DNA of 34,612 nt from Chloroflexota bacterium (lineage in GTDB: Bacteria > Chloroflexota > Anaerolineae > UBA1429). Made by a program: the position numbers and the translations under genes. The DNA lies in contig JAJFUJ010000045.1 of assembly GCA_021372475.1 (NCBI GenBank), positions 1 through 34,612 of the forward strand. The letters run 5' to 3'. The notes under the pieces were generated by a model, which was given only the letters and a program-made list of their open reading frames with translations, was not told where the DNA came from and did no database searches. Position 1 is the stretch's first letter. Each line of letters opens with the position of its first letter. This document shows positions 1 to 34,612 of this stretch, one piece after another.

Positions 1-405
1 CTGACGGCCCAAAAGGTGCATCAGCTTATCAGCCGCGGGCTGATATATGCCTGCCATGATTGCTCGGAAGGTGGCCTGGCCTTGGCATTGGCGGAAATGT
101 CTCTGGCCGGCGAATTGGGACTGGAGGTTGAGCTGGGTAAACTACCAGTAGCTACCATGACTCAACGTGCTGATTCCTGGCTCTTGTTCAGCGAATCACT
201 CGGCCGTTACCTGGTCGAGGTTGCACCGGCTGACGCCCCGCGCCTGGAGGCGCTGCTGGCGGATACTCCGCACGCGTGCATCGGCCTTGTCACCGAGGGG
301 AACAGAATGGTGGTCCATGGTCTGGCAGGGGAACGTGTTATTGAACTGCCGGTGGCCGCGTTGCGCCGGGCCTTCCGCGGCCATCTGACCGGGGAGGCAG
401 CATAA
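1..405 (+). CDS. purL: Phosphoribosylformylglycinamidine synthase subunit PurL, C-terminal end (partial)
   Basis: The reading frame is open from base 1 and ends with TAA at 403-405, giving about 134 C-terminal residues; the start lies outside the window. The visible segment contains the PurL C-terminal motif HDCSEGGLALALAEM (about residues 18-32 of the fragment), matching the family's HDxSdGGLaxalaEm ATP-binding segment. PurL forms FGAM from FGAR with ATP, using ammonia delivered by PurQ. A separate purQ follows, so this is the small multi-subunit PurL type, not the single-chain enterobacterial type. The stop overlaps the purQ start by one base (TAATG), implying translational coupling. Confidence 0.93.
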   Translation: MTAQKVHQLISRGLIYACHDCSEGGLALALAEMSLAGELGLEVELGKLPVATMTQRADSWLLFSESLGRYLVEVAPADAPRLEALLADTPHACIGLVTEGNRMVVHGLAGERVIELPVAALRRAFRGHLTGEAA

Positions 406-1181
406 TGCGCCAACCTAAGGTAATTATCCTGCATGCTCCCGGCACCAACCGCGACCGCGAGGCTGCTCTGGCCTGTGAAATGGCCGGCGGCGCCTCTGAG
501 ATCGTGCATATCAACCTGTTGGCGGCTGGTGAACGCGAGCTGGCGGCTTACCAGATGCTGGTGCTGCCGGGCGGATTTTCTTATGGTGATGACCTGAGCG
601 CCGGCCGGCTCTGGGCCAACGACCTCATGCACCGTTTTCGCGGGCAGCTCGATGCGTTTATCTCCCTTGGCAAGCCGGTACTCGGGATTTGCAATGGCTT
701 TCAAGTGCTGGTCAAGGCCGGCTACCTGCCAGGCCCGCCGCCGCAGCAGCGAGTTACCCTGACCTTTAATTCCAGCGAGCACTTTGAGTGCCGTTGGGTG
801 CGCTTGCGGCCGGCTGTCGACAAGTGCCTGTTTACTGCCGGCTTGACGGAGGATATCCTGTGCCCGGTTGCCCACGGTGAAGGCCGCCTGGCGGTGCAAA
901 ACCAGCAGGAGCTGGACCAGCTCTACGCAGGCGGACACATTGCCCTCACTTATGCGGCGGAGGCAGGCGCGAACCCAGCCGGTTACCCAGCCAACCCGAA
1001 CGGCTCGGTTGCGGATATCGCCGGGTTGTGCAATACCGCCGGCAATGTGCTGGGCCTGATGCCGCATCCGGAGGATCATATTTACCTGCACCAACACCCG
1101 CGTTGGACGGCGGGAGCTTCCGGCGGGTTGGGAATCGGCCTGTTTATCAACGGTGTGCGCGCTGCAGCGCGCTTTATCTGA
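405..1181 (+). CDS. purQ: Phosphoribosylformylglycinamidine synthase glutaminase subunit PurQ
   Basis: A 258-residue class I glutamine amidotransferase that supplies ammonia to PurL for FGAM synthesis. The nucleophile is Cys96 in the elbow GICNGFQ. The catalytic His221 and Glu223 are in PHPED. The segment LPGGFSYGDDLSAG near residues 54-67 is the usual PurQ oxyanion region. At 258 residues it is somewhat longer than the roughly 227-residue Bacillus protein. The ATG overlaps the purL stop by one base. The family match is unambiguous and all triad residues are present. Confidence 0.96.
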   Translation: MRQPKVIILHAPGTNRDREAALACEMAGGASEIVHINLLAAGERELAAYQMLVLPGGFSYGDDLSAGRLWANDLMHRFRGQLDAFISLGKPVLGICNGFQVLVKAGYLPGPPPQQRVTLTFNSSEHFECRWVRLRPAVDKCLFTAGLTEDILCPVAHGEGRLAVQNQQELDQLYAGGHIALTYAAEAGANPAGYPANPNGSVADIAGLCNTAGNVLGLMPHPEDHIYLHQHPRWTAGASGGLGIGLFINGVRAAARFI

Positions 1182-1192
1182 GGGATATCGCT

Positions 1193-2590
1193 ATGCATGA
1201 GCAGGAAAGCTATCAATCTCCCTTTAGCTGGCGTTACGGCAGCGACGCCATGCGTCAGCTCTGGTCCGAGGTGCACAAGCGCCGCCTGTGGCGCCGCATC
1301 TGGGTGGCGCTGGCTTCAGCACAAGCCGAGGTAGGATTGGTGACCTCCGAGCAGGTGGCCGATTTACGCGCCCACCAGGATCAGGTGGATTGGGAACGCT
1401 CGCAGCAATTGGAAAGCGAACTGCATCACGACCTGATGGCCGAAGTGCGTGCGTATGCTGAGCAGTGCCCGGTCGGCGGCCCCATCATCCATCTTGGCGC
1501 CACCAGTATGGATATCGAGGATAATGCCGACCCATTGCGCCTGCGTGAGGCGCTGCAGCTTATCCAGGTTCAGCTCAGCCGTGTGCTGACTGTATTGGCG
1601 GAACGTATCGAAGCTGAGGCGGATACCGTCACGATGGCTTATACCCACTTGCAGCCCGCGGAACCGACCACCCTGGGTTACCGCCTGAGCCAATATGCCC
1701 AGGATTTTCTGCTTGACTGGCACGGCCTGGCGGAGGTCATCACGCAGGTGCGCGGCAAAGGCTTCAAAGGTGCGGTGGGCACATCGGCCTCTTATGCCCA
1801 TCTCCTGGTGAATAAAGGCATTACACCGCAGCAGTTGGAAGAAAAGGTGATGCGTAAGCTTGGGCTCGAGGCCTACCCTGTCAGCACCCAGACGTATCCG
1901 CGCAAGCTGGATTATCAGGTGCTTTCCGTGCTGGCGGGTATTGCCCAATCAGCCTACAAGTTCGCGTTTGACCTGCGCCTACAGCAATCGCCCGTCTTTG
2001 GCGAACTGGCAGAGCCTTTCGGTCAGCGCCAGGTAGGCTCATCGGCTATGCCATTCAAGCGCAACCCGATCAATGCCGAGGCCGTCTGTTCGCTAGCGCG
2101 CGTGGTTGCCGGCTTGCCTCGCGTCGCTTGGGATAACGCGGCCTATTCCGCCCTCGAGCGCACGCTGGACGATTCCGCCAACCGCCGCAGCGTGTTGCCG
2201 GAGGCATTCCTGGCGGTTGATGAGATTCTGGAGCGCCTGGTGAAGATTGCAACGGGTTTGCGCGTCGGTCGTGCTGCGATTAACCGCAATATGCAGGCTT
2301 ATGGCCCGTTTGCTGCCACCGAGAGTTTGCTCATGGCGCTGGCCTTGGCGGGCGCCGACCGGCAGGCAATGCACGAGCGTATCCGCGAGTGCAGCATGCA
2401 GGCCTGGGCTGCCGTGCAGGACGGCCTGCCTAATCCATTAGTCGACCTGCTGGCTGCCGATACACAGATAACAAGTTTTATGAATGCCGAACAGGTGCGT
2501 AATGTAATGGCGCTGGGCGCCGGCGTGGGCGATGCGCCGGAGCGCAGCCGGGCATTGGCAGCTCAGATTAGGCAAATTCTTACGAGCTAA
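1193..2590 (+). CDS. purB: Adenylosuccinate lyase
   Basis: A 465-residue enzyme of the fumarase/aspartase superfamily. It cleaves SAICAR to AICAR plus fumarate and adenylosuccinate to AMP plus fumarate. The fumarate-lyase signature SSAMPFKRNPINAE lies at about residues 283-296. The THLQPAEPTT segment (151-160) carries the conserved His152, and GATSMDIEDN (102-111) is the substrate loop. The frame is open further upstream inside purQ, but ATG 1193 is the better start. It follows the purQ stop by 11 bases, has a GAGG sequence at 1180-1183, and begins where the family normally begins. Confidence 0.95.
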   Translation: MHEQESYQSPFSWRYGSDAMRQLWSEVHKRRLWRRIWVALASAQAEVGLVTSEQVADLRAHQDQVDWERSQQLESELHHDLMAEVRAYAEQCPVGGPIIHLGATSMDIEDNADPLRLREALQLIQVQLSRVLTVLAERIEAEADTVTMAYTHLQPAEPTTLGYRLSQYAQDFLLDWHGLAEVITQVRGKGFKGAVGTSASYAHLLVNKGITPQQLEEKVMRKLGLEAYPVSTQTYPRKLDYQVLSVLAGIAQSAYKFAFDLRLQQSPVFGELAEPFGQRQVGSSAMPFKRNPINAEAVCSLARVVAGLPRVAWDNAAYSALERTLDDSANRRSVLPEAFLAVDEILERLVKIATGLRVGRAAINRNMQAYGPFAATESLLMALALAGADRQAMHERIRECSMQAWAAVQDGLPNPLVDLLAADTQITSFMNAEQVRNVMALGAGVGDAPERSRALAAQIRQILTS

Positions 2591-2602
2591 AATCGATTAT
2601 CC

Positions 2603-2608
2603 AGGAGG
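2603..2608 (+). promoter_or_regulatory. Ribosome binding site of purC
   Basis: A perfect AGGAGG lies 5 bases before the purC ATG at 2614. It fixes the start of purC and is the strongest Shine-Dalgarno site in the visible purine operon. Confidence 0.8.
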
Positions 2609-2613
2609 GCTTT

Positions 2614-3378
2614 ATGGCAACTACACCTATCCAGTTCGGTGAACGCTTGGCTGAGGGCAAGACCAAGATAATCTACGCGCATCCGCTCAAGCCGGAGCTT
2701 GTGTATATGCTGCATAAGGACGGCCTATCTGCCGGCGATGGTGCGCGCCGTAACGAGCTGCCCGGCAAAGGTATCCTCGCCTGCCGTACGAACTCTAACG
2801 TGTTCTATCTGCTCGAACTCGAAGGTGTGCGCACACACTATATCGGCATGGTCGCTCCGAATATCAACCTGGTTTCGCGCTGCAAGATGGTGCCGCTGGA
2901 GGTGGTGATGCGCCGTATCGCTACGGGCTCGTATCTCAAACGCAACCCGACTGTTGCCGAAGGCACGCATTTTGAGCCGGTGCTGGTTGAAACTTTTCTC
3001 AAGGACGATGCCCGTCACGACCCGATGGTGAACGACCAGGAGATCCAGGATCTTGGTCTCGCCAACCAGGAAGAGATCAACTACATCAAAGAGATAGGCC
3101 GCCAAGTGTTTGTTATCCTGGAAAAAGCCTGGGCTAAACAGGATGTTACCCTGGTCGATTGCAAAATCGAGTTCGGCCGCGCCGCCGACGGGCGCCTGAT
3201 GGTGGCCGATGTCATCGATAACGACTCCTGGCGCATCTGGCCGGGCGGCGACAAGACGCGTATGTTGGATAAACAAATCTACCGTAATATGCCTGAGGTA
3301 ACCGATGAACGGCTGCAGGCGCTGCTCCTCAAATATCAGCAGGTTGCTGAATTGACAGACCGCTTTGTAAAGGAATAA
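2614..3378 (+). CDS. purC: SAICAR synthetase (phosphoribosylaminoimidazole-succinocarboxamide synthase)
   Basis: A 254-residue enzyme that joins CAIR and aspartate with ATP to form SAICAR. The N-terminal ATP-binding strand LAEGKTKIIY (residues 11-20) and the C-terminal motif VADVIDNDSWRIWP are diagnostic. VDCKIEFG near residue 185 is the family signature containing the metal-binding Glu. The length is normal for the family. It lies between purB and purE. The purC-purE neighbourhood matters because the purE here is of the same class as the AIR carboxylase domain fused to SAICAR synthetase in animals. Confidence 0.96.
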   Translation: MATTPIQFGERLAEGKTKIIYAHPLKPELVYMLHKDGLSAGDGARRNELPGKGILACRTNSNVFYLLELEGVRTHYIGMVAPNINLVSRCKMVPLEVVMRRIATGSYLKRNPTVAEGTHFEPVLVETFLKDDARHDPMVNDQEIQDLGLANQEEINYIKEIGRQVFVILEKAWAKQDVTLVDCKIEFGRAADGRLMVADVIDNDSWRIWPGGDKTRMLDKQIYRNMPEVTDERLQALLLKYQQVAELTDRFVKE

Positions 3379-3417
3379 CATAAGCGCGCTGACGCGAGTG
3401 CTTGAAAGGAAGGCTGT

Positions 3418-3894
3418 ATGACAGGCCGCGTAGTGGTCATTATGGGGTCAAAAGTTGACCTGGAAATCGCGCAAAAAGTCGCCGCCCAACTCGACCAATT
3501 TGGGGTGCCGTATACTTTGCGGGTAGCTTCGGCGCACAAAAGCGTGATGCATTTGATGGGGTTATTGAGAGACCTCGCCGAAAGCTCAGAGCCGGTGGTG
3601 CTGGTGACTATTGCCGGTCGTTCCAATGCCCTGAGCGGTATGGTTGATGCCAATACATCCTTTCCGGTGATTGCTTGTCCACCGCCCAGCACGGCTTTTG
3701 GCGGCGCGGATATCTTTTCCTCGCTGCGCATGCCGAGCGGTGTGGCGCCGCTGCTTGCCGCTGAGCCGGAAAATGCCGCTATCGCCGCCGTCAAGATTCT
3801 AGCGCTGCACGATGCGGCGCTGCGTGAAAAGGTTTCGCAGTTCCAGCAATCCATGACCGATGCGCTTGTGGCTGCGGATAGGAGCCTAGGGTGA
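3418..3894 (+). CDS. purE: Class II PurE: phosphoribosylaminoimidazole (AIR) carboxylase, CO2-dependent type
   Basis: A 158-residue PurE-fold protein. In place of the class I motifs (SDSDW/L, SAHRTP and GGAAHLPGM) it has GSKVDL at 11-16, SAHKS at 39-43 and AGRSNALSGM at 66-75, then a PVIACPPPSTAFGGADIFSSLRMPSGV-type stretch ending near residue 110. The SAHK and AGRSN forms are those of class II PurE, known from the animal PAICS carboxylase domain and some bacteria such as Treponema. Class II enzymes carboxylate AIR directly with CO2 and do not use N5-CAIR or PurK. No purK lies in the visible operon, which agrees. An AAGGAAGG ribosome binding site precedes the ATG. Its last bases overlap the purF GTG. 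Confidence 0.88.
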   Translation: MTGRVVVIMGSKVDLEIAQKVAAQLDQFGVPYTLRVASAHKSVMHLMGLLRDLAESSEPVVLVTIAGRSNALSGMVDANTSFPVIACPPPSTAFGGADIFSSLRMPSGVAPLLAAEPENAAIAAVKILALHDAALREKVSQFQQSMTDALVAADRSLG

Positions 3895-5345
3895 ACCAAG
3901 CATCCGAGGATATGCATAACACAAGTTCCACACGGCTCGATAGGCCTGAAGAGGCCTGTGGTATCTTTGGCATCTATGACCCCGGTGCCGAAGCGGCCAG
4001 GATCACCTTTTTTGCCTTGTATGCCCTGCAGCACCGCGGTCAGGAATCCGCTGGCATCGCCGTCTCGGACGGTCGCTCGATGAATCTCTATAAAGAGATG
4101 GGGCTTGTTTCACAGGTATTCAACGAGCAGAATCTTGCCCCGCTGAAAGGCCACATTGCCATCGGGCACGTGCGTTATTCCACGGCCGATTCATCGCGCC
4201 GGGTAAGTGCGGCTCCATTTTTACTCGAATCCGCCCTCGGGCCGGTCGCTATCGCGCACAACGGCAACCTGGTCAATGCCAGCGAACTGCGCCAGGAGCT
4301 TTTTGCACGCGGGGTAGGGCTGACAACCTCGAGCGACACGGAGACGCTGCTACAGATACTGGTGGGCGCACAAGGTGATAACTGGCTGGAGCGCATCCAG
4401 CACATGATGAGCAAAGCGCTGGGGGCTTACAGCCTGACGATCCTTACCCGTGATGCGCTCTATGCAGTGCGCGACCCATGGGGCTTCCGCCCGCTGTGCC
4501 TCGGCAGGCTCAACGGCGGTTGGGTGGTGGCTTCCGAGACATGCGCCCTGCAGACCATCGGCGCAATAGAGATCGAGGAAGTGAAACCAGGCATGATTGT
4601 CATCGCCGACCGCAATGGCTTGCGCCAGGTCCAGGGTGCACCTGCAGGCAAATCCAATTTATGTATCTTTGAGTATATCTATTTTGCCCGCCCCGACAGC
4701 ATCATCGACGGCCAGCTCATTCATGAGGTGCGCCAGGAGCTGGGCCGCCAGCTTGCCCGTGAACATCCTGTCGAGGCCGATATGGTGATGGGCGTGCCCG
4801 ATTCCGCGACCCCTGCGGCGATTGGCTATGCCCTGGAATCCGGCATCCCCTATACAGAGGGACTGATCAAGAACCGCTACATCGGGCGCACCTTTATCCA
4901 GCCCGACGATCGCCTGCGTAAAGCGGGGGTGGCGCTCAAATTCAACCCGCTCAACCGTATCCTCAAGGATAAACGCGTGGTCGTGGTGGATGATTCGATT
5001 GTGCGCGGCAATACCAGCCGCCCGATTGTTGACTTGTTGCGTCATGCCGGCGCCCGCGAGGTGCATATGCGCATCTCCTCCTCGCCGATCAAACACCCCT
5101 GCTTTATGGGCGTCGATATGGCCACCTATGACGAACTGATCGCCCACCACCTGTCGGTGGAAGAGATTCGTCAGAAAATCGGCGCTGATTCGTTGGGCTA
5201 CCTGAGCATCGAGGGGATGATTAATGCGGCCGCGCACCCTCTCGACCACTTCTGCGTAGCTTGCTTTAGTGGTGATTACCCTTTTGAACAAAAGGCCGGC
5301 GGGTTTGAAACCCAGGCGGTCTGTATGGCAGCTAGGGAGAATTGA
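3891..5345 (+). CDS. purF: Amidophosphoribosyltransferase (glutamine PRPP amidotransferase)
   Basis: A 484-residue enzyme of the first committed purine step, making phosphoribosylamine from PRPP and glutamine. The Ntn-glutaminase nucleophile is Cys23 in EACGIFGIYD, so a propeptide of about 22 residues (or 15 if translation begins at the in-frame ATG 3912) must be removed. The C-terminal PRTase domain has the PRPP loop VVVVDDSIVRGNTS. Cysteines in NLCIFEYIYF, HPCFMGVD and FCVACFSGDYP match the four [4Fe-4S] ligands of the Bacillus-type oxygen-sensitive enzyme. The GTG start overlaps the purE stop by four bases (GTGA), implying coupled translation. Confidence 0.95.
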   Translation: MNQASEDMHNTSSTRLDRPEEACGIFGIYDPGAEAARITFFALYALQHRGQESAGIAVSDGRSMNLYKEMGLVSQVFNEQNLAPLKGHIAIGHVRYSTADSSRRVSAAPFLLESALGPVAIAHNGNLVNASELRQELFARGVGLTTSSDTETLLQILVGAQGDNWLERIQHMMSKALGAYSLTILTRDALYAVRDPWGFRPLCLGRLNGGWVVASETCALQTIGAIEIEEVKPGMIVIADRNGLRQVQGAPAGKSNLCIFEYIYFARPDSIIDGQLIHEVRQELGRQLAREHPVEADMVMGVPDSATPAAIGYALESGIPYTEGLIKNRYIGRTFIQPDDRLRKAGVALKFNPLNRILKDKRVVVVDDSIVRGNTSRPIVDLLRHAGAREVHMRISSSPIKHPCFMGVDMATYDELIAHHLSVEEIRQKIGADSLGYLSIEGMINAAAHPLDHFCVACFSGDYPFEQKAGGFETQAVCMAAREN

Positions 5346-5346
5346 G

Positions 5347-6624
5347 ATGCGCGTACTCGTGGTCGGTTCGGGCGGCAGGGAACATACTTTGGCATGGGCG
5401 CTGCAGCGCTCCCCTGAGGTAGATGCCGTTTATGTGGCCCCCGGCAACGGTGGGACGCACGCTGTTGCCCAGAATGTAGCCATCCCTGCCGAGGATGTGC
5501 GTGCGCTGACAGAGTTCGCCACACACAACGCGATTGACCTGGTAGTTGTCGGCCCTGAGGCGCCCCTGGCTCTCGGCCTGGTGGATGTCCTGCAACGCGC
5601 AAAGGTGCCCGTCTTTGGCCCAACCGCTGCTGCGGCGCGCCTCGAGTCGTCCAAGGCTTTCAGCAAAGCCTTTATGGTTGAGAACAATATTCCTACTGCG
5701 GCTTATCGTAGTTTTACGGATTACCCTTCGGCCAGCGCCTATCTGGCCGGTCAGCACGCCCCCATCGTCATCAAAGCTTCGGGGTTAGCTGCCGGCAAAG
5801 GCGTTATCATTTGTCAGACGATGGCGGAGGCCGAAGCGGCTCTGCGCAGCGTGATGGTGGAGCGCGACTTCGGCGCTGCCGGCGATGAGGTAATTATCGA
5901 AGAATACCTCACCGGCCAGGAGGTCTCGGTTCTGGCCTTTTGCGACGGTAAAACTGCATCGCCAATGATTCTAGCGCAGGACCACAAGGCCGCCTACGAC
6001 GGCGACAAGGGGCCGAATACCGGCGGGATGGGCTGTTACGCTCCCGCGGCCGTAATGGATACCGCCCAGCAGCAGGCTGTTCTGGAGCAGGTGTTGCAGC
6101 CTGTGCTGCGCGGGATGGCTGCTCAGGGCACCCCGTATGTGGGTATCCTGTATGCCGGGTTGATGCTGACTCCGCACGGTTTTAAGGTGCTCGAGTTCAA
6201 CTGCCGTTTTGGCGATCCGGAAACGCAGGTGATTTTGCCCCTGCTCGAGACCAGCCTGGCTGAGGTGATGCTGGTTTGCCTGAATGGAACCCTGGATACC
6301 CTCACCCTGCGCTGGCGGCCTGGCGCCGCCGTGTGCGTGGTGCTGGCCGCCGGCGGCTATCCCGGCCATTACCGCAAGCACGATCTGATTAGCGGCTTGG
6401 ATTTTGCGGCGGCGCAGCCCGGCGTGTTGCTCTTCCATGCCGGCACGACCCGCGAGGACGGCGCCATCTATACTGCCGGGGGGCGCGTGCTCGGCGTGAC
6501 AGCCACAGCGCCGGATCTGCACACTGCCATTCACTCTGCCTATGCCGCCGCAGGTATGATTAGCTGGCCGGATATGCATTACCGCCGGGATATTGGCGCC
6601 AAGGGTTTACGCGGGGAGGCTTGA
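5347..6624 (+). CDS. purD: Phosphoribosylamine-glycine ligase (GAR synthetase)
   Basis: A 425-residue ATP-grasp enzyme that joins phosphoribosylamine and glycine. The N-terminal MRVLVVGSGGREHTLAWAL segment and the central ATP-grasp motif around EEYLTGQEVS and GPNTGGMGCYAPA are diagnostic. FNCRFGDPETQ near residue 290 carries the Mg-binding Glu and Asn residues. The frame is open 26 codons further upstream inside purF, but ATG 5347 is preferred. It lies one base after the purF stop, has AGGGAG just upstream, and starts exactly at the Rossmann-like strand as in homologues. Confidence 0.96.
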   Translation: MRVLVVGSGGREHTLAWALQRSPEVDAVYVAPGNGGTHAVAQNVAIPAEDVRALTEFATHNAIDLVVVGPEAPLALGLVDVLQRAKVPVFGPTAAAARLESSKAFSKAFMVENNIPTAAYRSFTDYPSASAYLAGQHAPIVIKASGLAAGKGVIICQTMAEAEAALRSVMVERDFGAAGDEVIIEEYLTGQEVSVLAFCDGKTASPMILAQDHKAAYDGDKGPNTGGMGCYAPAAVMDTAQQQAVLEQVLQPVLRGMAAQGTPYVGILYAGLMLTPHGFKVLEFNCRFGDPETQVILPLLETSLAEVMLVCLNGTLDTLTLRWRPGAAVCVVLAAGGYPGHYRKHDLISGLDFAAAQPGVLLFHAGTTREDGAIYTAGGRVLGVTATAPDLHTAIHSAYAAAGMISWPDMHYRRDIGAKGLRGEA

Positions 6625-6625
6625 T

Positions 6626-7654
6626 ATGACGACACGCGCCGATGCTTACCGCGCTGCCGGGATTAATATCGACGCCGGCAACCAGGCAGTGCAGTTGATG
6701 ACCAGCGCTGTGCGTTCTACTTACGGCCCTGAGGTGCTGATGGGGATCGGCGCTTTTGGCGGTTTATTCGATGCAGGCAAGCTCAAGGCAATGCGTGAGC
6801 CGGTGCTGGTCGCTTCGACCGATGGCGTGGGCACCAAAACAATGGTTGCTTGCGAATTATGCAGTTATAACACCATCGGAATGGATATCGTCAATCACTG
6901 CGTCAATGATATCCTGGTGCAGGGAGCCGAGCCGCTTTTTTTTATGGATTATATCGCCATGCCTGCCCTCGACCCGCAGTTGGTAGCCACAGTCGTCACC
7001 GGCGCCGCCGAAGCCTGCCGCGCTGCCGGCTGCGCCCTCCTCGGCGGCGAGACGGCCGAGATGCCGGGCGTCTATGCGCCGGGAGAACTCGACCTCGTGG
7101 GTACGATCGTGGGCTGCGTCGAACGTGATGAAATGATCGACGGCACCAAAATCACCCCAGGCGATATGCTGCTGGGGCTGTCTTCCAGCGGACCGCACAC
7201 CAACGGCTTCAGCCTGATTCGGCGGATATTCCCAGCCGAGACCTTTGGCATGTACACCGAGCTGCTCGGTCTGCCGCTGGGCGAAGCGCTGGTGCAGCCG
7301 CATCGCTCCTATCTGCCCGTCGTGCGTGCCATCCGCGAAAAGGTGCATATCAAGGGGTTGGCGCATATCACCGGCGGAGGGTTCATCGACAACGTGCCGC
7401 GCATTCTGCCGGAGGGCACGGCCGCGGTCATCGACCGCCGTTCCTGGCAAGTGCCGGTCCTCTTCCAACTGATCGAACGCGAGGGGCATATCGACCATGA
7501 TGAAATGTACCGCGTGTTCAACATGGGCATCGGTATGGTGGTAGTCGTAGCGCCTGAGGACGCGGATGCCGTCATCGCGGCCAGCGAAGGGGAAGCGCGG
7601 ATCATCGGCCACGTGGTTGCCCAGCAGGACGGCGCACGGGTTGTGATGCAATGA
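6626..7654 (+). CDS. purM: Phosphoribosylformylglycinamidine cyclo-ligase (AIR synthetase)
   Basis: A 342-residue PurM-fold enzyme that closes the imidazole ring of AIR using ATP. Recognised by STDGVGTKTMVA in the N-terminal half, the metal-binding MDIVNHCVNDILVQGAEPLFF segment, and LLGGETAEMPGVY. ATG 6626 is one base past the purD stop and has GGGGAGG at 6613-6619. An in-frame alternative 11 codons upstream lacks such a site. The stop overlaps the purN ATG (ATGA). Confidence 0.96.
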   Translation: MTTRADAYRAAGINIDAGNQAVQLMTSAVRSTYGPEVLMGIGAFGGLFDAGKLKAMREPVLVASTDGVGTKTMVACELCSYNTIGMDIVNHCVNDILVQGAEPLFFMDYIAMPALDPQLVATVVTGAAEACRAAGCALLGGETAEMPGVYAPGELDLVGTIVGCVERDEMIDGTKITPGDMLLGLSSSGPHTNGFSLIRRIFPAETFGMYTELLGLPLGEALVQPHRSYLPVVRAIREKVHIKGLAHITGGGFIDNVPRILPEGTAAVIDRRSWQVPVLFQLIEREGHIDHDEMYRVFNMGIGMVVVVAPEDADAVIAASEGEARIIGHVVAQQDGARVVMQ

Positions 7655-8262
7655 ACCGGCTGGCGGTACTCGCTTCCGGCAACGGCACCAACCTGCAGGC
7701 AGTGCTCGATGCCTGTGTCGACGGTCGGTTGCCTGCTGCCCAGGTAGTGGCAGTAGTCGTCAATCACCGCGACGCATACGCGCTGGAGCGCGCTCAAAGA
7801 AGTAATATTCCAACGCTTTACCACCCATTCTACCCCTATCGGCAGGATGGGCGTTCCCGTAGCCTGTATGATGCCGATTTAGCTGCTCTGCTTGAGCCCT
7901 ATAAACCGGACTTGATCATACTCGCCGGCTGGATGCACATCCTGAGTATGGCTTTCCTGAAATATTATCCTGGGCGCGTATTGAACATCCATCCGGCGCT
8001 GCCCGGCACATTTCCCGGCATGCACGCCATCGAGCGCGCCTATGAGGCTTTCCAACGCGGCGAGATCGACCATACCGGCGTGATGGTGCACCTGGCGCCC
8101 GATGAAGGGGTGGATGTTGGCCCGCTAGTGCTACAACGCGAGGTGCCGATATATCCGGCCGATTCACTGGAAGACCTGGAAGCGCGTATGCACGAGACCG
8201 AGCACGAGCTCTATATAGAGGCCATTGCCAAGGTCCTAGCGCAACTCGTGCCAAATAATTAG
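7651..8262 (+). CDS. purN: Phosphoribosylglycinamide formyltransferase (10-formyl-THF dependent)
   Basis: A 203-residue GAR transformylase that converts GAR to FGAR. The phosphate loop LASGNGTNLQ (residues 7-16) is present. The catalytic Asn112 and His114 are in NIHPALPGTFPG, and Asp151 is in APDEGVDVGP. It overlaps the purM stop by ATGA and is the last gene of the operon. A hairpin follows its stop codon. No purH is visible here, so the last two steps of IMP synthesis must be encoded elsewhere. Confidence 0.95.
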   Translation: MNRLAVLASGNGTNLQAVLDACVDGRLPAAQVVAVVVNHRDAYALERAQRSNIPTLYHPFYPYRQDGRSRSLYDADLAALLEPYKPDLIILAGWMHILSMAFLKYYPGRVLNIHPALPGTFPGMHAIERAYEAFQRGEIDHTGVMVHLAPDEGVDVGPLVLQREVPIYPADSLEDLEARMHETEHELYIEAIAKVLAQLVPNN

Positions 8263-8287
8263 AGGGCAGCCTTTACAAACTGCCCTC
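8262..8287. terminator. Hairpin between convergent purN and GH38 genes
   Basis: An 8-bp perfect stem, GAGGGCAG (8262-8269) with CTGCCCTC (8280-8287), has a 10-base loop. It begins at the last base of the purN stop and lies between two convergent genes. There is no clear T-run on either strand, so it may be a weak or bidirectional terminator. Confidence 0.5.
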
Positions 8288-8300
8288 GGATATTAAGCTG

Positions 8301-11300
8301 CTAGAACCGTATGCGCAGGCTGCGCACCTGATAGGGCATAACGGTTAAATCGAGTGCATCCCCTTCACAGGGCAGGGCCGCCCCGTTTTCTTCCAGCAGA
8401 TTGCATTCCCAGGCGGCCTTCAGCGGCCTGGCGAAGGTCAAGCGCACCTTGCCGCGCTGATTATAAGCTTCGTACAGGCGTACGATGAATCCGTCGCCGT
8501 CCTCGGCCGCTTTGATGGTATCGATGATGACGTGCTCCGCGCTGCACGCTGCCAGACTTTTGGTCGGGGGCAGGGCTGCGCCGGGCGTGCCGCACCCGGC
8601 AGGCACACCTATGGCCACCGGCGGGTTGTTCAGCAGGGCGGCTTCCTGCACGGTGCCGCAGCGCCAATCACCCTGGTGCGGCAGGAGGGCATAGGTAAAG
8701 ACGTGCTTGCCCTGGTCAGCATCAGGATCGGGCGAGGTCGCCGACTTGATGAGGGTCAGGCGCAGCACGTTATCCTTGGTATCATGCCCGTATTTGCAAT
8801 CGTTCAACAGGCTGACGCCGTAATCTCCCTCGGAAAGATCTGACCAACGATGGCCGCACACCTCGAAGCGGGCATAATCCCAGCTTGTGTTCCAATGCGT
8901 CGGCCGTTCGATGGCGCCGAACTGGATTTCGTAGGTTGCCTGGGTGGCGTGCACCGCCACCGGGAAGGCGGTTTTGAGCAGGATATGATGCTCGTGCCAA
9001 TCGGCCTCGGTGCAGAAATCGATGCGCGCAGTGTGTTGGTAGGCATAGATGCGCTGCACGATGCGCGAACTGCGCCAGCTCCGCACCAGTTCAAGGCAGC
9101 AGCGCAACGGACCGGCCTCCACCACGCGCGCGCTCTCGAGGCTGTTAAGCTCCCACGACTTGTCCAGGTAGAAAATGTCGATATCCCAGGCATCGTTGCC
9201 CAGCGGTTTATCCTCGAAAGCCTGCAGCAGGTTGGCGCGCTGGCCTTCCGCCAACACCTCACGTCCGGCGCGCTTGTCGTAGCACGAGGTAAACATCCCA
9301 TCCGCTCCCAACTGCACCTTGAGGAAAGGCGTCTCGATGCAGTCCGTGCTTGCACTCAACCCAGCAGGAGTGGGAGCTACACTGCTTGCCTGCCAACGCA
9401 GCAGCTTATAGCCGTAGGAAGGCACGCTGCTCACCAATGCCAGGTATCTGCCCTCTCCCACTTGTTGCATAGCGAGTGTCGCGCCGTTTGCAGCATCCAC
9501 CAGCGCAGGCTGCTGCAGCTCCCGCGGCGCCTGCACCTCGATCAACTCGCTTATGCCCCAGCCGAGGGTGTTGAAAACCACCACGCTCTCGGCGTTAGCA
9601 GCGCCTGCCACGCGCCGGGCGATGGTCTGTGCGGCGTTTCCGCGCGCCTCTGCGCCGATCTGCGCGATTTTGGCATAATCCCGTGCGCAATCCTCGTAAA
9701 CGGCATGAATCGATGAGCCGGGCAGGATATCGTGGAACTGGTTGACCAGGATGAGCTCCCAGCCCTTATGCAGCGCTTCGGCAGGATAAGCCGCCCCGAG
9801 CAGGCTCGCGGCGCTGGCCAGTGCCTCGGCCTGGTGATACAGTACCTCGCTTTTGCGGTTGGCACGCTTGTTCTGCGCCTGGCTGGTCAGGGTGCCGCGG
9901 TGATATTCCAGATACAACTCGCCGTTCCAGACGGGCACGCGCTGCCCTTGTACCTTGGCCTCCAGCTCGTGGAAAAAGCTGTTGGCGGTGCCCAGCACTA
10001 CCTGTGGCGCAGCGGGGTGATTCGCCAGACGCACGCCCTGCTCAAGCATATCGCTGGTTGGACCACCGCCGCCGTCGCCGAAACCGTAACTCATCAGCAC
10101 CTCGTCGGTGAACTCTTTGCCTGTATTGGCGGCCCAGGTGCCCTGCACCTCCTGAGGACGCAAATAGCCGTTATAGGTATAAAACCAGTTGTTGGAAGGC
10201 GTGGTGGCAAAATGGGTCAGCACCTGCGTGCCGTCGATTCCCTGCCAGTAAAAAGTGTCGTAGGGGAAGCGATTATACTGGCTCCAACTGATCTTGGTGG
10301 TCATAAAGTAACGCAGGCCGGCCTGCACAATAAGCTGCGGCAGCGCGCCACTGTAGCCGAAGACATCCGGCAGCCAGAGGATGTCGCCGTCCTGGCCGAA
10401 CAGCTCGCGGAAAAGCCGGCGCCCATAAAGGAACTGGCGCACCAGCGATTCACCGCCGGTGACATTCGTATCCATCTCGACCCAGGTGCCGCCGTTGACT
10501 TCCCAGCGCCCTTCCCTGACGCGCCGCTGAATCTGGGTAAGCAGGTCGGGATAGTCCTGCTGGATATACTGGTAAAGCTGAGCCTGGCTTGAAATAAAAT
10601 GATAGGTGGGGAAGTGTTCCATCAGCCTGAGCGCGGTGGAAAAGGTGCGCGCCGTCTTTTGGCGGGTTTGCGCTAAAGACCACAGCCAGGCCACATCAAT
10701 GTGTGCATGCCCGATGGCGCGCACCTTCTCATGGTTGGGCGCCAGCTTCTCGGCAACAAGCGACTCAGCAAGGGTTCGTCTGGCCTCCCCTACGGATTCA
10801 TAAAACGCGTCGCCTATCGGCTCGCGTAAATCCAGCACCTGGAATGCCTTTTCGAGCACGTTGAGCAGCCTGATACGGGTGTAATCCGCCTCGGGCAGCG
10901 TCTTGGCTACTTCAAGCGCCACCAGCGCATCGTAATAGAATCCTTTGGTCTCGGCATCTATCTGGATCAGCTCGGCCTGCCAGAAACGCTCAGCGGCATA
11001 GTTGCGTCCGCGCCAGGCTTCCAGGGCCACCTGGATAGTGCTTTGAGCACAGGTGCCCTCATCGAAGGTCAGCAATTCGTGCCAGCGGTCGATTCCCTGC
11101 CGTTCGCGGCCGTTCACATATGCCAATGCTTCTGGATATTCGCTGCGATTGAGCTCGCCCAGGCGCAAGCGCAGCGCCGTTTGACTGCCCTGCATCTCCT
11201 GCGGTACCTGAAGCGTGCAGGCGAACCAGGCCCAGGTTTGTTTATCATCCGCCCCCCACCACTGGCCGATAGTAAATGGCTGCCAGCGCGGGTCATCTGT

Positions 11301-11429
11301 AGCCGGAACCTGCTTGGTATACTCAACTTCGGGAATGATGCGCCAGTTCGGCATAGGAATGACGCGGCGCGGGATATAATTCCTCACTTCATTGATGCGG
11401 GCGGTTAACCTCTTGAGCACAAAACGCAT
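8301..11429 (-). CDS. Alpha-mannosidase, glycoside hydrolase family 38
   Basis: A 1042-residue retaining alpha-mannosidase, probably cytoplasmic because no signal peptide is seen. An N-terminal beta-rich region (about 1-230) precedes the catalytic GH38 domain. That domain has GHAHIDVAWLW (240-250) with zinc-ligand candidates His243 and Asp245, and LPDVFGYSGALPQ with nucleophile Asp355. GGTWVEMDTN (313-322) is another family motif. The C-terminal half is the usual GH38 beta-sandwich assembly. A GGAGGC sequence precedes the ATG. It is the last gene of a leftward three-gene operon with the archaemetzincin-like protein and the TIM-barrel protein. The likely substrate is mannose-containing oligosaccharide taken up from outside; linkage cannot be read from the sequence. 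Confidence 0.93.
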   Translation of the reverse strand: MRFVLKRLTARINEVRNYIPRRVIPMPNWRIIPEVEYTKQVPATDDPRWQPFTIGQWWGADDKQTWAWFACTLQVPQEMQGSQTALRLRLGELNRSEYPEALAYVNGRERQGIDRWHELLTFDEGTCAQSTIQVALEAWRGRNYAAERFWQAELIQIDAETKGFYYDALVALEVAKTLPEADYTRIRLLNVLEKAFQVLDLREPIGDAFYESVGEARRTLAESLVAEKLAPNHEKVRAIGHAHIDVAWLWSLAQTRQKTARTFSTALRLMEHFPTYHFISSQAQLYQYIQQDYPDLLTQIQRRVREGRWEVNGGTWVEMDTNVTGGESLVRQFLYGRRLFRELFGQDGDILWLPDVFGYSGALPQLIVQAGLRYFMTTKISWSQYNRFPYDTFYWQGIDGTQVLTHFATTPSNNWFYTYNGYLRPQEVQGTWAANTGKEFTDEVLMSYGFGDGGGGPTSDMLEQGVRLANHPAAPQVVLGTANSFFHELEAKVQGQRVPVWNGELYLEYHRGTLTSQAQNKRANRKSEVLYHQAEALASAASLLGAAYPAEALHKGWELILVNQFHDILPGSSIHAVYEDCARDYAKIAQIGAEARGNAAQTIARRVAGAANAESVVVFNTLGWGISELIEVQAPRELQQPALVDAANGATLAMQQVGEGRYLALVSSVPSYGYKLLRWQASSVAPTPAGLSASTDCIETPFLKVQLGADGMFTSCYDKRAGREVLAEGQRANLLQAFEDKPLGNDAWDIDIFYLDKSWELNSLESARVVEAGPLRCCLELVRSWRSSRIVQRIYAYQHTARIDFCTEADWHEHHILLKTAFPVAVHATQATYEIQFGAIERPTHWNTSWDYARFEVCGHRWSDLSEGDYGVSLLNDCKYGHDTKDNVLRLTLIKSATSPDPDADQGKHVFTYALLPHQGDWRCGTVQEAALLNNPPVAIGVPAGCGTPGAALPPTKSLAACSAEHVIIDTIKAAEDGDGFIVRLYEAYNQRGKVRLTFARPLKAAWECNLLEENGAALPCEGDALDLTVMPYQVRSLRIRF

Positions 11430-11448
11430 AGCCTGCCTCCGAATTAAT

Positions 11449-12165
11449 CTAGTTCCAGGTGTAGCTTTCGCGGACCATCACCGATTGTAGTGTGCGTGTA
11501 CAAGTCGGGCAAAAATCCCAGGGCAGTTCGCTCTCATCCCGAGCCAGCTCGACAAGCTCATTTTCGTCGTCGGCGTGGCGCATCACACAGCGGTTACTGC
11601 AATGCAGCTCCAATCCCAGCCGGGCGACATCGTCCTTGCGCGTAAAGTCGACTGCGCCCAGGGCATGTCCCAGGCAGTGGCGCACCAAGCGCATCAGCGC
11701 CAAGTCGCGCTGCCCTTCGGGCAGCATCCTGATACGATGCACCGAAAGTATCGCGCTCATGCCCGGGAAGCTTGAGCTTAGGGTATAGTGCGCGGGCCTT
11801 AAACGTGCCAGCGGAGCCGGGAAATCAGTGAGATCCTGCTCGAGCAAGGCGATATCGTAGTGTGGCTCAGCCTTCTGCCACGGTTCCTGGCGCACCAGCT
11901 CCAAGAAGACAGGGGTAATAACTCGCTCAACCTCTTCATCGTAGCTGCGGTTGATATACCACTGGGTGCCCCAATACGGCTTATCTGGCGCAAGCGGCGG
12001 TATGACCCAGTTGCCGAAAAGGTGGATATGCAACGGGGGATCTTCAAAAGCAGCCGGATGACGCAGGTTCAACCAACGTAGAACCTGCTCAAGAGCGCTC
12101 ACCGCGAGGGTATGCTCGTGTTCAGTGATGCCTTCTGCCCAGGTGACGGATATATACTTGGCCAT
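11449..12165 (-). CDS. Archaemetzincin-like zinc protein lacking the catalytic glutamate
   Basis: A 238-residue protein without signal peptide or membrane segment. Near residues 163-173 it has H-C-L-G-H-A-L-G-A-V-D, which matches the metzincin layout HExxHxxGxxH/D except that the catalytic Glu is Cys164 and the third ligand is Asp173. Further on, HCSNRCVM (188-195) and FCPTC (218-222) match the second, structural zinc site of archaemetzincins (family M54). The third zinc-ligand His of classical archaemetzincins is instead displaced to His188 next to Cys189. I read it as a metal-binding, probably non-proteolytic derivative of M54. It lies between the GH38 and TIM-barrel genes with short spacings and is presumably co-transcribed. 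Its function is unknown. Confidence 0.62.
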   Translation of the reverse strand: MAKYISVTWAEGITEHEHTLAVSALEQVLRWLNLRHPAAFEDPPLHIHLFGNWVIPPLAPDKPYWGTQWYINRSYDEEVERVITPVFLELVRQEPWQKAEPHYDIALLEQDLTDFPAPLARLRPAHYTLSSSFPGMSAILSVHRIRMLPEGQRDLALMRLVRHCLGHALGAVDFTRKDDVARLGLELHCSNRCVMRHADDENELVELARDESELPWDFCPTCTRTLQSVMVRESYTWN

Positions 12166-12186
12166 TTCACTACCTGCGACCAGATT

Positions 12187-13887
12187 CTAGAGATACGCAA
12201 CACCCAGACGTCGTTCATCGCCGGCCTGGGGCCTGATAATAACCTGTTGTTCACCAAATGTGTACGAGACGGCATCGGGCGTGCCGAGATACGGCCGGAT
12301 GAACTCGCGCGCGGCAGCCGAGTGCATCTCCTCGGTAAAGAGATACTCGCCGGCCCCCTCGACCACCCGCCAGGACGGGCCGGAGATAGGCGTCTCGGAT
12401 AGCTGCGGCAGCAGATGCGGCAACGCCAGGCAGCGTGCCCCCCGGCGCACGCACTCCCTGACCGCGGCCTGCGTATCCTGGCTGAGCGTCTCGCCGCTGC
12501 AGATCAGGAGTGGGATATCGCGAAGCAGATCGCATGATACGGTATGATCAAAGAAAACCACGCCGTTGAGCGGGCAGTAGCCGGTGTGAAAGTCGTCGCA
12601 TGGGTAAACCGTGGGATCATCGGCGGCTTGGATCTCCTGCGCGACCGCGCGCCCCCGCGAGGTGAAAGGTTCATTATGCATCGTCATGCCCTCGCGCGGC
12701 ACAATGCCGTGGGTCAGGATGTGGATGATATCCAGAATGGCCTCATGGCGCGCCAGCTTCTGCGGGCCGCCCGGGCCAAACAACGTCTCGCGGCTGCTCC
12801 AGTGTGTGCCCTTGCGGCTGGCCCACGTTGAATCGGGCAGGCAGATGACTGCCACTTGGGGTTTGACATCGCGGAAGGTGTAGGCTCGCGGATGCGTCGG
12901 CACATATTCGCGGCTGAACCAGCGCTGCATCTTGCCGTAGGCCGTTAGCAGGTATCCCTTTTTGCGGTAGCCCATCACCAGCGGGTTATCGCCGCCGCGG
13001 TGGAATAGCGGGTGGGCAGCCAGGTCCTGCCATTCCTCTGGCGCCGTGTGGATGGGCACAATCAGGTTATACAAACCCTCGGTATAGACGGCATCCAAAC
13101 CGAGCCAATAACACAGGAGCAGCGTCGAGAGGAATTCGTCCGGGCTGTGGGCGGGCGCGCCTTCCCACTCACCGGTGAACAAGCTGCCCCAGAAGGGAAC
13201 CATACCCCACAGGTCCGCCACTGCCCAGAGCTCGCGCTCGTACTGCAGCGCAGCACCCATCGCGATGGCGATTACCAGCGGATTAAAGGATTCCTTGAGC
13301 ACTTTGGGGGCGGGATGCATTCCCGCCCGCGCCAGCTCGTGCATCAGCACAGGGAAAACCATCTCGGCCACACCCTCGGCGCCGTGAGCAGCGTAACCTG
13401 CAGCAATCCCCGTAACCACTTCAACCATCTTATCGTAGCACTGCAGGGGAGTGAGTCCACGGGCGTCGAAAAAATAGGGCGCACTGCCGGTGTCCACTCC
13501 GTGCAGTTGGCGGTGTTCGACCTCATCCCACACCACGCCGCGGAACAATCCGGTTGCGGCGGCCTGTTCAAGCTGTTCAACGCTGTAGGCGGCCCGCCCG
13601 GTGCCCGGCAGCCAGGGACCGTAAATATCGCCGTAGGTATTGTTAAACAAAAAAGGCATCTGCAATCTTTGGCACAGCGCGGCGATGCGCGCGCAGGCAT
13701 TCGGTTTGCGCGGCGCCAGCGAATCATAGAAAAGGGTGAACTGGGCACCCACTTCCCTGAGCGCCATCGCCAGTTGCTCTTCGGTAAAATACTTGCCGAG
13801 CCAACAGCCGTAAATGGTGGCGAACCAGTCATCCTGGCCGGGAAGCACACTTTCTACACCGATGCGGAAGGGAGTCGCGGTTGTCAT
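12187..13887 (-). CDS. Uncharacterised TIM-barrel-like protein, candidate glycosidase with amidotransferase-like C-terminal domain
   Basis: A 566-residue soluble protein that I do not recognise as a named family. The N-terminal 330 residues look like a TIM barrel: alternating strand/helix pattern, FNNTYGDIYGPW (81-92), and an acidic strand end VVWDEVEH (118-125) that would suit a glycosidase acid. The C-terminal part (after about residue 350) has strands ending PLLICSGETLS followed by a helix and ARCLALPHLLP. This pattern resembles the flavodoxin/amidotransferase-like domain that follows the barrel in GH42-type enzymes. It is the first gene of the leftward operon with the GH38 mannosidase, so a glycan role is likely. 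The ATG is preceded by AGGG at a normal distance. Confidence 0.5.
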   Translation of the reverse strand: MTTATPFRIGVESVLPGQDDWFATIYGCWLGKYFTEEQLAMALREVGAQFTLFYDSLAPRKPNACARIAALCQRLQMPFLFNNTYGDIYGPWLPGTGRAAYSVEQLEQAAATGLFRGVVWDEVEHRQLHGVDTGSAPYFFDARGLTPLQCYDKMVEVVTGIAAGYAAHGAEGVAEMVFPVLMHELARAGMHPAPKVLKESFNPLVIAIAMGAALQYERELWAVADLWGMVPFWGSLFTGEWEGAPAHSPDEFLSTLLLCYWLGLDAVYTEGLYNLIVPIHTAPEEWQDLAAHPLFHRGGDNPLVMGYRKKGYLLTAYGKMQRWFSREYVPTHPRAYTFRDVKPQVAVICLPDSTWASRKGTHWSSRETLFGPGGPQKLARHEAILDIIHILTHGIVPREGMTMHNEPFTSRGRAVAQEIQAADDPTVYPCDDFHTGYCPLNGVVFFDHTVSCDLLRDIPLLICSGETLSQDTQAAVRECVRRGARCLALPHLLPQLSETPISGPSWRVVEGAGEYLFTEEMHSAAAREFIRPYLGTPDAVSYTFGEQQVIIRPQAGDERRLGVAYL

Positions 13888-13908
13888 TTGTCAACCCTAA
13901 AAACGAGC

Positions 13909-13937
13909 TTGCTGTTTTATACGCGGCAGCACATAAT
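13909..13937 (+). promoter_or_regulatory. Possible promoter of the GH127 gene
   Basis: TTGCTG (13909-13914), a 17-base spacer and CATAAT (13932-13937, 5 of 6 consensus). The -35 match is poor, so this is a candidate only. It interlocks with the leftward promoter at 13939-13967, so transcription in the two directions would compete. Confidence 0.35.
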
Positions 13938-13938
13938 C

Positions 13939-13967
13939 ATACTATTCAGCTCATCTGGAGCCGTCAA
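13939..13967 (-). promoter_or_regulatory. Promoter of the leftward GH38 operon
   Basis: Read on the minus strand: TTGACG (complement of 13962-13967), a 17-base spacer, and TAGTAT (complement of 13939-13944). It lies about 50 bases upstream of the ATG at 13887. It overlaps the proposed rightward promoter of the GH127 gene. Confidence 0.55.
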
Positions 13968-13990
13968 CCTTGTTTCGTGGAGGAGTGCTG

Positions 13991-15952
13991 ATGCCGTCAA
14001 CCCAACCTGTTCCCAACCGCGTACCATTGCAACCGCTGCCCCGGCTAACGCTTCCCCTGGGCGCTGTCGAGCCGATGGGCTGGCTGCGCAACCAATTGCG
14101 TATTCAGGCCGACGGGTTGACGGGCCATCTAGAAGATATTTGGCCATCGGTCGGCGCCAATAGCGGCTGGCTGGGCGGCGACGGCGAAAGCTGGGAACGC
14201 GGGCCTTATTATCTCGATGGTCTGGTGCCATTGGCCTATCTGCTGCAGGATGAGATACTGATTGCCCGTGCGCAGCGCTGGATCGAGTGGTCGCTGGGCA
14301 GCCAGCGCGCCGACGGCTTCTTTGGCCCGGATGCCAACCAGGATTGGTGGCCGCGCATGGTGATGTTCAAGGCGCTCACGCAGTACCAGGAAGCCACCGG
14401 CGACCCGCGCGTTATCCCTTTCATGGAGCGTTATTGCGCTTACCAGGCGGCGCATCTGCGCGAACAGCCACTGCAGAGCTGGGCTGCCGCGCGCGGAGGC
14501 GAAAACATCTATGTCATCTACTGGTTGTACCGGCGCACTGGTGACCCGGCGCTGCTCGAGCTGTCCCGCCTAATCGAGAGCCAAACTATCGACTGGACCA
14601 ACCTGTTTACCAACTGGCCTTTCACACGGCCGCTACGCGAGTACCACGACGTCCTGGGCTTTATCGATGCTTTGCAGGGGCTGGAGCCCGCCCTCGTCGG
14701 GCGCGCGGTCGGCGCGTTTCAGGCGGCCGGCAATTACCACGTGCACCACGTGGTCAACCTGGCGATGGCGCTCAAGCAGCCGGCGCTGGCTTATCTGCTG
14801 AGCGGCGATGCATCGCAGCGCCAGGCTTCCCTGCTGGGCATCGAGATGCTGCTGCGTTATCATGGGCTGGCCAACCGCATGTTCAGCGGTGACGAACACC
14901 TGAGCGGGCAGCAGCCTTTCCAGGGCACCGAGCTCTGCGCTGTGGTCGAGACCCTGTTCAGCCTGCAGACGCTGCTTCAAGTCGTGCCGGATAATATCGC
15001 TCTGGCGGATTGGGCTGAGGAGCTGGCCTACAATGCCCTGCCGGCCGCCTTCAGCGCGGATATGTGGAGCCACCAGTATGACCAGCAGCCCAACCAGGTG
15101 CTGGTCAGCCGGGCGCATCGCGTCTGGTACGACAACACCGACGACTCGAACCTGTTCGGTCTCGAGCCGCATTTTGGCTGCTGCACAGCCAACTACCACC
15201 AGGGTTGGCCCAAGTTTGTCAGCAATCTATGGCTGGCGGATACCTCAGGTGGTCTGACGGCCGCCGCCTATGCCCCTTGCCGCCTGCGCCAGCAGGTGAA
15301 CGGCATCCCGCTGGAAATCATAGAGGAGACCGAGTATCCCTTCCGCGAGAGCATCCGCTTCACCCTGGCTTGCCAGCAATCGGTTGACGCGAGCATCAAG
15401 CTGCGCATCCCAACCTGGTGCACCGGAGCGCGCGTGCGCATTGGCGCCGAGGAACTGCAGCCTGCTGCTGGGACCTATTGCGAGTTGCACCGCGAATGGC
15501 GTTCGGGTGATGTAGTAGAATTGAGCCTGCCGATGGCCGTGCGCGCCAACCCACGCCCACGCGGCGCTGTGGCTATTCAACGTGGACCTTTGGTATATGC
15601 CCTGGCGCCGGTAGCCGAGTGGCGCTCCCTTGGGGGAGACCAGCCCTATGCTAACCACGAGGTGCTGCCGCGCAGCCCCTGGAATTACGCCCTGGCGCTC
15701 GATCCGCTCGCGCCAACGCAAGCATTCAGTGTTGAGGAACACCAGGTTGGTTACCCGCCCTACGACTCGGCCAACCCGCCGGTGGTGCTGCATACCAGGG
15801 CGCGGCGAGTGCCGGAATGGCAAGTCGAACAGAACTCGGCTGGGCCGCTGCCAGAGAGCCCGGTTACTGGCAGCGAACCGTTGGAAGAGGTCGGACTGAT
15901 CCCCTACGGCGCCGCAAAACTGCGCGTGACCGAGTTTCCCCGGACACGTTAA
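13991..15952 (+). CDS. GH127-type beta-L-arabinofuranosidase (DUF1680 family)
   Basis: A 653-residue alpha/alpha-barrel glycosidase, probably cytoplasmic. The zinc-thiolate catalytic set of GH127 is visible: Glu314-Leu-Cys316 in GTELCAVVET and Cys397-Cys398 in FGCCTANYHQGWPKF. These correspond to the E-x-C and CC pairs of the characterised Bifidobacterium enzyme HypBA1, whose second Cys pair includes the nucleophile. Glu302 in GDEHLSG is a candidate general acid. The start at ATG 13991 has GGAGGAG just before it; a TTG 7 codons upstream is less likely. GH127 releases L-arabinofuranose from plant glycans, though related families (GH137, GH142, GH146) share the fold, so exact specificity is uncertain. 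It is followed by a strong terminator. Confidence 0.85.
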   Translation: MPSTQPVPNRVPLQPLPRLTLPLGAVEPMGWLRNQLRIQADGLTGHLEDIWPSVGANSGWLGGDGESWERGPYYLDGLVPLAYLLQDEILIARAQRWIEWSLGSQRADGFFGPDANQDWWPRMVMFKALTQYQEATGDPRVIPFMERYCAYQAAHLREQPLQSWAAARGGENIYVIYWLYRRTGDPALLELSRLIESQTIDWTNLFTNWPFTRPLREYHDVLGFIDALQGLEPALVGRAVGAFQAAGNYHVHHVVNLAMALKQPALAYLLSGDASQRQASLLGIEMLLRYHGLANRMFSGDEHLSGQQPFQGTELCAVVETLFSLQTLLQVVPDNIALADWAEELAYNALPAAFSADMWSHQYDQQPNQVLVSRAHRVWYDNTDDSNLFGLEPHFGCCTANYHQGWPKFVSNLWLADTSGGLTAAAYAPCRLRQQVNGIPLEIIEETEYPFRESIRFTLACQQSVDASIKLRIPTWCTGARVRIGAEELQPAAGTYCELHREWRSGDVVELSLPMAVRANPRPRGAVAIQRGPLVYALAPVAEWRSLGGDQPYANHEVLPRSPWNYALALDPLAPTQAFSVEEHQVGYPPYDSANPPVVLHTRARRVPEWQVEQNSAGPLPESPVTGSEPLEEVGLIPYGAAKLRVTEFPRTR

Positions 15953-15954
15953 TA

Positions 15955-15987
15955 GAAAAAGAGCCAGGCTGGCAGCCTGGCTCTTTT
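15955..15987. terminator. Bidirectional rho-independent terminator
   Basis: A 10-bp perfect stem GAGCCAGGCT (15961-15970) with AGCCTGGCTC (15974-15983) and a GGC loop. It is preceded by AAAAA and followed by TTTT, so it can serve both the GH127 gene and the convergent dehydrogenase gene. Confidence 0.92.
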
Positions 15988-15996
15988 ATCTTGTGT

Positions 15997-17019
15997 TTAC
16001 AGGGCATAATGGTTCATTGGCACCGGTGCACTGCTCTCGATTGAGGCTTTGGCGGCCATAATGATGGCAACCGAATTGCGCGCCTCAAGCGGCATACAGC
16101 GTTCGGGCGCCTGTTTGGTGCGTACGCACGCACCAAAATAGGCGATTTCACTCGCGTAAGCGTCCAGCCCCGGCATTTCGGGATATTCGGGGTCGTTGCT
16201 GTCGCTGCGGTAAACGGCTAGTGTATGGCTTTGCGTTGGATCCATGCGGATAAAGGCACGTTCGAAGCGCGCTTCGTAACGGGCGATAAACGGCATGGGT
16301 AAATCCGCCCAATGGCTCGCTGCGCTAACCTGTGTGTCGTCGCCGTAATCCAGGTTAGTGAGCACGTAATCGTAACCGCGGGCAGCTCCCTTAGCGCAGC
16401 CACCCTGGGCATAAACGCGTTTGGGTAATCCCAGCAGATACTGGCAGAAGTCGATATCATGAATGTGTAGGTCGAGGATAGCGCCGCCGCTCCTGGCGGG
16501 ATCCATCATCCAATGTGAGCTGTTCCAGCCCGGCGTCGAGCCACCGCGCCACATCTGCAGCGATAGTAACCTGCCTGCAGCGCCGCTTGTTTTCATATCT
16601 TTGAGGTATTGGTATTCCGGCCAAAAGCGGATGCATTGGGCGATCATCAGTGCGGCTCTGTTTTGCTGGCTTGCAGCAATCATCGCATCGCAATCCGCCA
16701 GGCTGAGAGCCATCGGTTTTTCGCACAATACCGGCACGCCGGCGTTCAGATAGGTGATAGCAGCCTCTTTGTGAACGTCGGTCGGCAGCCCTATATCCAC
16801 GAAATCGACATCCTCGCGGGCAAGCAGGTCGTTACAGGTATCGTACCAGCGCACCTGTTTCCACGGCGTAACGAATAGCTCTCTGAGCGACTCGTCTTTC
16901 TTGATTTCATCGGCTCGGATATCCGCAACCGCCACAACCTGGATATCGGGAAGCTTGCGGTAGCAACTGAGATGGTAGCGGCCGATACCGCCCAATCCGA
17001 TGATGGCAACATGCTGCAT
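15997..17019 (-). CDS. Gfo/Idh/MocA family sugar dehydrogenase
   Basis: A 340-residue NAD(P)-dependent oxidoreductase of the Gfo/Idh/MocA family. The Rossmann motif GLGGIGRYH lies at residues 8-16, and the family signature CEKPMALS supplies the catalytic Lys. DLHIHDIDF is the conserved substrate/metal-like segment of the C-terminal domain. I chose ATG 17019 because AAAGGGG lies 9 bases upstream; a TTG 8 codons earlier is in frame but has no such site. The sugar substrate cannot be read from the sequence. It diverges from the KDG kinase gene, consistent with a role in the same sugar or sugar-acid route. Confidence 0.9.
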   Translation of the reverse strand: MQHVAIIGLGGIGRYHLSCYRKLPDIQVVAVADIRADEIKKDESLRELFVTPWKQVRWYDTCNDLLAREDVDFVDIGLPTDVHKEAAITYLNAGVPVLCEKPMALSLADCDAMIAASQQNRAALMIAQCIRFWPEYQYLKDMKTSGAAGRLLSLQMWRGGSTPGWNSSHWMMDPARSGGAILDLHIHDIDFCQYLLGLPKRVYAQGGCAKGAARGYDYVLTNLDYGDDTQVSAASHWADLPMPFIARYEARFERAFIRMDPTQSHTLAVYRSDSNDPEYPEMPGLDAYASEIAYFGACVRTKQAPERCMPLEARNSVAIIMAAKASIESSAPVPMNHYAL

Positions 17020-17054
17020 AAGGATGCGCCCCTTTCGCTGCAAGATATGCGCCT

Positions 17055-17083
17055 ATCCTATGTATGCCCGCGAGCCCTGTCAA
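17055..17083 (-). promoter_or_regulatory. Promoter of the Gfo/Idh/MocA gene
   Basis: On the minus strand: perfect TTGACA (complement of 17078-17083), a 17-base spacer and TAGGAT (complement of 17055-17060). It is about 36 bases upstream of the proposed ATG at 17019 and supports that start. Confidence 0.6.
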
Positions 17084-17104
17084 TTGCGTCTGGCACCGAT
17101 GAGC

Positions 17105-17131
17105 TTGACGCCGCGGCTGCTTCGATATAAG
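17105..17131 (+). promoter_or_regulatory. Possible promoter of the KDG kinase-aldolase pair
   Basis: TTGACG (17105-17110) and TATAAG (17126-17131) with a short 15-base spacer. It is in the right place in the divergent intergenic region, but the spacing is below the optimum. Confidence 0.35.
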
Positions 17132-17191
17132 GTATCTTAAAGTGAGATGCGCCGCGCCTGACGGGCGAGCTGCAGATGAGGAGAACCTGTC

Positions 17192-18223
17192 ATGAAAGTC
17201 GTTACTTTTGGTGAAATTATGATGCGCCTCTCGCCGCCGGGCTTTCAGCGCCTCAGCCAGGCGCATTCGTTCGACATCGTTTACGGTGGCGGCGAGGCCA
17301 ATGTGGCCGTTTCGTTAGCCAACTACGGCGTAGCGGTTGACTATGTGACGCGCCTGCCCAAGAACGAGATTGGCGAAGCCTGCAAACGCTTCCTGCGCGA
17401 GCAGGGGGTAGGAGTGGATAAAATTGTCAGCGGCGGGGAACGCCTCGGTATCTATTTTCTCGAGATGGGGGCCTCCAGCCGCGGCAGCCTGGTGGTGTAT
17501 GACCGCGCTGGTTCCTCGATCTCTACCATCGAGCCGGGCATGGTTGATTGGAAATCCGTCTTTGCCGATGCCGGTTGGTTCCACTGGACGGGCATCACTC
17601 CCGCTATCTCACGCGGCGCCGCCGAAGTTTGCCTAGAGGCCGTCAAAGCCGCCAAGGAAATGGGGCTAACCGTCTCGTGTGATCTGAACTATCGCAGCAA
17701 GCTTTGGAAGTGGGGCCGCAAGGCAGGCGAGGTGATGTCCGAGTTGGTGCCTTATTGCGATGTGGCCATCGGCAATGAGGAGGATGCCGCCCAGGTGTTC
17801 GGCATTCACGCCGCCGATACGGATGTGACCTCCGGCCAGGTGGATGCCGCCAAATACCGCGCCGTCTGCGAGCAGTTGGCGCAGCGTTTCCCCTCTCTGC
17901 AGACCATCGCTATCACCCTTCGCGGCTCGCTCTCAGCCAGCCACAACACCTGGTCGGGCATCCTCTGGCATGCCGGCAAGATCTGGGTTGCGCCGCAGTT
18001 CGATATCACCAACATCGTCGACCGCGTGGGCGCCGGCGATGCCTTCATGGGCGGGCTCATCTATGGGCTGCTCAAATACGGCGACGACAAGCAGTCGTCG
18101 CTCAACTTTGCGGTAGCAGCTTCCTGCCTCAAGCACACCATCTTTGGCGATTGCAACGCGGTGACGGTCGCCGAGGTTGAAAAGCTCATGGGCGGCGATA
18201 CCTCGGGACGCGTCTCGCGCTAA
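17192..18223 (+). CDS. kdgK: 2-dehydro-3-deoxygluconokinase, PfkB family
   Basis: A 343-residue ribokinase/PfkB-family sugar kinase. N-terminal MKVVTFGEIMMRLSPPG and GGGEANVAVSLANYG (about 32-46) form the sugar site. DRVGAGDAF carries the catalytic base Asp283 and the anion hole. The N-terminal form and the aldolase gene immediately downstream identify it as KDG kinase, which makes KDPG from 2-keto-3-deoxygluconate. There is a GAGGAG ribosome binding site. Other PfkB specificities cannot be excluded from sequence alone, but the KDPG aldolase neighbour makes them unlikely. Confidence 0.85.
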   Translation: MKVVTFGEIMMRLSPPGFQRLSQAHSFDIVYGGGEANVAVSLANYGVAVDYVTRLPKNEIGEACKRFLREQGVGVDKIVSGGERLGIYFLEMGASSRGSLVVYDRAGSSISTIEPGMVDWKSVFADAGWFHWTGITPAISRGAAEVCLEAVKAAKEMGLTVSCDLNYRSKLWKWGRKAGEVMSELVPYCDVAIGNEEDAAQVFGIHAADTDVTSGQVDAAKYRAVCEQLAQRFPSLQTIAITLRGSLSASHNTWSGILWHAGKIWVAPQFDITNIVDRVGAGDAFMGGLIYGLLKYGDDKQSSLNFAVAASCLKHTIFGDCNAVTVAEVEKLMGGDTSGRVSR

Positions 18224-18244
18224 TATACTTAAGGAGTAACTAAT

Positions 18245-19264
18245 ATGGCTCGTTTTACCCGTCTTCAGGTTTGGAACGCGATGGAAAGCCTCGGGCTGAT
18301 CCCACTCTTTTACCATGCCGATGCTGAAACGGCTAAAAAGGTGGTAGCGGCGGTTTCTGCCGGCGGGGCCAAGGTCATCGAATTCACCAATCGCGGTGAC
18401 CGCGCCTTTGAGGTTTTCCGCGAGCTAATCGTCTCAGTAGAAAAGAGCGATCCTGCGGTTATCCTGGGCGTCGGCTCTGTGCTTGACCAGGCGACGGCGG
18501 CGCTCTATATCAACCTGGGCGCGAACTTTATTGTCGGTTCAGTTACCAATCCCGAGGTGGCGCGCTTGTGCAATCGCCGCAAGATACCATACATCCCCGG
18601 CTGCGGCACCTCGAGCGAGATTTCTGCCGCCGAGGAGCTGGGTGTCGAGATATGTAAAGTGTTTCCAGGAGCGCAACTCGGCGGTCCTGAATTCGTCAAG
18701 GCGGTCAAAGGCCCCTGCCCGTGGAGCAAGCTCATGCCCACCGGCGGCGTGGAAGCCAAATGGGAGAATATCAAAGCCTGGTTCGATGCCGGGGTCACTT
18801 GCATCGGCATGGGTTCGGACTTGGTGCGTAAGGAGTTTATCGCCAACGCCGATTGGGACGGCCTGACCGTCCTGACGGCCGATTGTCTGGCGATGGTGCG
18901 CAGGGCGCGCGGCAAGGCGCTCTATTCTGGCGTCGAGCATATCGGCGTATATCCGACGGTTACTGCCAACGGGGAGGAGATCGTTGCCTGGTATCGCGCC
19001 GTGTTCGGCTTTAAGGTGAAGGAAGGCACCAGTTCCTTCTTTATTTCGAGCGATAGCCCTGGCCGTATGGAAGTGATGAAAGGCGAGGTAGGGCGGCAAG
19101 CACATATCGCTATTTTGGTAACCGATTTCGAAGCAGCGATCGAGGACCTGAAGGCTAAGGGCATCGAGCTGCTCGAACCGACTATCAAACCCGGCAGCAA
19201 GGCTGTTTACCTCAAGAATCCTGACCCAGCCGGCAATACCGTGCATCTGCTCTGGGTTGGTTGA
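18245..19264 (+). CDS. KDPG aldolase fused to a C-terminal VOC (glyoxalase-like) domain
   Basis: A 339-residue two-domain protein. Residues 1-220 are a class I KDPG/KHG aldolase (TIM barrel). The catalytic Glu46 and Arg50 are in IEFTNR, the Schiff-base Lys138 is in CKVFPG, and Thr166 is in MPTGGV. All match the E. coli Eda residues E45, R49, K133 and T161. Residues 228-339 form a VOC domain beginning EHIGVYPTV, with HIAILVTDFEAAIEDLKAKG and a terminal NPDPAGNTVHLLW. Standard Eda is about 213 residues and lacks this extension. AAGGAG precedes the ATG. It lies 21 bases after kdgK, forming a kinase-aldolase operon that yields pyruvate and glyceraldehyde 3-phosphate. The VOC domain's job is unknown. 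Confidence 0.88.
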   Translation: MARFTRLQVWNAMESLGLIPLFYHADAETAKKVVAAVSAGGAKVIEFTNRGDRAFEVFRELIVSVEKSDPAVILGVGSVLDQATAALYINLGANFIVGSVTNPEVARLCNRRKIPYIPGCGTSSEISAAEELGVEICKVFPGAQLGGPEFVKAVKGPCPWSKLMPTGGVEAKWENIKAWFDAGVTCIGMGSDLVRKEFIANADWDGLTVLTADCLAMVRRARGKALYSGVEHIGVYPTVTANGEEIVAWYRAVFGFKVKEGTSSFFISSDSPGRMEVMKGEVGRQAHIAILVTDFEAAIEDLKAKGIELLEPTIKPGSKAVYLKNPDPAGNTVHLLWVG

Positions 19265-19282
19265 TTAATACGTAGGGAGTAT

Positions 19283-19307
19283 AGGGGGCTGAAAGCCCCC
19301 TGTTTTT
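19283..19307 (+). terminator. Rho-independent terminator of the kdgK-aldolase operon
   Basis: An 8-bp stem AGGGGGCT (19283-19290) with AGCCCCCT (19294-19301), a GAA loop, then GTTTTT. It overlaps the stop of the convergent HAD gene by two bases. Confidence 0.9.
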
Positions 19308-19959
19308 ATCTGGCAAGCAATCGTTCAAACGCACTGGCAGGCAGGTCAGCCAGTGAATCCACCACCAAGTCGGCCATTAGCTTATCCGCCGGATGGGTGG
19401 TGGTGACGGCGATGCAGCGCATCCCGGCCGCCCGTGCGGCCTCTATGCCCATCAGGCTGTCCTCGATAACCAGGCACTCGGAGGGACTGGCCCCGAGCGC
19501 TGCAGCGGCCTGCAGGAAAACGGCCGGGTCGGGCTTGCTGCGCGGCAGAAATGCGCCCGAGACCAGCGCATCAAAATAGTCGGCGATGTCCAGGGCGTTT
19601 ACCAGCGTGACCACATTGGCCAGCGGGCCGGAGCTGGCCACTGCCTGACGGTATCCGCGCGCTCGGCCGCGCTGGAGCCAATCCAGCACGCCGGGCAGGA
19701 TGTGCGTATGGGTGCGTGCCTGCTCACGGAAGAGCTGCTCTTTGCGCGCCGAAATAGCCTTGAGCTCATCGAGCGGTGTATCTGCTCCCAGCCAGGCTTT
19801 CAGAATCGGCAGGTTGGACATGCCAAAGGTTTGCGCGAACGTCTCATACGCTATCTCCTGCCCGCGTTCGCGGTAGAGGATTTGCCAGGCCAGATAATGC
19901 GCTTCCCCCGTATCGGCGATGACGCCGTCCATATCCCACAAGATTGCGATCAAAGGCAA
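19306..19959 (-). CDS. HAD-superfamily phosphatase / beta-phosphoglucomutase-like hydrolase
   Basis: A 217-residue HAD hydrolase with a helical cap. DMDGVIADT has the nucleophile Asp9 and the acid Asp11. Motif II is ASSG near residue 108, motif III is the Lys in RSKPDP, and motif IV is VIEDSLMGIEAA. This form (DMDGV, VIEDS, GIEAA) is that of the beta-phosphoglucomutase/DOG phosphatase branch, so the substrate is probably a sugar phosphate. No ATG is available. TTG 19959 is given here, but TTG 19953, two codons later, is better placed relative to GAAAGGGG. It lies 34 bases after the hydrolase gene on the same strand. Confidence 0.85.
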   Translation of the reverse strand: MPLIAILWDMDGVIADTGEAHYLAWQILYRERGQEIAYETFAQTFGMSNLPILKAWLGADTPLDELKAISARKEQLFREQARTHTHILPGVLDWLQRGRARGYRQAVASSGPLANVVTLVNALDIADYFDALVSGAFLPRSKPDPAVFLQAAAALGASPSECLVIEDSLMGIEAARAAGMRCIAVTTTHPADKLMADLVVDSLADLPASAFERLLAR

Positions 19960-19993
19960 CCCCTTTCAATTTATCAAACACCCTCGCAACGTG

Positions 19994-20902
19994 TTACAAC
20001 CACTTTGCCAGGAAGGCCATAATCGCCTGGCGGCCGTGCGCCGTCTCGTAATGCCCTGTAGTATAGCGCAAGAGCTGCCACTTTTCCGCAGCGCTCTGTT
20101 CTGTATAAACCTGCTTAAGCGCGACGTCGATTTTATCCAGCCCGGCTGGCGGGGTAAGTTGGTCCAGCGTGCCGGCCAGCGCCAGGTGGGCGCGTGGCGC
20201 GATGAGGGCGTTGATGCCGGCAGTATCAAAATGCTTGAGCAGGCCGGGCACAAAGTAATAGATGCCGTGGCCATCCAGACCGCGCGACTTGATCAATTCG
20301 TGGAAATCGGTCAGGCAGCAGATGTCGACACAAACCTTGATGCGCTCATCGAGCGCGGCCAGCCACCAGGCCATCGTGCTGCCCATCGAGATGCCGAGGG
20401 TGGCGATGCGCGAGGCGTCCACATCCGGGCGGCTGGCCAGGTAATCGAGGCTGCGCAGGCTATCGTAAACCATCATGCCCCACAGCACTTGCCCATGCCA
20501 GAGCATCTCCTTGAATAGCTCCGATTCCGTCCGGCCTCTGCGTTCGCCAAAGTTCCAGGTGTCGATACACAGCGCACAGTAGCCTGCAGCGGCAAGTGCC
20601 TGGGCATAGGGTGGGCTTTGCAGCGCCGCACGCCCTTGCGTGAGCTCGTCCTTGCCCAATATCCAGTTACCCCCGTGGGCATGGTGGTAAAGCACCGCCG
20701 GCAGCTTGCCTTCAGCACCCAACGGCTTGACGAAATACGCAGGCACCGGCTCGATGCCGTTCAGATCGAGACGTAGTGTTTCGAGCCAGTAGCCGTTGGC
20801 TTCCTCGGCCCTGATGGTTTCTATTTGGATGGGGCAATTGTGTTCCGGCAGATCACCGAGCAGTGCATAAAGCTCGGCGCGGCGTTTTGCAGCATCTGAC
20901 AT
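19994..20902 (-). CDS. Alpha/beta hydrolase, dienelactone hydrolase / acetyl xylan esterase-like
   Basis: A 302-residue alpha/beta hydrolase with no signal peptide. The oxyanion segment [10 protein letters not shown] (71-80) and the nucleophile elbow GISMGS (Ser172) are clear. Asp247 in GTLDQLTP and His284 in TGHYET complete a plausible triad. The architecture is that of the abhydrolase_7/acetyl xylan esterase-like group often found in polysaccharide-use loci. A deacetylase for acetylated oligosaccharides is a reasonable guess, not shown. GAGGGA precedes the ATG. It is co-transcribed with the HAD gene. Confidence 0.82.
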
Positions 20903-20932
20903 ATCAGTTCCCTCTTGAAGATAGTGGCTCCC

Positions 20933-20961
20933 AGTCTAGGCGCTAAGGGGGTTCTGGTCAA
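20933..20961 (-). promoter_or_regulatory. Promoter of the hydrolase-HAD operon
   Basis: On the minus strand: TTGACC (complement of 20956-20961), a 17-base spacer and TAGACT (complement of 20933-20938). It is about 31 bases upstream of the ATG at 20902. Confidence 0.5.
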
Positions 20962-21220
20962 GGTGCTTCCCTGTGAGGGTGTGGAAAAAGTTCTGCCCTG
21001 ATACTTACTGGGAAATAGGAAGCGTCATTCCGACACAGGCCGGAATCCAGTACCTGTCCAGTCAAATGATAATTGAACCGAAAGCTAGTAATACGGCTTT
21101 AAGTTTATGTAACTTGGAATTGCTGGCCTGTCACTGCGTTCAGCAGCTACCGATGCAGCGCAAACATGCAGTCGCAGGTCGCAGCAAGCTTATCAGATAT
21201 ACGGTTAGCTTTGCCCAACT
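20962..21220. other. Non-coding stretch between hydrolase promoter and regulator gene
   Basis: With the promoter, the gene-free stretch runs over 20903-21220. Apart from one short inverted repeat at 21024-21050, I see no gene, RNA or operator in it. An 83-codon reading frame here has no ribosome binding site and an unlikely composition. Confidence 0.6.
21024..21050. repeat. Short palindromic element resembling a dispersed intergenic repeat
   Basis: ATTCCG (21027-21032) pairs with CGGAAT (21041-21046). The flanks, GTC before and CCAG after, follow the GTCATTCC...GGAATCCAG pattern of repeats scattered through many bacterial genomes. Only one copy lies in this window, so dispersion cannot be verified here. 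Confidence 0.5.
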
Positions 21221-22531
21221 CTAGCGCTGCGCCGTTGCCTGTCTTGATATATAGGAATCAAGCCAGTTGGCAATCGGAGCACCGCCCTGACCCAGGATAC
21301 GCTCAATAGCCCGGCTGTAGTAGCTGAAAAAGGGTATGAGCTGTCCGGCAGATGCATCATGCCCAGCGAGTAATCCCTTGAGCCAGATGATATCATTTTC
21401 CAGTAAGGAAAGATCACCCAGGTCAAGCGCCGCAATAAGCCAGTCGCCAAAATAGGCATTCGCCTCGCGGAGGTACTCGATAGAAACGCCATGCGTCTTC
21501 AGGTCTCGGGATAAAGCAAGTTCAACCAGTGGCCGTTTCTCCTTGAGCAGGCCGGCGCATTGCACGAACTCACTGCGCATGGCTGGTGCCAGCGGCGGGG
21601 GATAGGTTAAAAGGCAAGCGGCTGCCTGGGCAGCGCGTTCAAGCTTTTCGCCCAGGAAATGCGCTGGGATGCGTTCGCGCAACCGTGGGATTCGGTTAAA
21701 GACCAAACCGCCGTAAGCCAGCGGGGTATTTTGCTCACGGAGTAACAGAGCTGCCGAACGTAAAGTGGCTGCGGAAGGCAAGTGCTGCGCCATCATAATT
21801 ACCAGGTCAGGTGAAATCGTTGCAGTCGTCTCCTGGAGCTGCTCCAGCGGGATATCGGCACCGAGACTGATAACCGTATAGCCGCTGCGACGAAGATACA
21901 GGCTGAGAAACAATGCTGGTAGAAAATGGTGTTCACCGGCCGGGCAGCCGATAAGTATGCTTTTCGATTGCGTCGGCGGCGGTGTTACAGTTTTCAATAT
22001 CTCCAATCGGCGGATAACCAGCGAGGATGCAAAATGCTCCTGCTGCACGGTGCATTTACCCTCATACCAGCGCTGGCCCAGAATATTCAGCCCTTGCTGC
22101 AGGATAGCGCTGCAAACCGTTTCAACCGGATACAGTGCGAAAGCCAGGTTGAGGGTATCTTCAGCCTGGCGTTCGGCAAAAGCCAGGCAGGCAATAAGCC
22201 AGTTATCACGCAAGGTATGGATACTTGCTTCAGTACCCGAACTAGCGGAGGGGTCTGGCGGGGGAACGTATTCTGCCAAAGGATCACGTCCGGAGCCAAG
22301 TATTTCCTGCCACATTCCCACGGCGCTGCTGATGCTCAGCCCTTCCGATAGGCGCATCTTTAGCCACTGGATGGTTTGGAGGTCGCGCGCTGAATAGAGG
22401 CGGTGCCCGCCGGCCGTACGCCGGGGCTGCGGCAGGCCGTAGCGCCGTTCCCAGGCGCGCAGCGTATCAGCCTTGATGCCGGTCTCTTTGAGCACGGCGC
22501 TCAGATTATAAAGAGGAGAGTCGTTGGCCAT
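21221..22531 (-). CDS. CarH/LitR-type MerR regulator with cobalamin-binding light-sensor domain
   Basis: A 436-residue regulator. The MerR helix-turn-helix occupies residues 8-75 (TLRAWERRYGLPQPRRTAGG and GHRLYS). A B12-cap domain follows with Trp155, nine residues, then Glu165-His166: the W-x9-EH motif of AdoB12 photoreceptor CarH proteins. The cobalamin-binding domain starts SILIGCPAGEHHFLP, giving His201/His202 as lower axial ligand, and continues GADIPLEQL. In CarH the AdoB12-bound tetramer represses in the dark and light disrupts it. An extra helical C-terminal region of about 125 residues is unlike the roughly 285-residue CarH. The start at ATG 22531 fits the MerR N-terminus; the upstream open frame overlaps its promoter. 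Confidence 0.88.
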   Translation of the reverse strand: MANDSPLYNLSAVLKETGIKADTLRAWERRYGLPQPRRTAGGHRLYSARDLQTIQWLKMRLSEGLSISSAVGMWQEILGSGRDPLAEYVPPPDPSASSGTEASIHTLRDNWLIACLAFAERQAEDTLNLAFALYPVETVCSAILQQGLNILGQRWYEGKCTVQQEHFASSLVIRRLEILKTVTPPPTQSKSILIGCPAGEHHFLPALFLSLYLRRSGYTVISLGADIPLEQLQETTATISPDLVIMMAQHLPSAATLRSAALLLREQNTPLAYGGLVFNRIPRLRERIPAHFLGEKLERAAQAAACLLTYPPPLAPAMRSEFVQCAGLLKEKRPLVELALSRDLKTHGVSIEYLREANAYFGDWLIAALDLGDLSLLENDIIWLKGLLAGHDASAGQLIPFFSYYSRAIERILGQGGAPIANWLDSYISRQATAQR

Positions 22532-22573
22532 GATGATGTTAACCCCAAGCTGGTCTTGTTTTAATCTAGGCCG

Positions 22574-22602
22574 AATATACGCAAGCGTCAAATAATTGTC
22601 AA
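22574..22602 (-). promoter_or_regulatory. Promoter of the CarH-like regulator
   Basis: On the minus strand: perfect TTGACA (complement of 22597-22602), a 17-base spacer and TATATT (complement of 22574-22579, 5 of 6). A copy of the ATATAC hexamer (22575-22580) overlaps the -10 box and may be an operator half-site shared with the divergent promoter. Confidence 0.7.
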
Positions 22603-22621
22603 GAATTAATTGTGCAATATA

Positions 22622-22650
22622 TTGACATATGGTATATCCTCTGGTATCAT
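22622..22650 (+). promoter_or_regulatory. Near-consensus promoter of the TspO-like row of genes
   Basis: Perfect TTGACA (22622-22627), a 17-base spacer and TATCAT (22645-22650, 5 of 6). The predicted transcript starts near 22657, leaving a leader of about 205 bases. Such a strong core promoter suits control by a repressor. Confidence 0.72.
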
Positions 22651-22656
22651 ATATAC
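22632..22656. promoter_or_regulatory. Candidate operator: GTATAT-N13-ATATAC inverted repeat
   Basis: GTATAT (22632-22637) and its inverse ATATAC (22651-22656) flank the -10 box of the TspO-like promoter. A third ATATAC sits on the regulator's own -10 (22575-22580). The placement suits repression by the CarH-like protein; binding itself is inferred. Confidence 0.4.
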
Positions 22657-22862
22657 AGGAAGCCACAACCGGTTCAAGCCTAGTGTTGCAGCGGTGTCTC
22701 TATGTGAAGCTCATCCTGTGCGACTATACCTGGTGAAACAGGCAGGAATGCGCCGCCGACAAACGGATGGAAAATCGCGACGCTGTTGCGAAGAGCAGTG
22801 CCGCCGGGTGCTGATTGCCCGTATATTCCTGTTGCGAACTATCAAGGTACAAGGAGAAAGGG
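22657..22862 (+). other. Long untranslated leader upstream of the TspO-like gene
   Basis: About 205 bases between the predicted transcription start and the ATG at 22863. I looked for the B12-box and conserved core of a cobalamin riboswitch and did not find them, nor any other riboswitch I know. Short frames here lack ribosome binding sites. Confidence 0.45.
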
Positions 22863-23636
22863 ATGAAAGACTTACTGAGGCAGATTGCTGTCGTTCTGAC
22901 AATTCTGGCGACCATCATAATCAACATCCTGGCAAATGCACTACCGCTCAACGGTTTGAACACAGGCGCAATTTCCGACCGCTTTGTGGTTTACTTTGTG
23001 CCGGCGGGTTACGTCTTTTCAATCTGGGGCTTGATATATATCGGCTTGATCGCCTTCGCCGTCTATCAGGCGCTGCCCGCGCAACGGGAGAACCCCCGCT
23101 TGCGGGCGGTTGGCTGGTGGGTGGCGTTGGGTGGATTGGCCAACAGCGCCTGGATTTTCCTGTGGCATTATGAGCAATTCCCGCTGACGCTTATTGCGAT
23201 GTTCACGCTGTTGGTAACGCTGATTGTAACCTTTTTAAAGCTGGAATCTGGCAAAGCTCAGTCCCCCAAGGCCGAATTGTGGGCTGCGCGCGTGCCGTTC
23301 AGCGTTTACCTGGGATGGATCTCGGTGGCCACCGTTGCCAATGTCACTGCAGTGCTGGATTATTTAAAGTGGGATGGTTTCGGCATCGCCCCAGAGGTCT
23401 GGATGGGCGTTATGTTGGTAGTAGTGTTGGCCCTTACCGTGCTGATGCTGTTCAGACACCGAACGGTACCCTTCGCGCTGGTCATCCTGTGGGCGCTGGC
23501 AGGAATCGGGATCAAGCACGCAGCGGTTACGGCGGTGGCCGTCCCTACCTGGATTACCTTCGGGCTGGTGGCAATCGCTACAGCGGCCGCACTGCTCGCA
23601 CAGCGGCCAGGACAGCACAGCGTCACTGCCGGGTAA
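22863..23636 (+). CDS. TspO/MBR-like tryptophan-rich membrane protein
   Basis: A 257-residue integral membrane protein with about seven or eight hydrophobic helices. PAGYVFSIWGLIYIG (about residues 46-60), NSAWIFLWH and RVPFSVYLGWISVATVANV resemble the helix 1, helix 3 and helix 4 motifs of TspO/MBR proteins. It is longer than the usual 160-residue TspO. TspO proteins bind porphyrins and some degrade protoporphyrin IX in light. The ATG 22863 has AAGGAGAAAGGG just upstream; an upstream in-frame start adds a non-hydrophobic stretch and is rejected. It is the first gene read from the promoter facing the CarH-like regulator. Function in this organism is inferred only. Confidence 0.75.
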   Translation: MKDLLRQIAVVLTILATIIINILANALPLNGLNTGAISDRFVVYFVPAGYVFSIWGLIYIGLIAFAVYQALPAQRENPRLRAVGWWVALGGLANSAWIFLWHYEQFPLTLIAMFTLLVTLIVTFLKLESGKAQSPKAELWAARVPFSVYLGWISVATVANVTAVLDYLKWDGFGIAPEVWMGVMLVVVLALTVLMLFRHRTVPFALVILWALAGIGIKHAAVTAVAVPTWITFGLVAIATAAALLAQRPGQHSVTAG

Positions 23637-23678
23637 GCACCTATTGAGAGCCAGCGATATACCGCAGAGGTATTTCTG

Positions 23679-24003
23679 GTGAAACTAGCCAAGACAGTCT
23701 CTTTAACCGGGCTATCAGCAATGACCTGTGTCCTCGTATACGGCTTCGCTTTCGGGAGCTTTAACGGGGAAGGAACCAGGCTCCTGACGATGCCCTGGAG
23801 ATTGTGTCACTGGTGGATTTGTACGTAGGGTTTATCTTGTTTGCAGGTTGGATTATCTACCGAGAGAAAGCAGGGCTGCCTTCGGTTATTTGGGGGGTGT
23901 TAGTAATGATGTTGGCCTTTGGACCGGAGCGCTCTATACCTTTGTTGCGCTGAAAACCAGCCAAGGGGAGTGGAAGCGTTTCTGGATGGGGAAAAGATGC
24001 TAG
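23679..24003 (+). pseudogene. DUF1475 membrane protein broken by two single-base deletions
   Basis: Starting at GTG 23679, three reading frames together encode one recognisable DUF1475-like protein of about 108 residues. Frame one gives FAFGSFNGEG and MPW. A one-base loss near 23798 shifts into EIVSLVDLYVGFILFAG and IIYREK. A second one-base loss near 23922 shifts into TGALYTFVALKTSQGEW, ending with TAG at 24001-24003. Each frame alone stops early (TAG 23826, TGA 23951). Both shifts sit beside GG runs, so sequencing or assembly error is as possible as true decay. The next gene's ATG follows the last stop directly, as in an intact operon. Confidence 0.75.
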
Positions 24004-24537
24004 ATGCGCGCCGGAAAGTGGGCACTGGTGTTGATAAATGTACTAGGCGGCGCGGCAGTCCTCGGAAGCTATGCCTGGGGTTTGAGCTACCGCCCCAGGG
24101 CAGCAGCTATCTTGTGGGGTGATGCGCCACAAAACATCAGGCAGATTTCCACAGCTAGTATGGTCCTTGCAGCACTTGGTTACCTGACATTTACCCTATA
24201 CTTCCTGCTACTGCCGGCTGACGAGCTCAGAATAACCGACCGCAAAAGCCTGCGGCTGATAAATGGGCTGTACGGAGCCATTCTCCTCGCTTCGGCGCTG
24301 TGGATGCCATTGACATGGCTAGCTATAGAAGGAGCGAGCGCTGGCTTACTATGGGTTGTGCGCATCGACCTGATGGTGGTTGCAGCAGCATCCCTGGCAA
24401 TGCTGGGCGTACTCGTCCGGGTTCGACCTCGCCGAAACGCTTGGCCTCGCTGGAGTGCAGTAGCAGGCTGTATATTCTTTTGTATGCAGACAGTGGTTCT
24501 GGATGCCATTATCTGGGCGTCATATTTTCATGGCTAG
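24004..24537 (+). CDS. Uncharacterised five-helix membrane protein
   Basis: A 177-residue protein with about five hydrophobic segments (near residues 7-27, 49-70, 88-108, 116-137 and 150-172). I do not recognise a family. The first helix ends in a small extramembrane loop with RPRAAAILWGD. The ATG touches the stop of the DUF1475 remnant (TAGATG), so translation was probably coupled. Its position between DUF1475 and a DUF4345-like gene marks it as part of the row of membrane-protein genes opposite the CarH-like regulator. Confidence 0.7.
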   Translation: MRAGKWALVLINVLGGAAVLGSYAWGLSYRPRAAAILWGDAPQNIRQISTASMVLAALGYLTFTLYFLLLPADELRITDRKSLRLINGLYGAILLASALWMPLTWLAIEGASAGLLWVVRIDLMVVAAASLAMLGVLVRVRPRRNAWPRWSAVAGCIFFCMQTVVLDAIIWASYFHG

Positions 24538-24620
24538 CTGCAGTGAGTTACAAGTGTCATAGAGCGCACAAAATGGGCTGATAGCAAATTAGCTTCGTAT
24601 TGATTGAACGGAGGTAGAGG

Positions 24621-24968
24621 ATGAGTTTCCTAGCCATACTCAAGCTTATCGTTGCGTTGCTTACCATCGCCACTGGTGTGTTGTCGCTGGTGAAACCCAA
24701 GGCAATCTATGGATTTACAGGGCTGAAGGCTGAGGGAGCGCGAGGACTCTCTGAGATAAGAGCGATTTTTGGAGGCCTTTTTATAGCGCTGGGAGCTGCA
24801 CCGTTAATATTGGGGGGGACAGCTTACCAGGTACTAGGTATAGGTTACTTGGCAATTGCGTTGACTCGCTCGGTTTCCATTCTCATTGACCATTCGCGAG
24901 CATCCTCTAACCTAATCAGTCTTGCCACCGAGATCGTCTGCGGCGTCATCCTTATCCTGGGGTATTGA
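24621..24968 (+). CDS. DUF4345-like small membrane protein
   Basis: A 115-residue protein with four hydrophobic helices. The segment ARGLSEIRAIFGGLFIALGA (about residues 39-58) matches the RxxyGGlxlglG core of DUF4345-like proteins. No biochemical function is known for the family. GGAGG lies 6 bases before the ATG. The stop (TGA 24966-24968) is one base from the DegV start, so the two are translated together. Confidence 0.72.
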   Translation: MSFLAILKLIVALLTIATGVLSLVKPKAIYGFTGLKAEGARGLSEIRAIFGGLFIALGAAPLILGGTAYQVLGIGYLAIALTRSVSILIDHSRASSNLISLATEIVCGVILILGY

Positions 24969-24969
24969 T

Positions 24970-25809
24970 ATGACGACCAGGATTGTAACCGATAGCACCT
25001 GCGATCTGCCTTCTGAGCTAATTATACGCCTGGGAATACGCGTCCTCCCGCTGTATATCCATGTCAACAACCACGATTATCTGGATGGCATTGATATGAC
25101 GCGCGAGGAGTTTTATATGCGTTTGCCTTCTTTCGTTGATTTCCCGAGGACAGCGGTGCCTTCACCTATGAAGCTCCATGCTATGTACGATGAGCTGGCA
25201 AACGAGGGAGCTAGTGCAATACTGTCGATCCATATCTCGGAAACGTTGAGTGCGGCAGTTCAGGTGGCCCGCGCTGCTGCAGCAGAAACTACCTCCGTGC
25301 CGGTGACCGTGCTTGACTCCCGCCAGCTCAGCCTGGGTACCGGCTTTCTAGTGCATAAGGCCGCTGAAATGGCTGCGGCAGGAAGCTCTGTCAGGGATAT
25401 CCTTGAGGTCTTGCAGGACCAGATAAAAAGGACCCAGGTATGGGCAGCATTGGATACCCTTACCTACCTGCGTCGCAGCGGCCGGATGAACAGCGTCGTA
25501 TCGACCTTGGGCGAACTGTTACAGATAAGACCGATCCTGAAGATGATAAATGGCGTCTCTGTTGCTGAAAAGACCCGCACACATGAACACGCTGTTGCCA
25601 GACTGGTTGGCGCGCTGCGGGCTTGCGCTCCACTAGAGAGGCTCGCATTCCTGCATTCGGATGCGCTGGCCCAGGCGCAGGCTTTTCAGAGTCTTGTCCG
25701 CGATCTTTTACCAAGTAAGGAGACCTGGTTCGAGGAGATTAATCCTGTCCTGGGAGCACATATTGGGCCGGGCGCGGTCGGCTTTGCCTGTATTTCTAAA
25801 GCACAGTAA
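24970..25809 (+). CDS. DegV family fatty-acid-binding protein
   Basis: A 279-residue cytosolic DegV/FakB-type protein. The N-terminal TRIVTDSTCDLPSEL segment, the PSP motif at TAVPSPMKL and LDSRQLSLGTGFLV are the family's fatty-acid and phosphotransfer region. TLTYLRRSGRMN is the second conserved block. In Gram-positive bacteria FakB paralogues deliver fatty acids to the FakA kinase for phospholipid synthesis. Start ATG 24970 is used because the upstream in-frame extension lies within the previous gene. Position next to DUF1295 suggests a lipid-related role for this gene row. Confidence 0.92.
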   Translation: MTTRIVTDSTCDLPSELIIRLGIRVLPLYIHVNNHDYLDGIDMTREEFYMRLPSFVDFPRTAVPSPMKLHAMYDELANEGASAILSIHISETLSAAVQVARAAAAETTSVPVTVLDSRQLSLGTGFLVHKAAEMAAAGSSVRDILEVLQDQIKRTQVWAALDTLTYLRRSGRMNSVVSTLGELLQIRPILKMINGVSVAEKTRTHEHAVARLVGALRACAPLERLAFLHSDALAQAQAFQSLVRDLLPSKETWFEEINPVLGAHIGPGAVGFACISKAQ

Positions 25810-25820
25810 GGGAGGAGGCG

Positions 25821-26612
25821 ATGAGCTGGATAGCGATATACGGTATTGGCCTGCTGACTATCTTTAGTTTGATGGTATTGCTTTGGCTCATCAGCCTACG
25901 GCTTAGGAACGCAAGCATCGTCGACGTCTTCTGGGGGGCAGGATTCGTGGTTGCAGCCTGGCTTTATTTTGCGCTATCTCCAGAAGGCTACATAGTGCGG
26001 AAATTGCTAGCTGCTGGCCTGGTGACCATCTGGGGTATGCGTCTGACATTGCACATTCTGCGGCGCAACTGGGGCAAGCCGGAGGACTTTCGCTACCAAA
26101 AGTGGCGCCGCGAGGCGGGTGATACATGGTGGTGGCGGAGCTTGTTCAAGGTATTCTTGCTGCAAGGCTTGCTGATGGGTATTATCTCGGCGCCGCTCTT
26201 GGCGGTACAGGTTTTTAGTGCCCCCGATTACTTGACCATTTTCGATTACCTGGGACTGGCGCTATGGGCGTTAGGCTTCTTCTTTGAGGCTGTCGGCGAT
26301 TGTCAGTTATCGCGCTTCAAAGCGCTGCCCGAAAACAAAGGAAAAACTATGGATCGGGGATTGTGGCGCTATACACGCCATCCGAACTATTTCGGGGACG
26401 CTACGCAGTGGTGGGGGTACTATATGCTCTCGTTGGCAGCCGGCGGCTGGTGGAGCATATTCAGCCCGCTGCTCATGACTTTTATGCTCCGCAGGGTCTC
26501 AGGCGTCGCGCTGCTGGAAAAAACGATGGTAACGCGGCCCGGCTATATCGAGTATGTTGCCAGGACAAATGCATTTATACCATGGTTCCCGCGCAGAGGC
26601 AAGGACGAATAA
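25821..26612 (+). CDS. DUF1295 membrane protein (steroid 5-alpha-reductase-like)
   Basis: A 263-residue integral membrane protein with about six helices. SIVDVFWGAGFVVAAW near the N-terminus and GLWRYTRHPNYFGD (about residues 179-192) are the DUF1295 signatures; the latter is shared with isoprenylcysteine methyltransferases and sterol reductases and binds a cofactor. GGGAGGAGG precedes the ATG. DUF1295 genes have been reported in light-induced, LitR-controlled sets in other bacteria, in keeping with the CarH-like regulator here. The reaction is unknown. Confidence 0.9.
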   Translation: MSWIAIYGIGLLTIFSLMVLLWLISLRLRNASIVDVFWGAGFVVAAWLYFALSPEGYIVRKLLAAGLVTIWGMRLTLHILRRNWGKPEDFRYQKWRREAGDTWWWRSLFKVFLLQGLLMGIISAPLLAVQVFSAPDYLTIFDYLGLALWALGFFFEAVGDCQLSRFKALPENKGKTMDRGLWRYTRHPNYFGDATQWWGYYMLSLAAGGWWSIFSPLLMTFMLRRVSGVALLEKTMVTRPGYIEYVARTNAFIPWFPRRGKDE

Positions 26613-26676
26613 TGCTGATGAATTGCCAAGTCTCTTAGGCGGGATTCGCGCTACACTGCACTTCCTAGCTACTTTT

Positions 26677-26705
26677 TTGCCTAAATATGGGCTTTAGCCT
26701 ATACT
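26677..26705 (+). promoter_or_regulatory. Promoter of the NrdD radical-domain gene
   Basis: TTGCCT (26677-26682, 4 of 6), a 17-base spacer and TATACT (26700-26705, 5 of 6). It lies about 50 bases before the ATG at 26760. With the downstream terminator it marks a single-gene transcript. Confidence 0.55.
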
Positions 26706-26759
26706 ACCTACTAGATAGCGGATTCAAGTTTTAAATAAATGCAACAGGAGGCTATTGAT

Positions 26760-26975
26760 ATGTCCGAAGAAACCAACAAGCAACCGGATGTATGTGGGCA
26801 GCCGTGCGAGGTGTATTCCCGCGTAGTTGGTTATCTGCGCCCGGTGCAGCAGTGGAACAAAGGGAAAAAAGCGGAATATGCGCAGCGACGCGTATTTACA
26901 ACGCCAACCCAGGAGGACCCGCAGGAAACCGAGAAGATAAACGCGCAGATCCAGCGTCGTTTTGGTGCTTTTTAG
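26760..26975 (+). CDS. Stand-alone glycyl-radical domain of class III ribonucleotide reductase (NrdD-like)
   Basis: A 71-residue protein. EVYSRVVGYLRPVQQWNKGK (residues 17-36) matches the C-terminal glycyl-radical segment of anaerobic ribonucleotide reductase, where RVxGYL holds the radical glycine (here Gly24) and WNxGKxxE follows. CGQPC (12-16) keeps one Cys pair that would belong to the zinc ribbon preceding this segment. The whole catalytic barrel is absent. It is not a decayed end of a longer gene: it has its own AGGAGG (26746-26751), promoter and terminator. The arrangement recalls YfiD/GrcA, a detached radical domain of pyruvate formate-lyase that replaces a damaged one. That function here is inference. 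Confidence 0.8.
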   Translation: MSEETNKQPDVCGQPCEVYSRVVGYLRPVQQWNKGKKAEYAQRRVFTTPTQEDPQETEKINAQIQRRFGAF

Positions 26976-26989
26976 CTAATCGACCCTAT

Positions 26990-27029
26990 ACATAGGACGC
27001 TGACTCAGTGTTGGGCCGGCGTCCTATGT
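26990..27029 (+). terminator. Hairpin after the NrdD-like gene
   Basis: An 11-bp perfect stem ACATAGGACGC (26990-27000) with GCGTCCTATGT (27019-27029), an 18-base loop, then TTATC. The T-run is short, but the stem and its place between convergent genes support a terminator. Confidence 0.65.
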
Positions 27030-27100
27030 TTATCTGCATATAATGAGCAGAATGTTATACAACTCAACTGCCGGTTATCTGCAATCGGCGGCTCGCTCGC

Positions 27101-27934
27101 TTATCTTGCTGTATCGCGGCCGTATATCCACCAATAAACCGTGCCGACCAGGCCGGCCCCGCCGATGATGTTGCCGATAGTAACGGGCACCAGGTTATTC
27201 CATAGAAACTGGCCGATCGTCACATTGGCACCGTTCAGCATCCCCAGCGGAATGAAAAACATGTTGGCCACAGAGTGCTCCGACCCAAGGGCCACAAAAG
27301 CCATAATCGGGAACCAGATTGCCAGGATTTTACCAGCGATATCATCAGCCGCCGTCGCCATCCACACAGCCAAACACACCAGCCAGTTGCACAGGATACC
27401 GCGCAGGAGCGCCTGTCCCCAGGGAATTTTGATCTTGGCTTCGGCGATGCTTTTGGCAGCCAGTCCGAGCTTGTACGGCAACGAGGCTGTGGCTAAGTCT
27501 GCCGGCGCCGGGCCGCTGGCATTAATCAAACCAGAAAGGTAAGCCATAAAAAACGCGACAAACAGGGCGCCGATAAAGTTGCCGATATACACGACGCCCC
27601 AATTGCGGAATAGGTTCTTCCATTTGGCGGCACCCGAAAGGCAAGCCGGCATCAGTACGCCCGTATTGCCGGTGAAAAGTTCAGCGCCTGCGATGACTAC
27701 GAGCATAAGTCCTACAGGGAAGACGGCAGCGAATAACAGCTTGCCCAATCCTGGATTAGCCGTGCTGACGGCGGGGCTGCCGCTGCCCACAGTAATGGCC
27801 AGCATTCCGCCAATGGCGATGAATGCTCCGGCCAGAAAGCCTAATATCAACTGTTTGGGAACGGATAAACTGGCCTTGGTGCAGCCTGCTGCGCTGGCGG
27901 CTTCCACGATCGCCTTGGGTGATTTGAACGGCAT
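27101..27934 (-). CDS. Formate/nitrite transporter (FNT) family channel
   Basis: A 277-residue FNT channel with six membrane helices. GAELFTGNT (83-91) is the helix-break signature, and GSEHSVANMFFIP (217-229) contains the central His220, equivalent to FocA His209. These proteins carry formate, nitrite, hydrosulfide or lactate, and the substrate cannot be fixed from these motifs. The open frame extends 108 codons upstream with a non-family sequence. ATG 27934 has GAGGAA just before it and matches the family's N-terminus. It has its own promoter, although it follows the signalling operon on the same strand. Confidence 0.93.
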   Translation of the reverse strand: MPFKSPKAIVEAASAAGCTKASLSVPKQLILGFLAGAFIAIGGMLAITVGSGSPAVSTANPGLGKLLFAAVFPVGLMLVVIAGAELFTGNTGVLMPACLSGAAKWKNLFRNWGVVYIGNFIGALFVAFFMAYLSGLINASGPAPADLATASLPYKLGLAAKSIAEAKIKIPWGQALLRGILCNWLVCLAVWMATAADDIAGKILAIWFPIMAFVALGSEHSVANMFFIPLGMLNGANVTIGQFLWNNLVPVTIGNIIGGAGLVGTVYWWIYGRDTAR

Positions 27935-27967
27935 TTGCTGTTCCTCTCTGATATATAGTTTGGCGCT

Positions 27968-27973
27968 ATTATA
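27968..27973 (-). promoter_or_regulatory. -10 box of the FNT gene
   Basis: A perfect TATAAT on the minus strand (complement of 27968-27973), about 33 bases before the ATG. No good -35 hexamer is seen at 17 bases, so an activator may be needed. Confidence 0.5.
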
Positions 27974-28088
27974 CTGCCAATCGTGAATTTTGATGAAGCG
28001 GCAGCGCCGCATAGGCAGGCCAGTTTGCGGGGTTTCTCCGCTGTGGAAAACCGTTGGCTCGATTTCTATATGGCCAGGCTCAATCTGG

Positions 28089-29459
28089 CTACTCGCTTCG
28101 CGGCAGTTCAAAGTTGAACGTACTGCCCTTCCCTTTGACCGATTCGACCCAGATGCGCCCGCTATACCGCGTGATAATCTCTTTAACGATCGACAATCCC
28201 AGGCCGGTGCCTTGTGCAGAGGTTTGTTTGGCGGTCTCGGTTCGGTAAAATGGCTCAAATATCATCGCTTGTTCTTCGGGCGTCATCCCGATGCCGGTAT
28301 CGCGCACACTGCCGCGCACCTGGCCGTCGTCGGCTGCCACGGTGATATCGATTTTACCCCCAGCCGGCGTGTATTTGATGGCGTTGGATACCAGGTTCAT
28401 CCAGACCTGCTTGATATGCTCGCTTTCCGCGCGCACTAGCAGCCCTTTGGGTGCCTGAATAGTTATCCCGAGCTGTTTGGCTTGAGCGCGCACTTGCATC
28501 AGGTCCAGCACATCCATCAGGACGCTGGAAGCGTCCACCGTGGTGACAGTGGCAGGCGCCTTGGGTTCCTGGGCATGCACTAAATCAAGGAGGTCGGCGA
28601 TAAGGTCCAACTGGTCGCGTGCGCGTAGTTCTGCCCGCGTAATGATTTCGTTGAACCGTTCGGCAGGCACATAGCCATCCAAAATCAGGCGCAAATAGCT
28701 CTGGATTGCGGCAACCGGCGCACGCAGCTCGTGAGTGACCAGGCGGATGAACATAGCCCGTGAATGGTCCAGTTCCTTCAGACGCTCGTTTAGCTTTGCC
28801 AACTCGCCGGCGCGCAACTCACAGGCGAGGTCGGCATCATAGAGCTGGCGTTCGCCTTCGCGCAGGCGCGAGATAATGCCGGAAATAAAGAACGCCACAA
28901 TGAGGTTCAGGCTAATCAATACCAAAGAGATTGATACGACGTGCATCGGTTCAGTGTAGCGGCCCGGCAGGCGATATCCGGCCAAGTTGTAGTGGGGAAT
29001 CACCCCGCCGGCTTCGCATAGGAGCAAAGCCACCCACACTATGCTGGCTGCCGTCGCATAGATAAGGCTGGCGCGCTGCGTTGTCAGCATACTGGCGGTT
29101 AATACCAGCAACACATAATAGGCAGCAAAAGGATTCTCCAACCCGCCGGTAAAGTGCATTATCATGGTAAAGGCGACGAGATCGGCAGCCAACTGCATAT
29201 AAATGATCAAAGCATGGGTCTCGCGCGGCGCGTTGCGGCTGGTTAAGCGGCGGGTAAGAATCCAAAAGAGACCATTATAGCAAAAGATGACGGCCAAAGT
29301 AGCCCATAGTGCGTTCAAAGGCAGGCTGACGTGCAGCACATAGTGCACGATGAGCACCAATCCCAAGGCAAAGCCAGTAGCCGGCCAGCGAACCGTTACC
29401 AGCCAGCGGCTGCGCTCCCCCAATTCACGATCGAGCGGGATGCGTAATATCTCTGTCAC
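28089..29459 (-). CDS. Membrane sensor histidine kinase with RegB-like GGxxNPF motif
   Basis: A 456-residue sensor kinase. Six predicted helices fill residues 25-198. Between helices 3 and 4 is FTGGLENPF (103-111), the GGxxNPF heptapeptide that in RegB/PrrB binds quinone. A short linker leads to the HisKA domain with THELRAP (His243). The HATPase domain follows with NLVSNAIKY (355-363), DTGIGM (387-392) and GTGLGLSIVKEI (417-428). GGAGGAG precedes the ATG. It is the last gene of the seven-gene operon that also encodes NuoEF and three receivers. A redox or quinone signal is a reasonable inference; the RegB redox Cys beside the H-box is not seen. Confidence 0.9.
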   Translation of the reverse strand: MTEILRIPLDRELGERSRWLVTVRWPATGFALGLVLIVHYVLHVSLPLNALWATLAVIFCYNGLFWILTRRLTSRNAPRETHALIIYMQLAADLVAFTMIMHFTGGLENPFAAYYVLLVLTASMLTTQRASLIYATAASIVWVALLLCEAGGVIPHYNLAGYRLPGRYTEPMHVVSISLVLISLNLIVAFFISGIISRLREGERQLYDADLACELRAGELAKLNERLKELDHSRAMFIRLVTHELRAPVAAIQSYLRLILDGYVPAERFNEIITRAELRARDQLDLIADLLDLVHAQEPKAPATVTTVDASSVLMDVLDLMQVRAQAKQLGITIQAPKGLLVRAESEHIKQVWMNLVSNAIKYTPAGGKIDITVAADDGQVRGSVRDTGIGMTPEEQAMIFEPFYRTETAKQTSAQGTGLGLSIVKEIITRYSGRIWVESVKGKGSTFNFELPRSE

Positions 29460-29472
29460 CGCTCCTCCTTAT

Positions 29473-29955
29473 TTAGGGCAGACCAAAGACATCCCGCCAG
29501 GCAGCGATCGCTGCCGGGGCTTCCTGGCCGCCGATAACGCAGGTGATAGTGGAGATGGAGGTGCTGACTGCCAGGATGTTGATACCGGCGTTCGCCAGGG
29601 CGCCGAACGCGTTGCCGGCGATGCCAGGGCGTTCGCGAAAGTCAGGCCCGTATATCGAAATTAGCGCAACCTCGTTGTTAACAGTTACCTTACGCGCATT
29701 AAGCCCCTGAGCCACACGCTGCATCGCTACCAGGACGCGAGCACAGTCGCTTTCATCCACGCAGAACTGCACATGGGACTCGTTATTCAAGTCGATGCTC
29801 TGCACAATGAACTGGGCGTTCAGGTGTTCGCGCCCCAACGCGTTGAATATAGCGCTCACGAGCCCGGGCCGGTCGGGGGTCGACATGACCCCGACAAGGC
29901 ACAAATGAGGTATATGGATTATGCCGCCCGCTGTGGCTCGTTTTTCTCCTGCCAT
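29473..29955 (-). CDS. Twin-ACT-domain protein resembling the aspartokinase regulatory region
   Basis: A 160-residue soluble protein made of two ACT domains. The first (about 18-85) has STPDRPGLVSAIFNALGREH and IVQSIDL, like the effector-binding ACT of aspartate kinase. The second (about 95-158) has GPDFRERPGIAGNAFGAL and STSISTITCVI, like the aspartokinase TS-eIsIsCvi segment. The kinase domain is missing. Such ACT pairs bind amino acids such as lysine or threonine. A GGAGG site precedes the ATG. It lies 13 bases from the histidine kinase and 39 bases from a receiver gene, so it probably feeds an amino-acid signal into this circuit. No partner is shown. Confidence 0.85.
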   Translation of the reverse strand: MAGEKRATAGGIIHIPHLCLVGVMSTPDRPGLVSAIFNALGREHLNAQFIVQSIDLNNESHVQFCVDESDCARVLVAMQRVAQGLNARKVTVNNEVALISIYGPDFRERPGIAGNAFGALANAGINILAVSTSISTITCVIGGQEAPAAIAAWRDVFGLP

Positions 29956-29994
29956 AGCAACCTCCGCAAACAGCCAGGGTTCAGGCTGAAGCCT

Positions 29995-30375
29995 TTATCC
30001 TTTGGCCAACAACCGCGATACACGTTTAAGCAGATCGTCCGGGGCGATTGGCTTGGAGACGAACTCATCAATATGGATATACTCATCGGTCGGGAACAGC
30101 GCGGCGTAATCGCTGTTGGCTATCGATGTGACCATCAGGATGGGAATCCTGGCCTGCTCGGGAACGCTTGCCATCTGCTGGCTAACATACAGCCCGTCCA
30201 GTACTGTTTTCATGATTACGTCAAGTATCACCAGATCGGGTCGGCCATCATGCACTTTACGCAAGCCCACGTCGCCGTCGGCCGCGCTTTCCACCCGGTG
30301 CCCCGCTCTTTCCAGGACCATGCGCGTCGCCTCAACAAAATCGGGGTCGTCATCAACCACTAGAATTGTAGCCAT
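29995..30375 (-). CDS. Single-domain response regulator (receiver only), copy 1
   Basis: A 126-residue CheY-like receiver. The acidic pocket is VVDDDPDF (6-13), the phosphoacceptor is Asp52 in VILDVIM, the switch Thr is in MVTS, and Lys108 is in SKPIAP. There is no output domain. It shares PTDEYIHIDEFVSKP with the receiver fused to the AsnC-type regulator at the head of the operon, so the two are recent relatives. GAGGAGG precedes the ATG. It lies between nuoF and the ACT gene and is a likely target of the histidine kinase. Confidence 0.92.
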   Translation of the reverse strand: MATILVVDDDPDFVEATRMVLERAGHRVESAADGDVGLRKVHDGRPDLVILDVIMKTVLDGLYVSQQMASVPEQARIPILMVTSIANSDYAALFPTDEYIHIDEFVSKPIAPDDLLKRVSRLLAKG

Positions 30376-30389
30376 GATGTCCTCCTCGC

Positions 30390-31682
30390 TTACGCAATTA
30401 GAACCGAGTGCTGCGGGTTCTCTTTCACCGCGCAGTAACCATCCCTGATATGCTGCTCGAACTCGTCATTGAACAACCTTAATCCACTGCGTATTGGCGC
30501 GACCAGGGCTTCGCCAAAGGGGCACAAGGTGCGCCCTGCGATTCCGTCACATAACGACTGCAGATTGTCCAAGTCGCCCGGCTTGCCATGGCCGGCCTCG
30601 ACGTGTTCGAGAATGTCCAGCGCGCGCTGCGAACCGACACGGCAGGGAGTGCACTTGCCGCATGACTCGTGGCCGAAGAAGCGCGTGGCACGCCTGACAA
30701 CGTCCACCATGCAGGTGCGTTCGTTCATCACGATGACTGCGCCGGTGCCCAGCGCGGAACCCGCGGCCGGCAGCGATTCAAAATCCATGCGCACATCGAG
30801 CTGTTCGCCGGTCAGAAAGGGGGTCGAGGCGCCGCCGGGGATGACGGCTTTGATGCGGTGGCTGCCCGGCACGCCGCCGGCATAATCCTCGATAAGCTCC
30901 CGCAAGGTAATGCCGAGGGGCGCTTCATACACGCCGCGCTGGTACACGTGCCCGCTGACACAGAATATCTTGGGACCGGTGCTCTTCTCTGTGCCGATGG
31001 TGCTGTACCATTCCGCGCCATGGTTGACAATGTGAGGGATATTCGCGAGCGTTTCCACATTGTGCACCAGAGTTGGCTGCTGCCAGAAACCGCGCTCCGT
31101 CGGGAAAGGCGGCTTGATGCGCGGCTCGCCGCGGAACCCGCTGAGCGATTCGATCATCGCCGTTTCCTCACCGCAAATATAGGCGCCGGCGCCACGGTGC
31201 ACCGTCATGTCAACGCTAAAGCTACTGCCGAGGATGTTGCGTCCGAGATAATGGTGCTCGTAAGCATCGCTTATCGCTTTGTTCCAGCGTTTGAATCCCA
31301 GAAAGAACTCGCCTCGGATATACACATAGATGCGCGATGCGCCGACCGCGTAAGCAGTGATAATTGCACCCTCGATGATCTGGTGGGGGTCGCATTCCAC
31401 CAGCACGCGGTCTTTGAAGGTGCCCGGCTCACCCTCGTCGGTGTTGACGCATAATACCTTGGGCATCTCTTCCTTGGGCATAAAGCTCCACTTGAGCCCG
31501 GTCGGGAACCCCGCGCCGCCTCGGCCGCGCAGCTTGGAACGTTTGACCAGGTCGATCAATTCCTCGGGCTTATAGTCCCTGAGCGCCTTTTCGAGCGCCT
31601 GATAACCGCCGTTAGCTTGATATACACCGAGCGTCTCGCTGCGGGGCAACTTGACGCGCTTTAGTAGAATCGGGTCAAACAT
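30390..31682 (-). CDS. nuoF: NuoF-like NADH-binding flavoprotein subunit
   Basis: A 430-residue subunit of NADH:acceptor oxidoreductases. LRGRGGAGFPTGLKW (51-65) is the NADH/FMN loop, and GAGAYICGEETAM (164-176) is the second FMN/NADH motif. Cys341, Cys344 and Cys347 in ESCGKCTPC with Cys387 in TLCPFGEA bind the N3 [4Fe-4S] cluster. The length matches NuoF of complex I and not HydB, which has extra N- and C-terminal iron-sulfur domains. A GGGGAGG site precedes the ATG. nuoE lies two bases upstream, but no nuoG, hydrogenase or formate dehydrogenase subunit is in the window, so the electron acceptor is unknown. Confidence 0.94.
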   Translation of the reverse strand: MFDPILLKRVKLPRSETLGVYQANGGYQALEKALRDYKPEELIDLVKRSKLRGRGGAGFPTGLKWSFMPKEEMPKVLCVNTDEGEPGTFKDRVLVECDPHQIIEGAIITAYAVGASRIYVYIRGEFFLGFKRWNKAISDAYEHHYLGRNILGSSFSVDMTVHRGAGAYICGEETAMIESLSGFRGEPRIKPPFPTERGFWQQPTLVHNVETLANIPHIVNHGAEWYSTIGTEKSTGPKIFCVSGHVYQRGVYEAPLGITLRELIEDYAGGVPGSHRIKAVIPGGASTPFLTGEQLDVRMDFESLPAAGSALGTGAVIVMNERTCMVDVVRRATRFFGHESCGKCTPCRVGSQRALDILEHVEAGHGKPGDLDNLQSLCDGIAGRTLCPFGEALVAPIRSGLRLFNDEFEQHIRDGYCAVKENPQHSVLIA

Positions 31683-31684
31683 AT

Positions 31685-32128
31685 TTAACCTCCCCGCAAT
31701 TCATCCAGCAACATATCGACGCGATCGGCCGTCAGGTTTTCGTAGAGCGTATCGTTGACGCGCATGGCCGGCGAAGAGCTGCACGAGGCCAGGCACTGCA
31801 CCATCTGCAAAGTAAAGAGACCGTCGGTTGTTGTCTCGCCCGGGCATATGTGTAACTTATTTTGAATATAAGCTGCCAGGTTCTCGGCGCCATCGGCCAG
31901 GTAACACGACAACCCCTCACAAACCTGCAGCACATAGCGGCCGGCCGGCTGTGTACGGAACATTGAGTAAAATGTGGCGGTCTCGTACACCTGAGCCGGG
32001 CTGATGCCCAACCGCGCACTCACCCGCTCCAGGGCATCGGGGGTGAGCGAGCCATACTGCTCCTGGGCGATATACAAGGCCGTCAGCAGCATCGCGCGTT
32101 TCGCAGGATCGGGCAGTACCTTGGTCAT
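31685..32128 (-). CDS. nuoE: NuoE-like [2Fe-2S] thioredoxin-fold subunit
   Basis: A 147-residue subunit. The N-terminal helical part leads to the thioredoxin-like domain with Cys70-x4-Cys75 (VCEGLSC) and Cys112-x3-Cys116 (QCLASC), the four ligands of the N1a [2Fe-2S] cluster. ETATFYSMF (49-57) is the usual NuoE helix. AAGGAGG precedes the ATG. It is two bases ahead of nuoF, so the pair forms a minimal diaphorase. It sits between two receiver genes inside a regulatory operon, which is not the usual complex I context. Confidence 0.93.
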   Translation of the reverse strand: MTKVLPDPAKRAMLLTALYIAQEQYGSLTPDALERVSARLGISPAQVYETATFYSMFRTQPAGRYVLQVCEGLSCYLADGAENLAAYIQNKLHICPGETTTDGLFTLQMVQCLASCSSSPAMRVNDTLYENLTADRVDMLLDELRGG

Positions 32129-32142
32129 ACCATATACCTCCT

Positions 32143-32535
32143 TTAGTCAAACCGCTTGACCATCTCGCTGACGCGCTTGAGCAATTCCGACGGCGCAATC
32201 GGCTTACTCATAAAAGCTACTGAACCGCCGTCCTCAGACCTGCCCAGCAGGTCGTCGTCCTCTGTGGATACGATCGCCGAAACCATCAGAATCGGGATAT
32301 GCGTCAGGCGTTCATCGGTCTTGATCTCCAGGTCGATAGAAAGGCCGTTCATGGAGCGGGCCAGCATCACATCGGCAATGACGAGGTCGGGCGGCGTGCG
32401 GTGCAGCGCTCGCAGCCCCTCTACCACGGTCTGCGCTGTCTCGACACGGTATCCACCAGCCTCGAGCACGATGCGCACATAACTGTTAAAATCCTGATCA
32501 TCATCGATCACTAGAATGCGTTTCGGGTACATCAT
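32143..32535 (-). CDS. Single-domain response regulator (receiver only), copy 2
   Basis: A 130-residue CheY-like receiver with the pocket VIDDDQDF (9-16), phosphoacceptor Asp55 in VIADVML and Lys111 in MSKPIAP. The loop before the Lys is longer and acidic (STEDDDLLGRSEDGG), unlike the other two receivers in the operon. No output domain. The first two codons are both ATG (32535 and 32532); the second is better spaced from AGGGA. It is 14 bases upstream of nuoE. Confidence 0.9.
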   Translation of the reverse strand: MMYPKRILVIDDDQDFNSYVRIVLEAGGYRVETAQTVVEGLRALHRTPPDLVIADVMLARSMNGLSIDLEIKTDERLTHIPILMVSAIVSTEDDDLLGRSEDGGSVAFMSKPIAPSELLKRVSEMVKRFD

Positions 32536-32547
32536 CGTCCCTGGCCT

Positions 32548-33378
32548 TTACCGGCGCCTGAGCAGCCGCTTGACCTCGGAGGTAAGCTGCACGGGCGAAA
32601 CCGGCTTGGAAAGAAAACTATCGACCCTGATGTCCTCATCAGTAGGCAGCATGCCGGCATACTCGGTCGAGGTAATCGAACTGACTACCAAAACCGGCAG
32701 GTTGCGCAGCGTTGGCTCATCCCTCACGCGCCGCAGTGCATCCCAGCCGTCCAGAACGCCTTCCATGATGATATCCAGTATCACGAGGTCAGGCGGCTCG
32801 GTCAGCATCATCTGAAAGGCAACCTGACCGGTAGCAGCGCTTTGAGTAGTGAATCCCTCGGCCTCCAATACCATACGGCATATTTCGACAAAGTCGGGGT
32901 CATCATCGACGATAAGAATCATAGGCGCCTGGGGTTTAGGTAATGCCCAGGTAGAGCGCTCTTTGACGATTTGCGGCACGTGGCAGGTTTTGCTGGCGAT
33001 AACCCCGGGCAGCAGCGTTAATTTTTCATTGATGAACTGAAGCAGATGCTGGTTGGAGGAAAAGGCCGCCTCAACCATGATGTCATAACCGCCGGTCAAT
33101 AGGTAAACACTCAGCACTTCGGGCATGTCGCGGAGCTGGCGTACCGCCTCCTGAACGCTGGCGAGGGTCATCGTCAACAGAATGATGACCCGGTCGTTAT
33201 ATCCAGCGAGGCTCGGTTCGGCCTGGCCGATGACCTTGAAGCCGCCTTCCGCCAATAGATGCTCGATGTGCTTGCGGATTGTGCCTTCTGAGACGCCCAG
33301 CACTTTGCCAATCTCGACGTTGCTGCGTCGGCCGTCCTGTTGTAATAACTCGATGATGCGATAATCAATTTGGTCCAT
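32548..33378 (-). CDS. Lrp/AsnC-type regulator fused to a response-regulator receiver domain
   Basis: A 276-residue fusion. Residues 1-50 are an AsnC winged helix (MDQIDYRIIELLQQDGRRSN and VLGVSEGTIRKHIEHL). Residues 62-140 are a RAM/AsnC ligand domain with VYLLTGGYDIMVEA and the KTCHVPQIVKE ending. A linker of about 13 residues leads to a complete receiver domain (153-276) with VDDDPDF, phosphoacceptor Asp202 in VILDIIM and Lys258 in LSKP. The join is in one open frame with no stop. GGGGA lies just before ATG 33378; the upstream open frame is AT-rich promoter. It is the first gene of the operon and probably binds the three repeats in its own promoter. Confidence 0.88.
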   Translation of the reverse strand: MDQIDYRIIELLQQDGRRSNVEIGKVLGVSEGTIRKHIEHLLAEGGFKVIGQAEPSLAGYNDRVIILLTMTLASVQEAVRQLRDMPEVLSVYLLTGGYDIMVEAAFSSNQHLLQFINEKLTLLPGVIASKTCHVPQIVKERSTWALPKPQAPMILIVDDDPDFVEICRMVLEAEGFTTQSAATGQVAFQMMLTEPPDLVILDIIMEGVLDGWDALRRVRDEPTLRNLPVLVVSSITSTEYAGMLPTDEDIRVDSFLSKPVSPVQLTSEVKRLLRRR

Positions 33379-33415
33379 TTCCCCGCATTCCTCGTGTACG
33401 TGGTTGTCTGTAACA

Positions 33416-33444
33416 TATATAGCACATAATACGAAATTCGTCAA
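33416..33444 (-). promoter_or_regulatory. Promoter of the AsnC-receiver/NuoEF/kinase operon
   Basis: On the minus strand: TTGACG (complement of 33439-33444), a 17-base spacer and TATATA (complement of 33416-33421). The predicted transcript starts about 30 bases before the ATG at 33378. Operator copy 1 lies in the spacer and on the -35 box. Confidence 0.65.
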
Positions 33445-33503
33445 TAAATATTTAATATATAACGTTATTCGTATATTATATATAGATATAAGACGAATAT
33501 CGT
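33431..33503. promoter_or_regulatory. Three ACGA-N3-TCGT operators at exact 31-bp spacing
   Basis: Copy 1 is ACGAAATTCGT (33431-33441), copy 2 is ACGTTATTCGT (33462-33472, one mismatch), and copy 3 is ACGAATATCGT (33493-33503). Starts differ by 31 and 31 bases, close to three helical turns, so all face one side of the DNA. The spacers are almost pure A/T, hence bendable. Phased sites in bent DNA at the gene's own promoter are typical of Lrp/AsnC autoregulators. Copy 1 covers the -35 end, which suggests repression. Confidence 0.75.
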
Positions 33504-33746
33504 ATAATCTTTTGTGAGTGATGTGAGAAAGCAAGGAGGCCTAAAATCTAGATAATCCTAGTTTGAGATTTGCTGCCGTTGGGCTATGGCAATCGGGTAT
33601 GAAAACAATTAGGAGCAAAGAGTATATTCTTTGCTCCTAAAACAACGTAACGCAAACGGCACGATGGCGGTTCAGGCATCACCAAGGGCTTCTAGGATGA
33701 CCCCCGTGGCAGGAGAGCTGCTACAAAGGGCGGTGCGCGTTTTCGC
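33504..33746. other. Non-coding stretch between the signalling operon and cysS
   Basis: Together with the promoter and operators this makes a gene-free stretch over 33379-33746. It holds two hairpins, listed separately. I see no gene or RNA in the rest. Confidence 0.6.
33611..33638. terminator. Hairpin downstream of cysS
   Basis: A 10-bp perfect stem AGGAGCAAAG (33611-33620) with CTTTGCTCCT (33629-33638) and an 8-base loop. In the cysS direction it is followed by AATTGTTTTC, a modest T-run. It lies about 110 bases past the cysS stop. Confidence 0.65.
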
Positions 33747-33761
33747 TTAGCTAAAACGCGC
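33735..33761. repeat. Inverted repeat containing the cysS stop codon
   Basis: A 9-bp perfect inverted repeat GCGCGTTTT (33735-33743) with AAAACGCGC (33753-33761) has the stop codon (33747-33749) in its 9-base loop. It could be part of the transcription end or an RNA-stability element. Confidence 0.5.
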
Positions 33762-34612
33762 CAGATGGGCGTTCCAGCCTTGGGTGACCCGCGGCTCTAC
33801 CGCACCGCCCATGGTAAAGCCGAGAATGCCGGCCAATTGGCGCAGCACAGCCTGGGCTTGAGTGAGCGACGCTTTGCGCTTCGCGCCGCGCTCGATCTCT
33901 AGTGCCAGCGCATTCAGCACGCCCAGCGCCGCGCGGGTGTTGAGGTTGTCGTCCATTGCCGCCTCAAACTGGCCGATATACTGCTGGCAATCGACGGGGG
34001 CGTTGCCCCCACCGTTCAGCGCGGTTGCATCCGCCAGGCGTTTAGTCAGGATGACGGCAACCTGCATCTCGCCGACGTCATAATTCCAGGTCTCGTAATA
34101 AGGGTGGTTGTGCACCAGCGCCCGCACCGCATCGGCGCTATAAGCCCGCATCAAGTCGCGCGCCCAGACCAGATTGCCCAGCGATTTGCTCATTTTTTCG
34201 CCCTGGTAACGCACCATCGCGGTATGCAGCCAATAGCGGGCAAAAAGCGGCTTGCCGCTGACGGTGCGCGCCTGTGCGGACTCGCACTCGTGGTGCGGGA
34301 ACAGCAGATCCGCGCCGCCGCCGTGGATATCGATCTCCTCGCCGAGGTATCTGCTCGCCATCGTCGAACACTCGATATGCCAGCCAGGGCGGCCGGCTCC
34401 CCACGGGCTGGGCCAGGCCGGTTCGCCCGGCGCCTGCGCCTGCCACAACACAAAATCGAGCGGATCGCGTTTGTTGGGGTCGTCGGGGTGATTGCCGCGT
34501 TCATTAGCTGTCGGCAACCACTGCGTCTGAGGTAACCCGCTTATTTCGCCAAAAGCGGCATAAGCTGCTACATGGTAATATACGCTGCCGTTAGCTGAAT
34601 ACGCTGCGCCGC
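33747..34612 (-). CDS. cysS: Cysteinyl-tRNA synthetase, C-terminal part (partial)
   Basis: The frame is open from the stop at 33747-33749 to the window edge, giving about 287 residues; the N-terminus with the HIGH motif lies outside. KRDPLDFVLWQAQAPGEPAW, GRPGWHIECS and IHGGGADLLFPHHECE identify the catalytic domain. Cys in HIEC, His in PHH and the following Glu are zinc ligands that select cysteine. KMSKSLGN is the second class I signature. After it comes the helical DALR-like region, ending GWNAHLARFS. MshC, the mycothiol ligase relative, is less likely outside Actinobacteria. Confidence 0.93.
   Translation of the reverse strand, partial: GAAYSANGSVYYHVAAYAAFGEISGLPQTQWLPTANERGNHPDDPNKRDPLDFVLWQAQAPGEPAWPSPWGAGRPGWHIECSTMASRYLGEEIDIHGGGADLLFPHHECESAQARTVSGKPLFARYWLHTAMVRYQGEKMSKSLGNLVWARDLMRAYSADAVRALVHNHPYYETWNYDVGEMQVAVILTKRLADATALNGGGNAPVDCQQYIGQFEAAMDDNLNTRAALGVLNALALEIERGAKRKASLTQAQAVLRQLAGILGFTMGGAVEPRVTQGWNAHLARFS

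Follow-up and report, generated by a model that had tools for sequence, protein, structure and literature searches.

The window, by which we mean the whole 34,612-nucleotide stretch of Chloroflexota DNA analyzed here, carries on one strand a gene cluster in the order AsnC-REC, REC, NuoE, NuoF, REC, double-ACT, histidine kinase, and FocA (Table 1). The first gene of this cluster encodes a Lrp/AsnC regulator joined in frame to a receiver domain. The initial annotation had placed an AsnC winged helix, a RAM domain, and a complete receiver in a single open frame without stating the strand, and the domain analysis agrees with it: the HTH_AsnC-type (E-value 1.8e-13), AsnC_trans_reg (8.3e-15), and Response_reg (4.3e-20) families were all matched above the Pfam gathering cut-offs, and the frame lies on the minus strand with zero internal stops; the plus strand contains several stops in the same region. 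According to the Pfam assignments, the domains follow each other as HTH-RAM-REC, and the receiver is thus C-terminal to the DNA-binding part, in the reversed order that the annotation had pointed out. The histidine kinase that it had assigned to the same operon was also recovered, on the minus strand. An AlphaFold model of the fusion, obtained with 23 family members as input, had a mean pLDDT of 89 and a pTM of 0.66; both halves are predicted to be well folded, and the pTM value leaves the placement of the AsnC half relative to the receiver unsure. Foldseek comparison of the model with the PDB related one half to PH0140, PH1519, and E. coli AsnC and the other half to receivers, and none of the PDB chains among the matches listed spanned both halves.

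Table 1. Genes, protein domains, and predicted regulatory sites of the AsnC-REC operon in the window.
Feature	Coordinates	Strand	Basis and details
Predicted operator site 1, ACGATATTCGT	33493..33503	-	Motif
Predicted operator site 2, ACGAATAACGT, with a single mismatch; 31 bp from both neighboring sites	33462..33472	-	Motif
Predicted operator site 3, ACGAATTTCGT; overlaps the -35 box	33431..33441	-	Motif, alignment
Predicted promoter, TTGACG (33444-33439), 17 bp, TATATA (33421-33416)	33416..33444	-	Layout aligns in 21 of 26 loci
AsnC-REC fusion gene	32548..33378	-	276 aa; ATG at 33378; stop codon 32550-32548
HTH_AsnC-type winged helix, residues 1-45	33244..33378	-	PF13404 (residues 1-41), PF13412 (residues 1-45)
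RAM (AsnC_trans_reg) domain, residues 70-132; TG-x-YD loop at 95-99	32983..33171	-	PF01037
Linker, residues 141-152; Trp144 and Pro147 invariant	32923..32958	-	Conservation
Receiver domain, residues 154-269	32572..32919	-	PF00072
Predicted phospho-acceptor Asp202 codon	32773..32775	-	Invariant in all fused, upstream, and downstream receivers
Conserved Lys258 codon	32605..32607	-	Invariant
Stand-alone receiver, of the type of the relatives' second upstream receiver	32143..32535	-	PF00072; tree
NuoE-like 2Fe-2S subunit; four Cys ligands retained	31685..32128	-	TIGR01958 above cut-off, PF01257
NuoF-like NADH-binding subunit; GRGGAGFPTG and ESCGKCTPCR retained	30390..31682	-	TIGR01959 above cut-off
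Stand-alone receiver, in the sister clade of the fused receivers	29995..30375	-	PF00072; tree
Free-standing protein with two ACT domains, similar to the regulatory end of aspartokinase	29473..29955	-	Profile matches
Membrane histidine kinase (6TM_PilS, HisKA with HELRAP, HATPase_c)	28089..29459	-	Pfam
FocA-like formate/nitrite channel, after the kinase	27101..27934	-	PF01226 (E 7e-89); TIGR00790 above cut-off

Homologues that always occur as two separate proteins would have spoken against the initial annotation; instead, the AsnC-REC fusion was identified, complete or nearly so, in at least 28 distinct forms, nearly all of them in Anaerolineae and one in another class. Within the Anaerolineae, the fusion was present in 32 of the 396 sampled genomes and in 24 of the 222 genera, and a phylum-wide sample of 400 genomes contained it in the host and one more genome only. 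The search outside the Chloroflexota comprised plasmids and a peptide-pattern scan of 84,980 species genomes, which detects close relatives only and returned 23 fusion loci, every one of them from the Chloroflexota. The one full-length plasmid match examined, in Burkholderia stagnalis, was rejected, as a stop separates its AsnC gene from the gene of a distinct response regulator. All three Pfam families were matched by each of the 23 members of the full-length alignment. Asp202 and Lys258, the two receiver residues named in the annotation, and likewise Asp158 and Asp159, showed no variation among the 28 distinct sequences or in the 23-row alignment, where Ser234 was present in 22 of the 23 fused receivers; the linker residues Trp144 and Pro147 were invariant across the family as well. 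Because independent genomes yielded the same in-frame fusion in 28 or more distinct sequences, we exclude an assembly or frameshift artefact that fused two neighboring genes, a vanishingly improbable explanation in favor of which there is nothing but the draft state of the host genome assembly (250 contigs).

Phylogenetic analysis of 106 receivers from these loci, in a tree that was built on few columns and is not trusted in its finer branching, placed the fused receivers in one clade (SH-aLRT 96), the sister of which is the stand-alone receiver that their operon encodes after nuoF (96 for the joint clade). Since the fused receivers form one clade next to the post-NuoF receiver, the fusion probably arose once, from a duplicated receiver of the operon. 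The alpha-1 helix, which usually decides the kinase pairing of receivers, is nearly identical in the fused and post-nuoF receivers (in the window, DDDPDFVEICRMVLE against DDDPDFVEATRMVLE), and this similarity favors the same kinase for both.

In most loci with enough sequence, the relatives of the window operon have the order AsnC-REC, REC, REC, NuoE, NuoF, REC, 2xACT, HK; compared to them, the window operon has one upstream receiver fewer and extends into focA. Where the sequence is long enough, most fusion loci retain the operon with a same-strand kinase; other loci end at a contig edge. Four loci (L039, L042, L047, and L050) contain the fusion without a same-strand operon kinase and have other histidine kinases nearby on the opposite strand; two of these (L042 and L047) have a rearranged operon with kinases of a different type. 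The double-ACT protein sits between a receiver and the kinase in every complete operon. The solved chains closest to the window NuoF were those of complex I Nqo1/NuoF, HoxF, and HydB. A role of NuoE and NuoF as complex I subunits was rejected for the host, the genome of which (98% complete) has no PF00346 match for NuoD, and the window NuoEF pair thus probably serves a soluble enzyme. With its cofactor motifs, the NuoE-NuoF pair resembles the FdsGB, HydB, and HoxEF diaphorase modules of NAD-dependent formate dehydrogenases and bidirectional hydrogenases, but it differs from these modules in that its operon also encodes receivers, a kinase, and a double-ACT protein. The clusters of relatives include a formate dehydrogenase (FDH) alpha subunit, as in the FDH diaphorase systems, whereas the host FDH is encoded elsewhere in the genome. 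No DNA-binding output other than AsnC-REC was recognised in the operon, which is best read as a redox/formate two-component system with several receivers and with AsnC-REC as its one recognised route to DNA.

The REC-NuoE-NuoF-REC-ACT(-HK) core was also found without the fusion in further Anaerolineae (L051-L054, L060, L072, and others), where it forms a recurrent signaling/redox cluster that often adjoins FDH alpha and has no recognised DNA-binding regulator. In the six loci listed, the FDH alpha subunit is encoded within the cluster, and FocA is sometimes present there; FocA adjoins FDH in many relatives. FDH was encoded in 13 of 21 genomes with the fusion and in 27 of 39 without it, and it was rejected as an obligatory partner since this co-occurrence is not enriched. 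FocA was in moderate excess (13 of 21 versus 14 of 39 genomes). Some fusion genomes contain neither FDH nor FocA, and formate is therefore not the sole possible partner. Based on the FocA gene in the window and the FDH-bearing clusters of relatives, formate is the likeliest metabolic context of the window operon, although neither a proven nor a universal one. One locus (L067:9134-10381, plus strand) encodes a FocA-like channel in frame with a C-terminal receiver (PF01226, residues 15-278; PF00072, residues 297-413), followed by a histidine kinase. This transporter may be controlled directly by phosphorylation, and, as an independent case, it hints that receivers of this group serve as switches attachable to other proteins.

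The region upstream of the fusion gene contains a predicted array of operator sites with the consensus ACGAAnnTCGT. In the 260 bases upstream of the fusion gene at 26 loci, 21 exact sites were found versus 0.04 expected from Markov-resampled sequences, and 32 sites versus 0.9 expected when one mismatch was allowed, figures that are to be read with an overlap between the motif-defining and test loci and with a resampling scheme that ignores shared ancestry. Among the loci added after the motif had been defined, L156 is a more independent case than L154, which is closely related to L035. A TTGAC-anchored alignment of 21 loci revealed the same plan with flanks that are not conserved: half or full sites occur one step upstream, and often another one lies one step downstream of the -10 box. 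In all fetched DNA, pairs of near-exact sites were spaced by 31 bp (12 pairs), 32 bp (1 pair), or 62 bp (2 pairs), and 15 of the 15 pairs lie upstream of AsnC genes, against six scattered singletons at other distances. The host genome contains 17 exact occurrences of the motif and the 31-bp tandem array only once, at the fusion promoter. As a reversed control pattern was as frequent as the single sites, we claim neither a wider regulon nor any further target in the host. Six additional matches to the promoter pattern in fusion genomes look like background. The array was absent before the fusion-less version of the operon (11 loci, with one chance-level match), and four loci (L042, L047, L024, and L021) have the fusion but not the operator. 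Sites two or three helical turns apart are typical of the Lrp family (PMC2995911), and separations of 27-29 bp were interpreted as three turns for BarR (PMC10201364); the fusion, with sites predicted by sequence only, resembles these Lrp-like proteins in having several helically phased sites at its own promoter.

A similar promoter plan was found for AsnC relatives that have no receiver domain. Two sites with a 31-bp spacing cover the promoter of the relative in L111, and this promoter plan is common to the REC-less genes of L111, located beside ATP sulfurylase, and L109, located beside NiFe hydrogenase and Hdr-like genes. Since these relatives share the layout, the operator most likely belongs to the Lrp half of the fusion and predates the fusion event. 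Stand-alone AsnC relatives with the fusion-type operator plan were observed in L111/L115 and L109/L114, and control of energy metabolism by this AsnC branch may be more widespread in the Chloroflexota. In L048/L116, a divergent operon for NuoE, a HydB-like NuoF, and a formate-dehydrogenase-like subunit lies opposite the fusion, with a predicted operator-promoter on both sides. With a site in each promoter, this divergent operon is one case of a likely metabolic target.

As a response regulator, AsnC-REC has its domains in reversed order and an output of a new class. The acidic pair, the phospho-acceptor Asp, the Ser/Thr and Lys residues, and an output in the same protein are all present, and the fusion shares with the OmpR/PhoB, NarL/FixJ, and NtrC classes the combination of a receiver with a DNA-binding output and a kinase in the same operon. 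In contrast to these classes, in which the receiver is usually N-terminal, the output comes first and the receiver last, and the Lrp/AsnC output brings its own sensory and oligomerization domain. The Trans_reg_C, GerE, and Sigma54/Fis outputs were absent from the Pfam matches of the 23 members, which comprised HTH_AsnC/RAM and generic HTH only outside the receiver. The fungal Skn7 protein likewise has an N-terminal DNA-binding domain and a C-terminal receiver, but it is eukaryotic, and its HSF-type DNA-binding domain is unrelated to the output of AsnC-REC. The HTH_AsnC and RAM fold is common to the fusion and the Lrp/AsnC regulators PH0140, PH1519/FL11, E. coli AsnC/Lrp, Ss-LrpB, and BarR; however, that family is one-component and ends after the RAM domain, whereas the fusion adds a C-terminal receiver with the full phospho-acceptor set. 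As judged by its domains, the fusion contains a full Lrp/AsnC regulator rather than being an ordinary one and represents a branch that has gained a further domain. Neither an AsnC-REC response regulator nor the REC-NuoEF-REC-ACT-HK system was found described in the literature, which was covered in part. The nearest case is that of the archaeal NitrOD1-REC proteins, in which NitrOD1 was described as a possible RAM variant (PMC5847659), while the fusion has a complete HTH and RAM, a predicted operator, and a distribution in the Chloroflexota.

We propose, with a probability of approximately 60%, that AsnC-REC operates as a phosphorylation-gated autoregulatory Lrp nucleoprotein switch at the operon head, addressed by the operon kinase or a relay, in an NAD(H)-linked formate/H2 context. 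The protein would act as a response regulator whose output is an entire Lrp/AsnC regulator (HTH and RAM) followed by the receiver. Asp202 would be phosphorylated by the membrane histidine kinase of the operon, or via a relay through the free receivers, and this phosphorylation would alter the side-by-side association of RAM-paired dimers. The initial annotation had likewise suggested that ligand-dependent oligomerization could answer to the operon kinase, a suggestion with which the joint retention of kinase and fusion and the descent of the fused receiver from an operon receiver are compatible. The dimers would occupy the ACGAAnnTCGT sites every 31 bp, that is, every three helical turns on the same DNA face, with one of the sites over the -35 box. 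Such same-face spacing across the promoter suggests that the array acts as a cooperative autoregulatory switch, probably a repressing one that phosphorylation relieves or remodels, and a RAM ligand may tune the same Lrp assembly. As the operon combines the NuoE-NuoF diaphorase with receivers, a double-ACT protein, and, in the window, FocA, the switch would probably govern the NAD(H)-linked metabolism of formate (or H2). A broader proposal, in which a new class of response regulators couples a phosphorylation-controlled Lrp array to a NuoE-NuoF diaphorase from which the kinase and free receivers would learn the NAD(H)/formate status, is tentative and considered unlikely.

The receiver might instead be a protein-interaction or dimerization module that is no longer driven by a kinase, leaving the AsnC half as an ordinary ligand-sensing autoregulator. 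The presence of the same kind of operator and promoter in the REC-less relatives indicates that the predicted binding is independent of the receiver, the RAM domain of the fusion keeps the TG-x-YD loop, and its PDB relative PH0140 was solved with isoleucine. However, receivers that mediate contacts only often lose their phosphorylation-site residues, whereas Asp158, Asp159, Asp202, Ser234, and Lys258 are retained in essentially every fused receiver, and the kinase stays in the operon; we thus consider an interaction module unlikely. It is quite improbable that the receiver serves as a tether between the DNA-binding protein and the NuoEF/REC/ACT/HK proteins, so that sequestration by the enzyme or kinase, with redox-titrated release, would control transcription. 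The several free receivers of an operon with no other recognised DNA-binding output are consistent with tethering, and the FocA-receiver protein of L067 suggests that receivers of the group can be attached to non-DNA targets, but receivers usually bind kinases transiently, and such a complex is hypothetical.

The identity of the phosphodonor can be questioned in a similar way. The four fusions that have opposite-strand histidine kinases nearby instead of a same-strand operon kinase (L039, L042, L047, and L050) would accord with another kinase mainly phosphorylating the fusion while the operon kinase serves the free receivers. This assignment is very improbable in view of the same kinase being encoded downstream in the majority of sufficiently long fusion loci, and of the fused receiver being a close paralogue of an operon receiver with the same alpha-1 helix.

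Under the preferred reading of a phosphorylation-gated switch, a one-component nutrient regulator would have been turned into a two-component output by a receiver added at its far end, with DNA sites that apparently pre-existed, and a single Lrp assembly would respond to both a phosphate and a small molecule. The fusion would supply a transcriptional output to the recurrent REC-NuoEF-REC-ACT-HK system, which is formate-linked in several Chloroflexota. The REC-less relatives in G073/G138 allow a direct before/after comparison with the fusions, and the reading makes concrete predictions as to the array of sites bound, the kinase involved, and the one residue that accepts the phosphate. Beyond what the initial annotation had described, the analysis added the array of predicted operators, the surrounding NuoEF/REC/ACT/FocA genes, the one-time origin of the fusion, and the fusion-less kinase-REC-NuoEF core.

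Elsewhere in the host genome, contig C20 (L105, about 3560-9113) encodes a Rex-like regulator, a fusion of the NuoF C-terminal part with GltD, and an FDH alpha subunit broken by one in-frame TGA, which is probably a selenocysteine codon; the operator is absent at this FDH cluster. The other NuoF of the host genome is encoded on contig C4 (L106, 4466-11298), within an NAD(P)-linked hydrogenase cluster composed of NuoE, a NuoF-GltD fusion, and HoxU-like and HoxY-like proteins, which also includes a small stand-alone HATPase protein.

Follow-up and report, generated by a model that had tools for sequence, protein, structure and literature searches.

A three-turn-phased operator array predicted to control its own receiver-fused Lrp/AsnC regulator in Anaerolineae

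Three palindromic sites of the form ACGA-N3-TCGT are spaced by 31 bp at the promoter of a gene encoding an Lrp/AsnC protein fused to a receiver domain, within the 34,612 nucleotides of Chloroflexota DNA analysed here (the window). Very probably, the regulator controls itself through this array. In the fuller reading, which we favour with good though not complete confidence, the three sites are predicted to be the phased operator of the fusion protein, occupied by dimers that share one helix face and serving autoregulation, mainly repression. The elements of the promoter region are as follows.

33416..33421, minus strand: -10-like hexamer TATATA with TGC before it; aligns with TATAAT of relatives
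33439..33444, minus strand: -35-like hexamer TTGACG; counterpart present in 26 of 31 orthologs, with a 17-bp spacer in all 26
33431..33441, no strand assigned: operator copy 1, ACGAAATTCGT; exact ACGA-N3-TCGT, overlaps the -35 box
33462..33472, no strand assigned: operator copy 2, ACGTTATTCGT; 7/8 match; relative to the gene, upstream of copy 1 by 31 bp
33493..33503, no strand assigned: operator copy 3, ACGAATATCGT; exact; relative to the gene, upstream of copy 1 by 62 bp
33609..33640, minus strand: intrinsic-terminator-like hairpin between cysS and the operon, separating the array from cysS upstream
32548..33378, minus strand: presumed binder of 276 aa, an Lrp/AsnC helix-turn-helix (HTH), RAM ligand domain and receiver fusion (Pfam PF13404, PF01037, PF00072; orthologs)

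Each operator copy is an 11-bp palindrome, and the array lies upstream of the minus-strand gene at 32548-33378. The first-pass annotation had reported three occurrences of the motif with start-to-start distances of 31 and 31 bp; the three sites and both distances are confirmed (starts at 33431, 33462 and 33493), but the motif is exact only in copies 1 and 3, copy 2 matching 7 of the 8 fixed bases. The spacers, described there as consisting of A/T only, are A/T at 37 of 40 positions and contain one C and two G. Copy 1 does overlap the -35-like TTGACG (33439-33444, minus strand), as had been stated. The promoter thus delimited comprises TTGACG, a 17-bp spacer and TATATA. It was not called in the window by a generic sigma-70 consensus scanner, because TATATA lacks the T required at position 6; TATATA is a putative -10 hexamer, assigned by alignment with relatives having TATAAT at the same place.

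The earlier claim that such phasing is unlikely by chance was borne out: three equally spaced copies appeared in 0 of 50,000 dinucleotide shuffles, and three or more matches at 7/8 or better within the 140-bp promoter region in 2 of 50,000. Counted over the whole window and allowing one mismatch, the motif shows no excess (10 occurrences vs 7.5 expected, a number reached in 25 of 100 shuffles), so that the motif alone is not significant. A single-site search of the genome itself returned six ACGAWWWTCGT places, two in the array and four inside ORFs, which leaves the array as the one promoter-type place there. As this search gave no target beyond the array, a larger regulon in the own genome was rejected.

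Among 396 genomes of the class, 32 contain an ortholog of the fusion (E values up to 1e-55). One of these (G056) was dropped since its 5' end is cut by the contig, so that 31 of the 32 were read; for G004 the upstream region was taken from its separate 5' contig piece. A search of the phylum (400 genomes, E values up to 1e-45) placed the fusion in one genome of another class. Among the 80 loci kept from a contig scan, the named records that match over the full length come from Chloroflexota MAGs, most of them bearing the label Anaerolineae.

The comparison of intergenic regions among relatives, proposed in the first-pass annotation, supports the array. Near the gene, 26 of the 31 upstream regions contain a TTGAC-N17-TATAAT-like promoter with the operator over the -35 box; in all 26 the operator starts 3 bp into the -35 hexamer and the promoter spacer is exactly 17 bp. 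These 26 were used for a promoter-anchored profile, the five without a matching promoter being left out there and kept in the unanchored counts (G405 is in no profile). The mean match to the eight fixed bases was 4.58/8 at offset -31 and 4.23/8 at +31, the two highest values besides offset 0, against a background mean of 1.98 (sd 0.53) over offsets -100 to +60 and a next-best offset of 3.31; the score at offset 0 (mean 6.38/8) is in part a product of the anchoring. The picture did not change when each genus was represented by one sequence. Without anchoring, a strong pair (at least 13/16) at 31 bp was present in 18 of the 31 regions and 16 of 23 genera, the second commonest strong-pair spacing being 62 (6 of 31 regions). 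When all 256 palindromic half-sites were tested in this way, ACGA scored in 18 regions and the runner-up in 4. The out-of-class ortholog carries TTGACGATTTTCGT over its -35 box and a 7/8 site 31 bp downstream.

The arrangement of the sites varies around the promoter copy. Most relatives have sites at -31, 0 and +31 relative to it; in the window they are at -62, -31 and 0, the +31 site having been lost. Many of the -31 and +31 partners in relatives are half sites only; at +31 it is often a left half site alone, ACGA being found at +30 or +31 in 16 of 26 relatives. With +1 set by convention 36 bp downstream of the first -35 base, the site centres fall at about -28, -59 and -90 in the window, and in most relatives also at about +4. 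Individual upstream regions show further variation. In that of G405 (L237), TTGACGAAAATCGTCAA contains one more perfect site, which precedes the gene by about 187 bp and the promoter copy by 117 bp and does not fit the 31-bp register. In G013 and G002 (L003 and L007) the upstream full site is TTGACGAAATTCGT on the opposite strand, and the copy at the -35 box of the gene itself is degenerate and displaced by 1 bp.

The annotated AsnC-receiver operator stands as a three-turn-phased array that is tied to the gene and conserved in relatives retaining the operon, but not as a feature of every ortholog. No array was found near the gene in 5 of 31 orthologs (genera g14 and g42), nor elsewhere in the loci of these genera, despite an unchanged recognition helix in the aligned g14 and g42 fusions. 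Control may have been lost or moved in these genera, and they count against a universal rule.

The N-terminal half of the fusion protein matched the AsnC-type HTH (PF13404, 50.5 bits) and the RAM/AsnC_trans_reg domain (PF01037, 54.9 bits), both above cut-off, and the C-terminal half the receiver domain (PF00072, 72.4 bits). Across 21 aligned fusions the HTH residues G16, R17, N20, E31, R35 and K36 are invariant, as are the receiver's acidic pair D158-D160, D202 and K258, with S233 at least 90% conserved. Since the key residues of the receiver are intact, control by phosphorylation appears plausible from the alignment. An AlphaFold monomer model (mean pLDDT 88, pTM 0.67) consists of an Lrp half and a receiver half; it confirms the domains, oligomers being outside its reach. 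The fold of the N-terminal half matches Lrp-family structures, among them 2e1c (the PH1519-DNA complex), 7fby and 1i1g, and each Lrp or receiver match among the 50 solved structures listed spans a single half of the protein. No description of a receiver-fused Lrp was found in the literature searched. All that the available portion of PMC5847659 mentions is an AsnC-ligand-domain-like output in archaea.

Behind the fusion gene, on the same strand, are a formate/nitrite-type transporter and the following genes.

32143..32535, minus strand: stand-alone receiver protein of the same gene run (PF00072)
31685..32128, minus strand: NuoE/HoxE-like subunit (PF01257, TIGR01958)
30390..31682, minus strand: NuoF-like diaphorase subunit (PF01512; TIGR01959 above cut-off)
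29995..30375, minus strand: second stand-alone receiver protein (PF00072)
29473..29955, minus strand: double ACT-domain protein (PF22468/PF01842)
28089..29459, minus strand, predicted start: membrane histidine kinase, candidate phosphodonor (HATPase_c, HisKA, 6TM_PilS)

The histidine kinase of this run may pair with the receiver of the fusion. Two stand-alone receivers and the fused one share the run with a single histidine kinase, and phosphate branching among the receivers is possible. The double ACT protein (29473-29955, minus strand) resembles the regulatory domain of aspartate kinase, stands alone in the run and could be an amino-acid sensor. Elsewhere in the window, the gene at 21221-22666 (minus strand) combines a MerR HTH with B12-binding domains; by this domain content we take its product to be a CarH-like light or cobalamin regulator.

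According to the mechanism that we propose, each 11-bp palindrome would be contacted by the HTH pair of one dimer. With a 31-bp period, neighbouring dimers would lie on the same helix face three turns apart, which suggests cooperative binding as a higher oligomer. The copy over the -35 box would block RNA polymerase, so that the operon is probably under mainly negative autoregulation. Repression would be exerted from the copy at -28, and in relatives from +4 as well, on the receivers, the NuoE/NuoF diaphorase, the ACT protein and the histidine kinase; activation could result when the -59 site is partially occupied. The state of the fusion, in oligomerization or in binding, may be set by the receiver, by a ligand of the RAM domain, or by both, and the fusion may wrap the DNA as an octamer. 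A more specific version is put forward tentatively, as possible but less likely than not: phosphorylation of the receiver by the kinase would shift a dimer-to-octamer state that the 31-bp ruler reads, and a single two-component signal would thereby make or undo a nucleoprotein wrap on the diaphorase operon and, in parallel, on the [NiFe] hydrogenase operon of some relatives.

A second target is indicated in some relatives. A search for paired sites in 100 relatives led to the promoter before a NuoG-like gene in G005 and G003. NuoG was then searched in 27 of the 32 fusion genomes and in five without a detected fusion. Of the 30 positive genomes, 28 had their NuoG-like loci scanned; in the other two the 5' end is incomplete. 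An array pair precedes the NuoG-[NiFe] hydrogenase operon in 4 of the 28 loci (G001, G003, G005 and G011; spacings of 31, 31, 31 and 30), that is, in 4 of 13 within the family of the window; it was not found in the other 24 of 28, the own genome included. In the three of these four loci that were read, the second site also lies on a TTGAA-type -35. Three of the four genomes carry the fusion. In the fourth, G003, the orthologous NuoF (69% identical) is cut by the contig end, and the fusion gene may therefore simply lie off the contig. In G005 the array promoter stands before the NuoG-like gene, which is followed by the small and large [NiFe] hydrogenase subunits. The hydrogenase cluster of this genome (L205:6561-14191; G005:C440) also includes a NuoF-GltD-like 1018-aa fusion and a maturation protease ahead of the array promoter. 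The places found with TTGACGAWWWTCGT in 100 relatives are at the fusion gene, plus single places elsewhere; three of the latter, G005:C474, G011:C87 and G007:C10, were rejected as targets, being in ORFs.

The simplest reading of the array is autoregulation by the fusion, as the Lrp family binds phased arrays and commonly regulates its own genes, with Ss-LrpB as a precedent. The array lies within the promoter of the very gene that encodes the regulator, as in autoregulated operators of the Ss-LrpB type, and its palindromes are phased by three turns both here and in 18 of 31 ortholog regions. In the accessible text of PMC2995911, Lrp-family proteins are described as binding arrays of imperfect palindromes at two- or three-turn spacing and as commonly autoregulating, and the part of PMC8707732 that was available reports 30-31 bp repeats in feast/famine target promoters, there citing Koike 2004. 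These traits weigh against the view that another Lrp paralog or an unrelated dimeric repressor binds the array and controls the operon, while the fusion serves other targets or acts on protein partners: autoregulation from an adjacent operator is usual for the family and a 30-31 bp period is an Lrp/AsnC trait (same sources, same extent). Moreover, 6 of the 9 places with pairs of 0-1 mismatch in 100 genomes precede the fusion gene, the arrays tracking it. We infer the fusion to be the binder, further Lrp-like proteins do occur in relatives (as weaker hits to residues 1-140), and the g14 and g42 fusions occur without an array; on balance, we consider a different binder improbable. That A/T-rich promoter DNA gave rise to these repeats by chance is scarcely credible. 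The lack of a window-wide excess and the imperfect copy 2 would agree with it, but not the shuffles, none of which gave three equally spaced copies, nor the conservation of motif and spacing in 16 of 23 genera whose proteins are about 39-55% identical to that of the window.

The direction of control is less settled, and the idea that the array mainly activates deserves somewhat more weight than a different binder, while still being rather unlikely. The -59 site would then be class-I-like, the phosphorylated fusion recruiting polymerase, and the overlap with the -35 box would be of low affinity only. A site at -31 or -32 (centre at about -59) does match 7-8 of 8 bases in 15 of 26 promoters, and for archaeal Lrp proteins both activation from upstream sites and concentration-dependent switching are described in the accessible parts of PMC2995911 and PMC4046817. 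Yet the best conserved copy lies over the -35 box and spacer (its mean of 6.38/8 being partly built into the anchoring), a position that blocks polymerase, as does that of another copy at about +4, and the promoters already have near-consensus hexamers. We therefore retain mainly negative autoregulation by the fusion as the probable mode.

A site over the -35 box combined with a 31-bp ruler would amount to a strict, testable cis-code for a receiver-fused Lrp, by which further targets could be found simply by pattern. In uncultured Chloroflexota it would link Lrp regulation of the metabolite type with two-component signalling and with hydrogen/NADH electron transfer.

Among known systems, Ss-LrpB of Sulfolobus solfataricus likewise has three palindromic sites at its own gene; there, one dimer binds per site, cooperatively and with wrapping (available text of PMC4046817 and PMC2995911). 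Ss-LrpB further differs in its archaeal promoter, a different motif (TTGCAAAATTTGCAA) and the lack of a receiver domain, the window array being bacterial and placed over a -35 box. Ptr2 of Methanocaldococcus jannaschii, also of the Lrp family, has two regularly spaced target sites (PMC2995911, in the portion available). Unlike the predicted system, it is an archaeal activator acting via TBP and has no receiver. The core of its site is ACGA-N3-TCGT-like, which we take as a lead only, a literature search having brought nothing relevant. In solved structures, FL11/PH1519 and other feast/famine regulators belong to the closest matches by sequence and fold, but they are two-domain proteins with amino-acid effectors and no phospho-receiver. 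Response regulators of the OmpR/NarL type combine a receiver, with acceptor Asp and conserved Lys, with a DNA-binding domain. The fusion also joins these two functions; in contrast to them, its output is a complete Lrp (HTH and RAM) that is N-terminal of the receiver. Phased Lrp operators are already known, and what is new is one predicted to serve a receiver-fused Lrp.
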